Source: Acidobacteriaceae bacterium (lineage in GTDB: Bacteria; Acidobacteriota; Terriglobia; Terriglobales; Acidobacteriaceae). Taken from it: DNA of 52,549 nucleotides. The DNA is taken from assembly GCA_027365415.1 (NCBI GenBank), contig DAHXNK010000004.1:1-52549 (forward strand), written 5' to 3'. Made by a program: the position numbers and the translations under genes. Under the pieces are notes generated by a model. It had not been told where the DNA came from. It saw only the letters and a program-made list of their open reading frames with translations, and made no database searches. The first letter of the stretch is position 1. The number at the start of each line of letters is the position of its first letter. This document shows, in pieces, positions 1 through 52,549 of this stretch.

Positions 1-1748
1 TTGGCTTGAATCTCGCGCAATTCGCGGCCCAGTTTGGTGCGATTGATGCCCATCTGCATTCCAATGCCGATCATATTGCTGCACGCCCAGTAGAGCGCCA
101 GCCCCGATGCGTAGTGCCAGGTGATAAATCCACTGAACAGCGGCATGGTGAAAGCCATCATCTTCTGCTGCGCGGCATCCATGCCCGGCGTGGGAGTAAA
201 GAACTGCACCACGAATTGCGAGACCACCATCAGAATGGGCAGGATGTGATACGGGTCGGGCTGCGCCAGATCGTGCAGCCAAAACCAGTGGGCATGGCGC
301 AGTTCAATGGCGTTCTCCAGCATGGAGTAGAAGGCAAAGATCAGCGGAAACTGAATCAGCATGGGCAGACAACCGCCGAACATGTTGACGCCCTCATCGC
401 GGTAGAGCTGCGTCATCTCCTTGTTCATGTCCTGCTTGCGCGGATCGTCGAACTTATATTTTTTGTACTTCTCCTTGATGGCATTCAACTGCGGCTGAAT
501 ACGCTGCATTTTAATCGAGGACTTCATCATCGTAATGCGCGTGGGCAGCATGGCCAGCGTGATGAAGATCGTGAACAGTAAAATCGACCATCCCCAGTTG
601 CTCACAATATGGTTGTGAATCCAGCGCAGCGCATAGAAGAGCGGCTTGGCCAGAAACGACCACATGCCGTAGTGCACGATGGGAACCACGTCCGGCCCGG
701 TGGGTTTGCCATCTGGCCCCATCCCGCGAATGGTGCGCAGAATCTCCAACCCTTTGGGGCCGACAAAGAGGCGAAGGCTCGTTGGCCCGTTCGCCGTACC
801 AACCGCCGCTCCCAGAATCGGAATGCTGACAATCTTCTTCTCGGACGCATCGGTAGGAACTTGCGGCAGCGAGTGATTGAAGGAGACCAGCGTGCTCTGG
901 TCGGGCACATCCGGCAAAAAGATCGCGGCAAAATACAAATCGCTGACGCCCGCCCAATCAAACGGCCCGGCCAGAGTGTTTCCGCCGCTGACCTTCTTGG
1001 CAGCAACGCTCTCTGCCTTGCCATTGCTCGATGTATCCAGTTGCGCGAGATAGCTGCTGATTCCGCGCATGCTGCCCGCCTTCGCGTGTTGGTCGCCAAA
1101 ACCGGAGGGCCAAGCCAGCATCGCCTCCACTGGCACGCCATTCTCCGTCACGCTCACATCCGCGTGGATGACATAACTTTCGTCGAAGCGAAAAGACTTG
1201 TGGACGACCAGGCCGCCCGCAGCATAGTCAAAGCTCAACGTCCCCGGCGCAGTCAGTATCCCGGTCGCGGAGGGAACATATAACGCCTGCGCTAATTGCG
1301 CGCGCAGCCCTGCGTCGTAGGTGTAAATGGAAAGCGGATCGCCAAATTCTTTTGCTGCGCGTGAATTCACTAGGTCGAGTGGCTTGCCATTGTCGTCGGT
1401 ATATTTCTTCAGTATCCAGGAGGTGACTTGTCCGCCGCGGTTGCTGAACTGAATGCGATACAGCGCATTCTCCACCGTCGTCGCGCTCTCGCTGGCTGCG
1501 GCCTTGCTGGGCACGACAGATTTAGGCAGGAACGCTGCATTGCTGGCCGATGCATCTGGCGCGCCCGTCGTTGTCGCCGCTGCGGGCATCGCTGCCTGGG
1601 ATGTCGCCGAAGCTGCAGGCTTGAGCGGCGCAGGCTTGGGACGAAAATACTCCATGCCGAGCAGCACGACAACAAAGACAAATGTAAAGACCAGCAGCGA
1701 GCGCGTGTCCTGCCCGCCCTGCTGATTTGGATTCTTATATTCGGCCAA
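1..1748 (-). CDS. yidC: Membrane protein insertase YidC (C-terminal end cut by window edge)
   Basis: YidC inserts and folds inner-membrane proteins with or without SecYEG. The minus-strand frame is open from 1748 to the window edge (582 residues visible). It has an N-terminal membrane segment (LLVFTFVFVVVLLGMEYF), a Pro/Ala-rich linker, a periplasmic domain, and the C-terminal core with KEKYKKYKFDDPRKQDMNKE, QFPLIFAFYSMLENA and WACSNMIGIGMQMGINR. Only a short cytoplasmic tail should be missing. The start is TTG at 1748-1746, preceded by AGGAAG at a 4-nt spacing. The gene follows rpmH, rnpA and yidD in the conserved order. A hairpin just upstream of the ribosome site may affect translation. 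The family assignment is firm; the TTG start is inferred from the Shine-Dalgarno match. Confidence 0.95.
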   Translation of the reverse strand, partial: MAEYKNPNQQGGQDTRSLLVFTFVFVVVLLGMEYFRPKPAPLKPAASATSQAAMPAAATTTGAPDASASNAAFLPKSVVPSKAAASESATTVENALYRIQFSNRGGQVTSWILKKYTDDNGKPLDLVNSRAAKEFGDPLSIYTYDAGLRAQLAQALYVPSATGILTAPGTLSFDYAAGGLVVHKSFRFDESYVIHADVSVTENGVPVEAMLAWPSGFGDQHAKAGSMRGISSYLAQLDTSSNGKAESVAAKKVSGGNTLAGPFDWAGVSDLYFAAIFLPDVPDQSTLVSFNHSLPQVPTDASEKKIVSIPILGAAVGTANGPTSLRLFVGPKGLEILRTIRGMGPDGKPTGPDVVPIVHYGMWSFLAKPLFYALRWIHNHIVSNWGWSILLFTIFITLAMLPTRITMMKSSIKMQRIQPQLNAIKEKYKKYKFDDPRKQDMNKEMTQLYRDEGVNMFGGCLPMLIQFPLIFAFYSMLENAIELRHAHWFWLHDLAQPDPYHILPILMVVSQFVVQFFTPTPGMDAAQQKMMAFTMPLFSGFITWHYASGLALYWACSNMIGIGMQMGINRTKLGRELREIQA

Positions 1749-1761
1749 AGGACTTCCTACT

Positions 1762-1777
1762 GCCGTCTTCGGACGGC
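1762..1777 (-). promoter_or_regulatory. Hairpin next to the yidC ribosome binding site
   Basis: GCCGTC and GACGGC form a perfect 6-bp stem with a 4-nt loop (CGAA in the mRNA sense). It ends three bases before the AGGAAG Shine-Dalgarno of yidC (1753-1758). A stem this close could modulate ribosome access. No T-run follows, so it is not an intrinsic terminator. Function is inferred. Confidence 0.4.
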
Positions 1778-1911
1778 GCATTCTACCCGGCGTTCTTCTG
1801 TCCACCGGAGTTTATGTTCCAGCTTCCTGCCTGCGACATCGCAACATCAGCGAAAAGCGTGACTGCCTCTATCGTAAATGGTTTTGATTGCGACGGGCAT
1901 CATCGATCCAT

Positions 1912-2259
1912 TTACGGGACGGGGTCAAATCCTCCTCGGCTGAACGGATGACATCGCAGCAAGCGTCGCAACGCCATCCAACCTCCACGCGCCCAACCGT
2001 GGCGCGCCACGGCAATCGCGGCATAGTCGGAGCAGGTGGGCTGAAAGCGGCATCCACCAGAAAACGGAAATCCTGCTTGCGCCAGCCCATGCAGCAGGGG
2101 AGATATCCAGCGCTTGTAGATTATCTGCAGTGTTTGCACGCGGTCGCGGCGCAGATTTTTTTCGCGACCAGCAGTCTCGCAGCCAACATCGTCGCAGCCC
2201 GACTCCTGCGAAGCCGGCCCATACAAACTCGGCGCGTTATTTTCCGGCTTCTCCAGCAT
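1912..2259 (-). CDS. yidD: Membrane protein insertion efficiency factor YidD
   Basis: Small family (115 residues here) that assists YidC-dependent membrane insertion. The family signature is clear: [11 protein letters not shown], then [21 protein letters not shown], then [19 protein letters not shown], with the conserved cysteines of the PTCS and RCHP motifs. The start ATG at 2259 is preceded by a G-rich stretch (GGGGGGA). It overlaps the 3' end of rnpA by 23 nt, which suggests translational coupling. An N-terminal segment of about 40 residues precedes the conserved domain and is not typical. An alternative start further inside cannot be excluded. Confidence 0.9.
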
Positions 2260-2824
2260 CTCGATCCCCCCCGGAAGATTCGCCTGCGGGACGCGATATT
2301 GCCCGCTGCACGGCTTGAAAGGCCCGCGCCACCTCGCGCTCAACCTTGGAAAAATCGGTGTCCAGCACGCTGCGGCGTGGATGCAGCACCACATCCACCG
2401 GCCCGCTCAACACCGTCAGATTGCGCCGCACGGCCTCGCGCATCCGGCGCTTGATGCGATTGCGATCCACGGCTTTGCCCAGCACGCGGCCCGTGGTCAA
2501 GCCCACGCGCGGTTCTTGATTTATGTCCCGCGTTGCAGCCTTTGCCGCAATTGTTTCCGTTCGTATCGCAAAGAAATATGTCATCAGCGGCAGCGATTGC
2601 CGACGCCCCACGCGATACACGCGCTGATAGTCGGCGTGCTTGCGCAAACGCGACCGCTGCGCCGATTGTTTGGGCGCGTTCGCCTTGGAGGAATCGCTCG
2701 GCATTCGGCTGGAAGCAGAGATATCAGAAGCTGCCATACGCTCGCTCTCATTGTCGCGCGATTTCAGCGCTTGCAAAATGTTTATCAAGCGCGCAGAATC
2801 CGACACGCGCAAATCGGCGCTCAC
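2237..2824 (-). CDS. rnpA: Ribonuclease P protein component
   Basis: Protein subunit of RNase P, which matures the 5' ends of tRNAs with the RNA subunit. The domain runs from [17 protein letters not shown] through the RNR-type signature [20 protein letters not shown] (written here as [19 protein letters not shown]). It is 195 residues from GTG at 2824, long for the family because about 60 N-terminal residues precede the RnpA fold. The GTG has a GGAG at 7-nt spacing, which decided the start. ATG codons at 2737 and 2704 are alternatives without a good ribosome site. It sits downstream of rpmH and overlaps yidD. Confidence 0.92.
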
Positions 2825-2933
2825 GGCGCGTCTCCAGAGAGCGCTGCGGCGGAACCGTAAAGGATGCGCGTTGCGGTGGGATTGCCGCTCTCGCGGCTGC
2901 GAAAGACTGCGAAGGATACTGCCGGGACGGAAG

Positions 2934-2953
2934 GCCGGAGCCTGCGCTCCGGC
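2934..2953 (-). promoter_or_regulatory. Hairpin between rpmH and rnpA
   Basis: GCCGGAGC and GCTCCGGC form a perfect 8-bp stem with a 4-nt loop, just downstream of the rpmH stop. There is no T-run on the minus strand. It is therefore more likely an mRNA-stabilising or processing element, or a weak attenuator, that sets the L34/RnpA ratio. The role is inferred. Confidence 0.45.
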
Positions 2954-2961
2954 AGCAGCGT

Positions 2962-3117
2962 TTAGTCGCGGTAGCCTGCGCTGACAGAGACGCGCTTGCG
3001 TCCCTTGGCACGGCGGCGCGACAGTACGGCGGCTCCGCTCTTGGTCTTCATGCGGCTGCGGAATCCGTGCGTCTTGGCGCGGTGGCGACGGTTGGGTTGA
3101 AATGTGCGCTTGGGCAT
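2962..3117 (-). CDS. rpmH: 50S ribosomal protein L34
   Basis: A 51-residue, very basic large-subunit protein. It begins [19 protein letters not shown] and continues [20 protein letters not shown], an essentially diagnostic L34 sequence, ending VSAGYRD. It is too short for most ORF finders but is bounded by a clean ATG and TAA. A GGAG lies 10 nt before the ATG. It is the first gene of the rpmH-rnpA-yidD-yidC series on the minus strand, facing away from dnaA, the classic bacterial arrangement around the origin region. Confidence 0.97.
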
Positions 3118-3572
3118 TTCTCGGCGCTCCTCAATTCATTCAGATGGATACAGATTACTTTCTGCCGCAGGGGCAGAACTTTCAGTATAGCGAATTTCTT
3201 GCATTCGTAAAAGCCAGGGATATTTTTACCGCTTTCTGCCAACAGTTTCACCTTGCGTGGTGCACTTTCTCCACAGCGCAAATTTTCTGCTTCCATTCTC
3301 TGCCGACACCTGTTGGAATGTGCTACCATCGGGTTCGCGCATGACATTGCACAACACGCTCCGCGATGCTCCGGCGCAAGGTAGATCGTAACCGGATTCG
3401 GGCGTACCGAACAAACGTTTCAACTTCCCGGCAGAGTGCTTCTCCACAACCGCGCAAGTCGCGGAGTGTAACTTTTTATTTTTCTTTTTCTTTTGCAGGG
3501 CGTTGGTCAGAGTCCTGCGGTGACATGGAAACCAGCACGCCGCGCACGGCGTCAATATAAATTGGAAGCAGA
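3118..3572. other. rpmH-dnaA intergenic region, candidate oriC
   Basis: This is a 455-nt divergent spacer with no credible gene. Two identical DnaA-box-like 9-mers, TTCTCCACA (one mismatch to TTATCCACA), lie at 3267-3275 and 3440-3448. A pyrimidine/AT-rich tract follows at 3469-3497 (Ts interrupted by a few other bases), which could be an unwinding element. A TATAAA at 3556-3561 lies very near the dnaA start. Only two weak boxes are visible, so an origin here is possible, not shown. The folC-dnaN spacer is the competing candidate. Confidence 0.4.
3184..3211 (-). promoter_or_regulatory. Probable sigma-70 promoter of rpmH
   Basis: On the minus strand TTTACG (-35) and TATACT (-10) are separated by 16 nt. 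The predicted transcription start is near 3177, giving a leader of about 60 nt before the L34 start codon. The -10 is a 5/6 match and the -35 a 4/6 match to consensus. Inferred from sequence only. Confidence 0.45.
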
Positions 3573-5000
3573 ATGTCCTTTCTCGCAACAGCATCGTCGG
3601 CTCTTAACCCCTGGCTTCGCATCCTTGCGGCGCTCGAGAAAAAGATCAACCGTCAGGTCTTCGATACTTGGTTCAAGCCTACCCGCTTCGGTCGCATTGA
3701 GGGCAAGGTGCTTTTCATTTGCGTTCCTACACGCGAGTTTGAACACATCGGTGAGCGTTACAACGACCTGATTCTGGAAGCGATCGACCAGTTAGACATT
3801 GAGGTCGACGAGGTTGCCTTTGAAGCCATGAAGGAAGATCCTCCACACAGGATGCGGGAAGCCCGTGAAGATGGCGGCTTTGCTCCCCAGACCGCGCACA
3901 ATGGCAATCTGCTGCGCTCGCGCTCTCAAGCCCCGCCGCCGAGCGCCGCCCCACAGCAGGCCCGTTTTGACTGGGACACAGCCTCGCAGCTCAACCCACG
4001 CTACAACTTCGACGCTTTTGTCATCGGCAGCGGCAACCAGTTTGCCCGCGCCGCCGCCCAGGCCGTTGCCGAGCGTCCCTCCAAAGCCTACAACCCGCTC
4101 TTCCTCTACGGCGGCGTCGGCATGGGCAAAACGCATCTGATGCACGCTATCGGGCATGAAGTAAAACGCCGTCTGCCGCAGGCCTCCATCTGTTATCTCT
4201 CCAGCGAAAAATTTACCAATGAGATGATCAATTCCCTGCGCTACGACCGCATGTCCAGCTTCCGCGACAAGTTCCGCAGCGTGGATGTTCTGTTGATTGA
4301 CGATATTCAATTTCTGGCGCAAAAGGAGCGCACGCAGGAGGAATTCTTCCACACCTTCAACGCACTGCACGAGAGCATGAAGCAGATTGTCATCGCCAGC
4401 GACCGCCCTCCCAAAGAACTGGCCGAGATTGAAGATCGGCTGCGCAATCGCTTCGAGTGGGGCTTGATCGCCGACATTCAGCCTCCCGATCTCGAAACCA
4501 AGGTCGCCATTCTGCAAAAGAAGGCCGAGAGCGAGCATGTCACGCTGCCCATCGACATTGCTCTGTTCATCGCTTCCAATATCCGCACCAACGTGCGCGA
4601 ACTGGAAGGCGCGCTGGTGCGCCTGATCGCCTGGGGCAGCCTGCATGGCGTCGAACTGACGCTCTCCGTCGCGCAGCAATGCCTCAAGCAATTCATCGAC
4701 ACGCAGGTACGCAAAGTGACCATTGAGGCCATCCAGCGCGCCGTCTCAGAGCAATTTGGCATGAGAGTCACGGAGCTGAAGCAGAAGAACAACTCCCGCG
4801 CCGTCGTCGTGCCGCGCCAGATTGCCATGTACCTGACCAAGCAGATGACCGAGGCCTCGCTGCCGGAGATTGGCCGCCAGTTCGGCGGCAAGCATCACAC
4901 CACGGTGATGCACTCCATCGCCAAGATCGACGACCTGCGCCACAGCGACAAAGACCTGAACCGGATGCTCAACTCCCTGATGGAAACGCTGAATAGCTAG
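3573..5000 (+). CDS. dnaA: Chromosomal replication initiator DnaA
   Basis: Initiates replication by binding DnaA boxes and opening oriC. The 475 residues show domain I (about 15-90, LEKKINRQVFDTWFKPTRF), a Pro/Gln/Ala-rich domain II (about 95-135), AAA+ domain III with Walker A GGVGMGKT at 180-187 and Walker B VLLIDDIQF, the arginine-finger region EDRLRNRFEWG, and domain IV with the DNA-binding signature GGKHHTTVMHSI near the C-terminus. ATG at 3573 follows GGAAG at a 4-nt spacing. Unlike in many bacteria, dnaN does not follow; it lies 32 kb downstream in this window, and ahcY is next. Confidence 0.98.
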   Translation: MSFLATASSALNPWLRILAALEKKINRQVFDTWFKPTRFGRIEGKVLFICVPTREFEHIGERYNDLILEAIDQLDIEVDEVAFEAMKEDPPHRMREAREDGGFAPQTAHNGNLLRSRSQAPPPSAAPQQARFDWDTASQLNPRYNFDAFVIGSGNQFARAAAQAVAERPSKAYNPLFLYGGVGMGKTHLMHAIGHEVKRRLPQASICYLSSEKFTNEMINSLRYDRMSSFRDKFRSVDVLLIDDIQFLAQKERTQEEFFHTFNALHESMKQIVIASDRPPKELAEIEDRLRNRFEWGLIADIQPPDLETKVAILQKKAESEHVTLPIDIALFIASNIRTNVRELEGALVRLIAWGSLHGVELTLSVAQQCLKQFIDTQVRKVTIEAIQRAVSEQFGMRVTELKQKNNSRAVVVPRQIAMYLTKQMTEASLPEIGRQFGGKHHTTVMHSIAKIDDLRHSDKDLNRMLNSLMETLNS

Positions 5001-6623
<1,623 letters not shown>

Positions 6624-6638
6624 CTGTGAAATTTCAAC

Positions 6639-6669
6639 GGATCGGAACCCTCTAAGGAAGCTCCGATCC
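6639..6669 (+). terminator. Possible ahcY terminator hairpin
   Basis: GGATCGGA and TCCGATCC form a perfect 8-bp stem with a 15-nt loop, 16 nt after the ahcY stop. No clear T-run follows, so termination is tentative. Two more short palindromes follow (GAGGCT/AGCCTC at 6690-6703 and GGACT/AGTCC near 6721). They make this convergent ahcY/folK spacer a cluster of small hairpins. Confidence 0.4.
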
Positions 6670-6755
6670 AGCTCCGCTGCTGTCCCTCAGAGGCTGGAGC
6701 CTCGCGCCCATTTCAAACAGGACTAAAGTCCCGCCCCTTCAAGACACTGACTTAT

Positions 6756-7343
6756 TCAGAGCTTCCCTAAATATCCGATGCGACGAACGGCGGCAATACG
6801 GTTTGCGCCCGTATCCGGGAGCGCCTCCAGCAATTGCTGGAGCGCGCGGTCGAAAACGGGATGGCGCAGAGCGGGAGCAATCTCCGCCAGCGGAGCGAGA
6901 ACGAAGCGGCGCTGATGCAGGGCCGGATGCGGCAAAACCAGTTGCGGCGTGGCCAGAATCCGATCTTCGTACAGGAGCAGATCGAGGTCGAGGGTGCGCG
7001 GCCCTCCCCGCAACGTCTCTCGCGACAAGGAAGCACCGACGGCCTGACTGCGATCCCGGCCCTGGCTTCTCTCAATCGCCAAGAGTTCGAGCAGCAGCGC
7101 CTCCGGCGCAAGCCTCGTCGAAAGCTGCACGGCGGCGTTGAGGAAGGCGGGCTGCTCCTCCAAACCGACGGGCGCAGTCTCATACACGCTGGAGACGGCC
7201 AGTATCTCGCCAAGACGGCTCAAGGCGCGCACCGCAGCCTGCAAATAGGCCATACGGTCGCCTAGGTTGCTCCCTAATCCGAGCAGCGCGATGGAAGAAG
7301 CGGGAATCGAAGAACCTGGCATCGAAGCAATCATGTCGGCCAT
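6756..7343 (-). CDS. folK: 2-amino-4-hydroxy-6-hydroxymethyldihydropteridine diphosphokinase
   Basis: HPPK transfers pyrophosphate from ATP to the pterin before dihydropteroate synthase acts in folate synthesis. It shows LLGLGSNLGDRMAYLQ near the N-terminus, SSVYETAPVG, QPAFLNAAVQ, and the diagnostic GPRTLDLDLLLYED followed by LPHPALHQRRFVLAPLAEI. At 195 residues it is slightly longer than usual (about 160). No good ribosome site precedes ATG at 7343, and ATG at 7334 or 7322 is equally possible. It is read in the same direction as the upstream methyltransferase gene, 62 nt away. folC and pabBC are elsewhere in the window. Confidence 0.93.
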   Translation of the reverse strand: MADMIASMPGSSIPASSIALLGLGSNLGDRMAYLQAAVRALSRLGEILAVSSVYETAPVGLEEQPAFLNAAVQLSTRLAPEALLLELLAIERSQGRDRSQAVGASLSRETLRGGPRTLDLDLLLYEDRILATPQLVLPHPALHQRRFVLAPLAEIAPALRHPVFDRALQQLLEALPDTGANRIAAVRRIGYLGKL

Positions 7344-7405
7344 ACAAACAAAAATTCGGCAAGCTTGTGGGATTTATATGCTTCACTCCCTGAGCGGGGT
7401 ACAGG

Positions 7406-8899
7406 TTACGCTAATTTTCTTGCGATGGATTCATCTAGGATTTCTCGCACCGTAAGCGGCACAATGATGCAGTGTTCTCGCCGAAAAAATGCATCAATCT
7501 CATGCAAAGCATCCGAGGAAAACTCAAAGGAAACGAAGAACCCCTTTGTGCGCTTCTCGCGCATCATGGCAGCCTCGAACATATCAATATCCGGCCTACC
7601 TGCCTTGTCCTTTTGCTTGACCTGAATCGGATACCAAGTGTCCATGAAGTCGAGTTCCCCTGCGATTTTCCCGCTCTTGGTGGGCATGGATGATACGGAA
7701 TAAATACGCCCGTCGATGCCCATATCGCCAACTTGTGCCTTGTTGGGGATGCCGCCGAGAGCGATGACCGCCCAGTTTTCAAATTCAAATGGCGGAATAG
7801 TTCGGAGTTGCTTTTCCGTCCACGGCAGGTCGCGCACAACGAAGCCGCGCCCAGACTTCCATTGGGTCTCATTCTCTGGAAGATGACACACGTCGCGCAG
7901 CCGCTTCGCCATGACGCGGCAGGCGGTCGGGGAAATATCAATTCCAATCCATTGCCGTCCTAGATTCTGAGCCGCGACGAGCGCCGTTCCACACCCGCAG
8001 AACGCATCAAAAACAATATCGTTCGGATTGCTGCTGATCTCAATGATTCGTTCGAGTAACGGTAACGGCTTTTGCGTCGGATATCCCCGCGATTCGAGTG
8101 AAGACGAGTGTATTAAGTCGATATCGTCCCAAAGATCAGAAAGCGGAACTCCCAGATTGTCCTCTAGGTAATACTTCAGACGCGGTTGACCACCTTTTTT
8201 ATCCGGCCAGAACACGAGTCCGCTTGCCTCGTACTCGTCGAGATTCTCCGGCAACGTAACCCAATGCATTCCGCTTTGGCCGCATTTATTCGGATCGACT
8301 CCGTTCCATATCTTTCCGGTTTCACCGTTGCGTTTTCCACTGACGAGCAAGGGGACAAGTTGGTATCTTCCTCGTTCATCATGGTGCTTGTACAACTCTA
8401 GCGATCCTTCTGAGAGGGATTTATATTGCATGTTGAAGGTATATTGGCCAGACCCGACATACGAGAAAATTGTGTCATGCGCACGACGAAGGATTTTGCG
8501 CATCGACGAACGGTTTCGACTTCGTTTCCATATGATTTCATTGACGAAATTGTTCTCGCCGAAAATCTGGTCGAGCATTACCTTGACGTAATGGCTGGCG
8601 TGCCAATCGCAGTGATAATAGAAACTGCCCGTTTTTTTGAGAACGCGCGCCAATTCCACGCAGCGGGGACGCATAAACTCGATATAGGCCCGCGTAGATT
8701 CATGCCGATCATCGAATGAGCGTTTCTCTTTCGTCTCGCCCCAAAACACTTCATAGTTGCGGTTGGAATTAAATGGCGGGTCAATGTAGATCAAATCCAC
8801 GCAGGCATCCGGCAGTTTTCTGAGTTGATCGAGGTTGTCTCCGCAATAGATCATGCGGGTATCGAGCAGCGAAGAAGGCTTGCGGGGCAAGGCACACAT
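7406..8899 (-). CDS. DNA methyltransferase fused to an Mrr-like nuclease domain
   Basis: The 497 residues hold two parts. Residues 15-330 are an amino-methyltransferase with motif IV DPPF at 40-43 (IYIDPPFNSNRNY) and the SAM-binding motif I FDAFCGCGTA at 298-306. The IV-before-I order is that of beta-class N6-adenine/N4-cytosine enzymes. Residues 370-490 resemble an Mrr/PD-(D/E)xK nuclease: FENWA, GDMGIDGRI with candidate Asp396, then PIQVKQK with candidate Gln426 and Lys428. A separate specificity or restriction gene is not visible. The gene is AT-richer than its neighbours folK and lpxC, suggesting transfer. The start ATG at 8899 has only a weak ribosome site. The methyltransferase part is secure; the nuclease part rests on motif recognition. 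Confidence 0.88.
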   Translation of the reverse strand: MCALPRKPSSLLDTRMIYCGDNLDQLRKLPDACVDLIYIDPPFNSNRNYEVFWGETKEKRSFDDRHESTRAYIEFMRPRCVELARVLKKTGSFYYHCDWHASHYVKVMLDQIFGENNFVNEIIWKRSRNRSSMRKILRRAHDTIFSYVGSGQYTFNMQYKSLSEGSLELYKHHDERGRYQLVPLLVSGKRNGETGKIWNGVDPNKCGQSGMHWVTLPENLDEYEASGLVFWPDKKGGQPRLKYYLEDNLGVPLSDLWDDIDLIHSSSLESRGYPTQKPLPLLERIIEISSNPNDIVFDAFCGCGTALVAAQNLGRQWIGIDISPTACRVMAKRLRDVCHLPENETQWKSGRGFVVRDLPWTEKQLRTIPPFEFENWAVIALGGIPNKAQVGDMGIDGRIYSVSSMPTKSGKIAGELDFMDTWYPIQVKQKDKAGRPDIDMFEAAMMREKRTKGFFVSFEFSSDALHEIDAFFRREHCIIVPLTVREILDESIARKLA

Positions 8900-9021
8900 A
8901 GCGCAGATTATCTCATGTGCAAGATGTAAAAAGTAGGCTCATCCCAGCATGTTCCATCGGGAAGTCAAGTATGTAAATCCAAAAATGCGGCGAGGGAATG
9001 TATGCGGACAGAAGACCAAGA

Positions 9022-9942
9022 TCAAGCTGTGGCTGCGGCCGGAGCGACCATACGAGAGGGCTGCGCCAGCGCAGCATCCCTGGCGGGAAGATGCGCCAGT
9101 TCCCAGGCAGAGCGATCCCGCAGCAGGCGAGAGACCAGAGCCGTGTGCATGGCGTGACCCGCGCGTTCGGCAACCACGCGGCCCTGAATCTGACAACCCA
9201 CCAGCGCAAGGTCTCCGATAAGGTCGAGCACTTTATGGCGCACAAATTCGTTGGGAAACCGCAGCGGGCCATTTACCACGCCAGCGCGGGTCAGGATGAT
9301 GGCGTTCTCCTCCGAAGCGCCGCGAATCAGGCCCATGTCGCGCAAGGCCTGCTCGTCCTCGCGAAAGCCGAAGGTGCGCGCAGCGGCAATCTCCGAGGCA
9401 TACGCCCCGGTATCCAGATCGAGATGAAAAGACTGCTGGCCGATGGGCGCGGGAAAGTCAATGGCATAGGAAACGCTGTATCCCTCGCCGGGATAGATGC
9501 CGATGAATTTTCCATTCTCGCGCACCTCAACCTCCTTGCGGATACGCAGATACTCGCGGCGACGACGCTGCGCTTGCAAGCCCACAGATTGGAAGGCTTC
9601 AACATACGGCAGCGCGCTCCCATCTAAAATGGGCAGTTCAAGATTGTTCAGCTCCACGATGACGTTGTCCACGCCAAAGCCCAGGAGCGCCGAGAGCAGA
9701 TGTTCCGTGGTGGAGATCAACACACCTTGACGCATCAGGCTGGTAGCGTAGCTGACCTTGGCAACATTGCGGCCCGTAGCGGGAATCTCAAAGTTGTCCA
9801 GATCTGTGCGGCGAAAAAGAACGCCCGCCCCGGCAGGAGCAGGCAGCAGACGCATCTCCACCGGCGCACCGCTGTGAATGCCGACGCCGCGAAACTCGAC
9901 AGCAGCGCGAATAGTCTGTTCGAATTGCAGACGGTGCGCCAA
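9022..9942 (-). CDS. lpxC: UDP-3-O-acyl-N-acetylglucosamine deacetylase
   Basis: Zn-dependent committed step of lipid A synthesis, implying an outer membrane. The 306 residues have the two LpxC repeats: QTIRAAVEFRGVGIHSG, TTEHLLSALLGFGVDNV (first Zn-ligand His), LDGSALPYVEAF, AARTFGF, and FVRHKVLDLIGDLAL supplying the second His and the Asp ligand. It is a stand-alone LpxC without a FabZ fusion. The start is TTG at 9942, after a GGAAGG-like site. It diverges from the M20 peptidase gene across a spacer that contains an 18-bp palindrome. Confidence 0.96.
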   Translation of the reverse strand: MAHRLQFEQTIRAAVEFRGVGIHSGAPVEMRLLPAPAGAGVLFRRTDLDNFEIPATGRNVAKVSYATSLMRQGVLISTTEHLLSALLGFGVDNVIVELNNLELPILDGSALPYVEAFQSVGLQAQRRRREYLRIRKEVEVRENGKFIGIYPGEGYSVSYAIDFPAPIGQQSFHLDLDTGAYASEIAAARTFGFREDEQALRDMGLIRGASEENAIILTRAGVVNGPLRFPNEFVRHKVLDLIGDLALVGCQIQGRVVAERAGHAMHTALVSRLLRDRSAWELAHLPARDAALAQPSRMVAPAAATA

Positions 9943-10032
9943 GAGGGTTGCCTTCCGCTCCCATCAATCTAGGATGGACAAGTGTCTTCCATCCATCGAG
10001 GATGATGGTACATGGGAATAGAAAGGGTACCG

Positions 10033-10050
10033 TGTGGTAAATTTGCCACA
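10033..10050. promoter_or_regulatory. Operator-like palindrome between lpxC and the M20 peptidase gene
   Basis: TGTGGTAAATTTGCCACA is an 18-bp palindrome broken at only one symmetric pair. Its size and position in a divergent spacer, 66 nt before the peptidase start and 91 nt before the lpxC start, are those of a transcription-factor operator. The cognate regulator is unknown. Confidence 0.4.
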
Positions 10051-10115
10051 GATTGGGCGGGTTCGCAGTAGATTTTTCTTTGAAATCAGGAGATTGGCAG
10101 AAGGCAGGAACAAAG

Positions 10116-11321
10116 ATGCTGAAGAATCCAAAGGAGCTTCTGGCGGCGGCGCAGACACAACAGCGCGAGATGCTGCACGGGTTGAAGACTCTGGTGGAGA
10201 TCGAATCCCCCAGCGAAAATAAGGCCGCCGTGGATCAAGCCAGCCAACAGGTGGCCACCTGGATGCGCGCGCTGGGGGGCCAAATCCGCTGGCATCGGCA
10301 GAAGAACTTTGGCGACCTGCTGGAAGCACGCTTTGCCGCGCAGCCACTGCCAACGGCAGCCCAGGCGCAGTCTGGACGCAGGCAGAATCGTGTCCGCCCC
10401 ATCCTGCTACTGGGACATCTGGACACCGTATGGCCGATGGGAACGCTGGCGCGGATGCCCTTTCGGGAAACGAAGGGGAAGGCTTTTGGGCCGGGTATCT
10501 ATGACATGAAAGCTGGCGTGGTGATGGCGGCGATGGCGCTGCGCCTGCTTCTGGAGGCGGGAGAACTGACAACTCCCGTGGCGCTGCTGCTGAACTCCGA
10601 CGAGGAGGTGGGCAGCCCCTGTTCCCGCGCCGTGACGGAAAAGCTGGCGAGCGAGTCCGCCGCCGTATTTGTGCTGGAACCAGCGCAGGGGCCGCAGGGC
10701 GCTTACAAAACGGCGCGCAAGGGTGTGGGGCAATATCAGCTACACGTCGAGGGAGTAGCGGCGCACAGCGGCGTGGACTTTGAAAAAGGCCACAGCGCGA
10801 TTGTGGAACTGGCAGGGCTGGTCGAGCGCGTGGCCGGATTCACAAACTTGAAGACGGGTTTGACGGTGAATCCCGGCGTAATTGCAGGCGGTACGCGCTC
10901 CAACGTCGTGGCAGCGGAGGCAAGTGTCGAGGTCGATGTACGCATTACCCGCAGTCAGGATGCCGCGCGCGTGGAGCGCATGTTTCGTGGCCTGCGCGCG
11001 CGAGACAATGCCTGCCGCGTGCAGGTGTCGGGTGGCATGAATCGACCTCCGATGGAGCGAACGAAAAGCACAGTGAAATTATTTCAGCAGGCGCAAGCGC
11101 TGGCAGCGGAGATGGGATTTTCCTTGACGGAGGCCAGCACCGGCGGCGGATCGGATGGCAATTTTACCTCGGCGCTGGGCATTCCAACCCTCGACGGAAT
11201 GGGCGCAGTAGGCGAGGGCGCACATGCGACGCACGAGTCCGTGGAGCTTGAGCAACTAGCCTATAGAACGGCGCTGCTGGCCGCTATGATCCGCGATCCT
11301 GAAAATCGCAACCTGCAATAG
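10116..11321 (+). CDS. M20 family metallopeptidase (glutamate carboxypeptidase-like)
   Basis: Probable zinc exopeptidase or amidohydrolase of the carboxypeptidase G2/ArgE group. Metal-binding and catalytic motifs are all present: LLLGHLDTVWP (His and catalytic-side Asp), GPGIYDMKAG (bridging Asp), LNSDEEVGS (Glu-Glu), FVLEPAQG (Glu) and GEGAHATHES (His). The dimerisation domain lies in the middle (VEGVAAHSGVDFEKGHSAI). ATG at 10116 with AGGA 6 nt upstream was preferred to upstream in-frame codons, giving 401 residues. Substrate cannot be told from sequence. It is transcribed divergently from lpxC. Confidence 0.9.
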   Translation: MLKNPKELLAAAQTQQREMLHGLKTLVEIESPSENKAAVDQASQQVATWMRALGGQIRWHRQKNFGDLLEARFAAQPLPTAAQAQSGRRQNRVRPILLLGHLDTVWPMGTLARMPFRETKGKAFGPGIYDMKAGVVMAAMALRLLLEAGELTTPVALLLNSDEEVGSPCSRAVTEKLASESAAVFVLEPAQGPQGAYKTARKGVGQYQLHVEGVAAHSGVDFEKGHSAIVELAGLVERVAGFTNLKTGLTVNPGVIAGGTRSNVVAAEASVEVDVRITRSQDAARVERMFRGLRARDNACRVQVSGGMNRPPMERTKSTVKLFQQAQALAAEMGFSLTEASTGGGSDGNFTSALGIPTLDGMGAVGEGAHATHESVELEQLAYRTALLAAMIRDPENRNLQ

Positions 11322-11449
11322 GTTGTCCATTCGATCTGACGGCGAGAAGCTGGTTCTGCACTACTCTTCAGAATGACAAACATTCTTTATTGCATAACTG
11401 CATCTATATGAACTATTCAGAATGGCGGATGTATTTCAAGGCGTGTATG

Positions 11450-11474
11450 TAACCCCACGCGGGTTATAGTTTTT
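11450..11474 (+). terminator. Possible terminator of the M20 peptidase gene
   Basis: TAACCC and GGGTTA form a 6-bp stem with a 5-nt loop, followed after three bases by TTTTTCTTTT. It overlaps the last codon of the convergent purK gene. An AT-rich AGAATG/CATTCT hairpin also lies upstream near 11370-11386. Termination is inferred. Confidence 0.4.
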
Positions 11475-12633
11475 CTTTTGCTTCCAGCACCCGCGCCACC
11501 GCATCTTCCACCGTTGCGCCCACTGCGGAGAGATGTCCCATCTTTCGGCCTCGTCGTGGAAGATGTTTTTCATATAAATGAAGTCGCACGCCCGGTATGG
11601 CCAGGGCCGCATCAAAACGCGGGCCAGCTTCGGAGGCTGCATCAATCCATACATCGCCGAGAAGGTTGGCAATCGCGGCAGGCTGTACGATTTCGACATC
11701 GCCGAGAGGCAAATTGCAAATGGCGCGGATGGCCTGCTCAAACTGACTGGTGGCGCAGGCGCGTTCACTGGCGTGGTAGCTGTTGTGCGGGCGCGGGGCA
11801 AGTTCATTCACTAGCAGTTGGCCATCGGTGGTCAGAAACATTTCCACGGCCAGCAGCCCTTCCAGAGCGAACGCCGCTGCAATCGCCAACGCAATCTCGT
11901 GCGCTTGGCGCGTGATCTCTGGCGGCAGGCTTGCGGGCATTCCGCTCCAGACGAGAATCTGCTGTTCGTGGTGATTGATGGCCGGAGGATAGCAGGCGCA
12001 TTCTCCACGCGCCGAACGAGCCACCATCACGGAGAGTTCCAGCGCCAGACGTTGCGCTCGCTCCACCACCACAGGCCGCTCGCCCAGCGCCTTCCATGCG
12101 CTGCGGCAGGCCTGCGCGTCAGCGATATCCGCATCCATGCCCAGCTTCACCTGGCTGCGCCCGTCATATCCACCGTGCGCGCTTTTTACAAAACAGCGCC
12201 CGCCCATCTTCGTTACCGCCGCCTCCAGTTGCGCGGCATCGCTGACGGATGCGTACTCGCCCAGCGGCAGATGATGCGCTGCCAGCCAATCTTTTTGCAA
12301 TATGCGATCTTGAATGATGGCCAGCATCTTCGCGCCGGGGCGCACGGGAGCGTGCTGCGCCGCAGCTTCAAGCGAGGCGATGGATATCTGCTCAATCTCC
12401 AGCGTGACCACATCGCAACCACGCGCTAGGTTGGCTGCTGCGTGAGCGTCTTCCCAAGATGCCTCAAAGCAGGCATCTACGACAAATCGCGCCGGACAAC
12501 TGGGGTCGGGATCAAGCACCTGCACGCGATAGCCAAGGGAACGCGCCGCCATCGCCGTCATGCGACCCAGTTGCCCACCGCCCAAGATGCCGATCGTCGC
12601 GCCGGGAAAAATGATGTCGGTTGCTTGGCTCAC
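11464..12633 (-). CDS. purK: N5-carboxyaminoimidazole ribonucleotide synthase
   Basis: ATP-grasp enzyme that carboxylates AIR to N5-CAIR in purine synthesis. It shows the N-terminal [22 protein letters not shown], the ATP-grasp segment [39 protein letters not shown] and [19 protein letters not shown]. The start is GTG at 12633, whose GTGA overlaps the purE stop; GGAG lies 8 nt upstream. This gives 389 residues. An ATG further upstream at 12681 lies deep inside purE and is less likely. It is coupled to purE, as usual. Confidence 0.96.
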
Positions 12634-13121
12634 TCCGGCAGCTCCACTGCCAGCACGTCCTGCTTGCGCGCTTCTCGCCATGCCAGCAGCCGCGCGCGCA
12701 GCGCAGCGTCTTGCAATGACAAAATGGAAATCGCCAGTAAGGCCGCATTCGCCGCGCCCGGCTTGCCAATGGCGAGCGTACCCACGGGAACGCCCTTCGG
12801 CATTTGCACAATGGAAAGCAGCGAATCGACTCCGTTGAGCAGGGTTGCGGAAATGGGAACGCCCAGAACGGGCAGATGCGTCTTGGCCGCCAGCATTCCG
12901 GGTAGATGCGCCGCGCCGCCGGCTCCGGCAATCAAAACGCGAATGCCGCGCGCTTCTGCAGTGCTGGCGTACTCAAAAAGCCAGTCGGGGGTGCGATGCG
13001 CGGAGACAACACGCGCCTCGTGAGAGATGGAAAATTCCTTCAGAATGTCGATGGCGGGTTGCAGGGTGTCGTAGTCGCTTTGACTCCCCATCACCACGCC
13101 GACCAGCGGCGCTTGCTTCAT
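12630..13121 (-). CDS. purE: N5-carboxyaminoimidazole ribonucleotide mutase
   Basis: Converts N5-CAIR to CAIR in purine synthesis. The 163 residues carry [59 protein letters not shown] and [19 protein letters not shown]. All are standard PurE motifs, including the SDxxT and AHRTP active-site segments. ATG at 13121 starts the family homology. No Shine-Dalgarno is present. Instead a TATAAT lies 6 nt upstream, so the mRNA may be leaderless. It forms a two-gene operon with purK. Confidence 0.97.
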
Positions 13122-13127
13122 GGGGAG

Positions 13128-13133
13128 ATTATA
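13128..13133 (-). promoter_or_regulatory. Consensus -10 TATAAT directly before the purE start
   Basis: On the minus strand TATAAT ends 6 nt before the purE ATG. Normal -10 to start-site spacing would place transcription initiation at the A of the ATG, giving a leaderless purEK mRNA. This fits the absence of any Shine-Dalgarno. The -35 region is poor. Confidence 0.5.
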
Positions 13134-13253
13134 AGTTGGAGGAACGGGAAATGTATGACGAATCCCATCTTCTGGTAGAAATTTTCTCTCCGGCAGGAAT
13201 ACACGGTAAAAAGCCGAGCGCTCCATCCTCGTCGCGGCGCAGAATGTACTTCC

Positions 13254-14444
13254 CTACATGGTAGGAAACACATGCCGATGTTCCAGTTTCTCCGAGTCAT
13301 ACTGGAATCTATCTTTCCAGCGAAGAAATCGAATCTCTACAAAGTCATAGCTTAACTTTGAAATGATGAACATAACACAAAAGTTGCAAGGTATCTCAAT
13401 GAGACCTCCAATCATAATGGAGTGTGTCCTGCTTGAAATAAATTTAAGCAATCGTATCCACTCTGTCCTATAAAGCATGTGGTAAATGTAAAAACCATAA
13501 CTATACTTCCCCAGAGTGCGCAGCGGACGAAGAGTAAAAAAACGGAATACGAGAGATCCGGGTTGCAGCGTACTTCCAATAAGTCCAGCGCCAACGATCG
13601 CTATCAGCGTAAATCCAATTGTTAGCATCCAACGCGCGCTTGCCTCGATGGGAATCGCAAGAAATAGAAGGAGGAGAGTACCCCCCCATAGCGTAATGGA
13701 TTTGCAGCGACGCAGCCATACATCCGCAGATGGCCCGCGAAGCAGCAACGCGAGAATCGCGCCAATCAACAGGGTATCCATTCGAAAAGGAAGCGTGCGG
13801 GGTATCCAGGTTGCCGCGACATTTTCTGGAAATAAAGCAAGCATGCCCACTCGAAGAACAACGGAAAATGCAGCAATGCCTCCGGCTGTCCATAGAAGCC
13901 TTACCCGATCCCGAATAGCCCAGACAGCGAGGGGCCATAAAAGGTAGAACTGTTCTTCCACGCACAACGACCATAAGTGATCAAAAAGGACTGTCGCATC
14001 TGGATAATTCCGACTTATCAGCAAATATAAAGACCAATTGTGGTTTGCAAAGAAGTTTCCAAGGTAAATCAAGAAGGTCAACTGCATCCAGTGCCATTGA
14101 TAATGGAATATCGGCGTGAGGAGTAAGAGAATTGCAAAAACCATGTAAAACACTGGAAGTATCCGCAAACTTCGGCGAGCAAAGAAACGTTGAAAAAAAT
14201 GGGAATCGTTGCGCGTGTCGAAAAGAATTCCAGTAATGAGAAACCCGGAAAGCACAAAGAATAGGTCAACCCCAATCCATCCCCGGCTTCGTATTTGATT
14301 CAATGCTCGAAGTACATGGCCGCCATGAGAACCACCACCATAGTGGGCCAGGAAGGCCATAGTAATTGCAAGCGCGCGGATGCCATCCAATGCTGGAAAT
14401 CGTGTTTTGAAATCAATAGGGGGAACGCGAAGCGCTTGGGGCAC
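13254..14444 (-). CDS. Acyltransferase 3 family integral membrane protein
   Basis: Multispanning O-acyltransferase of the OafA/NodX type, which acylates sugars of surface polysaccharides or other lipid-linked substrates. The 396 residues begin with the family signature FPALDGIRALAI and GVDLFFVLSGFLITG, followed by FFARRSLRILPVFY and LWSLCVEEQFYLLWP. About ten hydrophobic segments follow. The start is GTG at 14444, with GGAGG rather far upstream (12 nt). The gene is visibly AT-richer than its neighbours purE and rlmH and interrupts a housekeeping run, so it may be acquired. The acceptor is unknown. Confidence 0.9.
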   Translation of the reverse strand: MPQALRVPPIDFKTRFPALDGIRALAITMAFLAHYGGGSHGGHVLRALNQIRSRGWIGVDLFFVLSGFLITGILFDTRNDSHFFQRFFARRSLRILPVFYMVFAILLLLTPIFHYQWHWMQLTFLIYLGNFFANHNWSLYLLISRNYPDATVLFDHLWSLCVEEQFYLLWPLAVWAIRDRVRLLWTAGGIAAFSVVLRVGMLALFPENVAATWIPRTLPFRMDTLLIGAILALLLRGPSADVWLRRCKSITLWGGTLLLLFLAIPIEASARWMLTIGFTLIAIVGAGLIGSTLQPGSLVFRFFTLRPLRTLGKYSYGFYIYHMLYRTEWIRLLKFISSRTHSIMIGGLIEIPCNFCVMFIISKLSYDFVEIRFLRWKDRFQYDSEKLEHRHVFPTM

Positions 14445-14625
14445 GGGAAAGAATTTCCTCCAGATGTTGTGCGCGTACAGAATGCCGCGTACAAACCTAA
14501 TCCTGACATGTGCTGCAGAGAGAAACCAAACTCCTGTTCCCTAGTATTACATGCAAGTTTATCGGTGCCGGAACTTTGCCAGATCAATGTTCCGGGAGAT
14601 GTTTACTCTTTCGCGCGCAGTAGTG

Positions 14626-15084
14626 TCAGCGATGCTGTAGGTGATAGGGCAGGCCTTTGAGGATGGTAAAGGCCCGGTAGATTTGCTCCGCTAGCACTAC
14701 AGCGGCCAGTTCATGCGCCAGCGTCATCGGCCCCAGCGAGAGCAGGAGGTTCGCGCGCTGGCGAGCCTCCTCCGACCATCCATCCGCTGGGCCAACGGCA
14801 AAGAGGATTCGCCGCGTACCGCTGTCCTGCTGCTTGCCCAGCCACGCGGCCAGAGCTTCGGAGGTCATCTGCTTGCCCCGGCTATCCAGCAGAACCAGAT
14901 AGGGCGACATTCGCCCCGGCGACCGTTCGCAGGCCAGCAAGAGCGCGGATTCGGAGGCGAAGACCTCATGCCGAAATCGGCAGAAATGGCCGATCCGGCG
15001 GGCATAGTCCAGCAGCCAATCGCCTCCAGCATGTTTTTTTCCGCCCGCGCGGCGATTCTCGATCGTGGCCAGTTGAATTTCCAT
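14626..15084 (-). CDS. rlmH: 23S rRNA (pseudouridine1915-N3)-methyltransferase
   Basis: SPOUT-class enzyme methylating pseudouridine 1915 in helix 69 of 23S rRNA. Diagnostic C-terminal segments are present: ILFAVGPADGWSEEARQRA (SAM-binding knot), LSLGPMTLAHELAAVVLAEQ and IYRAFTILKGLPYH. At 152 residues it is close to the usual length (about 155). ATG at 15084 follows GGAA at about 9 nt. It is divergent from the TPR protein gene. Confidence 0.95.
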   Translation of the reverse strand: MEIQLATIENRRAGGKKHAGGDWLLDYARRIGHFCRFRHEVFASESALLLACERSPGRMSPYLVLLDSRGKQMTSEALAAWLGKQQDSGTRRILFAVGPADGWSEEARQRANLLLSLGPMTLAHELAAVVLAEQIYRAFTILKGLPYHLQHR

Positions 15085-15218
15085 CGGCTTTGTTTCCGGC
15101 TCTCGTCAATAAATTGGAAGTGTGGTCGTGGCTCAATGCAGTACCGATGCAAACGATCATAGCGGATGTTGAGCAGCGCCTTTGTGCCCAGCCAGAGAAT
15201 CCCCCGGCCAGATGCTGT

Positions 15219-15248
15219 TTGACCCTTGATTTTTCAGGCTGATACACT
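15219..15248 (+). promoter_or_regulatory. Probable promoter of the TPR protein gene
   Basis: TTGACC (-35) and TACACT (-10) are separated by 18 nt. Transcription would start near 15255. That lies at the GGAGG that precedes a 12-codon leader reading frame, described separately. Confidence 0.4.
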
Positions 15249-15261
15249 AAGGAGGATTGGC

Positions 15262-15300
15262 GTGGAAGCCCGCAAGGCTCGCCAGCTTCTCTTTTGGTAA
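15262..15300 (+). other. Possible 12-codon leader peptide
   Basis: GGAGG at 15251-15255 is followed, after 6 nt, by GTG and twelve codons (VEARKARQLLFW) ending in TAA at 15298-15300. It is in the same frame as the TPR protein, whose GTG start lies 18 nt after this stop. It may be a leader peptide, or the TAA may be a substitution that shortened the N-terminus. Evidence is only the strong ribosome site. Confidence 0.35.
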
Positions 15301-15318
15301 GGATGCGCTCATAATCCC

Positions 15319-16023
15319 GTGGACACACAGACTCGTCACGCCCTGAAACACAACGCCCTGATTGATACCGCGAAAACCGGTATGGATTGGTTGCAGGAGA
15401 ACAAGAAAGCCGTTCTCCTCTTTACCTTCGTCGTCTTTGTCACGCTGGTTGTTGGCATCGGCAGCATCGTGCTCTACCAGAATCGGCAAGATCAGTCGCA
15501 GGCCGCCTTTGGTCTCGCGATGGAAACCTACCTGACACCGATTGCGCAGCCCACGGATCCGCCCGGCGCAAAGACCTATCCTTCCCCCATTGCCCGCGCA
15601 ACGAAGGCCAACGCCGAGTTCCTAAAAGTGGCCAACCACTACGCCATGACCCGCGCAGGCAAAAACGCGGAATACTTTGTCGGGCTAACCTACATGGCTA
15701 TGGGGCGAAATGCCGATGCCGAACGCACACTGCACCAGGTCGTCGATCATGGAGGTCGCGATCTGGCAGCCTTGGCGCAGATGGCTCTGGCCGGGCTTGA
15801 TAAACAGACGGGCCGAGCCTCGGACGCGATTCAGATATATCAGCATCTGGTAGCGCATCCCACCGTCAGCGTCCCTGTCGGCGAATCCGAGCTTGCCTTG
15901 GCAGCAATGTATGAGAAGACCAATCCGCAGCAGGCCAAGCAACTCTACGCGCACATTAAAGACACGGAGAAAGACACGCAAGCTAGCTCCATCGCCGAAC
16001 AGAAGCTCGCGCAACTCCACTGA
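15319..16023 (+). CDS. Membrane-anchored tetratricopeptide protein (YfgM-like)
   Basis: The 234 residues have a short cytoplasmic N-terminus, one membrane segment at about 31-53 (AVLLFTFVVFVTLVVGIGSIVLY), and a periplasmic helical-repeat domain with TPR-like units (AEYFVGLTYMAMGRNADAERTL, LAALAQMALAGLDKQTGRASDAIQIY). This resembles YfgM-type proteins that work with periplasmic chaperones and SecYEG. A specific partner is not shown here. The GTG start at 15319 has a weak ribosome site. A stronger GGAGG upstream serves a short in-frame leader instead. Confidence 0.75.
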   Translation: MDTQTRHALKHNALIDTAKTGMDWLQENKKAVLLFTFVVFVTLVVGIGSIVLYQNRQDQSQAAFGLAMETYLTPIAQPTDPPGAKTYPSPIARATKANAEFLKVANHYAMTRAGKNAEYFVGLTYMAMGRNADAERTLHQVVDHGGRDLAALAQMALAGLDKQTGRASDAIQIYQHLVAHPTVSVPVGESELALAAMYEKTNPQQAKQLYAHIKDTEKDTQASSIAEQKLAQLH

Positions 16024-16042
16024 TTTCTACAGCATCCTTCCC

Positions 16043-16099
16043 GAAGAACTTATTGAAAGACAATTCTGGCGCTTGAATTCGTTTTTCAACAAGTTCTTC
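16043..16099 (+). promoter_or_regulatory. Long stem-loop in the pyrG leader
   Basis: GAAGAACTTATTGAAA (16043-16058) pairs with TTTCAACAAGTTCTTC (16084-16099) over 16 positions with one mismatch. The 25-nt loop can itself pair further through AATTC and GAATT. It lies 20 nt after the TPR gene stop and about 105 nt before the pyrG ATG. It may separate the two transcription units or control pyrG. No T-run directly follows. Confidence 0.5.
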
Positions 16100-16150
16100 G
16101 ATGTCTCTCCGCGAAATGTCTTTCCATCCCGCCCGAAGTCTGCGAAAATA

Positions 16151-16173
16151 GGACGTGCCCATCTTGCACGTCC
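16151..16173 (+). promoter_or_regulatory. Second perfect hairpin in the pyrG leader
   Basis: GGACGTGC and GCACGTCC form an 8-bp stem with a 7-nt loop, ending 31 nt before the pyrG ATG and 15 nt or more before its AGGGAG ribosome site. Together with the upstream long stem it makes a structured leader. It is not terminator-like because the following bases lack a T-run. Confidence 0.5.
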
Positions 16174-16192
16174 ATCCAAACATTTCATTTAG

Positions 16193-17872
<1,680 letters not shown>

Positions 17873-17950
17873 AATGCCCGCTTTGCGTTAAAGCAAATCT
17901 ACAGTTGGTATAGGGCGAATTCGCTGGGAGTGGGACAGAAATTCATAGGA

Positions 17951-17987
17951 GTCATTCTGAACGAAGCGCAGCGAAGGGAAGAATGAC
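17951..17987. repeat. REP-like hairpin repeat, copy 1
   Basis: GTCATTCT and AGAATGAC form an 8-bp inverted repeat around a 21-nt loop containing GAACGAAGCGCAGCGAAG. It lies between the convergent pyrG and MbfA genes and may double as a terminator. Related sequences lie at 28204-28280 and 29164-29243. Confidence 0.5.
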
Positions 17988-18025
17988 ATGCCTCATTTTT
18001 CCTTTACAGCATCTGCAAATCCGCT

Positions 18026-19234
18026 CTAAAATCTTCCGATGCCAAGGCCAATGGCGTAGGTTACAACGCCTTCGATGGCGCCGATGGCTGTCATCTCCAG
18101 GCCGCTGCTCCACCAGGAACGAATCGTGATGAGAGATTTGGCCGCCCCCACGGCAAAGTGGGCGACCAGGGAAATGATGGCGGCCCAAATGACAGCGGAA
18201 ATCCCACTCAAAAAGAAAAATGGAAGGATGGGAATGGCGGCTCCAATGGCCGTGGACAGCGCTCCAGAAAGCGCGGAACACCACGGTCGGCGGAGTCGTT
18301 CTTCCGTGGTGTTCAGGCGTTCCTGCGCCAACGTTCGAACAAAGCTCTCCTTGTCGCGGGCCAGATACTCCACGAAGCGATCCGCCTCCTCTGCGGGCAG
18401 GCCGCGAACCTGATAGCTAAGAGAAAGAATCTGGCGCGCCTTGGACTCGTTATACGCGACAGCATCGCGCTCCCTGGCAAACTCTGCATGGAAGATTTCG
18501 CGCTCGCTCTTTGCGGAGAGATACGCTCCCGATCCCATCGACAGAGCGCTGGCAATCATGCCTGCGATTCCCGATAGCAGAACAAATTTGCTGTTCCCCA
18601 TCGTGGCTCCAGAGACCCCGGAGACGATGCCGAAGATTGCGCCCAAACCGTCATTCACCCCATAAATTGCGTCGCCGATCCAATCTGGAGTGCCGGGGCG
18701 GTCGCCTTGCCGCGCTGCTGTAAGTTCATCCAAAGCGCGTTGTGCCTCTTCAGGAAACGATGGTGAGAGTGGCCTGCGATCCTGAATCAGATCGATCAGC
18801 ATCTGATGATGTTCCTGCACGCTGGCAATCACCTCTTTGAGGATGGCAATGCTGGGTTCATCTTTCAGTTCATGTAACTGCCGGGTGTACCGCGCCGTGG
18901 CGCGACTCTCATCCCGTTCAATACGGCGAAGAACCAGATCTTTTCCACCCACGCGATTGGCAAGCGTGTCTGCCGTCCCGGTCTGCGGGCCGTGGTAGAT
19001 CGGCTCCGTTCCTCCGAGCGCGCGAATGCGCTCTGCCCATAGCTGGGCATGGTATTTTTCAGCGGTGGCGAGCAGGTGCAGGGCGCGGCGGCGCTGTGGA
19101 TTGAACTCGCGCTCCGCGAGCGTTTTGTAGGTGTAGCACCCACGCACCTCTGCCTGCCAGTTGCCCTCCAGAATCTTCAGAAGGCGTTCTCGCGTGTCAT
19201 CGGCAATCGAATCGAGAACAATCGGGTCAGTCAC
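18026..19234 (-). CDS. MbfA-like ferritin-domain iron exporter (VIT1/CCC1 family)
   Basis: The N-terminal half (about 1-155) is a ferritin-like erythrin domain rich in Glu/His: GNWQAEVRGCYTYKTLAERE, TAEKYHAQLWAERI, IERDESRATARY, VIASVQEHHQMLIDLI. The C-terminal half is a VIT1/CCC1 transporter domain starting GDAIYGVNDGLGAIFGIVSG with about five membrane segments. Proteins of this layout (MbfA) export iron or protect against peroxide in alpha-proteobacteria; the same role is inferred here. GTG at 19234 (GGAG 11 nt upstream) is chosen; TTG at 19258 would add eight residues. No Fur-type box was recognised upstream. Confidence 0.88.
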   Translation of the reverse strand: MTDPIVLDSIADDTRERLLKILEGNWQAEVRGCYTYKTLAEREFNPQRRRALHLLATAEKYHAQLWAERIRALGGTEPIYHGPQTGTADTLANRVGGKDLVLRRIERDESRATARYTRQLHELKDEPSIAILKEVIASVQEHHQMLIDLIQDRRPLSPSFPEEAQRALDELTAARQGDRPGTPDWIGDAIYGVNDGLGAIFGIVSGVSGATMGNSKFVLLSGIAGMIASALSMGSGAYLSAKSEREIFHAEFARERDAVAYNESKARQILSLSYQVRGLPAEEADRFVEYLARDKESFVRTLAQERLNTTEERLRRPWCSALSGALSTAIGAAIPILPFFFLSGISAVIWAAIISLVAHFAVGAAKSLITIRSWWSSGLEMTAIGAIEGVVTYAIGLGIGRF

Positions 19235-19386
19235 AGGGATGTACACTCCGCATGTCAATCTTTACGCAAGCGCAAGGAACACATCTTGGGGAAGTCCCAT
19301 TCCTTCCCCTGGCTGCCCCTCAGTGGTTCAAGCCATCGTTGATGCTGCATGTCGGCGGGACTTGTTTGGAGCTTTTTTTGCGTGGC

Positions 19387-20568
19387 TTAACTTGCCATCG
19401 AAGACACATCGTCCGCCTTGGGTTGATACGGACAAAATGGGTCGCTGGCCAGCGCATCGCCGGTATAGGCAAACGCCCGCGCGCGGGATCCGCCGCAGAG
19501 AACGCGATACTCACATCGGCCACATTTTCCTTTGAACTGGCTGGGCGTGTGCAGCGCGCGAAAGATTGGCGCGTCGCGGTAGACCTCCACAAGCTGGTCG
19601 GCGCGCACATTGCCCGTCTTGAGCGGCAAAAACCCCGCAGGGTAAATATCTCCCTGATTGGAAACAAATACGATGCCATGTCCATCGCGAATGCCAAAGC
19701 CTCGATAGACCGGAGTGTTCTGGATTTCATCCGAGCGCATTCCGCTGCTGCGCATTCGATTCAGGGCCACGCGGCGATAGGAGGGCGCTTCCGTGGTTTT
19801 GATGGCAAAGGGAGCCACCCGCGCAAGATCGTAGATCCAGTGCATCCATTTCTCGCCGCGCTCTGGAGAGATGGGTTGCAGCATCTTGCCGCGTCCTACT
19901 GCAATCAGAAAAAACAGACTCCAGCGCATCACCTTCTGCGTCTTGAGAAATTCATAAATGGCGGGCAAATCCTCCGCCGTCTCCTCCGATACCAGCGTGT
20001 TGACCTGAATCGGCATCCCCAGCGTTGCCGCGTCCTTGATCGCGCGCAGCGTCCAGTTAAAACAGCCTTCCACGCCGCGCACCGCTTCGTGCCGCGCGGC
20101 AGTGGAGCCATCCAGGCTCAATCCAAAGCTCTCAATGCCATGCGCCTTCAACTTTGCGAGAACATCAAGCGTCAGGCCGGGAGTGGCGCTGGGCGTGATC
20201 GAAACGGTCAATCCTAGAGCGTGAGCCTCGTCGATAATGTCATACACGTCGGCTCGCTGGAGCGGATCGCCGCCTGTCAAAATCAGATGCGGCCAGGGCT
20301 TGTCGAAACTGGCAATCTGGCGCAACAGCGCCGAGCTTTCTGCGCGGGTCAGCTCGCCGGGATGGGGCGTAGACACGGCCTCGGCGCGACAGTGGCGACA
20401 GGCCAGCGCGCAGGCTTGAGTCATTTCCCAGTAAACCAGCATGGGATTTTTTGCGTAGTCCGGAGCGCTGGAAGAATGCGAAGGACGGGCAGCGACATCG
20501 GCGGGCGGTGGAACCACCTGAACCCCTCCCTTGCTGGATACAAATAGACGACGAGCAATCTCGGTCAT
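19387..20568 (-). CDS. Radical SAM/SPASM protein, coupled to hemY
   Basis: The 393 residues have the radical SAM cluster motif CALACRHC near residue 52-59, the GGDP motif (LILTGGDPLQRADV) and a SPASM-like C-terminus CGRCEYRVLCGGSRARAF...FCPY. It resembles the NirJ/AhbC/AhbD group of heme-modifying enzymes. One position that is usually Cys in CGGC is Ser here, which may alter the auxiliary cluster. ATG at 20568 overlaps the hemY stop as ATGA, with AGAGG upstream, so translation is coupled. A role in late heme synthesis, such as decarboxylation of an iron-coproporphyrin, is inferred from context. Other peptide-modifying roles are possible. Confidence 0.85.
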   Translation of the reverse strand: MTEIARRLFVSSKGGVQVVPPPADVAARPSHSSSAPDYAKNPMLVYWEMTQACALACRHCRAEAVSTPHPGELTRAESSALLRQIASFDKPWPHLILTGGDPLQRADVYDIIDEAHALGLTVSITPSATPGLTLDVLAKLKAHGIESFGLSLDGSTAARHEAVRGVEGCFNWTLRAIKDAATLGMPIQVNTLVSEETAEDLPAIYEFLKTQKVMRWSLFFLIAVGRGKMLQPISPERGEKWMHWIYDLARVAPFAIKTTEAPSYRRVALNRMRSSGMRSDEIQNTPVYRGFGIRDGHGIVFVSNQGDIYPAGFLPLKTGNVRADQLVEVYRDAPIFRALHTPSQFKGKCGRCEYRVLCGGSRARAFAYTGDALASDPFCPYQPKADDVSSMAS

Positions 20569-21995
20569 ACGGCCTCTTTTCTGTTTGTGCTGCATTCTCT
20601 TGCGATTCTTTGCGCGACCTGGATGCTCCGCTGAATGCAGTCGGGAATGCCCGCGCCATCATACGCAGCACCTGCCAGATGCAAGCCGTCGTGACGAGCT
20701 GCTAAACGATCCATCTCGGCAACCAGAGCCGCGTGGCCCACTTCATACTGCGGATTTCCCTTATGCCAGCGATAGACCTTGGTGAAAACCGGGGATGCGG
20801 TAATGCCCATCGTCGCGCGCAATTCCTGTTGCGCCATCTGCGCCAGTGCGTCTTCCTCTTGTTCTGCAAGGGATTCGGCGCGCGCGCCGCCCACAAAAAC
20901 GCGCAGCAGAACGGAACCCGCTGGAGCGCGATGCTTGAATTTTTCTGAAGACCAGGAGCACGCGGTTATGCTGCGTCTCTCGTTGTGCGCAACTACGAAG
21001 CCATGTCCATCCAGCTTGTTCGGAATATCCTCGCGCTTGTATCCCAGGGAGACCGTTGCCGTGGAGACATAGCGGATGGAGCGCAATTTAGATGCCAGCG
21101 CGGGATCAATGGCCTGCATCCAATCAGCAGTCACATAGGCAGGTGTGGCAAAGATAATTTCGTCGGCTAGAATGCGCGAGCCTTCGCTCAAAGCGATCCG
21201 ATACTGTCCATTTTCGCGGGTGACATCCAGCACACGACAGTTCAGCAGGAGCGTTGAAAGGCGCAGTCTCGCCACCAGAGCATCGACCAGTTGTTGTAAT
21301 CCGCCGCGCAGGGTTTGAAACATGGGCGAGGGTGGTGGCTGCGCGCCAGAGTGCGCATGAACGTGCTTTCTGGCCCGCGACCGCTGCATAATTCCACGCA
21401 GCAAACTTCCATATTGTTTTTCCATTTCCACGAATCGTGGGAATGTACTTTGCAGGCTCAGCTTCTCTGGATCTGCAGCATGGATACCTGCCATCAGCGG
21501 CGCGGCAATCTTTTCGAGAGCCTCCGCGCCAAGACGCCGCCGCACAAAACTGGCCAGACTCTCATCGGCATCGTGGTTACGCCGTGGAATCAATACTTCC
21601 ATGCCCATTCGCGCTTTGCCGGGCCAGGAGATCAGTCGTGACCGCAGGAAGGGAAGCATCATGGTTGGAGCCATCAACATCATGCCTTCCGGCATGGGAT
21701 GCAGCCTTCCCCGGCTCCATACATAGGTCGGATGTTTTGCGCGATTGGAGCCAATCAGCGCATCTTCCAGACCCAGAGCGCGGCACAAGTCCAGCCCCGC
21801 TGTTTTTTGCGTAATAAAAGAATCCGGGCCGCCCTCAATGACGAAATCGGCCTCGCGCGCGGAGGTAATCTTTCCACCCAATCGAGCTGAGCTGTCGATC
21901 AGCGTGATGTCAACGGCATCTCCGGCAAATCCCTGCAAATAGAATGCCGCCGCCAGTCCGGAAATGCCGCCGCCGAGAATTACGATCTTTTTCAT
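20565..21995 (-). CDS. hemY: Protoporphyrinogen/coproporphyrinogen oxidase (HemY type)
   Basis: FAD-dependent oxidase of late heme synthesis that removes six electrons from a porphyrinogen. It has the N-terminal dinucleotide fold KKIVILGGGISGLAAAFYLQ, LGGKITSAREADFVIEGGPDSF, PLMAGIHAADPEKLS, a FAD/substrate middle domain, and C-terminal GLHLAGAAYDGAGIPDCIQ. At 476 residues from ATG 21995 it has the usual length. The ATG is chosen because homology starts there; the ribosome site is weak and an upstream in-frame extension is possible. The downstream radical SAM gene overlaps it by 4 nt. Whether protoporphyrinogen or coproporphyrinogen is used cannot be told from sequence. Confidence 0.93.
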   Translation of the reverse strand: MKKIVILGGGISGLAAAFYLQGFAGDAVDITLIDSSARLGGKITSAREADFVIEGGPDSFITQKTAGLDLCRALGLEDALIGSNRAKHPTYVWSRGRLHPMPEGMMLMAPTMMLPFLRSRLISWPGKARMGMEVLIPRRNHDADESLASFVRRRLGAEALEKIAAPLMAGIHAADPEKLSLQSTFPRFVEMEKQYGSLLRGIMQRSRARKHVHAHSGAQPPPSPMFQTLRGGLQQLVDALVARLRLSTLLLNCRVLDVTRENGQYRIALSEGSRILADEIIFATPAYVTADWMQAIDPALASKLRSIRYVSTATVSLGYKREDIPNKLDGHGFVVAHNERRSITACSWSSEKFKHRAPAGSVLLRVFVGGARAESLAEQEEDALAQMAQQELRATMGITASPVFTKVYRWHKGNPQYEVGHAALVAEMDRLAARHDGLHLAGAAYDGAGIPDCIQRSIQVAQRIARECSTNRKEAV

Positions 21996-22137
21996 TGCAT
22001 CATCACGCAGGAATTGGAATCGCTGTACCATGAGACCGGGAAAGAAACTCGCTCCAACCTCTACTTTTGCGCTGCGGATTCCGAGCCAGGGAACTGCACC
22101 CGCTTCTTTGAAGCTACGTGGTAGATTGTAGCCCCGC

Positions 22138-22153
22138 AGTGACATGTGTCACA
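22138..22153. promoter_or_regulatory. CRP/FNR-type palindrome between hemY and the NMO gene
   Basis: AGTGACATGTGTCACA matches the CRP consensus TGTGA-N6-TCACA at nine of ten defined positions. It lies about 143 nt before the hemY start and 180 nt before the nitronate-monooxygenase-like gene, in a divergent spacer. A CRP/FNR-family regulator linking heme genes to oxygen or carbon state is plausible but inferred. Confidence 0.45.
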
Positions 22154-22333
22154 TGGATTTCCCCCTGAAGGGGACGCATCTCTAACTTTGGAGAGATGAT
22201 CTTTCCAACGGCACTACAACGGGAAACATGGCGGCACGCAGCACGAGATAGGGACATCGAAATTACACAACGGCGACGTTATTACAAACCTGTGACGTTC
22301 AATGACACCGCAAGATGAAAAGATGAAAAGGCG

Positions 22334-23755
22334 ATGAGTACATATCCGGTAATTATTCAGGGTGGCATGGGCGCGGGTGTGTCCAATTGGAGACTGGCCC
22401 AGTCCGTCTCGCGGCTCGGACAGCTTGGTGTTGTTTCAGGCACAGCGCTGGATCAGATTCTGGTGCGGCGTCTGCAGGATGGCGATCCCGGCGGCCACAT
22501 GCGACGCGGGCTGGAGGCATTTCCTTTTCCTGCCATGTCCGAGCGCATTTTGCAGAAGTATTTCATTCCCGGCGGCAAGAACGAACGAACTTCCTATCGG
22601 CTGGCAGCCGCGCACGCGAAAGACAATTCGCACGAGACCGTCGAGTTGTGCATTGTGAGCAATTTTGTCGAAGTGTGGCTGGCGCGCCAGGGTCACGACA
22701 ACCCCGTGGGCATCAACTATCTTGAAAAGATTCAGACCGCGCACCTGCCGACCATTTATGGAGCTATGCTGGCCGGCGTGGGATATGTCTTAATGGGTGC
22801 CGGGATTCCGTTGAAGATTCCCGGAGTGTTGGATCGCTTTGTTGAGCACCAGTCCGCAGAGTACACGCTCCAGGTGGCGGGCGCGCTAGAGGGCGATGAC
22901 ACGACCATGCGCTTCAATCCACGCGACTTTATGGAGCACGATCTGGCTCCCTTGCCCCGGCCTCGATTTCTCGCTATCGTTTCCTCCAACACGCTGGCCA
23001 CGACCATGCTCAAAAAAGCGAGTGGCAAGGTGGATGGTTTGATCGTCGAGATGAGAATTGCTGGCGGACACAACGCTCCGCCACGCGGCAAGCTCCAGCT
23101 TTCTGAGGCAGGCGAGCCGATCTACGGCGAGCGCGATGCCATCGACATGGCAAAGATGCGGGAATTGGGCGCTCCCTTCTGGCTGGCTGGGGGATATGGG
23201 CACCCAGAGAAACTCCGGGAGGCGCTCGATCAGGGAGCCACGGGCGTCCAGGTTGGAACTGCATTTGCCTTTTCGGAGGAGTCTGGCTTGCGGCAGGACT
23301 ACAAGCAAGCGCTGATCGCCAAAGCTATCGCTGGGGAGGCTCGCGTGTTCACCGATCCGCTGGCATCGCCGACTGGATTCCCCTTCAAGGTGGCGCGGCT
23401 GGAAGGCACTTGTTCGGAGCCAGAGGTTTACGCCGCGAGGCCGCGCATCTGCGATCTTGGATATTTGCGCGAGCCGTATCGGACGCCAGAGGGCAGCATC
23501 GGCTATCGTTGCGCCTCCGAGCCACGCAGCATTTATCTCGCCAAGGGCGGCAAGGTGGAAGACACTCTGGGAAGAAAATGTATCTGCAATGCGCTGGTGG
23601 CGAACATCGGTCATCCGCAGGCAAGAAATGGCCAGCGCGTAGAAAAAGGCATCGTGACCGCCGGGGATGAGCTGAACTCTGTCACGCAATTCTTAACGCA
23701 GGGTCGCTCCAGCTATCACGTAGAAGATGTCATCGCAACGCTGCTGGGAAGTTAA
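22334..23755 (+). CDS. Nitronate monooxygenase-like FMN enzyme
   Basis: TIM-barrel flavoprotein of the 2-nitropropane dioxygenase/IMPDH-like group. It begins VIIQGGMGAGVSNWRLAQSV and GVVSGTALD, with AGGHNAPPRGK, WLAGGYGHPEKLREAL and GATGVQVGTAFAFSEESGL, which are FMN-binding segments of the family. The 473 residues are longer than typical nitronate monooxygenases (about 350). The extra C-terminal part holds a cluster of cysteines (ICDLGYLREPY, GYRCASEP, GRKCICNALVANIGH), so this is a distinct subfamily. PfaD-type enoyl reductases share the fold. Substrate is unknown. ATG follows AAGG at a very short spacing. Confidence 0.8.
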   Translation: MSTYPVIIQGGMGAGVSNWRLAQSVSRLGQLGVVSGTALDQILVRRLQDGDPGGHMRRGLEAFPFPAMSERILQKYFIPGGKNERTSYRLAAAHAKDNSHETVELCIVSNFVEVWLARQGHDNPVGINYLEKIQTAHLPTIYGAMLAGVGYVLMGAGIPLKIPGVLDRFVEHQSAEYTLQVAGALEGDDTTMRFNPRDFMEHDLAPLPRPRFLAIVSSNTLATTMLKKASGKVDGLIVEMRIAGGHNAPPRGKLQLSEAGEPIYGERDAIDMAKMRELGAPFWLAGGYGHPEKLREALDQGATGVQVGTAFAFSEESGLRQDYKQALIAKAIAGEARVFTDPLASPTGFPFKVARLEGTCSEPEVYAARPRICDLGYLREPYRTPEGSIGYRCASEPRSIYLAKGGKVEDTLGRKCICNALVANIGHPQARNGQRVEKGIVTAGDELNSVTQFLTQGRSSYHVEDVIATLLGS

Positions 23756-23779
23756 GAAAACCCTGAACAAGCCGGGGGT

Positions 23780-23826
23780 TTTAAGGGGCGGACTTCTGTC
23801 CGTGAAGGGGACGGGCTGCAGCCCCA
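23780..23826. repeat. Paired small hairpins between convergent genes
   Basis: GGAC/GTCC and GGGCT/AGCCC hairpins lie in tandem in the 92-nt spacer between the convergent NMO-like and E2 genes. A similar hairpin pair occurs at 6690-6735. They look like a small dispersed intergenic element and may also stop transcription. Confidence 0.4.
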
Positions 23827-23847
23827 AAGGCACAGCAGTCCCATTCT

Positions 23848-25548
23848 CTACCCGATATCCTCGTTCCAATTTTCCAGATATTTCTTTAGCTCGGCCATGA
23901 ACTTGCCCGCCTCCGCACCGTCGATGATGCGGTGATCGAAGCCCAGCGTCAGACGAATGATGTGGCGGATGGCAATGGTGTCGTTGCCCTCGGCATCGGT
24001 CAGCACCACTGGCTCCTTGAACAGGCCGCCCACGCCCAGAATCGCCGTCTCCGGTTGATTGATGACGGGCGTGCCAAACTGCTCGCCAAAAATTCCAGGG
24101 TTGGTGATGGTGAAGGTTCCACCGGAGGCTTCATCGGGCTTCAGCTTCTTGCTGCGCGCGCGCTCGGCCACATCCGCAATGCCGCGGGCAATGCCTAGGA
24201 AGCTGCGCTCCTCCGCCTGTTTGACGACCGGAACGATCAGGCCCCAATCCAGCGCCACCGCAATACCGACGTTGATGTGCTGGTGATAGCGGATCGCGTC
24301 GCCTTCCAGCGAGGCATTCACAATGGGCATCTTGCGCAGGCAATGGATGGCCGCGCGCGTAATGAATGGCATGTAGGTGAGCTTGACGCCATTGCGCTGC
24401 TCGTACTTGGATTTCTCACGCTCGCGGATGCGCGCGATGCGCGTCATATCCACCTTGAAAACCGAGTGGACATGCGCGCTGGTATGCTTGGACTCCACCA
24501 TGCGCTTGGCGATGATGGAGCGCATCTTCGACATGGGTACCAGATCGCCGGAGAGCGGAGCTAGCGGCGCGCTGGCGGAAGCGCCGACTGCTGGAGCCTT
24601 GGCGGCTGCCGTCGAGGTCGCGCTCGCTGCTGGAGCTGCCGATCCCTCGCCGTGCTGACCCTCGCCGTGCTGACCCAGATATCCGAGCGCATCTTCCTTC
24701 GTGATGCGTCCGCCAGCGCCGGTGCCGGGAATCTTCGCAAGGTCGAGATGATTGTCCTTGGCAATGCGGCGCACCAGCGGCGAGGAGTGAATGCGCCCGG
24801 CTGTGCCCGTCGGCGGCGCGGTTGCTGGAGTTGCCACAGGCACGGGCTTGCTGGCCACCGCAGGCGTTGCGGCTGCTGGCTTCGCAGCGGGTGCAGTCGA
24901 TGCAGAACCGCCAGCCACGCCGCCAATAACAGCGACGACGGTGTTGATCTGCACCGTAGTTCCCTCGGCGGCTTTGATCTCCGTCAGCACCCCGGCTGCG
25001 GGCGAGGGAATCTCAGCATCCACCTTGTCTGTCGAGATTTCAAAGAGCGGTTCATCGCGTTGCACGCTGTCGCCGACTTTTTTCAACCACTTGGTAATGG
25101 TGCCCTCAAAAATCGATTCGCCCATCTGCGGCATCACAACGTTGGTGCCACCGCTGGTTGTCGCCTCTGGCGCGCTTGTCGTTGCTGCCGGAGTCGGCGC
25201 TACTGCCGGAGCAGGAGTTGCCGCTGACGCAGGCTTACTGTCAGCCTTGGGTGCAACAGGCGCTGCCGGAGCTGGCGCTGCCGCTGGCGTGGACTTAACC
25301 ACTGCCTCTCCCGCGCCGCCAATAACAGCGACGACAGTATTGATCTGCACCGTGGTTCCCTCGGCGGCTTTGATCTCCGTCAGCACCCCGGCTGCGGGCG
25401 AGGGAATCTCAGCATCCACCTTGTCCGTCGAGATTTCAAACAGCGGCTCATCGCGCTGCACGCTGTCGCCGACTTTTTTCAACCACTTGGTAATGGTGCC
25501 CTCAAAAATCGATTCGCCCATCTGCGGCATGATTACATCTGTCGGCAT
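23848..25548 (-). CDS. Dihydrolipoamide acyltransferase (E2) with two lipoyl domains
   Basis: E2 core of a 2-oxoacid dehydrogenase complex. The 566 residues comprise lipoyl domain 1 (1-77, EISTDKVDAEIPSPAAG with lipoylated Lys43), an Ala/Pro linker, lipoyl domain 2 (133-210, Lys175), a second linker, a peripheral-subunit-binding domain (IHSSPLVRRIAKDNHLDL), and the catalytic domain ending LTLGFDHRIIDGAEAGKF with the active-site His. ATG at 25548 has GGAG 10 nt upstream. The two lipoyl domains are nearly identical even in DNA. lipB and lpdA precede it on the same strand; no E1 gene is in the window, so pyruvate, 2-oxoglutarate or branched-chain specificity is open. Confidence 0.93.
   Translation of the reverse strand: MPTDVIMPQMGESIFEGTITKWLKKVGDSVQRDEPLFEISTDKVDAEIPSPAAGVLTEIKAAEGTTVQINTVVAVIGGAGEAVVKSTPAAAPAPAAPVAPKADSKPASAATPAPAVAPTPAATTSAPEATTSGGTNVVMPQMGESIFEGTITKWLKKVGDSVQRDEPLFEISTDKVDAEIPSPAAGVLTEIKAAEGTTVQINTVVAVIGGVAGGSASTAPAAKPAAATPAVASKPVPVATPATAPPTGTAGRIHSSPLVRRIAKDNHLDLAKIPGTGAGGRITKEDALGYLGQHGEGQHGEGSAAPAASATSTAAAKAPAVGASASAPLAPLSGDLVPMSKMRSIIAKRMVESKHTSAHVHSVFKVDMTRIARIREREKSKYEQRNGVKLTYMPFITRAAIHCLRKMPIVNASLEGDAIRYHQHINVGIAVALDWGLIVPVVKQAEERSFLGIARGIADVAERARSKKLKPDEASGGTFTITNPGIFGEQFGTPVINQPETAILGVGGLFKEPVVLTDAEGNDTIAIRHIIRLTLGFDHRIIDGAEAGKFMAELKKYLENWNEDIG
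24918..25134 (-). repeat. Direct repeat unit: lipoyl domain 2 coding segment
   Basis: This about 217-nt segment is nearly identical to 25314-25530, offset exactly 396 nt. Only a handful of substitutions, mostly at third positions, are visible. Each unit codes a lipoyl domain. The similarity suggests recent duplication or continuing gene conversion. Confidence 0.85.
25314..25530 (-). repeat. Direct repeat unit: lipoyl domain 1 coding segment
   Basis: Partner of the unit at 24918-25134, at a 396-nt offset and in frame (132 codons). The intervening linker-coding DNA is not conserved between the copies. Confidence 0.85.
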
Positions 25549-25633
25549 GAAATCTCGTCTCCGTATCGTTGTTTCCGTTTTTGTCGGCGGCATGGAGCAG
25601 AAATTTCTGCATATATGCGCCAGACCTCACATT

Positions 25634-26392
25634 TTATATGACAACTGATGGGATGCGCGATGCAGAAGAGTCGCCAAGCAAATCCTGCACCGATTCCACC
25701 CATAGCGACTGACGACCAAAGATGCGGCCAAAGTGCCGCGCCACCGCGTGCCGCGCAGCTTCCATTGTGGGCATCGCGCAGCGGTTTTCGTCGATCTCCA
25801 GATCCAAACTGGTAACGGAGCGGTCGGCGATGCCGCAAGGAACGATCAGCGAAAAATCGCGTAGATCCGCAGTAATGTTCCAGGCAAAGCCATGCGACGT
25901 GACACCCTGCGAGATATGCACGCCAATGGCGGCGATTTTCTTTTCTGGGATCGACCCACCGGGCAGCGTCCAGACTCCGGTGCGTCCGGCCACGCGCCCA
26001 GTTAGCACGCCGTACTCGCCACAGGCGCGGATCAAAACCTCTTCCAGCCAACGCACATACTCCACTGCGCCCAGATGCGGGCCTTTTTTGTTGGGAAATT
26101 CGCCACGCAAATCCAGAATGGGGTAGCCGACGATCTGCCCCGGCCCGTGATACGTCACGTCACCACCACGATTGATTTCATGCAGCGCGATGCCGCGACG
26201 CGCCAGTTCTTCATCGGAGGCAAGGATATTGCTGCGATGCGCGTTGCGTCCCAGCGTCAACACCGACGGATGCTCCAGCAGCAACAGCACATCGCCAATG
26301 CGCTGCTGCTTGCGCAGCGCCACCAGCCACTGCTGCAACGCAAGTGCATCGGCATAGTCCATTCGTCCGGCATGAAAAAGATGCAGCAGCAT
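25634..26392 (-). CDS. lipB: Octanoyl-ACP:protein N-octanoyltransferase
   Basis: Transfers octanoate from acyl carrier protein to lipoyl domains, the first step of protein lipoylation. The 252 residues show EHPSVLTLGRNAHRSN, RGGDVTYHGPGQIVGYPI, EKKIAAIGVHISQGVTSHGFAWN with the catalytic Lys, and IVPCGIADRSVTSL with the catalytic Cys. It sits between lpdA and the E2 gene, which carries the lipoyl domains it would modify. No lipA is in the window. A terminator separates it from lpdA, so it probably has its own promoter. Confidence 0.96.
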   Translation of the reverse strand: MLLHLFHAGRMDYADALALQQWLVALRKQQRIGDVLLLLEHPSVLTLGRNAHRSNILASDEELARRGIALHEINRGGDVTYHGPGQIVGYPILDLRGEFPNKKGPHLGAVEYVRWLEEVLIRACGEYGVLTGRVAGRTGVWTLPGGSIPEKKIAAIGVHISQGVTSHGFAWNITADLRDFSLIVPCGIADRSVTSLDLEIDENRCAMPTMEAARHAVARHFGRIFGRQSLWVESVQDLLGDSSASRIPSVVI

Positions 26393-26441
26393 ACGACGTT
26401 ATGGGAGCCTCGTGGAAACGGATTCAAAAAATGTTGAGCAG

Positions 26442-26469
26442 AAAAGGCCCAGCTTATGCCGGGCCTTTT
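26442..26469 (-). terminator. Intrinsic terminator after lpdA
   Basis: On the minus strand AAAAGGCCCGGC, a 4-nt ATAA loop, and GCTGGGCCTTTT form a strong stem with one mismatch, ending in a T-run. It lies 24 nt after the lpdA stop. The symmetric A and T runs would let it act in both directions. Confidence 0.75.
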
Positions 26470-26492
26470 CGCATTTCTTCTACGATCCTCAA

Positions 26493-27929
26493 CTACATGT
26501 TGATGGCCAGTCCATCGACGCTGCCATAGGCATCCAGCATGGCCTCAGCCAGCGTGGGGTGCGCGTGGATAGTGAACATCATCTCGTCAATGGTCGCCTC
26601 CAGCTCCATCGCCGTGACTGCCTCGGCGATGATCTCCGTGGCCTGCGGGCCGATGATGTGAACGCCAAGAATCTCTCCATACTTCGCATCGCTGACCACC
26701 TTCACAAAGCCATCGTGCGAATCCACAATCGAAGCTTTGGAGTTGGCCGTAAAGGGAAACTTGCCGACCTTCACCGTGTAGCCTTTTTCCTTGGCTGCGG
26801 CCTCGGTCAGGCCGACGCTGCCAATCTGCGGCTCACAATAGGTGCAGGCAGGAATGCGCTCGCGCCGTACGGGCCGCGCATATTTCCCCGCCAGTTTGGC
26901 TGCGACCACCATGCCCGCCATCGCGCCCACATGCGCCAGTTGCGGTAGCCCGGCCACGATATCTCCAATCGCGTACACGCCCGGTTCCTCGGTCTCCATC
27001 CACTCGTTTACCTTGATGAATCCCCGTTCCGGCTTAATCTTCGTCTTGTCGAGTCCCACCTGCTCCGTGCGCGGCGCGCGCCCCACGGCAACCAACACCT
27101 TTTCGGCCTCCTTCACATTCGCCTTGCCGTCGGAGCCAGTAAAGCTTACCTTCACGCCGTCCTTGGTCTTCTCCACCTTGTCCACCTTCGCGCCAACGTG
27201 TACATCAATCCCGCGCTTGCGAAGCAGCCGATTCAGCTCCTTGCTCACGTCCTCATCTTCATTGGGCACCACGCGGGGCAGGTACTCGATGATGGTGATC
27301 TCCGCGCCGAAGCTCTTGAAGATGGAGCCAAACTCCACGCCCACCGCGCCTGCGCCAATCACCACCAGCGATTTTGGAATCGCCGTCATGGAGAGGATTT
27401 CCATGTTGGTCAGGATGCGCGAATCCGGTTCCATGCCGGGCAGCATCTTGGCATCGGAGCCAGTAGCGACGATGACATTCTTCGCCTTCAAAAAGCTGCG
27501 CTCGCCATCGGAGCCGCCACCGCCCTCGGTGTTGACCTCAACGGTGTGAATGCCATCCTTGGCCGCGCCAGTCAGCCGTCCGTGCCCTTCAAAGGTGTTG
27601 ACCTTGTTCTTCTTCATCAGAAAATCAAGCCCCTTGGCGTGCTTGATGACGATGTCATTCTTACGCTTCAGAATGGTCGCCCAGTTCAGCTTGCCCTCGC
27701 CCAGACCCTCGATGCCGTACTCCTTGGCGCGCTTCAGGTGGTCGTAGACCTCGGCGTTGAAGAGCAGCGATTTTGTGGGAATGCAGCCCCAGTGCAGGCA
27801 GGTGCCGCCCAGCTTGCTCTCTTTTTCAATCAGCGCGACCTTCAGGCCGTACTGTCCGGCGCGAATGGCTGCGGTATATCCAGCGGGGCCGCCACCGATG
27901 ATGGCTACGTCGTAAATTGTCTCTGCCAA
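26493..27929 (-). CDS. lpdA: Dihydrolipoyl dehydrogenase (E3)
   Basis: FAD/NAD oxidoreductase that reoxidises dihydrolipoyl groups of E2. The 478 residues show the FAD fold YDVAIIGGGPAGYTAAIRAG, the redox disulfide GGTCLHWGCIPTKS, the NAD fold SLVVIGAGAVGVEFGSIF, YAIGDIVAGLPQLAH, and the C-terminal catalytic His-Glu region HAHPTLAEAM. The start is TTG at 27929 with GGAG 7 nt upstream; longer in-frame versions lack homology. A strong terminator follows. It serves the E2 gene encoded 1 kb downstream. Confidence 0.96.
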   Translation of the reverse strand: MAETIYDVAIIGGGPAGYTAAIRAGQYGLKVALIEKESKLGGTCLHWGCIPTKSLLFNAEVYDHLKRAKEYGIEGLGEGKLNWATILKRKNDIVIKHAKGLDFLMKKNKVNTFEGHGRLTGAAKDGIHTVEVNTEGGGGSDGERSFLKAKNVIVATGSDAKMLPGMEPDSRILTNMEILSMTAIPKSLVVIGAGAVGVEFGSIFKSFGAEITIIEYLPRVVPNEDEDVSKELNRLLRKRGIDVHVGAKVDKVEKTKDGVKVSFTGSDGKANVKEAEKVLVAVGRAPRTEQVGLDKTKIKPERGFIKVNEWMETEEPGVYAIGDIVAGLPQLAHVGAMAGMVVAAKLAGKYARPVRRERIPACTYCEPQIGSVGLTEAAAKEKGYTVKVGKFPFTANSKASIVDSHDGFVKVVSDAKYGEILGVHIIGPQATEIIAEAVTAMELEATIDEMMFTIHAHPTLAEAMLDAYGSVDGLAINM

Positions 27930-28076
27930 GGGAATGCTCCGTTTCGTTGCGAAAGATGAGATTCGGGTCGCGCCGGATTCACCCGACCCGAACAAACGAT
28001 TTTACGGGATGGGGATGGGCCGAGGCGAATGGAAGAGGGATTTTAGCGAACCACATCCATTTGTTCGCGATACCTG

Positions 28077-28165
28077 CGGCGTTTCGGATTGCTGAATCTG
28101 GAGAGCGGAACGATGTATTGTGCGCTGGCGCTGACAGGCTTGTGGATTCGGAGGAATCTGAGATT
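28077..28165 (+). pseudogene. Internally deleted fragment of a cmk copy
   Basis: Positions 28077-28132 match cmk codons for GLLNLESGAMYRALAL at 52 of 56 bases; all four differences are transitions. The match then jumps to the end of cmk and 20-odd bases beyond its stop (ending near 28165). The junction lies at a GCGCTGGCG present at both ends of the deleted segment in the intact gene at 47946-48692, so about 545 nt were lost, probably by recombination between the short repeats. The stop codon TAG reads TGG here. No functional product is expected. Confidence 0.75.
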
Positions 28166-28203
28166 TCATAGAAAAGGCATCTTTGGACTGAGCGAGAAAA
28201 GGC

Positions 28204-28280
28204 GTCATTCTGAGCGCAGCGAAGAATTCAGAAGGTCTGTGCTGCGCCGGTGGAGCCAGCATTCTCTGGATTCTTGCTCC
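28204..28280. repeat. REP-like repeat, copy 2
   Basis: It begins GTCATTCTGAGCGCAGCGAA like copy 1 and shares GCATTCTCTGGATTCTT with copy 3 at 29164-29243, apart from one substitution. It lies just beyond the cmk fragment. No coding potential is apparent. Confidence 0.5.
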
Positions 28281-28324
28281 TCTATTGCTGGGCACCCTTA
28301 TGATCTGCTGGAGACAAACCATAT

Positions 28325-28417
28325 CTATTTGCAGATAATCTCGTAAGCGCCCCCGCCTTTTGTTGACACTTGCATGCTGTTGCCTTTGTAATCTGCGGCA
28401 TTCGTTCCTCGCGCCAT
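28325..28417 (-). CDS. Possible 30-residue ORF overlapping the methyltransferase stop
   Basis: Its ATG shares one base with the stop of the upstream gene (TGATG), an arrangement that allows translational coupling. The product would be MARGTNAADYKGNSMQVSTK plus ten residues ending EIICK. I do not recognise it. There is no separate Shine-Dalgarno. It may be chance; the overlap is the only support. Confidence 0.22.
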   Translation of the reverse strand: MARGTNAADYKGNSMQVSTKGGGAYEIICK

Positions 28418-29133
28418 CACGGTTTGGGCAAAAACGCGCGCGCCACTAGCGACGCGCCATAGAAGATCACAACTCCCTGCGCCAGCAGCAGCGTGTTGTA
28501 ACGATATCCCAGCGCGGCGTAGGTCAGCGCCACGCCCCACATGTATATTTCTCCCAGCAGCGCCTGCCCCCAGCGCGGATTCTCACCCCCAGCGGCAACA
28601 CGCGGAAACAATCTTGGCAATATACGCGGCACCTGGCGCATGTATGCGCGATAGACCTCGCCCTTCTCCGCCGTCAGATATTGCTCCTCCGCATGGATCA
28701 GCACGGCTAGCAGCAGCGGAATGGCAACCAGCGCGAAGACGGCTCCGCCGGGCGGCATCAGAATCGTCAGCGCCAGCACATGCAGCTCCAAGCCAAGGTA
28801 GAGCGGGTTCCGCATGTAGCGATACGGCCCGTCGGCGACCATCCGCTCCCCATGTAGCGCGGTGGCCTTCACAACACCACTGCCCAGATAGGCCGCGCCC
28901 CAGGTGCGAAGGATGGCTGCAGCCAGCGCCAGCAGCGTAGCCAGCGCCGTCACAGCAATGCTGGCATCCTCGATGGGCAGCAGATGATGATGCGCCAACA
29001 GCCCCGATAGCACCAGCCAGGTCGAGGAAGGATGCTGCCCGCCCATGCGATCCAGCGGTGCCCAAAATCCCAGCAGCAGAATGGCAACAATCAGCCCGTC
29101 ACGATAGCGAAAAAGCGCTTGCGAAATCTTCAT
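28417..29133 (-). CDS. Isoprenylcysteine methyltransferase-family membrane protein
   Basis: The 238 residues form about five or six membrane segments around the family core GPYRYMRNPLYLGLELHVLAL followed by HAEEQYLTAEKGEVYRAYMRQVPR. This is the SAM-binding core of the ICMT/PEMT-like (NnrU-related) methyltransferase superfamily. Bacterial members methylate lipids or small isoprenoids, and the substrate is unknown here. The family is clear, the function is not. It lies downstream of parB on the same strand. Confidence 0.82.
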   Translation of the reverse strand: MKISQALFRYRDGLIVAILLLGFWAPLDRMGGQHPSSTWLVLSGLLAHHHLLPIEDASIAVTALATLLALAAAILRTWGAAYLGSGVVKATALHGERMVADGPYRYMRNPLYLGLELHVLALTILMPPGGAVFALVAIPLLLAVLIHAEEQYLTAEKGEVYRAYMRQVPRILPRLFPRVAAGGENPRWGQALLGEIYMWGVALTYAALGYRYNTLLLAQGVVIFYGASLVARAFLPKP

Positions 29134-29163
29134 GGATTAAATTTCCTAGATCACTTTTGAGAA

Positions 29164-29243
29164 GTCATTCTGTGGTCGATGCTTCGTCTGTTGCGCCAGT
29201 ATTCTCTGGATTCTTCATTCCGCTACACTTCGTTCAGAATGGC
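29164..29243. repeat. REP-like repeat, copy 3, with inverted ends
   Basis: GTCATTCTG at the left and CAGAATGGC at the right are inverted with one mismatch, so the 80-nt unit can fold on itself. Inside it lies GTATTCTCTGGATTCTT, as in copy 2. It occupies the spacer between the ICMT-like gene and parB. Confidence 0.5.
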
Positions 29244-29266
29244 AAACTTTGCAACGCGCTCTGCCC

Positions 29267-30217
29267 TTACTCCCCGGCGATGGCTGTCATCAGGGCATCA
29301 AAATCCTCCAGCCCGGAGTATTCAATCACCACGCGCCCCTTGCCGCGCTTGTCCTCTACGCGAACCTTCAGACCCAGCGCGCGTTGCAGACGATCCTGCG
29401 CCTCGCGGACATTCGGATCTTGCGGCTGCAAATTCGCCACATCTTCGCCTTTGTTGCTGCGTTTTTCTGGGTTGATCAGACCTTGAATGTAGGTCTCCGT
29501 CTGGCGAACGGACATGGCCAGCGCCGTAATCTTCCTCGCCGCCTTCAGGATGGCCTCTGGAGCCTCCAGCGCCAGCAACGTGCGCGCATGGCCAAAGCTC
29601 AACTCACCTGCTTCGACTTTGCCCTGGACTTCTATCGGCAAACGCAACAAACGAAGGAAGTTGGCGATAGTGGCGCGATCTTTTCCCGTGCGCTGCGCCA
29701 TCTGCTCCTGGGTCATTTTGAAGTCGCGGCCCAAGCGTTCATAGGCGCGGGCCTGCTCCATCGCGTTCAGGTCGGCGCGTTGCAGGTTCTCAACGATGGT
29801 CATCTCCATCGCCTGCTCGTCAGAAACCTGGCGCAAAATCGCCGGAATCGTGGCCTTGCCCGCCTTCTGCGAGGCCAGCCAGCGACGCTCGCCAGCAATC
29901 AACTGGAAGCGGCCATTGGACAGCGGGCGCACCACGATGGGCTGAACCACTCCGGTCGCGGCGATGGAGCGAGATAGCTCCTCTAGCTGGGCTGCGTCCA
30001 CCTTGCTGCGTGTCTGGTAGGGATTGCGATCCACCAATTCGACGGGAATTTCGCGCGGCTTGCCGGACTCGGTCGGCGGAGCCAGCGCGGACGCAGGCTG
30101 GGCGGTCGCCCCTGCAGGACGGCTGGGCAGCAGCGACTCCAGCCCTTTACCAAGGGCGCGGCGCTTGCTGGCATCTTTGTCAGCCGCTGGGACTTGCGTT
30201 GGGGTGGGTGTAGACAT
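29267..30217 (-). CDS. parB: Chromosome partitioning protein ParB
   Basis: CTP-dependent clamp that loads at parS and organises the origin region for segregation. The 316 residues show the N-terminal basic KRRALGKGLESLLP (ParA-stimulating), the ParB/Srx domain VELVDRNPYQTR and LIAGERRWLASQKAG with the GERR CTP-binding motif, the AMEMTIVENLQRADLNAMEQA segment, and the helix-turn-helix MTQEQMAQRTGKDRATIANFLRLL. ATG at 30217 has GGAGG 8 nt upstream, 24 nt after parA. Two parS-like sites lie just upstream of parA. Confidence 0.97.
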   Translation of the reverse strand: MSTPTPTQVPAADKDASKRRALGKGLESLLPSRPAGATAQPASALAPPTESGKPREIPVELVDRNPYQTRSKVDAAQLEELSRSIAATGVVQPIVVRPLSNGRFQLIAGERRWLASQKAGKATIPAILRQVSDEQAMEMTIVENLQRADLNAMEQARAYERLGRDFKMTQEQMAQRTGKDRATIANFLRLLRLPIEVQGKVEAGELSFGHARTLLALEAPEAILKAARKITALAMSVRQTETYIQGLINPEKRSNKGEDVANLQPQDPNVREAQDRLQRALGLKVRVEDKRGKGRVVIEYSGLEDFDALMTAIAGE

Positions 30218-30241
30218 GGGATCAACCTCCAAAAATTAAAC

Positions 30242-31099
30242 TCAGGTGTACGGCCAGAAACGAACCTTGGTTTCCTTGTTGGCCGCTTGGTGGCGCGCGG
30301 CGGCGGCCTTGCGCTCCTTTTCGCGTGGACTCTCGACATGGTTCCGATGGAGAATCTCGCGGGCCAGTTCCATGTAGCTCTCCGCGCCGCGGGAACGAGC
30401 ATCATAGACCTGCACGGGCATCCCGTGGCTGGGAGCTTCGGCCACGCGGATATTGCGTGGAATCGTGGTCTTCAACAGCTTCTCGCCAAAGAAGTTCCGC
30501 AGATTTTCCGTCACCTGCTGGGCAAGATTCGTGCGCTCGTCATACATGGTCAGCACCACGCCCTCAATCACCAGATCGGGATGGATAGAGTCACGAACGC
30601 GCTCCAGTGTGCTCACCAGCTCACTGACGCCTTCCAGGGCAAAATACTCGGCCTGCATGGGGATTAGCAGCGAATCGGCAGCCACTAACGCATTTAGAGT
30701 CAACAGATCGAGCGCCGGGGGACAATCCAAAACAATCCAGTCGTAGGTCTGCCGAACCCCTTGAATGGCATTCTTGAGTCGAAAAGCGCGATCTTTAGAC
30801 GGTACCAGCTCGATATTGGCTCCGATCAGATGCTTGCTGCTGGGAATCAATCGCAAGCGCTCCAAGCCCGTCTCCAGGGCGATCTCCTCCGCTGTCGCAT
30901 TGCCCAGTAGCAGATCGTAGACGGAGTGGCGATCCGCGTCCCGCTGAAAGCCCAAGCCGCCCGTAGTGTTGGCCTGCGGGTCGCAATCAATCAGCAGGCA
31001 CTGTAATCCCTCCAACGCAAACGCGGTGGCGAGGTTGATGGCAGTAGTGGTTTTACCCACACCACCTTTTTGATTGACGACAGCGAGAGTCTTTTGCAT
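30242..31099 (-). CDS. parA: Chromosome partitioning ATPase ParA
   Basis: Deviant Walker ATPase (MinD/ParA) that moves ParB-parS complexes. The 285 residues start QKTLAVVNQKGGVGKTTTAINLA, with the signature Lys in KGGVGKT, then LLIDCDPQANTTGGLG, DWIVLDCPPALDLLTLNALVA and the C-terminal TIPRNIRVAEAPSHGMPVQVYD. ATG at 31099 starts the family homology although no Shine-Dalgarno is seen; longer in-frame readings run back through the parS sites and are not credible. It forms an operon with parB. Confidence 0.97.
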   Translation of the reverse strand: MQKTLAVVNQKGGVGKTTTAINLATAFALEGLQCLLIDCDPQANTTGGLGFQRDADRHSVYDLLLGNATAEEIALETGLERLRLIPSSKHLIGANIELVPSKDRAFRLKNAIQGVRQTYDWIVLDCPPALDLLTLNALVAADSLLIPMQAEYFALEGVSELVSTLERVRDSIHPDLVIEGVVLTMYDERTNLAQQVTENLRNFFGEKLLKTTIPRNIRVAEAPSHGMPVQVYDARSRGAESYMELAREILHRNHVESPREKERKAAAARHQAANKETKVRFWPYT

Positions 31100-31322
31100 G
31101 GGCTGGCAAGTAGAGTACCGAACGAATGGGATGGGGGCAATGCCAGATCTCTGTGCATTTCCAAGACAAATCTGTGGAATACATTCGTGGACATGCCGGA
31201 AAATCGCTGCAAGCTTCCCTTCTGCAAGGGTTATCTGCCTGTGGGCAGACTGCGAAATAAACCTCAAAAAAAACTGTTCCGTGGAAAACTTTTGTGTTTT
31301 TCCGTTTTTGTGGCCGTAGAAA

Positions 31323-31338
31323 TGTTCCACGTAGAACA
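31323..31338. other. parS-like site 1
   Basis: TGTTCCACGTAGAACA differs by one base from the perfect palindrome at 31360. It matches the bacterial parS consensus (TGTTTCACGTGAAACA) except for the paired substitutions seen at both sites here and the central change. It lies upstream of parA. A further degenerate half-match (TGTTCCGTGGAAAA) occurs at 31274-31287. Confidence 0.75.
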
Positions 31339-31354
31339 TATTGCGCGAGGGAAG

Positions 31355-31380
31355 CGTGATGTTCCACGTGGAACATCACG
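31355..31380. other. parS site 2, a perfect 26-bp palindrome
   Basis: The core TGTTCCACGTGGAACA (31360-31375) is extended by CGTGA on the left and TCACG on the right, giving exact dyad symmetry over 26 bp. This is the ParB-binding centromere sequence. It overlaps the rsmG stop codon (31376-31378). The centre-to-centre distance to site 1 is 37 bp. Confidence 0.9.
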
Positions 31381-32035
31381 CCATCTTCTGCCCCAGAAGC
31401 ACCACGCGCTGCGTCGATCCCGGAAGACTCTCCCGCTCCTGCCACATCAGCCCCGGCAAAAGCGCGCGAACCGATGGAGCCTGTGCCGCCGTGGTTAGCA
31501 CCGCGCACCATCCGCCCGGAGCCACGCGCTGCGCGGCGGCGGGCAATGCCAGATTCATCTGATCCACAGCACGGAGCGTGACCGCGTCAAAGCACTGCGT
31601 GGCAGGCATCGCTTCCACCCGCCCCGCGTAAACTGTGGTCTGTTGCAGACCCAGAACGCGCGCCACCTCTCGCAAAAACGCTGCTTTTTTTCCTTGCGCC
31701 TCCGCTAGTGTCACGGAAATCTCTGGACGCGCCAACTGGATGGGGATTCCCGGCAGGCCCGCGCCAGAACCAAAATCCAGCAACGTGGCAATTCCCGGCG
31801 GCAAAATCTGGGCACAGCATAGACATTCCGCCAAGTGTATCTGCGCCAGCTCCTGCGGTTGGCGCACGGCAGTCAGGTTCATCCGCTGGTTCCATCGGTA
31901 TAACAGCTCCACGTAGGCAGCAAGTTGCTCCCACAGGTTGGTCGGGAGGGACGGCGCAGCGAATACGGCTGAACCTGCCCAGGCCGCAAGTTGCTCTGGG
32001 GTCAAGAGTTCCGATGTTCTGCTGGCTGTTTTCAA
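31376..32035 (-). CDS. rsmG: 16S rRNA (guanine527-N7)-methyltransferase RsmG
   Basis: Methylates G527 of 16S rRNA. The 219 residues carry YVELLYRWNQRMNLTAVR, the SAM-binding LLDFGSGAGLPGIPIQLARP, VTLAEAQGKKAAFLREVARVLGL and FDAVTLRAVDQMNLALPAAA. The start is TTG at 32035. It lies upstream of parA on the same strand, the widely conserved rsmG-parAB order near origins. Its stop codon is inside the parS palindrome. Confidence 0.95.
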   Translation of the reverse strand: MKTASRTSELLTPEQLAAWAGSAVFAAPSLPTNLWEQLAAYVELLYRWNQRMNLTAVRQPQELAQIHLAECLCCAQILPPGIATLLDFGSGAGLPGIPIQLARPEISVTLAEAQGKKAAFLREVARVLGLQQTTVYAGRVEAMPATQCFDAVTLRAVDQMNLALPAAAQRVAPGGWCAVLTTAAQAPSVRALLPGLMWQERESLPGSTQRVVLLGQKMA

Positions 32036-32066
32036 GAAATCTGCCTATCTCCCAGCTTATCCTTGC

Positions 32067-32849
32067 TTATCCCAAAGATTCGCGAATGGCGCGGGGCTGC
32101 CATGCCTGTGCAACCTGTAGAAAATGGGAAAAGATCGCGCGAGAAGCGGCACTTTCTTCCAGTGTGCGCTCTGGATGCCATTGCAGTCCCAGGACGAAAT
32201 GTCCGGCCTGCTCGCCGCCTGTTTGCTCTCCTTCGACGGCCTCCACCACGCCATCCTGCGGACAGCGTGCCACCACGCGCAGGCCGTCTCCCGCAATGCC
32301 CACGGCCTGGTGATGGCTGGAATTGACGGGAATCCGGAGCATATCCGCCATATGTTCCACATCGCTGGCCGATTCCAGCATGGCCGCCAGCATGGAATCA
32401 GGAGCCACCGCCACGGAATGCGCCACCGCAACCCCGCGTGGAGCCTTATGATTCACCGGAATGGGCAGAACATCCTGCACTAGGGTTCCCGTCCGCCACA
32501 CATTCAACGTCTGCATCCCATAGCAAATGCAGAGCAATGGTCGATGCAAATTGTGTGCATCCTGCAACAGTAGCTCGTCCACATTTTCGCGGGCCGGATC
32601 GGCAGCGGCGGTCTCCGGCTCCGACTCGGCCCCATACTTGTGGGGATTTACGTCCGCCGGACTCCCTGGCAGCAAAATCCCCTGACAGGTGCCGACCAAG
32701 CGCGCAATGTCAGCAGAAGAAAGCAACCAAGAGACCTCGATCGGCTCACCGCCGAAACGCGTGACCGCCGCCGCGTACTGCGGCCAAGCGCGGGCGTTGT
32801 ACTCCGGGTTGGTGCTGGTTGGCAGCGGAATGGCGATGCGTGGTCGCAT
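32067..32849 (-). CDS. Class I glutamine amidotransferase-like hydrolase (peptidase C26)
   Basis: Similar to gamma-glutamyl-gamma-aminobutyrate hydrolases (PuuD group). The 260 residues show the C26 layout: ILLPGSPADVNPHKYG, nucleophile elbow LCICYGMQTLNV with catalytic Cys, VNSSHHQAVG, and GLQWHPERT completing the Cys-His-Glu triad. ATG at 32849 follows AGGA. No polyamine catabolism genes surround it, so substrate is uncertain. It is in a minus-strand run folC, plsC, this gene, rsmG, parA, parB. Confidence 0.88.
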   Translation of the reverse strand: MRPRIAIPLPTSTNPEYNARAWPQYAAAVTRFGGEPIEVSWLLSSADIARLVGTCQGILLPGSPADVNPHKYGAESEPETAAADPARENVDELLLQDAHNLHRPLLCICYGMQTLNVWRTGTLVQDVLPIPVNHKAPRGVAVAHSVAVAPDSMLAAMLESASDVEHMADMLRIPVNSSHHQAVGIAGDGLRVVARCPQDGVVEAVEGEQTGGEQAGHFVLGLQWHPERTLEESAASRAIFSHFLQVAQAWQPRAIRESLG

Positions 32850-32898
32850 ATTTTCCTAGCTCTGGTTGTTTTCTTGATTCTAGCTTTCCTAGTTCGAG

Positions 32899-33747
32899 CT
32901 ACGAAATCTGAGCCTCTTGCGGCGGCAACTCCGTGTATTGATGGTACATGCTGGCAATCTCATCGTGAATGCGCCGCATCAGGGCATCGGCGGTCTTGGG
33001 TGTGTATTCTGTCGTAGAAATAGCTTTCCCTATAACAAGATAGAGTGGACGCGGGCGCAGGTGATAGGTGTGCATGGGCATCAATTCGTAGGTTCCCACC
33101 AGAGCCATCGGCACCACGGGCACTTGTGCGCGAATGGCGATGAAGGCAACGCCACTCAAAAAAGATTGCAACTGGCCATCGGGCGAACGACCGCCTTCGG
33201 GAAAAATCACCAGCGGCATCCCCTGCTTGAGCACCTGCACGCTTCGATTCAGGCTGGAAAGACTGGATCGTATATGGCTGCTGTCCACGGGGATTTGCCC
33301 AGAACGTCGCAGATACCAGCCAATGAAGGGAATACGGAAGAGATCGTGCCGGGCCAGAATGCGAAACTGAAAGGGCAGCTTGCTAAAGACCACCGGCGTA
33401 TCCATGTAAGACAGGTGGTTAACGGCATAAACAGCGGCTTGATTCTTGTCGAGATTTTCCGCGCCGATCACGCGAACCGGCGACAGGCTAATGCGCAGCA
33501 CGGTGCTGCCCCAGACCCGCGCAATCCGGTGCTGCCAACGACCCGTCGCATCGACCAAGGAGGCTAGCAGCGCCACACTGCCAAAGACAGTGGTCGCCAA
33601 ACCAAACATCGGAGCCAACAGCAGATGACTGAACCAACGCGCCCAGACGCTGGAGCGCAATGGCGGGGGCTGTGCGCTGACGGCACCTCCCGTGGGGACT
33701 GGAGTTTCTTCCGTTGTTTGTGTCGGAGCTTGTAGCGGGGGTCTCAT
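32899..33747 (-). CDS. plsC: 1-acyl-sn-glycerol-3-phosphate acyltransferase
   Basis: Makes phosphatidic acid from lysophosphatidate at the inner membrane. The 282 residues have an N-terminal Pro-rich stretch, a membrane segment (LLLAPMFGLATTVFGSVALLA), the catalytic box VNHLSYMDTPVV (HX4D), IPFIGWYLRRSGQIPVD, and the second box VIFPEGGRSPDGQL. ATG at 33747 overlaps the folC stop as ATGA, implying translational coupling. The symbol is assigned by family; substrate preference is not shown. Confidence 0.9.
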   Translation of the reverse strand: MRPPLQAPTQTTEETPVPTGGAVSAQPPPLRSSVWARWFSHLLLAPMFGLATTVFGSVALLASLVDATGRWQHRIARVWGSTVLRISLSPVRVIGAENLDKNQAAVYAVNHLSYMDTPVVFSKLPFQFRILARHDLFRIPFIGWYLRRSGQIPVDSSHIRSSLSSLNRSVQVLKQGMPLVIFPEGGRSPDGQLQSFLSGVAFIAIRAQVPVVPMALVGTYELMPMHTYHLRPRPLYLVIGKAISTTEYTPKTADALMRRIHDEIASMYHQYTELPPQEAQIS

Positions 33748-35183
33748 CGCGGGTTGGAACCTGCTTGGCGCGCTTGCAACTCTTCCTGCAACTGTTTCTG
33801 CAACCAGGCCCGCAGCGGCCCGGCCAAATAGATGGAGCCTGCACAGACCACTTGGCCCTCCGGCGGTGTCCGCTTCAGCGCCAGCCGCAACGCGTCCAGC
33901 GCCGTATCTGCCGCAGTCGCGGGCACGCCAACGGCCTCGGCCACGGCAAGCAAATCCTCCGCGTGGCTGGTGCGCGGCGAATCAACAGGCGTAACCACCA
34001 CATGATCGAAGATGGGAAAAAGAATCTGCGCCATTTCCGCATAGGCCTTGTCCTGCATACAGCCAAAGACCAGTGTGCGCGGCCCAGATTTTGGATCGGC
34101 GCTCAGAGCAGAGCGCAGCGTCCAAGCTCCGGCAGGATTGTGCGCCACGTCCAACAATACTTCCGGGAGCAGCGCCCCTGCCTGTCCGATTCCTAGGGAT
34201 TGCCCGATTCCCAGGGAAAATCGCTCCAGTCGGGCGGGCCAGCGCGTCGCTCGAACCCCAGTCGCCACAGCCTCTGCGTTTAATTTGTAACCATGACGGT
34301 TACATAATTCCACGGCGGCAGCCACGGCCAGCGCCACGTTGCGATGTTGATGCGTTCCCGCCAGCGGCGGCGCAAGTTCAACCCTCTCGCCGAGTACGCT
34401 CACGGAATAAGCTGCGCCCCAGGCGCTTGCATCGTGGGGGGGCAGATATTCGGCGGCGTTGATGCCGATCACACCCAACTCTATCGCCACCTCGCCCAGC
34501 ACTTGATTGGCCTCTGGATGCTGCGACAGCGTGACCAAAACACCATTCCGGCGCAGGATGCCCGCCTTCTCGCGCGCAATCTCGGTCAACGTCAGCCCCA
34601 GCCATTCCGTATGGTCGATAGAAATATCGGTGATGACCGAAAGAAGTGGCTCGACAATGTTGGTCGCGTCTAAACGTCCGCCCAGGCCAACTTCGAGTAC
34701 AGCAAGCTCCACCTGCTGTTCAGAAAAATAAAGAAAAGCAAGCGTCGTAATCGCCTCAAAAAAGCTGGGCGGATGGGGGAGTTTTCCCGCTGTCACCAAC
34801 GCGGAGCCAACCTCATCCACGCGGAAGTAGAGCCGCGCAAAATCTTCGTCGGAGATTTCCACGCCGTTGATCTGGATGCGCTCATTCACCCGCGACAGAT
34901 GTGGAGAGGTGTAAAGTCCCACGCGATGGCCCGCCGCGCGCAGGATGCTGGACAGCATTGCCGCTGTCGATCCTTTGCCGTTGGTGCCCGCAATCAACAC
35001 GCTGGGAAACGCATGTTCTGGATGGCCCAAGGCCGTAGCCAGCAGGCGCATTTGATCCAGATCGAATTTGCGCCGCGTGTGTAGAGAATCCTTACCGGAG
35101 ATCGTGCCCGCTATTCTGTCGGGCGCAGGCGCAAGCTCCTGCCCTAAGGCATATAGACGCTCGACGGCTGCGGTGTAGGACAT
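33744..35183 (-). CDS. folC: Folylpolyglutamate synthase / dihydrofolate synthase
   Basis: Mur-ligase-fold enzyme adding glutamate to dihydropteroate and folates. The 479 residues show SVLIAGTNGKGSTAAMLSSI (P-loop), GLYTSPHLSRVNERIQING, LEVGLGGRLDATNIVEP, SIDHTEWLGLTLTEIAREKAGI and the C-terminal DVAHNPAGAW. ATG at 35183 begins the family homology (MSYTAAVERLYALGQEL); longer in-frame readings extend into the AT-rich spacer and are rejected. A small 18-nt tandem duplication at 34183-34218 gives a repeated SLGIGQ. It overlaps plsC by 4 nt. Confidence 0.95.
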   Translation of the reverse strand: MSYTAAVERLYALGQELAPAPDRIAGTISGKDSLHTRRKFDLDQMRLLATALGHPEHAFPSVLIAGTNGKGSTAAMLSSILRAAGHRVGLYTSPHLSRVNERIQINGVEISDEDFARLYFRVDEVGSALVTAGKLPHPPSFFEAITTLAFLYFSEQQVELAVLEVGLGGRLDATNIVEPLLSVITDISIDHTEWLGLTLTEIAREKAGILRRNGVLVTLSQHPEANQVLGEVAIELGVIGINAAEYLPPHDASAWGAAYSVSVLGERVELAPPLAGTHQHRNVALAVAAAVELCNRHGYKLNAEAVATGVRATRWPARLERFSLGIGQSLGIGQAGALLPEVLLDVAHNPAGAWTLRSALSADPKSGPRTLVFGCMQDKAYAEMAQILFPIFDHVVVTPVDSPRTSHAEDLLAVAEAVGVPATAADTALDALRLALKRTPPEGQVVCAGSIYLAGPLRAWLQKQLQEELQARQAGSNPR

Positions 35184-35741
35184 GGCTTTGATTCTAAGCG
35201 AGAGTGGAATGAAAGAAGGAAATTTCCTACAATCTTTCTCTTTGTGTATTTCTGGATAGAGGAAAGCATGCGCCCAGCGTGCTTTTTGGCGGTCTTTACA
35301 CATGCCGTCCACTTCCTCCACAGGGGAGTATGAGGAGAGGATGTGCATTCTCTGGGTATCCGTGGACGGTATTTCTGTGGAATAACCTCTAATGCCTGTT
35401 CTCCCTGATTTCCTAAATCTACATTCCAACTTTTCTAAATCTGAAACCCTTTCCATCGTGCTTACCAATAAGCACTTGTCTGGAATATCCAAATTTCCTC
35501 AGGCATCGACTACTACGGCTCAATGTATTTTGTTTTATTTTTAAAGGGTAGAAAAGCGGCGCGCATAGAGTCCAAAAGCACAGAAGAACCTCTCTGTAAC
35601 TTTTTTCCTCTATATCTCCAACTTTTCCTTATTTATTTATTCCATTTCATTACCCTTTATCTCTACAATGAAGCCAACCCAAGAACACGACGAAACAAAA
35701 TTTTGTCGTGTGGTGTACAAGTTTGAGAGGGTATAAAACAC
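35184..35741. other. AT-rich folC-dnaN intergenic region, candidate oriC
   Basis: This 558-nt divergent spacer is strikingly A+T-rich on its right side (for example TATTTTGTTTTATTTTTAAA near 35526-35545 and repeated TTAT near 35630). DnaA-box-like 9-mers are CTTTACACA at 35294-35302 and, reversed, a TGTGGAATA near 35387, each one mismatch from TTWTNCACA. Two related stretches TTTCCTAAATCT and TTTTCTAAATCT occur near 35410 and 35431. ACACGAC (35685-35691) and GTCGTGT (35705-35711) form an inverted repeat 31 nt before dnaN. A short reading frame at 35523-35726 looks spurious. Confidence 0.45.
35685..35711. promoter_or_regulatory. Inverted repeat upstream of dnaN
   Basis: ACACGAC and GTCGTGT flank a 13-nt loop that ends in AAAATTTT. 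The position suggests an operator or a leader hairpin of dnaN; it could also be part of an origin. Function is inferred. Confidence 0.4.
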
Positions 35742-36911
35742 ATGCCAAGCCTCGAAGTAGAGCCGGAGAAGCCAATGGTCGAGAGCACCGAGATGGAAAT
35801 CAGTGTAAATCGGCAGCAGTTGCTGCGAGAATTAACCGCAACCCAGGGCGTGGTGGAGAGAAAAACCACAATCCCCATCTTGTCGAATTTCCTGTTAGAA
35901 GCACAGGATGGCCGCTTGACCATCACAGCCACAGATCTCGATCAGAGTATCCGTACATCCTGTGAGGCTAAAGTGAAAAAGGCTGGAGCCTGTACGATTC
36001 CAGCGCGCAAACTCTACGACTACATCAAGCTGATGCCAGAGGGTGAGATCAGTATTAAATTGATGGAAAACCACTGGGTGCAGATTCGCATGGGGCGGTC
36101 GAACACTAAGATGGTTGGCATGGCGCGAGCAAACTTCCCACAAGTTCCACAGTTTCCAGAGGCATCCGCCATTCGTCTTTCCAGCGCATCCTTGCGCGCC
36201 ATGATTAGTAAAACCATCTTTGCCATTGCGAATGAGGAATCGCGCTATACGTTGAACGGCGCGCTTTTGACACTCAAAGATGGAGGTATGATTCTGGTTG
36301 CAACAGACGGACATCGCTTGGCGCACATTGAAAAGACAGGCGAGACGCTCAATGTTAGCGGAGAAAAGAAGGTCTTGATTCCGCGCAAAGCGTTGAGTGA
36401 ACTGCAATCCCTATTGTCCGCCTCTGACGCGGAGTTTCTCGACTTTGCTGATGACGAGCAAACACTCTACTTCCGCATTGGCGGATGCCTGTTGACCTCG
36501 CGCAAACTAACCGGGCAATTTCCAAATTACGAAGCAGTACTCCCCAGAGACAACAATAAGTTTGTCATCGTGCGCACGGAGGAGTTGTTGGGTTGCATTC
36601 AGCGTGTGGCGCAGTTTGCCGATGAGCGCTCTGGCGCTATCAAGATGCGCTTTGAGCAAAACGAGTTGAAAATTTCCTCCTCTTCCACCGACGCGGGCGA
36701 GTCGGAGGATACCATCGAGACGCCGTACAGCAACGATCCACTGGTGGTGGGTTTTAACTCTGTGTACATGGTGGATTTTCTGAAGGCAGTCAGCCACGCC
36801 AGCGAGGTGCGCTTGGAGTTCAAAGACGCGCAATCGGCAGGGCAGATGCGGCCAGAGGATACCAACGATGATTTCAAATACCGCTACATCCTGATGCCGA
36901 TGCGGATTTGA
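35742..36911 (+). CDS. dnaN: DNA polymerase III sliding clamp (beta)
   Basis: Ring-shaped processivity clamp. The 389 residues begin the clamp fold at MEISVNRQQLLRELTATQGV, with LSNFLLEAQDGRLTITATDLD, the middle domain IFAIANEESRYTLNGALL and DGHRLAHIE, and the C-terminal YILMPMRI typical of beta. ATG at 35742 has a GAGGG 10 nt upstream. ATG at 35775 (GGAG, 6 nt) is an equally good start, and homology begins at 35793. It is separated from dnaA by 32 kb. Confidence 0.97.
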   Translation: MPSLEVEPEKPMVESTEMEISVNRQQLLRELTATQGVVERKTTIPILSNFLLEAQDGRLTITATDLDQSIRTSCEAKVKKAGACTIPARKLYDYIKLMPEGEISIKLMENHWVQIRMGRSNTKMVGMARANFPQVPQFPEASAIRLSSASLRAMISKTIFAIANEESRYTLNGALLTLKDGGMILVATDGHRLAHIEKTGETLNVSGEKKVLIPRKALSELQSLLSASDAEFLDFADDEQTLYFRIGGCLLTSRKLTGQFPNYEAVLPRDNNKFVIVRTEELLGCIQRVAQFADERSGAIKMRFEQNELKISSSSTDAGESEDTIETPYSNDPLVVGFNSVYMVDFLKAVSHASEVRLEFKDAQSAGQMRPEDTNDDFKYRYILMPMRI

Positions 36912-36940
36912 TTTAAGCCAAGGGCGCAGGATGTTCCATG

Positions 36941-39439
36941 CTACTGGCGCAATTCCACCACCGTTGCGCCCGCGCCGCCTTCATTCTGCGCTGGTTCGCG
37001 AACGGTGGCTACATGCGGATGGCGCTCCAGATACGCGCGCAGCGCCTTGCGCAGAATGCCCATGCCACTGCCATGTACCACGCGGATGCTCGACAGCCCA
37101 TCGAGAAATGCGCGGTCAAGAAATTTTTCTATCGCGTCGGTTGCCTCGTCCACCGTCTGGCCAATCACGTTGATTTCCATCGAAACTGCGTTCTCTGGAC
37201 GGGCGAGGGAGACGTGGATGCCTTTACTCCGCGCTGTTTGCAGTGGAGAAGGAGTTGACGATCGCCGTGCAGATGCGGAGACGAGAACCTCGGCAACATC
37301 ATCGCGGCGGACGCGCATCTTCATCGCTCCGGCAGTGACTTCAAAGGTGTCGGCATCTACCTGTCGCTGCACAATAACTGACTTGCCTAACGACCGCAGC
37401 TTGACCGTGTCGCCTACATGCACCTCGCGCACGATGTGCGTTTGCGCGTGGACATCGCCTTTATCCGCGCCAGTTTGGTGCGCGACCACCGTCATGTCGA
37501 ACTGCTCGCGAAACTCGCGGCGCAACTGCGCCATGCGCCGCTCAGCCTCCTTGCCGATTTTTTGTTGCAGGCTGCGATCCTCAATGCCCCGCAGCATTTC
37601 TTTCCCCTGATATTCCATCTCCTTCAGCAGAGAGGCCATCTTGTCTTCCAGCGCGCGCGCCTGCTGCTTTTGCTCCTTGCGACCTTCCACTTCCAGACGA
37701 TTGCGCTCGCGCGCAACTTCCTGCTCTCGCAATTGCAGATGATGGCGCTCTTCGGTGATGGCCAAAATATCCGCGTGCAGGCGGTCTAAAAATTGCGCGA
37801 CCTGCTCGGTCTGGCTGCCCAGTCGCTGCCGCGCCGAGGCAAGAATCGCGGCGTCCAAACCCAGCCGCTGCGCGATGTTGATGCCTGCGGAGGCTCCCGG
37901 CACGCCGATGCGAATCCGATACGTGGGAGCCAGCGTCTGTTCATCGAAGCCCGCCGAGGCATTCTGCACGCCCGGCGTGTTCGCCGCATAGACTTTGAGC
38001 GAAGTGTGATGTGTGGAGATGAGGCACCAGGCTCGCCGACGCACAAAATGTTCTGCAATGGCTGCGGCCAGTGCTGCGCCCTCTTCGGGATCGGTGGCCG
38101 AGCCAAGTTCGTCGAGTAAGACAAGAGACGCATCCGTTGCCTGACGCGCAATTGCATCCAGCCGCGTGATGTGCGCCGAAAAGGTGGAGAGGTTTTGCTC
38201 AATGGATTGCGCGTCGCCGATGTCGGCCAGCACCGCATCAAAGAGCGGTAGGCGCGCAATTTCTGCGGGGACGGGAATGCCCGCCTGCGCCATCAGCACC
38301 AGCAGACCGACGGTTTTGAGCGCAACGGTTTTGCCGCCAGTATTGGGGCCGCTCACAATCAACTGCCGGGCGGCATCCTCCAGCGCAAGATCAAGTGGAA
38401 CAATCGCGCCGCCGGAGGCGCGAAGACGTTTTTCTAAAAGAGGATGCCGTGCCGCGCAAAGTTCCAGCCGAGGAGTTATTTCTGCGGGGGGAGAAAATTC
38501 CGGGGAAAACAATTCGGGAGCGACGCAGGCAAACTCCACGGCAAAGCGCGCCCGCGCAAAGAGCGATTCCACCTCGGCGAGAATGGCGGCCCCAATAGCA
38601 ATAGCCTGCGCGTGCGCGGCAAAGGCGCGGGTGATCTCGGCCAGAATCCGCTGTATCTCCGCCTGCTCCTCTTCGAGCAGCCGTTGCAACTCATTATTTT
38701 GCTCGATGGTCTCCAGTGGCTCGACAAAAACGGTCTGCCCGCTGGAGCTAATTCCATGCACCACGCCGGGAATGCGCCGCTTCCACTCCGCTTTAACGGG
38801 GACGACAAAGCGCTCGCCGCGTACGGTGATCCAGTCCTCTTGTGCTGAGCCGCTTTCGCCCATGCGCCGCAGCGTGGCGCGCAGACTCTCTTCAATGTTT
38901 CGCTGCTGGCGCTCCATCTGGCGGCGAATGCGGGCCAGCTCCGGCGAGGCGGAGTCGGCAATCGAGCCATCCGGCTCAAATTTTCCTTCCAGCGCGCGCA
39001 GCAATTGCGTAAAGCCACTCTCTAGCAGTGGCGCGGAAAGTTGACGAATGCCAGCAAGCGGCTCGGCCAAGCCTTCCGGCGTTGCGAGGATGGTTTGCTG
39101 CCAGGCTGCGAGGCGTTCCACCAGAGTTGCCAGCGCGCGAATCTCTCCGATCTCCAGCGTGGCTCCGGGAATGGAGGCTTGCTCCAGCGACGGCGCGGGA
39201 TCGAAGAGTCCGTGGAAGTCGAAGCTGCCCCCCGCAGTCAGCAGGCGGCGAACTTCCTGCACATGGCGTTGCTCGCGCTGCGCCCAGGCAATATCGGTAG
39301 AGGGTCGCAACGCCTGTATCCATGCGCCTCCAATCTCCGTGGTGGCGTAGCCAGCCACCAGCGCAAGCAGGCGTGGGAACTCCAGGATTTCCGCGCTGGT
39401 GTTGTGCAGGGGCGACGAGATGGCAGGCAGTATGGGCAT
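36941..39439 (-). CDS. mutS2: Endonuclease MutS2
   Basis: MutS-family ATPase with an Smr nuclease domain; in other bacteria it suppresses recombination or rescues collided ribosomes. The 832 residues show the MutS core (FVVPVKAEWKRRIPGVVHGISSSGQTVFVEP), Walker A SGPNTGGKTVALKT, Walker B SLVLLDELGSATDPEEG, a coiled-coil clamp (about 520-620, rich in Glu, Arg and Gln), a KOW-like segment (VHVGDTVKLRSLGKSV) and the C-terminal Smr domain with VIGQTVDEA and RVVHGSGMGILRKALR. No mismatch-recognition domain is present, as expected. It is convergent with dnaN. Confidence 0.96.
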   Translation of the reverse strand: MPILPAISSPLHNTSAEILEFPRLLALVAGYATTEIGGAWIQALRPSTDIAWAQREQRHVQEVRRLLTAGGSFDFHGLFDPAPSLEQASIPGATLEIGEIRALATLVERLAAWQQTILATPEGLAEPLAGIRQLSAPLLESGFTQLLRALEGKFEPDGSIADSASPELARIRRQMERQQRNIEESLRATLRRMGESGSAQEDWITVRGERFVVPVKAEWKRRIPGVVHGISSSGQTVFVEPLETIEQNNELQRLLEEEQAEIQRILAEITRAFAAHAQAIAIGAAILAEVESLFARARFAVEFACVAPELFSPEFSPPAEITPRLELCAARHPLLEKRLRASGGAIVPLDLALEDAARQLIVSGPNTGGKTVALKTVGLLVLMAQAGIPVPAEIARLPLFDAVLADIGDAQSIEQNLSTFSAHITRLDAIARQATDASLVLLDELGSATDPEEGAALAAAIAEHFVRRRAWCLISTHHTSLKVYAANTPGVQNASAGFDEQTLAPTYRIRIGVPGASAGINIAQRLGLDAAILASARQRLGSQTEQVAQFLDRLHADILAITEERHHLQLREQEVARERNRLEVEGRKEQKQQARALEDKMASLLKEMEYQGKEMLRGIEDRSLQQKIGKEAERRMAQLRREFREQFDMTVVAHQTGADKGDVHAQTHIVREVHVGDTVKLRSLGKSVIVQRQVDADTFEVTAGAMKMRVRRDDVAEVLVSASARRSSTPSPLQTARSKGIHVSLARPENAVSMEINVIGQTVDEATDAIEKFLDRAFLDGLSSIRVVHGSGMGILRKALRAYLERHPHVATVREPAQNEGGAGATVVELRQ

Positions 39440-39502
39440 GGACAGGGAAGTCTTCGCGTGGCCGCGTCCGCCGAGGCAGAGGCGCGAGCCGATTCCAATT
39501 CT

Positions 39503-41374
39503 TTATCGTAGCGCTTGTGCGGGATCAAAGCAGAGGGATTCCACTTTGCGAATGCCGCGAACAGAGTTGCAAAGAAACACGGCCTCCGCAGTTTTCAAAT
39601 CCTCGACGGTCAGAATGCGTTCTTCTGCGGTTGCGCGGGTTTTCAATAAATGGCGGCGAAAGATTCCGGGCAGCACGCCACAGGCGAGTGGCGGTGTTAG
39701 CAGCTTTCCGGCGCGCTCGATAAAAAGATTGCTGATGGCTCCCTCGGTGACTTCGCCGTTTTCGTTGGTGAAGAGCGCCTCGTCAAAGCCATCGGCGCGA
39801 GCGGCGGCATACTGCTGGTCATATATCTGGCGGCGCGTGGTCTTATGGCGAAGAAATATATCGGTGGAAGAGACGCGTTCTGACGACAGCCGAACACGGG
39901 CGGCGGGATTTTCCATGCGAAGCGCGGACGGGTCGAGGGTGACGTTCCCGCCTGCATCCAGCAGCAGACGAACCCGATACCGCTCGCAGACGGGGAACGC
40001 GCCTGCAACCTCGCGCAGTTGCGAGAGGACGGCTTTGCGGTCAAAGGGAAAATTAAAATATGAGGCCGACGATTCCAGGCGATCCAAATGCTCGGAGAGA
40101 AAGCAAAAATCCTTCTCCCAGAGCATCGTTTCCAGAAGCTGAAAATCCTGGTGAGCGCGGGTGAGAAACGCGGCTTTGAGCAGGCATTCGCGATGTTCCT
40201 CGTCGGGATCGGAATCGGCAACAATTCCGCCGCCGACTCCCATCTGGATGCGGCTATCCTGCATGACCAGCGTGCGAATCGCCACATTGAAAACAGATGT
40301 GCCGCCGGGGGAGATATACCCGATGGCTCCGGTGTAAACACCACGCGGAGTTCGCTCCATCTCTCGAATGATCTGCATGGTGCGAATCTTTGGAGCGCCG
40401 GTAACGGAGCCGCTCGGAAACAGACTGCGAAAAATATCGGAGTAGCGGATTTCCGGGCGAAGCGTTCCCGATACCGTGGAGGTCATTTGCAGCAGCGTTT
40501 CGTATCGCTCGATGGAAAAGATGTCCTCCACCTGCACGCTGCCCATCGCGCAGATGCGGCCCAGATCGTTGCGCAGCATATCCACAATCATGACGTGTTC
40601 GCTGCGGTTTTTCTCATCGTTTTGCAGCCGGAGGGCCGCCTGCGCATCTCCGTCCGCATCCAAACCGCGAGGCATGGTTCCCTTCATGGGTCGGGTTACG
40701 ATCCTTCCCGCATCGACTCTGAAAAATAATTCTGGCGAGAAGGAGAGAATGTGATGGCCCGCCACGTTCATCCATGCGCCGTAGGCGACGGACTGATGCT
40801 GCAACAGGGATGCAAACACGGCGGATGCCGAATGCTGCGCGTGGAGCGATACTCGGTCGGTGAAATTGACCTGATAGGTATCGCCTGCCGCGAGGTACTC
40901 TTTGATCTTGAGAATGCTGGCGCAATAGGCAGCGCGCGAAATTTCAAGGGCCACGCTGTCTGCAATCGGGTTCGTATGTTTTTGCGGACTCCGCTCCAGA
41001 GTCGGGAGAGGATTGTTCCCTTGGAAACGTCCCTGCGCGTGATCGAAGATTAGAGGCTTCTCGTAGACTCCAAACCATGCCAGCGGAAGCTCCTGTGCAT
41101 CGGGTTGAATGCCGACAAATTTCTCAAAATAATAGCCACATTCGTAGGAGAAAAAGCCAGCGACATGGAGGCCGCCGACAAGCGCTTCTTCTATCTGGGA
41201 GAAGACCTGCGCGATTCCGTCCAGCGTATTTGCGGAGATCACGCGGACAGGATGCAGGAAAAGATAGCTATGCGTATTCGATGGGTCAAAGCGCGAGGTC
41301 TCCAGCAGAATTGCGCCATTATTCTCCGTAATGGCTGCGCGTGCGTGTTCGGGAAAGCGAATCCACGGTGTCAT
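39503..41374 (-). CDS. Aminodeoxychorismate synthase I fused to a class IV aminotransferase (PabB-PabC)
   Basis: Makes p-aminobenzoate for folate. Residues about 1-400 are PabB: AGDTYQVNFTDRVSL, GTMPRG, KNRSEHVMIVDMLRNDLGRI, SLFPSGSVTGAPKIRTMQII and GVYTGAIGYISPGG. Residues about 410-623 are a class IV PLP fold (aminodeoxychorismate lyase/BCAT-like): YDQQYAAARADGFDEALFTN and GEVTEGAISNLFI. Together they could convert chorismate to PABA with one glutaminase partner. The start is taken as ATG 41374 with GAAG 5 nt upstream; ATG 41437 or 41479 would add a basic, atypical extension overlapping the divergent yihY. Confidence 0.92.
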   Translation of the reverse strand: MTPWIRFPEHARAAITENNGAILLETSRFDPSNTHSYLFLHPVRVISANTLDGIAQVFSQIEEALVGGLHVAGFFSYECGYYFEKFVGIQPDAQELPLAWFGVYEKPLIFDHAQGRFQGNNPLPTLERSPQKHTNPIADSVALEISRAAYCASILKIKEYLAAGDTYQVNFTDRVSLHAQHSASAVFASLLQHQSVAYGAWMNVAGHHILSFSPELFFRVDAGRIVTRPMKGTMPRGLDADGDAQAALRLQNDEKNRSEHVMIVDMLRNDLGRICAMGSVQVEDIFSIERYETLLQMTSTVSGTLRPEIRYSDIFRSLFPSGSVTGAPKIRTMQIIREMERTPRGVYTGAIGYISPGGTSVFNVAIRTLVMQDSRIQMGVGGGIVADSDPDEEHRECLLKAAFLTRAHQDFQLLETMLWEKDFCFLSEHLDRLESSASYFNFPFDRKAVLSQLREVAGAFPVCERYRVRLLLDAGGNVTLDPSALRMENPAARVRLSSERVSSTDIFLRHKTTRRQIYDQQYAAARADGFDEALFTNENGEVTEGAISNLFIERAGKLLTPPLACGVLPGIFRRHLLKTRATAEERILTVEDLKTAEAVFLCNSVRGIRKVESLCFDPAQALR

Positions 41375-41460
41375 GTCATCTTCTATCAGAGCACGAGGCC
41401 GGGGCCGGGGGAGCACTACGCGGGCGCGCAGCTTCATTTTTTTGTTAGTCTTCCATTGGC

Positions 41461-42315
41461 ATGTTATGTTGGCTGGCACATTTACGGCGGGCGCTTTGGA
41501 ACAGTCTTTCTGATGACATTATTATGATGTCCAAGGCTGCGGCGTACTCCGCGATTTTTACAGTTTTCCCGGCCATTTTGGTGACGGCAACGCTGGTGGC
41601 AATTATGCCTGGGGCGGAGTTTATGCGCGCCGAGGTGCGCGAGCTGCTCTATCAGATGTTTCCGCCAGAGGTGCCGCCGATGATGCTGGCCTACTTTCAG
41701 GGGGCGCATAGTCGGTCAATGCATTTGTTGTTTTCCGCCTCCATTGTCAGCGTGTGGGCGGCTAGCAGCGTGATGGCGACCCTAATGGAATGCTCGCGGC
41801 GCGCCTACAGGTTGCCGATTGGCCTGTGGAGCTTTTGGCATCAACGCTTTATTGCGCTGCTGCTGGTGCCGCTGTCGTTGTTTCCGCTGATGCTGGCCTC
41901 GCTCTTTGTTGTGTTTGGCCACCAGATTGAACTGTGGATGATCCATTTGTCGGGGCACAATCTACGCAGCTATGTGCTGCTATTGTGGCGCGTGACACGG
42001 TGGCTGCTGGCGATGACCACCAGCGTTGCTGTGATTGCGACTATCTATCACACCGGCACGCCACGCACGCAATCCTGGCATCGCGTGATGCCGGGAGCTG
42101 TGCTGGCAACTGTGCTGTGGTTTCCCTCCACGCTGATCTTTGGCTGGTACGTGACGCGGCACGCCAACTATGCGCAGGTCTATGGCTCGTTGGGCGCGGG
42201 CGTGGCGTTGCTGATCTGGCTGTATATCATTTTGATTAGCGTGATGATTGGGGCAGAATTCAACGCGGAAGTTTTTCCGAAGACATCTTCGATCCTCTCC
42301 AACCCGTTACAATGA
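41461..42315 (+). CDS. YihY/BrkB family inner-membrane protein
   Basis: The 284 residues have six hydrophobic segments and the family pattern: AAAYSAIFTVFPAILVTATLV, LFSASIVSVWAASSVMATLME, FIALLLVPLSLFPLMLASL, HRVMPGAVLATVLWFPSTLIF, YGSLGAGVALLIWLYIILISVMIGAEFNAE. Once called RNase BN by mistake, the family is a putative transporter or membrane-organising protein. The start ATG 41461 follows an in-frame stop, but its ribosome site is poor. It is divergent from pabBC, which begins within 90 nt. Confidence 0.87.
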   Translation: MLCWLAHLRRALWNSLSDDIIMMSKAAAYSAIFTVFPAILVTATLVAIMPGAEFMRAEVRELLYQMFPPEVPPMMLAYFQGAHSRSMHLLFSASIVSVWAASSVMATLMECSRRAYRLPIGLWSFWHQRFIALLLVPLSLFPLMLASLFVVFGHQIELWMIHLSGHNLRSYVLLLWRVTRWLLAMTTSVAVIATIYHTGTPRTQSWHRVMPGAVLATVLWFPSTLIFGWYVTRHANYAQVYGSLGAGVALLIWLYIILISVMIGAEFNAEVFPKTSSILSNPLQ

Positions 42316-42360
42316 CCGCTAGGTGCTCGATCCGAAAGATTTCAATGCTCTGGAGATAGA

Positions 42361-43947
42361 ATGTACTCGATGCTTTCCGATGAAAACTCTGCGACGACCG
42401 CTCGCAGAGCGAAGATAGTTGCCACGCTTGGCCCCGTCAGCAACAACGAAACCGTATTTCGAGAGCTTGTACTCGCTGGATTGGATATCGCTCGGCTAAA
42501 CTTCTCCCACGGCACGCACCCGGAAAAAGCCAAGCTGATTCAGATGGTGCGCAAGGTGGCGGCGGAGGTCGGTAAGCCGATTTGCATCCTGGCCGATCTA
42601 CAAGGGCCAAAGATTCGTACTGGACAGTTGAAGGATCACACTCCAGTGCTGCTCCAGGGCGGCCAACGGCTGATTATTACCTCCCGTGATGTTGCGGGCA
42701 CCGCTTCCGTGATTGGCACCACGTTCAAAACCTTGGCCGAGAATCTGGAGAAAGGTTCTCGCATTTTGCTCTCCGACGGCTTGATTGAATTGCGCGTGCG
42801 CGGCGTGCGCGGCGGCGATGTGGAGTGCGATGTCGTCAACGGCGGCATGTTGGGAGAAAACAAAGGCATCAACCTTCCGGGCATTGCCGTGCGCGTTCCC
42901 TCGCTGACGGAAAAGGATGAGGAGGATCTTGAATTTGCCATTGAGCAAGCGGTCGATATGGTGGCTGTCTCCTTTGTCCGCACGGCGGAGGATGTTCGTT
43001 TGGTTAAGCAGCGCGTGACCGCACTGGGCGCAGACACTTGGATCATCGCCAAGCTGGAAAAGCCGCAGGCCATTGAGCACCTGGAGAGCATTCTGGAAGA
43101 GGCGGACGGCGTGATGGTGGCGCGCGGCGATCTGGGCGTGGAGGTTCCGCCGGAAAAGGTTCCCGCCATTCAAAAGCACATCATCCGCCGCGCTGCCGCG
43201 CACCGCAAGCCGGTGATTACGGCCACGCAGATGCTGGAGTCGATGATTGAAAATCCACGGCCCACCCGCGCCGAGGCCAGTGATGTAGCCAATGCCGTCT
43301 ACGACGGCACCGATGCCGTGATGTTGTCGGCAGAAAGCGCTGCGGGGAAATATCCCGTCCAGGCCGTTGCCATGATGTCCAAGATTGTCACCGAGACGGA
43401 GCAGCAGATTCGCAATACCGCGCACCAGGACGGAGTGCAGCGTCCGATGGCCACTTATGGCGTGTTGTCGATTACGGAGACCATCTGTGAATCGATGTCC
43501 CATGCGGCGGAGGACTTGAACGTGAGTGGCATTGCTGTTTTCACGGAGACGGGAACCACGGCGCGGCTGCTCTCGAAGTACCATCCAGGGCCGAGAATCT
43601 TTGCGCTCAGCAACGTGCATGCAGTGGTTCATCGCATGATGCTGCTTTGGGGCGTGTATCCCATCTACTGTCCGAAGTTGAAGACGACGGAGCAGATGGT
43701 GGACACGGCGGAGCGGCTGTTGGAGAAAGCTGGATTTGTACGGCAGAAAGAAATCCTGGGGATTATTGCTGGAACCCGCACCAAGACCGGTTCGACCAAC
43801 TTTATGCGCTTGCATTTGGTGGGGGATCGCGACGAAGCTTCCAACGCAAAGGATGAGAGCGGAAAGGCAAAATCCAAGGGAGCAAAACGCGCAGGATCGG
43901 CAGCGCGCGGAAAATCGGCAGTGCCTGCCAAAAAGCGGCGCTCCTAA
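42361..43947 (+). CDS. pyk: Pyruvate kinase with a basic C-terminal tail
   Basis: Converts phosphoenolpyruvate and ADP to pyruvate and ATP. The 528 residues show RRAKIVATLGPVSNNE, RLNFSHGTHPEKAKLI, ILADLQGPKIRTG, the active-site IIAKLEKPQAIEHLE and MVARGDLGVEVPPEKVP, ITATQMLESMIENPRPTRAEASDVANA, and the C domain. After GSTNFMRLHLVGDRDEA comes a roughly 35-residue Lys/Arg/Ser/Ala tail (KAKSKGAKRAGSAARGKS) that is not part of the enzyme fold. ATG follows GGAG at about 5 nt. Length without the tail is normal. Confidence 0.96.
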   Translation: MYSMLSDENSATTARRAKIVATLGPVSNNETVFRELVLAGLDIARLNFSHGTHPEKAKLIQMVRKVAAEVGKPICILADLQGPKIRTGQLKDHTPVLLQGGQRLIITSRDVAGTASVIGTTFKTLAENLEKGSRILLSDGLIELRVRGVRGGDVECDVVNGGMLGENKGINLPGIAVRVPSLTEKDEEDLEFAIEQAVDMVAVSFVRTAEDVRLVKQRVTALGADTWIIAKLEKPQAIEHLESILEEADGVMVARGDLGVEVPPEKVPAIQKHIIRRAAAHRKPVITATQMLESMIENPRPTRAEASDVANAVYDGTDAVMLSAESAAGKYPVQAVAMMSKIVTETEQQIRNTAHQDGVQRPMATYGVLSITETICESMSHAAEDLNVSGIAVFTETGTTARLLSKYHPGPRIFALSNVHAVVHRMMLLWGVYPIYCPKLKTTEQMVDTAERLLEKAGFVRQKEILGIIAGTRTKTGSTNFMRLHLVGDRDEASNAKDESGKAKSKGAKRAGSAARGKSAVPAKKRRS

Positions 43948-44007
43948 AGCGCAGTTGGGCCACAAGCCAAACTCAACCGATGTGAATGCGGCCTACAATG
44001 AAATCTA

Positions 44008-45972
44008 ATGGGCCGCATCCGCATTCTCTCCGACCAGGTCGCCAATCAGATCGCCGCAGGCGAGGTAGTCGAGCGTCCCGCCTCCGTTGTCAAGGAGCTG
44101 CTGGAGAACGCATTGGATGCCGGAGCCAGCCGCATTCGCGTGGATGTGGAGGCGGGCGGACGCAAGCTCATTCGCATCGAAGACGATGGCTGCGGCATGT
44201 TGCGCGACGATGCGCTGCTGGCCTTTGAGCGCCACGCCACTTCCAAGATTCGCTCCAGCGACGATCTGCTAAGCCTAGCCACGCTGGGCTTTCGCGGGGA
44301 GGCGCTGCCGTCGATTGCCTCGGTCGCGCGCGTCCATCTGACCACTCGCTCCGCCGAGGAGCCAGTGGGCATGGAGTTGGAGATTGCAGGCGGAAAGATT
44401 CTGCGCACGGCGGATGTCGCCATGCCGCCGGGCGCGACATTTGTGATTCGCGATTTATTTTTCAACACTCCGGCGCGCCGAAAATTTCTAAAGTCCGAGC
44501 AGACTGAGCTTTCGCATATTGCAGCTCTGGTGACGCACTACGCGCTGGCGCATCCAGAGAAGCACTTTGAGCTGCACAGCACGGCGAACGCGCTGCTGCA
44601 AGCGCCGCCAGTGCAGAAGATTTCCGAGCGAGTCTATCAGATTTTTGGCTCCGAGGTTCTGGAGCAACTGATGCCGATCGCGGCAGAGACGAGCTTTGCC
44701 CATGCAGGGATTCCAGAGCCGCCGCCGTGGAAGCGCGAACCGAATTGGCAGCCACAAGCGCCGGGAGCCTTGCGGCTGCACGGCTTTGTTTCCCGCCCGG
44801 AATTGCAAAAGCTGAATCGCAACTCGATCTATTTTTTTGTGAACCGTCGCCTGATTCGTGACCGCCTGATGCAACACGCCATCACCGAGGCCTATCGAAA
44901 CATTTTGCCGCCGACCTCGTTTCCTGTCGTCCTGCTGTTTCTGGAGATGCCGCCGGAGGAGGTGGATGTCAACGTCCATCCGGCAAAGACGGAGGTGCGC
45001 TTTCGGCAGCAGAGTTTCATCCACGATTTTGTTCGAGACAGCGTGCGCAACGTAATGGTGAAGGCGCGGCCAGCGGCCAGCTTTTTAACGGCGCTCACCA
45101 GCAATGCGGCGATGACGCCCGCGCTGGTGCCCGATGTCTCTCCCATGCCGGGGCCACCGGAGAGGGATGGAATGCCGCCGGAGGCGCGATGGCGCGATTC
45201 GGACGTGATTCCAACGCGGGCGGACGCGGAGTATTTTTCTCCTGTGGCTCCCGTGCCGCCGCAGCAGGAGCAGGGAATGTCCATTGCCGCGCAGGCAATC
45301 GCAGCGGAAGCCGCAACGATTGCGCCAAGTGCGTTGGATGCGAATGCTCCAAATACGGATACGGCAAATGTTTCTGGCGCGACGTTGCACTCTCTGGATA
45401 GCCTGCGTGCTCTGGGGCAGTTGCGCGACTCTTTTATTTTGGCGGTGAATGCAGAGGGTCTCTGGATCATCGACCAGCATGTGGCGCATGAGCGCGTTTT
45501 GTTTGAGAAGATTCTGCGCGAGCGTCAGGTGGAGCAAGTGCAGCGCCAGCGATTGCTGATGCCGGTTCTGATCGATCTGAAGCCGGAGCAGATGCCGCTC
45601 TTTGCCGCCATTGCCGAGGAACTGGAGCGCAATGGTTTTGAGGCGGAGCCGTTTGGGCCGCGCACGCTGGCCGTCAAGGCTGCGCCTGTGGGGCTGGAGG
45701 GTCGGGAGTTGGAGCGCATGGTGCAGGAGGTGCTGGAGCAGACCGAGCGCGAAGAGCAGGCGGCCAATCTGGAGACACTGCGCGCGCGCATTGCGGCCTC
45801 CATTGCCTGCCATGCGGCCATCAAAATCAACACGCCGCTGGAGGCGACCAAAATGGAGTGGCTGCTGGCGGAATTGGCGAAAACGGAGCATCCCACAAGC
45901 TGTCCGCATGGTCGTCCCATTGCGTTGCGATATTCTTTGAAAGACATCCAGCGCGCATTTCAGCGTATTTAG
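44008..45972 (+). CDS. mutL: DNA mismatch repair protein MutL
   Basis: GHKL ATPase coupling mismatch recognition to strand incision. The 654 residues show RILSDQVANQIAAGEVVERP, ASVVKELLENALDAGASRI, DDGCGML, ATSKIRSSDDL, GFRGEALPSIASVA and the LFFNTPARRKFLKS region. After a Pro/Ala-rich linker (about 370-460), the C-terminal domain carries the endonuclease metal motif DQHVAHERVLFEKIL and later CPHGRP. This predicts a nicking MutL of the MutH-independent type. No mutS1 is in the window; mutS2 is not its usual partner. Confidence 0.97.
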   Translation: MGRIRILSDQVANQIAAGEVVERPASVVKELLENALDAGASRIRVDVEAGGRKLIRIEDDGCGMLRDDALLAFERHATSKIRSSDDLLSLATLGFRGEALPSIASVARVHLTTRSAEEPVGMELEIAGGKILRTADVAMPPGATFVIRDLFFNTPARRKFLKSEQTELSHIAALVTHYALAHPEKHFELHSTANALLQAPPVQKISERVYQIFGSEVLEQLMPIAAETSFAHAGIPEPPPWKREPNWQPQAPGALRLHGFVSRPELQKLNRNSIYFFVNRRLIRDRLMQHAITEAYRNILPPTSFPVVLLFLEMPPEEVDVNVHPAKTEVRFRQQSFIHDFVRDSVRNVMVKARPAASFLTALTSNAAMTPALVPDVSPMPGPPERDGMPPEARWRDSDVIPTRADAEYFSPVAPVPPQQEQGMSIAAQAIAAEAATIAPSALDANAPNTDTANVSGATLHSLDSLRALGQLRDSFILAVNAEGLWIIDQHVAHERVLFEKILRERQVEQVQRQRLLMPVLIDLKPEQMPLFAAIAEELERNGFEAEPFGPRTLAVKAAPVGLEGRELERMVQEVLEQTEREEQAANLETLRARIAASIACHAAIKINTPLEATKMEWLLAELAKTEHPTSCPHGRPIALRYSLKDIQRAFQRI

Positions 45973-46009
45973 CTTTCAGGTATTCGGTAGTCAATAGAAG
46001 AGGGTCTCG

Positions 46010-47953
46010 TTGAATCAGCAGCAAGTACAAACAGCACGGCTCCAGCGTTGGAGCCAAGACGGTAACGCGCGACTCACGTTGGAAGACGCGCAAGCGTGGC
46101 TGGAGGCGGTGGGATTCTGTCCTCTCGCGCCGCTTCTTCTGCCGGGCCATCCCCCCACACCCACGCTGCTGGAAGCCATTCTCGGCAAGCCGCTGCCTCA
46201 GCCCACATTTGCCGAGCGGGCCAGCATGCAATCTCTGCTGGCGCGGCTGGTACAGGCCAAGGTTGCGGTGCCGTTATTGCTTATTTCTCCACCCGGAGAG
46301 CAGCCGGATTTTGTGGCGACGCTGGAAGCGCTGCCGTTCCTCTATGCCATGCGCGGGGATCGCGATTGGAAGGCGCAGCCCACGCAGATCGGCCAGGGCA
46401 GAGTCTCGCATCTGGCGCTGCATTGCTGGCAGGAGATAGAGCGCAATGGCCCGCAGACGCTCAGCGTGTTGCAACGCGCACTGGGCAATGAGATCACCGA
46501 GGCCGCCGCACTGCGCGCCTTGTGCGAACTCTGGGGGCATCTGCGTGTGGTTCCGCAGTTGCAGGTAGACGATGCGGGCGAATCGGCTCCGCCGATTTGG
46601 GAGTTGTTGTCGCGGCGATATCCCAAGCAGGTCTCCATTGGCGCGGGGATGGGCCAGCCAGCGGCGCTGTCGGGCATCCTGTCGCTGTACCTGAGCGCCG
46701 TGCTGGCCGCCTCCGATGCGGAGATTGTTGCGTTTCTTTCTCCATTGGCCAGCCAATCCAAAACCCGCGAGATGGTGCATGGCCTGACGGCGACGCGGCA
46801 GTTGGGACGCATTCCCTATGAAGGCGGAATGTTGCTGCACTTGAAGGATGGTTTGCCAGCAGAGCTGCTGGTGGACTTGAGCGAGCCAACAATTTTTGCG
46901 AACGAAAATGATGCTGCAGCGCGTCCGGCGCGTGGCCCGATCCGCAAGTGGGAGCCGCGCTCTCGTCCAGAGAAGTCAGATCGACCCGCATATTCAAATC
47001 GACCAGAAAGATCGGCGCGGCCAGAAAATTTTGTGCGTCCAGAGCGCCCGGCACGTCGTCCAGAGCGTTCAGCGGTAGGCTCGTTTGCGGCGAAGAAATT
47101 TTCTTCGGCAAAACCATTTTCTCCTGCAAAGAAGTTTTCTTCTGCCAAGAAGTTTCCTGCGGCGAAGCCCTTTCCCTCGTCCGATGCACAGCAACGAGGC
47201 GCTCACGATAGGCCGCAGCGAAGCTACCCGAATGCGTCCTATCCCGACGCGAAGCGAAAAAGCTATTCCGATGCGCCACGTTTCACAGCGCGTTCGGCAG
47301 CGTCGGGAGAAAGGCCCGCCTTCCGGCCCACTCGTCCCGGCAGCCGCCCAGGATTTGGGGCCAAGACGTTTCCATCAAAATCCTTTCCGTCGAAATCTTT
47401 TCCATCGAAGGAAAAATCCTTTTCGCCCAAGGAGGGTACCCGCGAAGGTGGCGCTCCCAAGCGACCTTTTCAGGAGCGCCCCTTCCAAAAGCGTTCCTTT
47501 CCAAAACGCTTCGAGGCCAAGCCAGCATTTCGCAGGCCGGATGCCTCTGCGTCGGGAGAGCCAAGCAGTCGTGAGCCGAAAAGCGATGAATCCAGAAGTG
47601 GCGAACGGAGTGGTGGGAGTAAGCCGTGGAGCAAACTAGGCGGCGAGCGGAAATTTGATCGGCCCAGAAGCGATGCGCCTGCGCGCCTCAGAGCGGATTC
47701 CAAGTCGGCAGCTACCAGCGGCGGAAAAACCGAGTGGAAGAAGCCGCGCGTTGCGGAGCGAGACAAGGCTCCTGCAAAATTTAAGAAGTTTGACGCGGGC
47801 AAATCCCCCGCAAAGAAATTTTCGCGGGACAAAACGAGCAGTAAGAAATCGGCTCCTGCCCATGCGGACGAAGGGGCGGGCGCACAGCCCACTCCTCGCA
47901 AGGAGCCATTCTGGGCCAAACCGATGCACCCCAAACGGAAGAAACGTGACTGA
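46010..47953 (+). CDS. Unrecognised protein with a long basic low-complexity tail
   Basis: I do not recognise this 647-residue protein. Residues 1-300 are globular-looking, with a possible winged-helix segment (RNGPQTLSVLQRALGN followed by AALRALCELWGHLRVVPQ) and LSPLASQSKTREMVHGLTAT. Residues 305-647 are a disordered tail rich in Lys, Arg, Ser, Pro and Phe, with short repeats such as KKFSSAKPFSPAKKFSSAKK and SKSFPSKSFPSK, ending HPKRKKRD. Such tails usually bind nucleic acids. The start is TTG at 46010 with GAGGGT nearby. Its last 8 nt overlap cmk, and it follows mutL by 37 nt, so it is probably co-transcribed with both. A nucleic-acid role is inferred. Confidence 0.75.
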   Translation: MNQQQVQTARLQRWSQDGNARLTLEDAQAWLEAVGFCPLAPLLLPGHPPTPTLLEAILGKPLPQPTFAERASMQSLLARLVQAKVAVPLLLISPPGEQPDFVATLEALPFLYAMRGDRDWKAQPTQIGQGRVSHLALHCWQEIERNGPQTLSVLQRALGNEITEAAALRALCELWGHLRVVPQLQVDDAGESAPPIWELLSRRYPKQVSIGAGMGQPAALSGILSLYLSAVLAASDAEIVAFLSPLASQSKTREMVHGLTATRQLGRIPYEGGMLLHLKDGLPAELLVDLSEPTIFANENDAAARPARGPIRKWEPRSRPEKSDRPAYSNRPERSARPENFVRPERPARRPERSAVGSFAAKKFSSAKPFSPAKKFSSAKKFPAAKPFPSSDAQQRGAHDRPQRSYPNASYPDAKRKSYSDAPRFTARSAASGERPAFRPTRPGSRPGFGAKTFPSKSFPSKSFPSKEKSFSPKEGTREGGAPKRPFQERPFQKRSFPKRFEAKPAFRRPDASASGEPSSREPKSDESRSGERSGGSKPWSKLGGERKFDRPRSDAPARLRADSKSAATSGGKTEWKKPRVAERDKAPAKFKKFDAGKSPAKKFSRDKTSSKKSAPAHADEGAGAQPTPRKEPFWAKPMHPKRKKRD

Positions 47954-48692
47954 GATCGAATCCAATACGCCGCAATCCAACACCGCGCAACCCGGCGCGC
48001 CCACGCAGAGGCGGCTTCCGGTGGTCGCCATCGACGGCCCTGCCGGAGCGGGCAAGAGTACGCTGGCGGCGCATCTGGCGCGGCGTTTCGGGTTGCTGAA
48101 TCTGGAGAGCGGAGCGATGTATCGCGCGCTGGCGCTCAAGGCCATCGAATCCGACATTGGCTTTGAGGATGAGGCTGCGCTCTCTGACCTGTTTGCCACC
48201 ACCACCATCGAGTTGCAGCCGCAATCGGAGGGCAATCGCGTCCTGCTCGACGGGCACGATGTTACCCGGCGCGTGCGCGACCGCGATGTTGCCGAGGGAG
48301 CCTCGCTGGTGAGCGTGCATCCGCAGGTGCGGCAGTGGATGGTGGCGCAGCAGCGCGCGCTGGGCGCGAACGGCGGCGTGGTGATGGAGGGCCGCGACAT
48401 TGGCACCAAGGTCTTCCCTGACGCCGAAGTGAAGATTTTTCTGGATGCGGCCCCGGAGGTGCGCGGGCAGCGGCGCTTTCTGCAAGGTGGCCCCGTGCCG
48501 CCGACAGTGACGGAGGAATCGGTCATTGTGGCGTTGCGCGAGCGCGATGCGCGGGATCGCAGCCGCGCGACCTCGCCGCTGGAGCCAGCGCCGGATGCGA
48601 TTCTGCTGGATTCCACCGGGATGACGTTTGAGGAAGTCGCGGCGCGATCTGAGGAGATTGTGCGCCAAAGGCTCGCGCTGGCGGGTTTGTAG
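47946..48692 (+). CDS. cmk: Cytidylate kinase
   Basis: Phosphorylates CMP and dCMP. The 248 residues show VVAIDGPAGAGKSTLAAHLA (P-loop), FGLLNLESGAMYRALALKAI, VLLDGHDVTRRVRDRDVAEGASLVS, GVVMEGRDIGTKVFPDAEVKIFLDA, and RERDARDRSRATSPLEPAPDAILLDSTGM. The start is GTG at 47946, overlapping the previous gene by 8 nt with GGAAG just upstream; a longer in-frame extension lies wholly inside the previous gene and is rejected. A decayed internal-deletion copy of this gene lies at 28077-28165. Confidence 0.96.
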   Translation: MTEIESNTPQSNTAQPGAPTQRRLPVVAIDGPAGAGKSTLAAHLARRFGLLNLESGAMYRALALKAIESDIGFEDEAALSDLFATTTIELQPQSEGNRVLLDGHDVTRRVRDRDVAEGASLVSVHPQVRQWMVAQQRALGANGGVVMEGRDIGTKVFPDAEVKIFLDAAPEVRGQRRFLQGGPVPPTVTEESVIVALRERDARDRSRATSPLEPAPDAILLDSTGMTFEEVAARSEEIVRQRLALAGL

Positions 48693-48715
48693 ATTCGGAA
48701 GAATCTGAAATTCCC

Positions 48716-48744
48716 AGGTCTCAAAAGCGAGACCTAGGGCACCC
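48716..48744 (+). repeat. Hairpin repeat, left flank of the nuclease gene
   Basis: AGGTCTC and GAGACCT form a 7-bp stem with a 6-nt loop, followed by AGGGCACCC. The same unit occurs in reverse orientation at 49884-49914, so the two bracket the RuvB-like/Mrr gene as inverted repeats of about 30 bp. A degenerate copy lies at 5134. Confidence 0.8.
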
Positions 48745-48747
48745 GGC

Positions 48748-48756
48748 TGGTATCAT
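48748..48756 (+). promoter_or_regulatory. Extended -10 promoter of the nuclease gene
   Basis: TGGTATCAT is an extended -10 (TGN plus TATCAT) 14 nt before the ATG at 48771, predicting a leader of only a few nucleotides. The -35 position falls within the left hairpin repeat. Inferred from sequence. Confidence 0.45.
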
Positions 48757-48770
48757 CTCCGTGGAGTCCT

Positions 48771-49877
48771 ATGCGATTTGAAGACATCATCGGGCAGGGA
48801 GAGGTAATTGCGCGGCTCAAGGGATATGGGGAGTTCTTTGCGTCGAAGGGTAGTACTCCCGGACACATCTTGCTTGTTGGCGACGACGGAATGGGGAAAT
48901 CCTCCATCGCAAACGTTTTCGCGAACGAAATGGGAGTTGGCTTTCAAGAAGCGGATGCAAGCAAACTCGAAATTATTGGAGATGTATCAGCCCTCCTCAC
49001 CAATCTCAAACTAAATCAGATTTTATTTCTTAAGAATATCCATCTCTCCCGGAAGACGCTTGCCAACAAGCTGGGACAGCCCTTGACTGATTTCAAATGC
49101 GAAATCCATATCGGACAGGGACCGGCACAACGTCTGCACATCATGGATATTCATCCGTTCACGTTAATCGCGACCTGCCCGAAAAAATCGGATTGCCCAC
49201 CGGAATTGCTGGGCGAGTTTTCCTTAATTTTAAGTTTGCAGCCTTACTCCAAAATCGAACTTCAAGCCATTGCAGACAGCATCGCCAAGAAACTCGAAGT
49301 CACACTTGAACTGGATGCTGCCGAGTTGCTGGCTAGAAATTGTGACGGTCGGCCCAGTGATCTCCAATCAACATTGCGTCGGGTTCTGCGCGCCCACAAC
49401 AAGAAGACGATCACCGCAGAGGACGTACAGCAGACGTTCCAAGCATTTGGCATCCATGTTCGTACCGATGAACCATTGAACTTGGTCGATGGCCTGAAAG
49501 ATTTATCTGGGGTAGATTTTGAAAAGCTAATTGTCAGCTTGCTTGCTCGCATGGAGTTTCAGGCTGAAATGACCCAAACAAGTGGGGACGGCGGGATCGA
49601 CATTATCGCCACGCTCAACAAACCAATCTTCGGGGGGCGGTATCTTTTTCAATGCAAACGATACAGCGCTGGAAACTTAGTTGGCGCACCCACGCTTCGG
49701 GATTTCTATGGAGCGGTCACGGCAGATCGAGCAATCAAGGGCATCTTCATCACCACTTCTGACTACACACCTCAGGCGCGGGAGTTCGGCGAAAAATCTG
49801 GATTAGAGCTAATCAACTTGCAGCAGCTACAAAAGTTATTTTTCGAGTATGGGCTGCTTACTATTGGGCAGGCGTAG
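48771..49877 (+). CDS. RuvB-like AAA domain fused to an Mrr-type nuclease
   Basis: The 368 residues combine two families. Residues 1-235 follow RuvB from FEDIIGQGEVIARLKGY through Walker A GDDGMGKSS (37-45), GDVSALLTNL and the small domain. Walker B, normally FIDEIH, is FLKNIH (86-91). The arginine-finger segment, normally LRDRFG, is LLGEFS (146-151). The sensor-2 Arg is also lost. Nucleotide may therefore bind without efficient hydrolysis. Residues 244-355 are an Mrr-like PD-(D/E)xK domain: LSGVDFEKLIVSLLARMEF, GDGGIDIIA (Asp277), YLFQCKRYS (Gln294, Lys296). The RuvB winged helix is replaced by the nuclease. ATG has GGAG 4 nt upstream. The gene is AT-richer than its neighbours. Domain calls are firm by motif; the role is inferred. 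Confidence 0.88.
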   Translation: MRFEDIIGQGEVIARLKGYGEFFASKGSTPGHILLVGDDGMGKSSIANVFANEMGVGFQEADASKLEIIGDVSALLTNLKLNQILFLKNIHLSRKTLANKLGQPLTDFKCEIHIGQGPAQRLHIMDIHPFTLIATCPKKSDCPPELLGEFSLILSLQPYSKIELQAIADSIAKKLEVTLELDAAELLARNCDGRPSDLQSTLRRVLRAHNKKTITAEDVQQTFQAFGIHVRTDEPLNLVDGLKDLSGVDFEKLIVSLLARMEFQAEMTQTSGDGGIDIIATLNKPIFGGRYLFQCKRYSAGNLVGAPTLRDFYGAVTADRAIKGIFITTSDYTPQAREFGEKSGLELINLQQLQKLFFEYGLLTIGQA

Positions 49878-49883
49878 GTGCAT

Positions 49884-49914
49884 GGGTGCCTCAGGTCTCG
49901 ATTTTCGGAGACCT
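49884..49914 (-). repeat. Hairpin repeat, right flank of the nuclease gene
   Basis: GGGTGCCTC precedes AGGTCTC, a loop, and GAGACCT. Read on the minus strand this matches the left copy at 48716-48744 except for two inserted loop bases and about three substitutions. It starts 6 nt after the nuclease gene stop and may also terminate its transcript. Confidence 0.8.
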
Positions 49915-50127
49915 GGGAGGTGTGCTCTCCAAGAGAAGAATCCAGACTCGTTCGGTTCGCTTACGGCGCAGTCAGGGCAGGCTTTCCCTTCGCTGCGCGG
50001 AGTGGATTCTGAGTCCTTCGACTTCGCTCAAGGTAAACTTCGCGCAGGGTTCAGATGGACGCTTCTTTCCCCGGCATTCGACGCGCTACCCTTCTTCTCG
50101 CTATCCTCATTGCAAGTGAGCAGCCCC
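49915..50127. other. Spacer upstream of nfo
   Basis: No gene is supported in this stretch. It contains a short REP-like motif (GTCCTTCGACTTCGCTCAAG near 50013-50032). No clear promoter for nfo could be assigned. Confidence 0.4.
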
Positions 50128-51007
50128 ATGAAAACTTCGCCCCACCCATCCCCCCGCGCGCGGCGCATTGGAATCCATCTCTCCACCACTGGCGGTGTAG
50201 CCAAAGCCGTGGAGCATGCGCCGGAGATTGGCGCCAACACGCTCCAGAGTTTTTTCCGCTAGCCCGCGCATGTGGCGCGCCAGCAAAGTTTCCGCCGCGC
50301 AGGCCGAGCAGACCCGCGCGGCCCGCGCCAAGCTCGACGTTGGCCCGCTGGTTATCCACACCAGCTATCTGGTCAATGTCTGTAGCCAGACGGAGGAAGT
50401 TCGCCAAAAATCCATTATCGCGTTTCGTGGCGAGATCGAACGCGCGCTGGCCCTGGGCGCGGAGTATTTGGTGCTCCATCCCGGTTCCTATCGCGGCATG
50501 ACGCGGCAGCAGGGTCTCGCGCTGGCGGCGGAATCGATTGCCCAGGCCATCGACGGCCTGCCTTGGCAGGACACGACATTTCATATTTTGATTGAGAACA
50601 CGGCGGGCGCGGAATTCTCGCTTGGCGGATCTTTCGATCAGGTGGCGGAGTTAATTGAGCGCCTGCGTCCCCACGCTCCCGTTGGAGCCTGCCTTGACAC
50701 CTGCCACACCCACGTTGCGGGCTACGACTTGGTCAGCGAGACGGGATATCAGGAGACGATGCGGCAGATTGCGCAAACCCTTGGAGCGGAGACTGTTCGC
50801 GTCTGGCATTGCAACGATGCCAAGGCTGCGCGGGGGTCGAAGCTCGACCGACATGAACACATCGGCCAGGGAACCATCGGAATCGAACCCTTCCGCCGAC
50901 TGTTGAACAACCCAGAATTTATCCACGCTGCCTTCATTGCCGAAACGCCCGTTGATGCTCCTAGCGACGAGGAACGCAACGTGCACGCACTGCTGGCGCT
51001 GCTGTAA
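50128..51007 (+). pseudogene. nfo: Endonuclease IV gene with a frameshift in a T6 run
   Basis: Endonuclease IV is a Zn-dependent AP endonuclease. The N-terminal piece RRIGIHLSTTGGVAKAVEHA reads from ATG 50128 and stops at TAG 50260-50262. Removing one T from the run at 50250-50255 restores FSASPRMWRASKVSAAQAE and an intact continuation to 51007. That continuation has HTSYLVNVCSQ, EYLVLHPGSYRG, LIENTAGAEFSLGG, VGACLDTCHTHVAGYD, RVWHCNDAKAARGSKLDRHEHIGQGTIG and all expected metal ligands. Downstream codons show no other damage. It is therefore a very recent frameshift, a homopolymer sequencing error, or a site of transcriptional slippage. Confidence 0.85.
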
Positions 51008-51010
51008 AAA

Positions 51011-52549
51011 CTACTGCACGGTCAGGCTAAGAGGAAGAACCTGGGCCAGATTGCCCGTGCCTGTAACCACTACCTGCATGGGGGTGGTTCCCGGCGGGGT
51101 TGATAAAGCCGACTGCGGGGCTGCACTACTGCCGCCGCCACAGGCCGTCATCATCCCCACGCCGCCCAATAGTAACAACAGCAGCAATAGATGCTGCGCG
51201 CGCAAAGACAGCTTGCGCTTGCCGCCCGCGATGGTTGCCAGCACCCAGCCCGGCATCCAGAAGACCGTTGCCAGCATGGGCAGATTCCCTGGCAGGCTGC
51301 CTGGTTGTTGGTCTGGCACAAAAGGCCGCCAGGAATTCAGCGCCACCGTGTTGGTATGAATAGTCAACGTAACCGTCTGCGCGCCACTCGAAGCGCTGAT
51401 GGTCAGCGGCACGGGAGAGAAACTGCATGTCGTATTCACGGGCAGGTTCGTGCAGGAGAATTGCAGCGTGCCGGTATATCCACCCACCGACGTGACAGTC
51501 AATGCATCCGTGACTGTGGCACCCGGAGCAACGCTCAGCGTCGAGGTTGCGGGTGTCACCGTGACCGAGGCGCTCGTGGCTGCTGTCACCTGAATCACCA
51601 CTGCGGGGGAAGATGTACTCGCCGCGTCGGTGCCAGAAGCGACAAAGCTGGCCGTCACGCTGTTACTGCCAACGGTCAGATTCGTTGTATTCAGCGTAGC
51701 CACGCCGCCGGTACCCAACGAGGCTGCGCCCAGCGAAGTCGTGCCGCTGGAGAAGGTTACGGTACCGCTGGTCACAGGCGTGGTTCCTGCCATCACCGTT
51801 GCGGTTAGCGTTACGCTGCTGCCTTCCGTCGCGGTACTGGTCGAGGATTTCAGCGTCGTTGTGGTCGCGGCGGGTGTTACCGTCGCCGCTGTCACGGTAA
51901 TTCCCACTGCGGGGGAGGAGGTACTGGCTGCATCATTCGTGGAGGCAACAAAGCTGGCCGTTACACTGTCGGAGCCAACAGGCAGCAGCGTGGTGTTCAG
52001 GGTTGCTACGCCGCTGGTATTCAGTGCCGCTGCGCCGATGGAGGTTGTCCCGCTGAAGAAATTTACCGTGCCACTACCCGCCGGGGTGCTGCCTGCCATT
52101 ACGGTTGCCGTAAGCTTCACGTTCTGTCCATAGACGACATTGCTGGCCGAACTGGTCAGCGTCGTCGTAGTCGCGTCTGGGTTGACGGTCAGCGTAAAGC
52201 CCTGGGAGGGTGTCGCGACGGTATAATCCGCGTCGCCAGCGTAGCTCACCATCACGCTGTGCTGGCCGGAAGAGAGCGTGCCTGGCAGTGTGAACTGGGC
52301 CGTGCCACTCGATGTCAATGCGACGGTCTGCGGATTTGCGCCGTCCACCGTGTAGCTGATGTTGCCCGCTGGCGTGCCATTGCCTCCGGTCAGCGTTGCC
52401 GTCACCGTTACTGCCGTGCCGTAGGCCACGGAGGTTCCCGGCGACTCGCTCAGCGCGATGGTTGCTGCAAAGCCAACGCCCTTGCCACTCAGTCCAATCT
52501 GCTGCATGACGTAGTTCGGCGCGGGCGCATTCAGATTGTCGTCTGTGAT
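51011..52549 (-). CDS. Bacterial Ig-like repeat surface protein (N-terminus outside window)
   Basis: The frame is open to the right edge; the C-terminal 512 residues are visible, with no start in the window that need be real. It contains at least three Ig-like (Big_3-type) domains rich in Thr, Ser, Val and Ala (for example TVTATLTGGNGTPAGNISYT, KLTATVMAGSTPAGSGTVNF, TLTATVMAGTTPVTSGTVTF). A further beta-rich domain follows, then two hydrophobic stretches (MLATVFWMPGWVLATI, LLLLLLLLGGVGMMTACGGG) near the C-terminus. Domains two and three are similar in DNA as well as protein. It is probably an exported adhesin-like or NHL-associated protein. The stop lies 4 nt from the convergent nfo stop. Confidence 0.85.
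   Translation of the reverse strand: MTDDNLNAPAPNYVMQQIGLSGKGVGFAATIALSESPGTSVAYGTAVTVTATLTGGNGTPAGNISYTVDGANPQTVALTSSGTAQFTLPGTLSSGQHSVMVSYAGDADYTVATPSQGFTLTVNPDATTTTLTSSASNVVYGQNVKLTATVMAGSTPAGSGTVNFFSGTTSIGAAALNTSGVATLNTTLLPVGSDSVTASFVASTNDAASTSSPAVGITVTAATVTPAATTTTLKSSTSTATEGSSVTLTATVMAGTTPVTSGTVTFSSGTTSLGAASLGTGGVATLNTTNLTVGSNSVTASFVASGTDAASTSSPAVVIQVTAATSASVTVTPATSTLSVAPGATVTDALTVTSVGGYTGTLQFSCTNLPVNTTCSFSPVPLTISASSGAQTVTLTIHTNTVALNSWRPFVPDQQPGSLPGNLPMLATVFWMPGWVLATIAGGKRKLSLRAQHLLLLLLLLGGVGMMTACGGGSSAAPQSALSTPPGTTPMQVVVTGTGNLAQVLPLSLTVQ

Follow-up and report, generated by a model that had tools for sequence, protein, structure and literature searches.

RuvB is the motor that moves four-way DNA junctions, and RuvAB is a textbook machine with, to our knowledge, few known partners. 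In the RuvABC and RuvAB-RecU resolvasomes, RuvB works as an active motor, and the nuclease at RuvA-bound junctions is a protein distinct from it. Nucleases of the Mrr_cat family (PF04471), which include E. coli Mrr, Type IV restriction enzymes and defence proteins of the ZorD and LmuA types, are built on a D...QxK nuclease domain. ImuA/ImuB offer a different precedent, in which repair enzymes have become catalytically dead adaptors: inactive paralogues of RecA and of a polymerase serve in this role (PMC3765255).

The window analysed here is a stretch of 52,549 nucleotides from an Acidobacteriaceae bacterium (contig DAHXNK010000004.1). It encodes a protein in which a pseudo-RuvB is fused to an Mrr-type nuclease (Table 1). 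The genome also encodes a normal RuvB, with which the fusion shares the fold of the AAA large domain and lid, the presensor-1 hairpin and helix alpha3, at about 38% identity over residues 2-205. Unlike RuvB, the fusion lacks the Walker B acids, the arginine finger and, in most copies, the sensor-2 arginine; its head is a nuclease, and it scores far below the RuvB equivalog cut-offs (over residues 2-229, 121 bits against 299 for TIGR00635, and 133 against 282). The nuclease domain is that of the Mrr_cat proteins, but the targeting half is a pseudo-RuvB, and none of the PADLOC restriction and defence models spans the whole protein, mREase_IV matching mainly the nuclease half. The logic we would predict for the fusion is that of the resolvasomes, except that a dead RuvB would carry a nuclease of another family. 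ImuA/ImuB follow the same principle in unrelated families and have no fused nuclease, although one of the fusions described below lies beside such genes.

Table 1. Features of the fusion gene, in window coordinates.
Feature	Position	Strand	Evidence or remark
Whole fusion gene	48771..49877	+	368 aa plus stop; ATG start
Probable ribosome-binding site GGAG	48763..48766	+	Sequence; precedes the ATG start
Pseudo-RuvB large AAA subdomain (residues 1-155)	48771..49235	+	RuvB_N over residues 2-151, E 4e-26; model matches RuvB
Walker A GDDGMGKS (37-44)	48879..48902	+	Alignments; Lys43 present in window copy
Helix alpha3 (69-77), second RuvA-contacting element in RuvB	48975..49001	+	Model secondary structure; PMC9477746
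Degenerate Walker B, Asp-Glu to Lys88-Asn89	49032..49037	+	Lost in 8/8
Presensor-1 beta-hairpin (110-127), RuvA domain III binding element in RuvB	49098..49151	+	Alignment, trees; L135-L152 in E. coli RuvB (PMC2628435)
Fusion-specific conserved patch (129-160), replaces sensor 1 and arginine-finger segment	49155..49250	+	Alignment
Arginine-finger position, now Glu149	49215..49217	+	Arg in 0/8
RuvB-like AAA lid (156-228)	49236..49454	+	AAA_lid_4 weak, E 0.0015; model
Sensor-2 position, now Ser196	49356..49358	+	Arg in 2/8
Mrr-type nuclease domain (243-356), where RuvB has its winged helix	49497..49838	+	Mrr_cat E 8.9e-30
Asp277, predicted catalytic	49599..49601	+	Invariant in 8/8
Gln294-Cys-Lys296, predicted catalytic	49650..49658	+	Invariant in 8/8

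The original prediction for this gene, made from the sequence alone, was of a RuvB-like N-terminal part whose winged helix has been swapped for an Mrr nuclease. Both parts of this description are borne out, the first by the RuvB_N match and the alignment to E. coli RuvB, the second by Mrr_cat, which scores 103.6 bits against a gathering score of 21. RuvB_C has no Pfam match at the C-terminus, where the Mrr domain occupies its position. The top PDB sequence matches of the protein are RuvBs (1.2e-28); a sequence search of the PDB gave no match for the nuclease half, which is no argument against a nuclease fold. An AlphaFold2 model of the window protein (mean pLDDT 91, pTM 0.70), built on an alignment that contained RuvB rows, has RuvB chains as all of its 47 best Foldseek matches, and VIA gave Z 24.7 and 1.5 Å over 169 residues to EcRuvB (9dx3_H). 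The most divergent homologue (G535), which has no P-loop left, was modelled from fusions only (pLDDT 78), and RuvB was again the first match; the RuvB fold claimed for the N-terminal part is thus what both models match best. Mrr-type nucleases are absent among the structure matches listed, a list filled by the AAA domain, and this again does not speak against a nuclease fold.

A search for the same domain pair across genomes recovered a family of eight full-length fusions, namely the window copy and seven from as many further genomes of its class, along with a broken and a truncated copy. Six of the 398 genomes of the same family, the window's included, contain a full-length fusion; these genomes also hold one broken and one contig-truncated copy, and three further matches among them are plain RuvB. 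The class-wide search added two full-length fusions from two other families, found in 1 of 39 and 1 of 95 genomes of these groups. In a sample of the phylum (n=396), the window's own copy was the sole fusion found. The family is rare and its distribution patchy, and the gene content of the genomes points to Acidobacteriota. Given eight full-length homologues and purifying selection (see below), a chance fusion, a frameshift artefact and a pseudogene are ruled out. A viral origin is also rejected: scans of IMG/VR yielded no relative, and the listed phage and plasmid matches are RuvB-only. The one long phage match (H21) is another ORF, whose end is Mrr-like, and a single contig match (L001), from an exact short-peptide scan that is not sensitive, is an unrelated short match. 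Carriers retain RuvB and RuvA, with exceptions in incomplete assemblies: G863 has neither, and the RuvA match of G520 is partial. A RuvC-like match is present in nine of the ten carriers, the tenth being an incomplete assembly, and we reject the idea that the fusion replaces RuvC; in G704 the RuvC match lies below the curated cut-off, in pieces broken by contig ends. The truncated relative (G301, L051:3993-4805), which runs into the end of its contig, has the Mrr half and the lid, but the sequence upstream of them does not resemble the RuvB module of the fusions.

To assess the motor, we counted residues in the eight full-length fusions on the RuvB alignment, with the window protein aligned to E. 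coli RuvB and the roles of RuvAB motor residues taken from PMC9477746. All eight have lost, among other RuvB-invariant sites, both Walker B acids, the Mg-binding threonine, the P-loop Pro-Pro, the arginine finger and a TTR stretch close to sensor 1. Few of the signature acids, which act across subunits, survive. Because these residues are lost, the fusion protein, as judged from its sequence, is very unlikely to work as a RuvB motor. The losses of the Walker B acids and of the arginine finger had both been predicted for the window copy, and no homologue retains either. The predicted loss of the sensor-2 arginine holds for the window copy, which has serine, and not family-wide, as arginine persists in two fusions. 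Similarly, the retention of Lys43 was correctly noted for the window copy, which still has a plausible P-loop, but it is no constant of the family: the lysine is kept in six of eight fusions and is Q or R in the other two, and the Thr44 position is threonine in none and serine in two. Since Walker A decays too, the nucleotide-gated clamp that had been envisaged is unlikely for the family. As a separate observation, the patch at residues 129-160 reads TLIATCPKKxxCPxELLxEFSLxLxLQPYS; it is conserved among the fusions and may be a new interface.

The nuclease half presents the opposite picture to the motor. The Asp277/Gln294/Lys296 set singled out by the original prediction is kept in all eight fusions, as is Glu251, and the Mrr nuclease is predicted to be catalytically intact, so that it would cleave DNA. 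Within the family, the Mrr halves share 57-77% identity, compared with 36-42% to two further Mrr proteins encoded in the window's genome. For a pair of close homologues (G520 and G476, the latter carrying a frameshift and a deletion that possibly stem from assembly), omega was estimated at 0.21 over the first 129 residues of the AAA half and at 0.04 over the Mrr part, values that indicate purifying selection on both halves of the fusion.

A point missed in the original prediction concerns the RuvB surface that contacts RuvA domain III, made up of helix alpha3 and the presensor-1 hairpin (PMC9477746). Both elements persist in the fusions although the motor residues are lost in all eight, and the hairpin is RuvB-like. 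In a tree calculated without the hairpin region, the eight fusions fall on one side of a branch with support of 100/100, and forcing the G704 fusion together with the RuvBs of its host lineage in this rest-of-domain tree is rejected (AU test, p 1.6e-4). In the hairpin-only tree, the G704 fusion is placed among the host-lineage RuvBs (SH-aLRT 99) and the G863 fusion near those of its own host lineage, and the remaining fusions group with their own. The hairpin of the G704 fusion has a mean identity of 69% to host-lineage RuvB and of 15% to its fellow fusions, and the corresponding values over the remainder of the domain are 28% and 31%.

We quantified this pattern at columns where host RuvB and the fusion consensus differ, comparing the published RuvA-docking surface with positions elsewhere by Fisher's test. 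With an interface set that was taken from published work once the hairpin pattern was already apparent, host and fusion letters are split 10:0 on the docking surface and 10:27 elsewhere in the G704 fusion (p 3.6e-5), and 4:0 and 10:21 in the G863 fusion (p 0.019, weak taken alone). The test is carried by these two lineages outside the main family, and the AAA branches are long. When the docking mask was slid along the domain, equally high scores occurred only at 8 residues or less from the true place. For alpha3 alone, the excess of host letters is not significant. The codons give no clear sign that the hairpin similarity stems from recent gene conversion by ruvB: codon identity among shared residues is 7/17 in the G704 hairpin and 21/70 in the whole domain. 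The RuvA of G704 (L059:430-1083) has diverged strongly, scoring 113 bits versus approximately 205 in the other family, and its RuvB is ordinary; strong divergence of RuvA is as expected if hairpins follow RuvA. The sequence evidence suggests that the fusion probably still grips RuvA, and the host-tracking hairpin makes this prediction directly testable with two purified proteins.

On balance, we lean towards the fusion being an adaptor independent of ATP, which would dock on RuvA at junctions and position the Mrr nuclease there, in recombination or fork repair or in defence. A duplicated RuvB would have lost its motor chemistry and the DNA grip of the winged helix, and kept the surface that binds domain III of RuvA. 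Either by itself or as a substitute for a RuvB subunit, the fusion could then dock without ATP on RuvA that is bound to Holliday junctions or reversed forks, which would set the Mrr nuclease on a junction arm at the place of the RuvB head domain. Branched DNA would be cut there, either as auxiliary processing of junctions and forks or to destroy foreign DNA that is replicating or recombining. The sequences show the ancestry, the lost motor residues, the retained nuclease residues, the purifying selection and the way the hairpin follows the host RuvB; binding to RuvA, cutting of DNA and the role in the cell are what we infer from them. Apart from the nucleotide gating, the sequence evidence agrees with the original prediction, in which a Holliday-junction motor became a nuclease-positioning clamp; RuvA was not proposed there as the partner. 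We found no description of a RuvB-Mrr fusion or of such a system in the open-access literature searched, and our analysis points to a route, so far undescribed, by which a nuclease could be brought to branched DNA. We are evenly divided on the broader claim that this is a junction-targeted effector of a new kind, in which a dead RuvB, as a RuvA-docking adaptor, loads a restriction-type nuclease onto Holliday junctions or reversed forks, co-evolves with the host RuvA, and has a role in repair or phage defence not known for RuvAB. If true, RuvA-bound junctions can recruit enzymes beyond the known partners of RuvAB, a natural pseudo-AAA+ would be available for separating RuvA docking from motor action, and there would perhaps be a defence route that reads branched DNA.

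The host-like hairpin would also be expected of a bait. The fusion could be an integrated decoy in anti-phage immunity, offering a RuvB-like target to a phage protein that attacks or hijacks RuvAB; capture would free the Mrr nuclease to cut DNA and cause abortive infection. The patchy distribution fits this idea, as does the resemblance of the Mrr domains to those of PADLOC restriction and candidate defence proteins, and the G533 copy lies in a possible defence island (L047:485-8944), which holds a bSEFIR defence gene and a gene for a TPR-containing Ser/Thr kinase. We nevertheless consider a decoy unlikely, as most copies are found among housekeeping and repair genes, one of them in a ruv array, and no phage antagonist of RuvB is tied to the fusion. 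The same neighbourhoods bear on the defence role raised in the original prediction, which is possible and has the locus near the bSEFIR gene in its favour, but little else.

The match of mREase_IV to the nuclease half and the Mrr_cat homology would also suit a Type IV-like restriction enzyme, in which Mrr cuts modified or foreign DNA, the RuvB remnant is a mere scaffold for DNA binding or oligomerisation, and RuvA is not involved. This is rather improbable, given that it leaves the host-following RuvA-docking hairpin unexplained and that RuvB's own DNA-binding head is absent. The loss of the cross-subunit residues, the arginine finger and the signature acids, is what one would see in a ring-blocking subunit, and the RuvA-binding face is kept. 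The fusion might accordingly be regulatory, a poison subunit that joins or caps RuvB rings and halts branch migration, with Mrr mainly binding DNA; the invariance of the Mrr catalytic residues and the strongest constraint being on the Mrr half make this very unlikely. Finally, it is highly improbable that local ruvB duplicates joined Mrr domains more than once, with the hairpin likeness ancestral and the rest converged after loss of the ATPase, for although the G704 gene is adjacent to ruvB and long branches make a single clade less certain, the AU test rejects a pairing of the G704 fusion with host RuvB, the Mrr halves form one group by identity, and the domain junction and the patch at 129-160 are common to the fusions.

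The genomic settings of the fusions vary, and those in G704 and G535 speak for the proposed RuvA-docking adaptor. In G704, the order is ruvC (at the contig edge), ruvA, ruvB, fusion and a folK-like gene, and a congener has the same gene order without the fusion; that this is the sole copy adjoining ruv genes counts against the proposal. The G535 copy follows an SRAP gene and runs divergently to genes that encode RecA-like, Y-polymerase-like and DNA polymerase III alpha domains (imuA/imuB/dnaE2-like), a layout of the kind tied to the SOS response (PMC3765255). A simple pattern search recognised no LexA-type box common to the upstream regions of the family genes. The G337 copy adjoins a mutS2-like gene, the G863 copy has a gene with an SLFN_AlbA_2 domain close by, and the remaining copies occupy seemingly ordinary chromosomal sites. 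The window copy is flanked by cmk and an endonuclease IV-like gene, mutL lies farther upstream, and no ruv gene adjoins it. Between mutL and cmk, the window also contains a 647-aa ORF (46010-47953) with a weak AlkZ-related match on its N-terminal side and a long low-complexity tail rich in Lys, Arg, Ser and Pro.
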